A stretch of DNA of 7,697 bases from an uncultured Chitinophagales bacterium. GTDB lineage: Bacteria > Bacteroidota > Bacteroidia > Chitinophagales > Chitinophagaceae. A model generated the notes under the pieces. It saw only the letters and a program-made list of their open reading frames with translations, was not told where the DNA came from and did not search any database. Location: the NCBI GenBank assembly GCA_946886475.1, contig CAMPIQ010000166.1, positions 1-7,697 of the forward strand, given 5' to 3'. A program made the position numbers and the translations under genes. Every line of letters begins with the position of its first letter. The first letter of the stretch is position 1. Shown piece by piece: positions 1 to 7,697 of this stretch.

Positions 1-160
1 GGATATATATATGAATTATACAAATTGTTGATAAATTAAACGAACAGGAAGTACCACTACATCAATTATTTTCCCGCAGACCGCTTCTCTGACTTCATTT
101 TTTAAATTAAGTTTCAGTCACTACATATTTTTTAGTCAGTTGCCTTCCCTATATTAGTAT
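1..160. other. Left-edge non-coding stretch, nothing firm
   Basis: This AT-rich segment ahead of the GNAT gene holds no reading frame I can support. Frame 1 is open from the window edge to a TAA at 37-39 and could be the last dozen codons of a gene that begins outside, but it is too short to judge. I see no convincing -7/-33 promoter for the downstream gene: the nearest candidate, TATTTTTT at 126-133, lacks the final G. I see no hairpin with a T-tract. Confidence 0.5.
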
Positions 161-601
161 ATGATCTTCAGGGAAGCTGTAATCAATGATATTGAACAAA
201 TGCATGAAGTGAGAATGGCTGTAAAAGAAAATGTATTGTCCAATCCGGGTTTGGTAACCATGGCAGACTATGTAAAATTTCTCAGCACAGATGGCAAAGG
301 CTGGGTTTGCGAATCAAATGGTGTTATTCTTGGCTTTAGCATAGTTGATATCCGGGATCATAACATTTGGGCTTTGTTTATAAAACCGGGATCGGAAAAA
401 CAAGGCATTGGAAGGAGGTTACATGGCCTGATGCTAGATTGGTATTTTCAAAATTATACAGAAGATTTATGGCTTGGTACGGAGCCGGGTACCAGGGCTG
501 AAATATTTTATGCCAGGGCAGGCTGGAGTAAAACCGGAACCCGCTCAAATGGAGAAACCAGGTTCGGCATCACCCGGGATAGCTGGAATCAATTGAAATA
601 A
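161..601 (+). CDS. GNAT family N-acetyltransferase
   Basis: A 146-residue single-domain GNAT protein, expected to move an acetyl group from acetyl-CoA to an amine; the substrate cannot be read from the sequence. The N-terminus (MIFREAVINDIEQM) matches the usual first strand and helix of the fold. Motif A, the CoA pyrophosphate-binding loop, is visible as QGIGRRL at residues 81-87, directly after the strand ALFIKP (71-76). The late FYARAGW segment (116-122) is the typical motif-B region, F-Y-x-x-x-G-(F/W). Length is normal for the family, so the gene looks complete. The ATG at 161 is chosen because the protein then begins exactly at strand 1; there is no Shine-Dalgarno sequence, as is usual in Bacteroidota. 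It stands alone: 131 bp separate it from the next gene, which has its own promoter. Family call firm, substrate unknown. Confidence 0.9.
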   Translation: MIFREAVINDIEQMHEVRMAVKENVLSNPGLVTMADYVKFLSTDGKGWVCESNGVILGFSIVDIRDHNIWALFIKPGSEKQGIGRRLHGLMLDWYFQNYTEDLWLGTEPGTRAEIFYARAGWSKTGTRSNGETRFGITRDSWNQLK

Positions 602-693
602 ATGAATCTGTGATGTTAATGATTATTAACACCGGCACCAACTGTATAACGGGCCACTCTAACCCAACAAAATCCTAAACTCAGCCAACCCGG

Positions 694-723
694 TTTGAAA
701 CAGGAAACTTTGCTATACTTTTG
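694..723 (+). promoter_or_regulatory. Bacteroidota-type promoter (-33/-7) for the DHH-FKBP unit
   Basis: TTTG at 694-697 and TACTTTTG at 716-723 match the Bacteroidota primary sigma consensus (TTTG or TTG, spacer, TAnnTTTG), with an 18-nt spacer. Transcription should start about 5-8 nt after the box, at roughly 728-731, only a few bases before the ATG at 733. Both boxes match and the spacing is right, so this is the best promoter in the window. Confidence 0.75.
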
Positions 724-732
724 CGGCTCTTT

Positions 733-1740
733 ATGCAGCCTGTTCACGAGATATACTCCCAGCTTACCCAGCCAAAAAAGATTGCCATTACCATGCATCA
801 GAAACCTGATGCAGACGCAATGGGCTCCACGCTTGGGCTTTTTCATTTCCTTAAACAATTTGGTCACGAGGTACATGTAATATCTCCCACCAATTGGGCA
901 CGCTGGCTCAACTGGATGGAAGGAGTGGATCTTGTGCTTGATTATGAACTGAACAAACAACAGGCCGACAAATTGCTTGAAAATGCAGACTGGTTGTTTT
1001 GTCTCGATCACAATCATTTCAACCGTACCAAGACCATGGCTGCAAAACTGGCCTCTTTACAATGTACTAAGATCCTTATAGACCATCACAGGGAACCTGA
1101 TGAAGTATCTTTTCAGTATGGAGTTTCCAATGTAGGCAAAAGTTCAACATGCGAAATGGTTTACGACCTGATAGTAAACTCAGGTCATCGCGATAAGATC
1201 AATACAGTAATTGCTGAATGTTTATACGCCGGAGTGGTGGCCGACACAGGTTCATTCCGTTTTTCTTCTACCCATGCAGGGGTACATCATATGGTGGCAG
1301 CCTTGAAAGAAAAAGGTCTGGAGCATACAAAAGTTCATGAAGCCCTGTATGATAATTTTCTCGAAAACCGTTTAAGGTTCCTGGGTCATGTACTCACTAA
1401 CCGCATGGAGATCTATTATGAACTGAATACCGCGCTCATTTATATTTCCAAAATTGAATTGCTGAAATACGAAATAAAAACAGGTGATACGGAAGGCCTG
1501 GTAAATTATCCCTTGTCTATCCAGGGAATAAAACTGGTTGGATGTGTCATAGACAGGGATGAAGAAAGAAAATGGTCTTTCAGAAGCAAGGGAAAGTTTG
1601 ACTGCAATGCCTTTGCAAGAAAATATTTTAATGGCGGAGGCCACTTCAATGCTTCCGGCGGACATGATTCAGCCCCACTACAGGAGACCGTACAAAAATT
1701 TAAAAAAGCTATACAGGAAAACAGCTCTCTATTACAATAA
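733..1740 (+). CDS. nrnA: DHH/DHHA1 phosphoesterase, NrnA-like (nanoRNase / pAp phosphatase)
   Basis: A 335-residue DHH-superfamily phosphoesterase of the NrnA type. Known NrnA enzymes are Mn-dependent, degrade 2-5 nt RNA fragments and dephosphorylate pAp to AMP in the cytoplasm. The metal-site motifs are all present: HQKPDADAMGS (22-32; H22, D26, D28), LDHNH (91-95; D92), the signature DHH (117-119), and VVADTG (168-173; D171). The C-terminal DHHA1 substrate domain has its GGGHFNASGG loop at 301-310. Length is close to the family norm of about 310-340. I start at ATG 733 rather than the in-frame TTG at 721, because 721-723 is part of the -7 promoter box and so would lie upstream of the transcript. 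The FKBP gene follows after 10 bp, so the two are probably co-transcribed. Which activity dominates (nanoRNase, pAp or cyclic-dinucleotide product cleavage) is not decided by sequence. Confidence 0.9.
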   Translation: MQPVHEIYSQLTQPKKIAITMHQKPDADAMGSTLGLFHFLKQFGHEVHVISPTNWARWLNWMEGVDLVLDYELNKQQADKLLENADWLFCLDHNHFNRTKTMAAKLASLQCTKILIDHHREPDEVSFQYGVSNVGKSSTCEMVYDLIVNSGHRDKINTVIAECLYAGVVADTGSFRFSSTHAGVHHMVAALKEKGLEHTKVHEALYDNFLENRLRFLGHVLTNRMEIYYELNTALIYISKIELLKYEIKTGDTEGLVNYPLSIQGIKLVGCVIDRDEERKWSFRSKGKFDCNAFARKYFNGGGHFNASGGHDSAPLQETVQKFKKAIQENSSLLQ

Positions 1741-1750
1741 AAAACAACTA

Positions 1751-2746
1751 ATGAAATCAGTAAAGGCTATCACAGGTTTGCTCATGTTTGCCATGATGTT
1801 TGGGGCATGCGAAACGAAAATCGATTTTAAAAAAACAAGAGGTGGCGTACCTTATAAAATTTTCGCGGAAGGAAAATCAAAGGACACCATTGCAGTAGAC
1901 GACATAGTGAAATATCACAGGATCGTTAAGATCAAGGACAGTGTTTTGAATAACACCTATCTTGAAATTCCCGTGTATGATAAAGTAAGGCTGGCATCAC
2001 CAAGTTATGGCGACCCCCTTCCTGAGATCCTTACCAAAGCCCATGAAGGTGATAGTATTTACTTTGTTCAGGCAATGGATTCATTTATTTACCACAATCC
2101 ACAGATAGAGCAACAAACTCCTTTTCGTAAAGGTGATCAGCTGGTTACAACCATAAGGATCGTAAAGGTTTTTAAATCTGAAGAAGAAGCAAGGGCTGAA
2201 TACATGAAGGATAATGAAAAAGCCATGCAGGAAAGTTTTAAGAAGATCGAAGCAGGCGAAAAAGATGAGCTGGCAGCATTTAAAAACGACAAGGAGAAAC
2301 AGGCACAACTTGCAAAAGATAATAAGATCATAGAAGATTACCTGAAATCAAAAAATATTCAGGCACAAAAAACAGACTGGGGTGTTTATATCCAGGTGTT
2401 GGATCCGGGTCAGGGTCCCAAACCGGCAGTTGGAAAATTTGCCAACGTTCAATACAAAGGAAGCCTTTTATCAGGTGAAGAATTTGACGCTGGTGTTTAT
2501 CCTTTGCAAATTGGCACAGGTGGTGCCATTAAAGGATTTGAAGAAGGTGTAAGACAACTGGCGAAAGGAGGAAGGGCAAAGATCTTTGTTCCCTCAGTAT
2601 TGGGATATGGAGCTACAGGTAGTGGTCCAAAGATCAAAGCCAATGAAAATCTTGTATTCGAATTAGAGATATTGGATATAACTGATACGCCACCGCAACC
2701 AGGGGCCCAGCCGGCCGATACTTCGCATGCGGGACACAATCATTGA
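1751..2746 (+). CDS. FKBP-type peptidyl-prolyl cis-trans isomerase, lipoprotein
   Basis: A 331-residue exported proline isomerase. Residues 1-19 form a signal peptide (positive MKSVK, hydrophobic core GLLMFAMMF) ending in lipobox FGAC with C20 as the lipidated residue; F at -3 is atypical but acceptable. This is why I start at 1751 although the frame stays open back to 1559 inside the DHH gene. Residues about 31-141 look like a degenerate N-terminal FKBP-like domain, 143-200 a charged helical or coiled-coil linker, and 211-312 a canonical FKBP domain. Its pocket residues are kept: VQYKG (Y235), EEFDAG (F245, D246), AIKGFEEG (I260; F263 in place of the FKBP12 tryptophan), LGYGATG (Y286), LVFEL (F303). 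A Pro-rich tail ends in HAGHNH. It probably acts as a periplasmic or outer-membrane-anchored folding factor. Flavobacterial GldI is a related FKBP lipoprotein near a DHH gene, but it is much shorter, so I do not use that name. Confidence 0.9.
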   Translation: MKSVKAITGLLMFAMMFGACETKIDFKKTRGGVPYKIFAEGKSKDTIAVDDIVKYHRIVKIKDSVLNNTYLEIPVYDKVRLASPSYGDPLPEILTKAHEGDSIYFVQAMDSFIYHNPQIEQQTPFRKGDQLVTTIRIVKVFKSEEEARAEYMKDNEKAMQESFKKIEAGEKDELAAFKNDKEKQAQLAKDNKIIEDYLKSKNIQAQKTDWGVYIQVLDPGQGPKPAVGKFANVQYKGSLLSGEEFDAGVYPLQIGTGGAIKGFEEGVRQLAKGGRAKIFVPSVLGYGATGSGPKIKANENLVFELEILDITDTPPQPGAQPADTSHAGHNH

Positions 2747-2775
2747 TCTTTATTCAGATAAATCCCCGAACTTTG

Positions 2776-2807
2776 ATGCTCGTTCGCTATCGGACGGGCA
2801 TTTTTTT
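2776..2807 (+). terminator. Intrinsic terminator after the FKBP gene
   Basis: An 11-bp stem pairs ATGCTCGTTCG (2776-2786) with CGGACGGGCAT (2791-2801), including two G-U pairs, around a CTAT loop, followed by seven T (2801-2807). It lies 29 bp after the FKBP stop codon and would end the DHH-FKBP transcript before it reads antisense into folP. Confidence 0.88.
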
Positions 2808-2953
2808 AGTTCGTTTGTGGTCCCGTTTTTAGTCCAACCATCCTTTTAATTCCGGCGAGCCTATTTAAACATTAATCCACCGTACTTTTTTCTTAGCTAT
2901 AATAAATCCGAGTCTGGAAAGCCACCATTAAAACACTGAATGTGTTGAACGTG

Positions 2954-2983
2954 AAGAGCAGTTAACCCTGCTCTTTATTTTTT
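2954..2983 (+). terminator. Second terminator-like hairpin, overlapping the folP stop codon
   Basis: A perfect 8-bp stem, AAGAGCAG (2954-2961) with CTGCTCTT (2968-2975), has the loop TTAACC and is followed on the + strand by TATTTTTT (2976-2983). The T-tract is the complement of the last folP codons (Lys-Lys-stop). On the minus strand the hairpin begins at the folP stop codon but only TT then CAC follows, so it is a poorer terminator in that direction. It may act as a backup + strand terminator, or as a folP 3'-end structure. Confidence 0.6.
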
Positions 2984-3799
2984 ATAGGCAGCATATAATT
3001 TAACAGCTTCCACCGCTTCCCTTACATCATGTACCCTAAGGATGGATGCACCATTCATCAGTGCAATAGTATTCATTACCGTAGTTCCATTTAGGGCTTC
3101 ATCAGATGTGATGCCAAGGGTATTATATATTGTTGCCTTTCGTGAAAGGCCGGCCAGTATTGGCTTACCAAGGTTTTTGAAAAATTCAAGATTTCGCAAC
3201 AGTTCAAAATTATGTTGTGCTGTTTTGCCAAATCCAAATCCAGGATCAACTAAAACATCTTTTATACCTGCTTTTTGAAGTTCATCAATTTTGAAAGAAA
3301 GAAAATCAAAAACGTCAAGAACCACGTTGTCATAAATAGGATCTTTTTGCATGGTTTGGGGATCGCCGGGAAAATGCATCAGTATATATGGTACCTGCAT
3401 TGATGCCGCAACATCAATTATTGCCTTATCAATGGTACCGGCACTTACATCATTGATGATGGAAGCACCCGCTTCAATTGCAGCCCTGGCAACTTTTGCA
3501 TAATAACTGTCAATGGAAATAATGACATCGGGAAAACGAGACATCACAGATTCAATTGCAGGGATCACTCTTTTTAATTCCTCTTCTGCGGTAATCCTTC
3601 CGCTTCCCGGCCTGGTGCTTTGGCCTCCAATATCAAGGATTTTTGCCCCTTCAACCAGCATTTTTTCTGCTGTGAAAATTATTTCATCTGCTTTTTTACG
3701 GCTGCCTGCAAAAAATGAATCGGGTGTAGTATTGATGATACCCATAACCAGCGGTTCGCTGATCTCTATTAACCGTCCCTTACAATTGAAACTGAACAT
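2975..3799 (-). CDS. folP: Dihydropteroate synthase
   Basis: A 274-residue cytoplasmic enzyme that joins p-aminobenzoate to 6-hydroxymethyl-7,8-dihydropterin diphosphate to give dihydropteroate in folate synthesis; it is the sulfonamide target. The full set of TIM-barrel motifs is present: MGIINTTPDSF (19-29, N23), GAKILDIGGQSTRPG (51-65), SIDS (95-98, D97), SIINDVSAG (113-121, N116), YILMHFPGDPQTM (138-150), LVDPGFGFGKT (183-193, D185), ILAGLSRK (214-221, K221) and LRVHDV (254-259, R255 and H257). Length is normal. I choose ATG 3797-3799 because the protein then begins MFSFNCKGRL, just before the first strand; the frame runs upstream to 4000 but that stretch is antisense to the DUF1599 gene. 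AAGG lies 4 nt upstream of the start. No clear promoter is visible; it must lie in the 27-bp gap or inside the divergent gene. Nothing suggests a resistance-type variant. Confidence 0.97.
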   Translation of the reverse strand: MFSFNCKGRLIEISEPLVMGIINTTPDSFFAGSRKKADEIIFTAEKMLVEGAKILDIGGQSTRPGSGRITAEEELKRVIPAIESVMSRFPDVIISIDSYYAKVARAAIEAGASIINDVSAGTIDKAIIDVAASMQVPYILMHFPGDPQTMQKDPIYDNVVLDVFDFLSFKIDELQKAGIKDVLVDPGFGFGKTAQHNFELLRNLEFFKNLGKPILAGLSRKATIYNTLGITSDEALNGTTVMNTIALMNGASILRVHDVREAVEAVKLYAAYKK

Positions 3800-3813
3800 T
3801 AAGCCTTGTTTGT

Positions 3814-3821
3814 TATTTTTG
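3814..3821 (+). promoter_or_regulatory. -7 promoter box for the DUF1599 unit
   Basis: TATTTTTG matches TAnnTTTG exactly and ends 5 nt before the ATG at 3827. The -33 part is weak: the nearest TTG (3786-3788) is 25 nt upstream, slightly beyond the usual 17-23. If used, transcription would start at or next to the A of the start codon. The region is AT-rich, so a chance match is possible. Confidence 0.45.
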
Positions 3822-3826
3822 AATGG

Positions 3827-4372
3827 ATGAAGGTAAATACTAACGAAGAATACGATGCTGTGATCGGGCAGTGCGAAGATATATTCCTGAATAAAACAAG
3901 GGATTATGGAACCGCATGGCGGGTATTGAGAAATATCTCTATCATTGACCAAATTTATATAAAAGCACAGCGCATTAGAACCATTCAGGAAAAAGGACAT
4001 CAGAAGGTTGGGAATGTGGGAGATGATATCCGGAGCGAATTTATTGGCATAATCAATTATTCAATTATTGGCCTGATCCAGCTGCAGCTCACCGATGATG
4101 ATCCGGAAGAACTTGAACCAGGGGAGGTTGCCATTCTCTATCATAAATATTTTATCGCCGCCAAAACGCTGATGGAAAGTAAAAACCACGATTATGGGGA
4201 AGCCTGGCGAAACATGAGCCAGGAAAGTTTTGCCGACCTCATATTAATGAAACTGCAGCGGATGAGGCAGATCGTTTCCAACAAGGGAAAAACGCTTATT
4301 AGCGAAGGCCTTGATGCTAATTATTTTGATATGATCAATTATGCTGTTTTTGCGTTGATCCTTTTTGGTTAA
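3827..4372 (+). CDS. DUF1599 protein with two tandem copies of the domain
   Basis: A 181-residue soluble, mostly helical protein of the DUF1599 family (also listed, as I recall, as nucleotide-modification-associated domain 1). Its biochemical role is not established. The sequence is an internal duplication: residues about 7-85 and 101-181 repeat the same pattern. DYGTAWR (26-32) corresponds to DYGEAWR (122-128); the K-x-Q-R-x-R run at 46-51 corresponds to 142-147, the same 96-residue offset; IINYSI (75-80) corresponds to MINYAV (169-174). The conserved D, Y, W, K, Q and R residues appear in both halves, so both may be functional. I start at ATG 3827 rather than an in-frame TTG at 3806, because MKVNTNEEYD fits the expected domain edge and 3806 lies upstream of the -7 box. 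It is followed after 11 bp by the MauE/DoxX-like gene. Family call good, function unknown. Confidence 0.85.
   Translation: MKVNTNEEYDAVIGQCEDIFLNKTRDYGTAWRVLRNISIIDQIYIKAQRIRTIQEKGHQKVGNVGDDIRSEFIGIINYSIIGLIQLQLTDDDPEELEPGEVAILYHKYFIAAKTLMESKNHDYGEAWRNMSQESFADLILMKLQRMRQIVSNKGKTLISEGLDANYFDMINYAVFALILFG
3845..4369 (+). repeat. Protein-level tandem duplication inside the DUF1599 gene
   Basis: Copy 1 covers about 3845-4081 and copy 2 about 4127-4369. They share the pattern (K/T)-x-x-D-Y-G-x-A-W-R, then D-x-I-x-x-K-x-Q-R-x-R-x-I, then I-N-Y. The DNA of the two halves has diverged, so this is an old duplication rather than a recent one. Confidence 0.85.
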
Positions 4373-4383
4373 AAACAATTGAT

Positions 4384-5589
4384 ATGAAAATCGTTATCCG
4401 TTCCACCCAGGTAATTGTTGCACTGTTATTTATTATTTCAGGACTTGTAAAAGCCAACGATCCCCTTGGATTGAGTTATAAGATGGAGGAATTTTTTGAG
4501 ATCTGGAATACAGGCCTCGGAAATGGAAATTTCTTTGCAAAGAATATGCTGATCAGCTTTTTCAGCTTTCTTCACCACTATTCATTGTTCCTTTCCATAG
4601 TCATGATCACGTTGGAAATAATAGCAGGCTTTGCCTTATTGATGGGATGGAGAAAAAAATTTATACTCTGGCTGCTGCTGGTATTGATTGTATTCTTTAC
4701 TTTTTTAACCGGCTATGCTTATCTCTCCGTTCATCCTGACGGTTCACCAAAATTCACCAATTGCGGTTGTTTTGGCGATTGCCTGCCTATTACTCCAAAA
4801 ACCTCTTTTCTTAAGGACCTGGCACTGATGGCAATGATCATTGCACTGATCTTTGGAAGGAAATACCTCCTTCAGTTATTTTCTGATAAAACCAGGCGTA
4901 TCATTCTGGCTGCAGCACTTGTATTGAGTTTGCTGGCCCAATGGTATGTACTCAACTACCTGCCATTTGTTGATTGTCTCCCATTTAAAAAAGGAAAGAA
5001 TATTACAGAGCAAATGAAACAACCTCCCGGATCGTATGGCGACAGTACGGCCATCAGGTATGTATACGAAAAAAATGGCAGGCGGTATGAATGGGACTGG
5101 AACGAATTACCTGCCGATTTTGAAACCTATACTTATATTGACCGTATAGATAAACTGGTAAGGAAAGGAAATGCCGAACCACCCATAAAAAACTTTTCTT
5201 TAACCGGTGCGGATTATTTTGATTCCACCTCCGGAAGTACTGCTAAAAACGATTCAACTTCCATTGTTTTGGCACAGCCCATTGCCATAATAGGATTTGG
5301 GTTGGGTGAATCGGATAAGAATGACTGGGTAAATGTGTTCAGGGAAATTTCAACTATCGCCTCAGGTAAAAACATTCCGGTTTACTTTGCCACCAATGAA
5401 AGAAGAAGAATGATTCGTTTCTTTGAAGCCCATCAGATCAAAGTGCAGGTGTTTGCCTGTGACTTCACCAACATCCGCACCGCTGCCAGAACCCAGCCCA
5501 CATTTTATCTGCTGAGATCAGGAACCATAATAGATAAATACAGTTACAGGCAATTGAACCATCTGAAATCAGACATAGAAAAACTTTAA
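4384..5589 (+). CDS. MauE/DoxX-like membrane protein with C-terminal thioredoxin-like region (BT_3928 type)
   Basis: A 401-residue inner-membrane protein. Hydrophobic segments at about 6-23, 66-88, 93-114, 144-158 and 172-193 form a DoxX/MauE-type helical core, beginning with the typical first helix IVALLFIISGLVKANDPLG. Between helices 3 and 4 lies the family motif NCGCFGDC (C127, C129, C133), and after helix 5 is VDCLP (C198). Residues about 270-395 look like a thioredoxin-like fold: strand IAIIGF (301-306), helix, strand IPVYFA (331-336), and a cis-Pro-type QPTFYLLRSGTIID (371-384). It has no CxxC, so it cannot be a classical disulfide oxidoreductase. A role in redox or envelope quality control is an inference. 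The start at ATG 4384, 11 bp after DUF1599, places the first helix correctly. I recall DUF1599, this family and folP as common neighbours in Bacteroidota. Confidence 0.85.
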   Translation: MKIVIRSTQVIVALLFIISGLVKANDPLGLSYKMEEFFEIWNTGLGNGNFFAKNMLISFFSFLHHYSLFLSIVMITLEIIAGFALLMGWRKKFILWLLLVLIVFFTFLTGYAYLSVHPDGSPKFTNCGCFGDCLPITPKTSFLKDLALMAMIIALIFGRKYLLQLFSDKTRRIILAAALVLSLLAQWYVLNYLPFVDCLPFKKGKNITEQMKQPPGSYGDSTAIRYVYEKNGRRYEWDWNELPADFETYTYIDRIDKLVRKGNAEPPIKNFSLTGADYFDSTSGSTAKNDSTSIVLAQPIAIIGFGLGESDKNDWVNVFREISTIASGKNIPVYFATNERRRMIRFFEAHQIKVQVFACDFTNIRTAARTQPTFYLLRSGTIIDKYSYRQLNHLKSDIEKL

Positions 5590-5591
5590 AT

Positions 5592-5604
5592 AAGGTTTAT
5601 TTTG
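5592..5604 (+). promoter_or_regulatory. Ribosome site supporting the TTG start of the permease
   Basis: AAGG at 5592-5595 sits 6 nt before TTG 5602-5604, in a window where most genes have no Shine-Dalgarno sequence. The preceding in-frame TAA (5587-5589) leaves only ATA, ATT and this TTG as starts, so the site decides the start codon. Confidence 0.6.
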
Positions 5605-6648
5605 GTAAAATACATCCTCAGAAAATTTTTTTATGGCCTGCTTGTACTGGTGGGAGTGGTGGTATTAGTATTTGTATTATTTCAGGGATTTGGTGATCCT
5701 GCAAGACTGGTTATGGGCCAGTCGGGTGATGCCGCCACACAGGCCAATATCCGCAAAGAACTTTACCTTGACCAGCCAAAATGGAAACAGTTTCTTTTTT
5801 ATCTCAATGATGTTTCTCCGGTTAGCATACACTCCCGTGAGGAGATCAAACAAAAAGATTTAAAAGGCTTTTTTATCGGAGGTGAAAAAAAGCTTGCATT
5901 CAAACTGCCTTATCTGAGAAAATCCTACCAGACCAAAAGATCTGTAAGCTCAATATTAATGGAAGCATTACCGGGAACACTCATTCTTGCATTTGCCGCC
6001 ATGCTGATTGCTGTAGCTATTGGTATTCCGCTTGGTGTGCTGTCCGCTACAAAACAGAATACCTGGGTTGATACAACAGCAGTGTTCTCAAGTATCGTAG
6101 GAATATCGGCTCCTTCTTTTTTTATGGGGATTATCATTGCTTATGTCTTTGGTTTTTTATGGAGTGACTGGACGGGACTTCACATCACAGGGAGCTGGTT
6201 TGAAATTGATGAAAATGGGAACAAAAGACTCACCATGCAAAACCTGATCCTGCCAGCCATTACACTGGGCATCCGTCCCCTTGCTATCATCACACAACTC
6301 ACCCGCAGTTCCATGCTCGATGTTCTTGACCAGGATTATATCCGGACAGCTTATGCAAAAGGACTTGGAAGAAAACAGGTGATTTGGAAACATGGATTAC
6401 GTAATGCCCTGAACCCCGTTGTTACAGCTATCACCGGTTGGTTCGCTGAATTATTGGCCGGAGCTTTTTTTATTGAATATATTTTTGGATGGAAGGGTAT
6501 CGGCAAGGTAACGGTTGACGCCCTGGAAAAACTTGATTTTCCTGTAGTGATGGGATCCGTTTTGATCACGGCAACATTCTTCATTCTGATCAATATCCTC
6601 GCCGATGTTTTATACGGCATTATTGACCCCCGCGTCCGGATCAGTTAA
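5602..6648 (+). CDS. ABC transporter permease, DppB/OppB type
   Basis: A 348-residue inner-membrane permease of the dipeptide/oligopeptide/nickel importer class (BPD_transp_1). It has helix 1 at about 9-28, a long periplasmic loop, then about five helices at 124-149, 159-186, 214-234, 273-293 and 314-338. The cytoplasmic EAA loop that docks on the ATPase is clear at residues 245-275 (DYIRTAYAKGLGRKQVIWKHGLRNALNP). The ending IDPRVRIS is typical of DppB proteins. The loop at about 75-115 replaces the usual G-D-L-G-x-S segment with a charged stretch (PYLRKSYQT). The start is TTG 5602: an in-frame stop ends the previous gene at 5589, no ATG follows until residue 38, MVKYILRKFF is the normal family N-terminus, and AAGG at 5592-5595 serves as a ribosome site. 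No partner permease, ATPase or binding protein is in the window, so the substrate is open. Confidence 0.92.
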   Translation: MVKYILRKFFYGLLVLVGVVVLVFVLFQGFGDPARLVMGQSGDAATQANIRKELYLDQPKWKQFLFYLNDVSPVSIHSREEIKQKDLKGFFIGGEKKLAFKLPYLRKSYQTKRSVSSILMEALPGTLILAFAAMLIAVAIGIPLGVLSATKQNTWVDTTAVFSSIVGISAPSFFMGIIIAYVFGFLWSDWTGLHITGSWFEIDENGNKRLTMQNLILPAITLGIRPLAIITQLTRSSMLDVLDQDYIRTAYAKGLGRKQVIWKHGLRNALNPVVTAITGWFAELLAGAFFIEYIFGWKGIGKVTVDALEKLDFPVVMGSVLITATFFILINILADVLYGIIDPRVRIS

Positions 6649-6694
6649 TTAGGCCGGGTACAAAAATATTTCCAGTTAAGAGGGGTTATAATTT

Positions 6695-6702
6695 TACATT
6701 TG
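6695..6702 (+). promoter_or_regulatory. -7 promoter box for the CBS-domain gene
   Basis: TACATTTG matches TAnnTTTG exactly. No clear TTG or TTTG lies 17-23 nt upstream; GTTA at 6675-6678 is the nearest. It ends 47 nt before the ATG at 6750, giving a leader of about 40 nt with no obvious hairpin. Confidence 0.6.
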
Positions 6703-6749
6703 CAACACAAGCCGCCAGTAACGATTGCTAAACACATAAAACCATTCTT

Positions 6750-7193
6750 ATGGAAAAGATAGCTGAGATATTGGCCCGAAAATACCCACAATTCAACACT
6801 GTAATTCCCGGCTGCTTCGTTAGTGATGCGCTATACCAGATGTGCTCGGAAAATGTGGACTTCCTGATTGTACTGGATGAAGATAAATTCCAGGGAGTGA
6901 TCACCGATCATGATATTGCAAGCAGGATCCTTTTTGAAAACAGGCCGCTGAATAAGATACCGGTAAAGGAATTCATGAGCACAACCATTCCGGTAGCCAC
7001 ACCGGAAACTTCCCTGGAGCAATGCATGCAATTAATGGAGCGCTATAATGTGCGTCACATCGCTATTTTCGACCGCTTTAATTTTATGGGCGTCATTTCA
7101 TCATACGACCTGATGCATGAAGCACTGACCAACAGGAGTGAGGTTTTTGAGGAATCGGGCAACAAGAGAACCGGTTATCCGTGGAATTATTGA
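6750..7193 (+). CDS. Two-CBS-domain protein
   Basis: A 147-residue cytoplasmic protein made only of a CBS pair (Bateman module), which usually binds adenine nucleotides such as AMP, ATP or S-adenosylmethionine and acts as a sensor. CBS 1 covers about residues 14-64 and ends in FQGVITDHDIASRIL (47-61). CBS 2 covers about 74-127, opening with VKEFMSTTIPVATPETSLEQCMQLM and ending in FMGVISSYDLMHEAL (112-126). Both carry the G-V-(I/V)-(T/S)-x-x-D segment whose Asp often binds ribose. There is no fused catalytic, transport or DNA-binding domain, so its partner must be elsewhere. ATG 6750 is the natural start. The gene has its own promoter and converges with DUF721; a heptad repeat block begins 4 bp after its stop. 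Family call is sure; ligand and partner are unknown. Confidence 0.92.
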   Translation: MEKIAEILARKYPQFNTVIPGCFVSDALYQMCSENVDFLIVLDEDKFQGVITDHDIASRILFENRPLNKIPVKEFMSTTIPVATPETSLEQCMQLMERYNVRHIAIFDRFNFMGVISSYDLMHEALTNRSEVFEESGNKRTGYPWNY

Positions 7194-7197
7194 AGGG

Positions 7198-7246
7198 AGC
7201 CGGGAGTCATTAGTCGAGAGTCGAGTCGGGAGTTCAAAGTTCAAAG
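7198..7246 (+). repeat. Heptad repeat block A, seven consecutive 7-bp units
   Basis: The block divides without gaps into 7-mers: AGCCGGG (7198), AGTCATT (7205), AGTCGAG (7212 and 7219), TCGGGAG (7226), TTCAAAG (7233 and 7240). Two unit types are doubled side by side. It starts 4 bp after the CBS stop codon. Confidence 0.8.
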
Positions 7247-7326
7247 TCTGGCCGTTTATAGTATGGAGTGTTTTTGAGTTATATGAAATACATAATGTCA
7301 AGGACTCCCGGCTTTGAACTTTGAAC
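7232..7326. repeat. Inverted repeat between convergent genes
   Basis: GTTCAAAGTTCAAAG (7232-7246) is perfectly complementary to 7312-7326, a 15-bp stem enclosing 65 nt. A second perfect pairing, AGCCGGGAGT (7198-7207) with ACTCCCGGCT (7304-7313), crosses the first, so RNA could adopt either one, or a pseudoknot. Lying between two 3' ends, it could protect or terminate both transcripts, but neither arm is followed by a T-tract. Confidence 0.7.
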
Positions 7327-7346
7327 CATGAACCACAGACCTGCAA
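7298..7346 (-). repeat. Heptad repeat block B, opposite orientation
   Basis: Read on the minus strand from 7346, the 7-mers are TTGCAGG, TCTGTGG, TTCATGG, TTCAAAG, TTCAAAG, CCGGGAG and TCCTTGA. The doubled TTCAAAG and the xCGGGAG unit are shared with block A but in a different order. The block ends one base before the DUF721 stop codon complement (TTA at 7348). Confidence 0.8.
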
Positions 7347-7347
7347 C

Positions 7348-7629
7348 TTACTTTATAACCACTTCATCAATTACATTATCACCCAGGGCTTCATTGATGC
7401 GTTGTATGATCTTTTCTTTCTGATAAACCAGTTCCTGTTTAAGCGGGGCCACATTGGTGGTAATAAATAATGTACGGTTGATCACTTTGAGCTGGTCAGT
7501 ATAACGGGCAATGGTTTTTCCCATTACCTTTTCCCAGACCTCTTCCACCTGCATAGCCTGGATATCGCCTTTGATCCGGCTTTGCTTCAAAAATTGCCTG
7601 ATGGCATCACCTATCCTGTACTGACCCAT
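7348..7629 (-). CDS. DUF721 (DciA-like) protein
   Basis: A 93-residue protein consisting of one small DUF721 domain, a KH-like fold related to the N-terminal part of DciA, the replicative helicase loader of many bacteria. Visible family features are the first helix (IGDAIRQFLKQS, 6-17), VWEKVMGKTIARYT (31-44, with W32 and G37), the strand LFITT (54-58), and the helix LKQELVYQKEKIIQRINEALG (63-83), followed by a closing strand IDEVVIK. In Bacteroidota this gene often lies next to recF, as I recall; recF would be past the right edge. Whether it loads helicase here is unproven. ATG 7627-7629 is preceded by its own -7 box only 4 nt upstream. Repeat blocks flank it on both sides, and the downstream block reaches its stop codon. 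Length is typical for the short Bacteroidota form. Confidence 0.85.
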   Translation of the reverse strand: MGQYRIGDAIRQFLKQSRIKGDIQAMQVEEVWEKVMGKTIARYTDQLKVINRTLFITTNVAPLKQELVYQKEKIIQRINEALGDNVIDEVVIK

Positions 7630-7633
7630 GAAG

Positions 7634-7665
7634 CAAAGGTATGGAGTTCAAAGATCATAGTTCAA
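7634..7665 (-). promoter_or_regulatory. Promoter of the DUF721 gene, -33 element inside the repeat
   Basis: On the minus strand, TACCTTTG (7641-7634) matches TAnnTTTG, and TTG (7665-7663) lies 21 nt upstream, within the known 17-23 range. The box ends 4 nt before the ATG at 7629. The TTG is part of heptad TTCAAGT of block C. Confidence 0.65.
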
Positions 7666-7697
7666 GTCTTCAAGAGTCTTTAGTCATGAGTCAGGAG
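7647..7697 (+). repeat. Heptad repeat block C, continues past the window edge
   Basis: Consecutive 7-mers are TTCAAAG (7647), ATCATAG (7654), TTCAAGT (7661), CTTCAAG (7668), AGTCTTT (7675), AGTCATG (7682), AGTCAGG (7689), then AG. TTCAAAG and the AGTCnnn type are shared with block A. The array is cut by the window end. Confidence 0.75.

What the first reader, a model, noticed from the sequence alone, without database searches (positions are those of the whole stretch)
7198..7346. Heptad-mosaic intergenic repeat between convergent genes
Almost the whole CBS-DUF721 gap is built of 7-bp units: seven consecutive on the + strand (7198-7246) and seven on the minus strand (7298-7346). The doubled TTCAAAG and an xCGGGAG unit occur in both blocks, but the order differs: xCGGGAG precedes TTCAAAG-TTCAAAG in block A and follows it in block B read in the same sense. 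Simple inverted duplication does not explain that; shuffling or slippage of 7-bp modules does. Heptanucleotide STRR repeats are established in filamentous cyanobacteria; I do not know of a described equivalent in Bacteroidota. Possible roles are a bidirectional 3'-end structure or a recombination or nucleoid element.
Basis: partly seen in the sequence, partly recalled or inferred. Interest (0 to 1): 0.75.

Follow-up and report, generated by a model that had tools for sequence, protein, structure and literature searches.

The report
Inward-facing seven-base repeats between genes
The gap holds two facing runs of seven-base DNA words, one case of a widespread but little-studied repeat class whose words change between species while its spacing, location and direction stay much the same, and whose role is unknown.

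Summary
The 154-bp CBS-dciA gap is 7-periodic (lag-7 identity 0.50 against 0.25; 0 of 5000 shuffles). A third block lies upstream of dciA. The window's own genome is not held, so I tested relatives. In 7 of 8 related loci the two genes abut (-7 to +2 bp); the eighth has 110 bp without periodicity. Samples of five family genomes gave 301 lag-7/8 'arms' in 153.5 kb of intergenic DNA against 3 in one shuffle. Arms mostly face inward: the G-richer strand points away from the nearer gene, whatever its direction (270 of 360). Inward AGTYNNN pairs occur in 27 of 198 Bacteroidota genomes, outward pairs in 1 of 198. Partner arms share words; sites persist between species while words change. A role tied to convergent 3' ends is not supported. 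The same architecture with one G-rich word is published for Xanthomonas (PMC4692102). Verdict: a new, many-worded variant of a known kind. Most likely 7/8-nt slippage plus hairpin copying between arms at tolerant gene borders; the polarity is unexplained.

The parts
7198..7250 (+). Arm A: degenerate heptads (AGTCATT, AGTCGAG, AGTCGAG, AGTCGGG, AGTTCAA, AGTTCAA, AGTCTGG from 7205), starting 4 bp after the CBS stop codon; G-rich strand points away from the CBS gene
   Evidence: Lag-7 0.62 over 7194-7250, 0 of 5000 shuffles; words and G 18 / C 9
7298..7346 (-). Arm B: heptads on the minus strand, 1 bp from the dciA stop codon; G-rich strand points away from dciA
   Evidence: Lag-7 0.535 over 7298-7347, 0 of 5000 shuffles; plus strand G 9 / C 15
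7251..7297 (.). AT-rich spacer between the arms, not significantly periodic
   Evidence: 7247-7297: lag-7 0.41, 255 of 5000 shuffles
7232..7251 (+). Left half of the best close inverted pair (GTTCAAAGTTCAAAGTCTGG), partner 7307-7326, 90% complementary, 55 nt between
   Evidence: gap as single-stranded DNA z -3.37 (0 of 200 shuffles); as RNA z -1.30 (+) and -3.24 (-)
7307..7326 (-). Right half of that inverted pair
7198..7211 (+). Second, competing inverted pair (AGCCGGGAGTCATT with 7300-7313, 93%); it crosses and overlaps the first, so both cannot form at once
7645..7697 (+). Third block, upstream of dciA, runs off the window: AGTTCAA, AGTTCAA, AGTCTTC, AGTCTTT, AGTCATG, AGTCAGG; again points away from the gene
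6750..7193 (+). CBS-domain protein gene (left neighbour)
   Evidence: Pfam PF00571
7348..7629 (-). dciA (DUF721) gene (right neighbour)
   Evidence: Pfam PF05258 DciA, E 4.5e-16

Best explanation
The gap carries one member of a class of paired, inward-facing heptad (elsewhere also octad) arrays that sit at gene borders in Bacteroidota genomes. Shown: the period, the intergenic location, the inward G-rich polarity, word sharing between partner arms, site conservation with word change, and absence of the insert from eight related loci. Inferred: arrays grow and shrink by slippage in 7/8-nt steps; because the arms can pair as a hairpin, single-strand fold-back copying (template switching) transfers words between arms, which keeps arms alike while unit order drifts. 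They accumulate where they do least harm, next to stop codons and away from promoters. Any role as a stem-loop boundary of transcripts or chromosome is secondary and unproven.
For: Lag 7, then 8, dominates intergenic DNA: 43 of 506 regions at lag 7 and 24 at lag 8 against 0 shuffled; lags 9 and 10 reach 6 and 7, lags 14, 16 and 21 (multiples) 22, 12 and 17. 301 arms against 3 in one shuffle and 17 in coding DNA. Partner arms share 5-mers, 0.269 against 0.100 for non-partners, 0 of 2000 permutations; same period in 42 of 51. Partner alignments beat unit-shuffled ones (17.4 against 14.6; 14 of 68 at p<0.05; non-partners 12.4 against 10.8). At one orthologous gap G006 has CGTGAGG words on both arms while G005 and G007 have GGTGAAT words on both. 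Site conservation: both/first only/second only/neither 17/5/0/22, 9/3/4/27 and 7/2/1/24 in three species pairs. Over nine species pairs, where only one species has arms its gap is the longer in 18 of 24 cases. Convergent gaps are most often filled.
Against: Slippage alone gives no polarity, yet the inward strand is G>C in 270, C>G in 81 and equal in 9 of 360 arms, also in lone arms (121:34), while ordinary inverted repeats show none (39:39, 18 equal). Over all 39 orthologous gaps with arms on both sides of a comparison, arm-to-arm similarity within a species (15.6) did not exceed the between-species cross value (16.6; higher in 22 of 39), so concerted change rests on single cases. In the window itself unit order is not shared between arms.
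Confidence: 0.5

Rival explanations
1. Selected bidirectional boundary element: the arms fold as an RNA stem-loop that stops or protects transcripts arriving from either side, often around an intrinsic terminator.
For: Convergent gaps enriched (50 of 121 against 34 of 144 divergent, p 0.002); minus-strand RNA fold z -3.24; a terminator hairpin dispersed in G006 and G007 carries inward heptads on both sides in 11 of 15 copies read.
Against: Arms in divergent gaps face inward too (37:12); plus-strand RNA fold z only -1.30, 21 of 200 shuffles as good; no terminator-like site in 6600-7697 (0 found, 1.2 expected); 155 of 360 arms are the only arm detected in their gap and would have no partner to fold with.
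Confidence: 0.22
2. A small non-autonomous mobile repeat (REP/BIME- or MITE-like), perhaps moved by a Y1/HUH (RAYT-type) transposase that reads one polarity of a hairpin.
For: Polarity; paired units present at sites that are short and empty in a sister; the family of 16 copies in G006 and 2 in G007; Y1_Tnp (PF01797) in 12 of 12 genomes chosen as heptad-bearing and in 5 of 10 others.
Against: With arms masked, few armed gaps have a homologous copy in the same genome sample; words differ element to element; fixed ends and target duplications were not searched for; Y1_Tnp is also found where no arms were seen, and G173 has arms without it.
Confidence: 0.17
3. Recombination or nucleoid element: the inverted arms act as substrates or binding sites.
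For: A tRNA-Ser segment next to heptad arms is inverted between G006 and G005.
Against: One case only; no shared word exists for a sequence-specific protein; genomes with inward AGTY pairs have SbcD in 6 of 27 against 64 of 171 without (p 0.14), so a hairpin nuclease does not exclude them.
Confidence: 0.07
4. Chance or low-complexity sequence.
For: Single words such as AAGTTC are unremarkable; in the A+T-rich G194 shuffles gave 4 arms against 6 real ones.
Against: 0 of 5000 shuffles; 301 against 3 in relatives.
Confidence: 0.01

Closest known systems
GGGAATC (Xanthomonas) and GGGGA(C/T)T (Nostoc) heptameric repeats, Rehm et al. 2015, PMC4692102 (passages and sections 10 and 16 read)
   Same: 7-nt unit; intergenic; in Xanthomonas close +/- pairs in convergent orientation (70 and 75 cases); [quoted passage not shown] pointing away from the gene; mostly the same genes in two Xanthomonas species but varying sequence; few between divergent genes; role unknown
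   Different: One G-tract word family per genome there; here many words per genome, also octads, and only 13 of 139 distinct doublet words hold GGG or CCC, so a G-quadruplex cannot be the common feature
TAACTGA heptamer repeats, MacGregor 2015, PMC4679880 (passages and section 12 read)
   Same: Intergenic heptamer direct repeats; in some Bacteroidota they lie among other heptamer repeats; relatives have the same gene neighbourhood without the repeats
   Different: One word, mostly just upstream of start codons in Beggiatoaceae; one inverted repeat besides 169 direct sets; no TAACTGA doublet in my seven genome samples
Long simple sequence repeats (Mrazek et al. 2007; seen only as cited in PMC4679880 and PMC4692102; the paper itself is not held)
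   Same: Heptanucleotides the commonest long class in most genomes; slippage linked to polymerase contact length
   Different: Nothing on inward pairing in the citing passages that I saw
STRR repeats of filamentous cyanobacteria (recalled; only a search listing seen)
   Same: Intergenic heptanucleotide arrays
   Different: Not compared here
REP/BIME elements (definition recalled)
   Same: Short, extragenic, in facing pairs
   Different: One conserved palindrome and a transposase partner define them; here the arms are tandem and word-diverse

Membership tests
Inward-facing heptameric repeats (Rehm et al. type) | Tandem 7-nt units over most of the array | tested here: met
Inward-facing heptameric repeats (Rehm et al. 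type) | Intergenic, many loci per genome | tested here: met
   In relatives only; own genome not held
Inward-facing heptameric repeats (Rehm et al. type) | Facing plus/minus pairs, G-rich strand pointing away from the gene | tested here: met
   Window A, B and third block; relatives
Inward-facing heptameric repeats (Rehm et al. type) | One dominant G-tract word able to form a G-quadruplex | tested here: not met
   Many words per genome; 13 of 139 distinct doublet words hold GGG or CCC
TAACTGA repeats | TAACTGA units in tandem | tested here: not met
   No such unit in the tiled blocks; no doublet in seven relatives' samples
Intrinsic terminator | Short G+C-rich stem, loop 3-8, T run | tested here: not met
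   0 found in 6600-7697
MITE / REP-like mobile repeat | Homologous copies dispersed in the genome | tested here: inconclusive
   Few with arms masked, one clear family in G006/G007; window genome not held
MITE / REP-like mobile repeat | Target-site duplication and fixed ends | not tested
   No search made
Cyanobacterial STRR | Published STRR consensus words | not tested
   Consensus known from recall only

The most novel reading that the evidence does not exclude
The strong polarity (AGTY-type, generally G-richer strand on the 5' side of the hairpin, pointing away from the gene) in Bacteroidota with many unrelated words, and in published Xanthomonas and Nostoc repeats, means that an active, polarity-reading process acting in 7-8 nt steps on single-stranded DNA at gene borders writes these arrays. 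They would then be footprints of one general, undescribed DNA-processing or repair activity rather than ordinary slippage or a sequence-specific element.
Probability: 0.2. Interest if true: 0.85.

Novelty: new variant of a known kind. Interest (0 to 1): 0.58.

Why it matters
Heptanucleotide arrays have been noted in scattered bacteria without explanation. Genomes that hold many words but one spacing and one direction separate what may be essential (7/8-nt step, gene border, polarity) from what is not (the word, G-tracts). That makes the question of why 7 testable, and it speaks against G-quadruplex formation as the common cause. It also matters practically: such arms can mislead terminator, promoter and assembly tools.

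Tried and rejected
G-quadruplex cause: rejected as the common feature, 13 of 139 distinct doublet words hold GGG or CCC. SbcCD loss as the permissive factor: none of nine family genomes checked has an SbcD match over the cut-off, but over 198 genomes the link is weak (6 of 27 against 64 of 171, p 0.14; the 6 were read by hand from a match list cut at its weak end), and heptad-rich G323 has SbcD. RAYT/Y1 transposase: present in 17 of 22, not specific. Conserved core plus variable positions in the unit: on untrimmed arms mean z 0.46, 11% above 2, contiguous core 0.21 against 0.21 (7) and 0.20 against 0.15 (8); on trimmed arms mean z 1.69, core 26.5% against 19.8% and 23.4% against 14.3%. Shared descent of units could produce this, so I do not claim it. 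AGTY as a special word by abundance: not supported, the tool's reversed control of AGTYNNN x5 matched as many genomes (85 against 83 of 198 by my hand count; 7 against 8 of 8). Common mobile core: mostly absent. Concerted evolution as a general statistic: not shown over 39 gaps. Stop codons in all frames as the reason for 7 and 8: considered by eye for a few words and dropped. Telomere-like healing of breaks (same polarity): dropped, because spacer with promoter-like or terminator sequence lies between arms in several cases. Rfam: one sub-threshold snoRNA hit, taken as chance. A paper search for six of the repeat strings found four unrelated papers. The statement that I found no many-word description in Bacteroidota rests and on the open-licence library only.

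Limits: genes were called with my own simple script; one shuffle per region; large contigs were picked from match lists, and G078 was picked because it is rich, so densities are not typical. Only one search is an unselected sample: 38 new handles in list order plus 2 stretches of G323; 6 dropped as shorter than 20 kb, 32 counted (the two G323 stretches are in its lag and orientation counts). Nine species pairs were compared; Fisher tests were run on three.

Full report
What is there. The CBS gene (6750-7193, +) and dciA (7348-7629, -; Pfam DciA, DUF721 in the finding) converge across 154 bp. Both blocks exist as described. Lag-7 identity is 0.497 in the gap, 0.62 in A and 0.535 in B, each beyond all 5000 dinucleotide shuffles; the middle is not periodic beyond chance. 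A scan of the window at lags 5-15 puts the three best lag-7 stretches at 7192-7247, 7302-7357 and 7642-7697 (32, 27 and 27 of 49); elsewhere a lag-9 stretch inside a gene reaches 30. The third block, upstream of dciA, was not in the finding; it has AGTTCAA, AGTTCAA, AGTCTTC, AGTCTTT, AGTCATG and AGTCAGG. In AGTY register block A steps by 7,7,5,7,7,7.

Fold. Two inverted pairs exist and compete: 7232-7251 with 7307-7326 (90%) and 7198-7211 with 7300-7313 (93%). As single-stranded DNA the gap folds better than all 200 shuffles (z -3.37); as RNA it does so on the minus strand (z -3.24) but not clearly on the plus strand (z -1.30, 21 of 200 shuffles as good). No intrinsic terminator-like site was found in 6600-7697.

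Where it comes from. CBS homologues point to Flavisolibacter and its kin. No whole genome is held for the window. Of 27 loci fetched, the eight closest (L001-L008; Flavisolibacter, Flaviaesturariibacter and MAGs, CBS identity 49-72%) have a minus-strand gene next to CBS that is 62-78% identical to the window's DciA (58 to 73 of 93 residues). In seven of the eight the two genes overlap or abut (-7 to +2 bp); L003 has 110 bp with lag-7 identity 0.25, no more than chance (1443 of 2000 shuffles as high). The window's block is therefore specific to its lineage among those compared. Six of the eight loci (not L003, L004) carry arms just upstream of dciA instead, with different words, 8-bp in L005.

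Genome-wide in relatives. In 200-kb stretches of G001, G004, G006 and G007, intergenic regions with a strong lag-7 stretch number 8, 5, 14 and 16 (of 133, 115, 134 and 124) and with lag 8 5, 2, 7 and 10, against 0 in shuffles; apart from multiples the next lags are 9 and 10 with 6 and 7 in all; coding genes gave 3 at lag 7. With a looser detector and G078 added, 301 arms lie in 153.5 kb of intergenic DNA, 3 in one shuffle, 17 in coding DNA. The 8 related loci have 23 arms in 14.0 kb (0 in shuffles); the 19 other loci, mostly from other phyla, have 3 (1 in shuffles). In 32 unselected Bacteroidota 20-kb stretches, 8 have arms, 22 arms in all against 6 in shuffles; lag 7 is the main peak (15 regions against 1; lag 14 7 against 0; lag 4 5 against 0; these three counts include two G323 stretches) and the inward direction holds in 20 of 29 arms, G323 again included. 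AGTYNNN repeated five times occurs in 85 of 198 phylum genomes, but the tool's reversed control, itself a heptad pattern, occurs in 83 by my count, so this shows that such strings are common, not that AGTY is special. The word-doublet AGTTCAAAGTTCAAAG of the window occurs in 4 of 147 family genomes, at 63 start positions in G078, and in 6 of 10 genomes of the group that the tool calls the genus of G078.

Direction. By G>C, arms in the left part of a gap are plus and in the right part minus: convergent 57:15, divergent 37:12, tandem 137:34, 9 undecided. Over 360 arms of seven samples the inward strand is G>C in 270, C>G in 81 and equal in 9; T against A shows nothing clear (180:162); lone arms 121:34; perfect 10-nt inverted repeats in arm-free gaps 39:39 with 18 equal. 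Independently of base skew, the pattern AGTY-arm then RACT-arm within 10-70 bp occurs in 27 of 198 genomes (101 start positions) and the swapped order in 1 of 198 (2 start positions). The tool's reversed controls are patterns of a second word: TCAR-arm then YTGA-arm in 16 of 198 genomes and the swapped order in 3 of 198, so that word is polar too, though its core is not G-rich (AGTTCAA contains TCAA). In the window all three blocks obey the rule.

Partners and turnover. In 51 inward pairs, left arm and reverse-complemented right arm share 0.269 of 5-mers, against 0.100 between elements of the same genome (0 of 2000 permutations) and 0.046 on the same strand; 42 of 51 have the same period. Neighbouring arms in one gap are +- in 45, ++ in 16, -- in 16, -+ in 7 and undecided in 10 cases. 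One genome holds many words. Between species the site persists while words often change: both/first/second/neither with arms is 17/5/0/22 (G078-G154), 9/3/4/27 (G006-G005) and 7/2/1/24 (G006-G007), Fisher p 8e-8, 2e-4 and 5e-5 (G006 gaps recur in two pairs). At G006 gap 38868 both arms read CGTGAGG-type words, while the orthologous gap reads GGTGAAT-type words on both arms in G005 and in G007. L006 and L007 share a recognisable spacer upstream of dciA but have different arm words. As a general statistic over 39 gaps, concerted change was not shown (within 15.6, cross 16.6, unrelated 10.1).

Place. Arms are commonest in convergent gaps: 50 of 121, tandem 123 of 460, divergent 34 of 144. In tandem gaps the median distance is 12 bp from the upstream stop and 49 bp to the downstream start; 72 of 123 lie nearer the stop. 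This fits avoidance of promoters as well as a 3'-end role. A terminator-like hairpin with a variable triplet loop occurs 16 times in G006, 2 in G007 and 0 in G005. Of 15 copies read (13 of G006, 2 of G007), 11 have inward CGTGAGG-type words on both sides and 13 on at least one; 115 inward words against 10 outward, by a word pattern that I took from this family.

Mechanism. I favour 7/8-nt slippage with hairpin-mediated copying between arms, in places where it is tolerated. Slippage steps and copying are inferred, not shown. The polarity is the fact that this account does not deliver; a boundary role and a polarity-reading mobile or repair process remain open.

Known relatives. Rehm et al. 2015 (PMC4692102; passages and sections 10 and 16 read) describe GGGAATC in Xanthomonas and GGGGA(C/T)T in Nostoc with the rule of pointing away from the ORF, close convergent pairs in Xanthomonas, and leave the function open. 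MacGregor 2015 (PMC4679880; passages and section 12 read) reports TAACTGA arrays and other heptamer assemblages in a few Bacteroidota. A survey of tandem repeats (PMC12699852, passages only) notes high repeat density in Bacteroidota; a hairpin survey (PMC13155455, passages only) and RepRanger (PMC12306157, one passage) do not mention these arrays in what I saw. So the kind is known; the many-word, 7-and-8 form in Bacteroidota with measured polarity is, as far as these searches reach, a new variant.

Noticed in passing
window 7634-7641: TACCTTTG on the minus strand (Bacteroidota -7-like, motif recalled) lies between the third heptad block and the dciA start codon.
   Followed up: no
G006:C1 about 209,700 (L083:9786-9874) and G005:C46 (L155:17575-17662): A tRNA-Ser gene with its leader lies in opposite orientation between the same flanking genes in the two species, with heptad arms at the edge of the segment.
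   Followed up: partly
L201-L215 (G006, G007): Dispersed terminator-like hairpin AAGAACGGATGCC-NNN-GGCATCCGTTCTT with a varying loop triplet, framed by inward heptads in most copies read.
   Followed up: partly
L005 10724-10854; G078 and other genomes: Octads (e.g. GTGCTAAT, GTGATAAT, GATTTCGG, GTTCACAA) behave like heptads, also as inward pairs; in 9 of 51 pairs a 7-nt arm faces an 8-nt arm.
   Followed up: partly
G344: The reversed control pattern YTGANNN x5 occurs at 505 start positions although AGTYNNN x5 is absent: perhaps a genome with its own dominant word.
   Followed up: no
G001:C21 from base 4; G004:C64 from base 123: Long perfect AGTTTGG arrays lie at or near contig starts, so they may break assemblies.
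   Followed up: no
G078:C11, e.g. sample positions 83763 and 114681: A repeated palindrome like CCTGCCTGCCGGCAGGCAGG occurs in several heptad-bearing regions.
   Followed up: no
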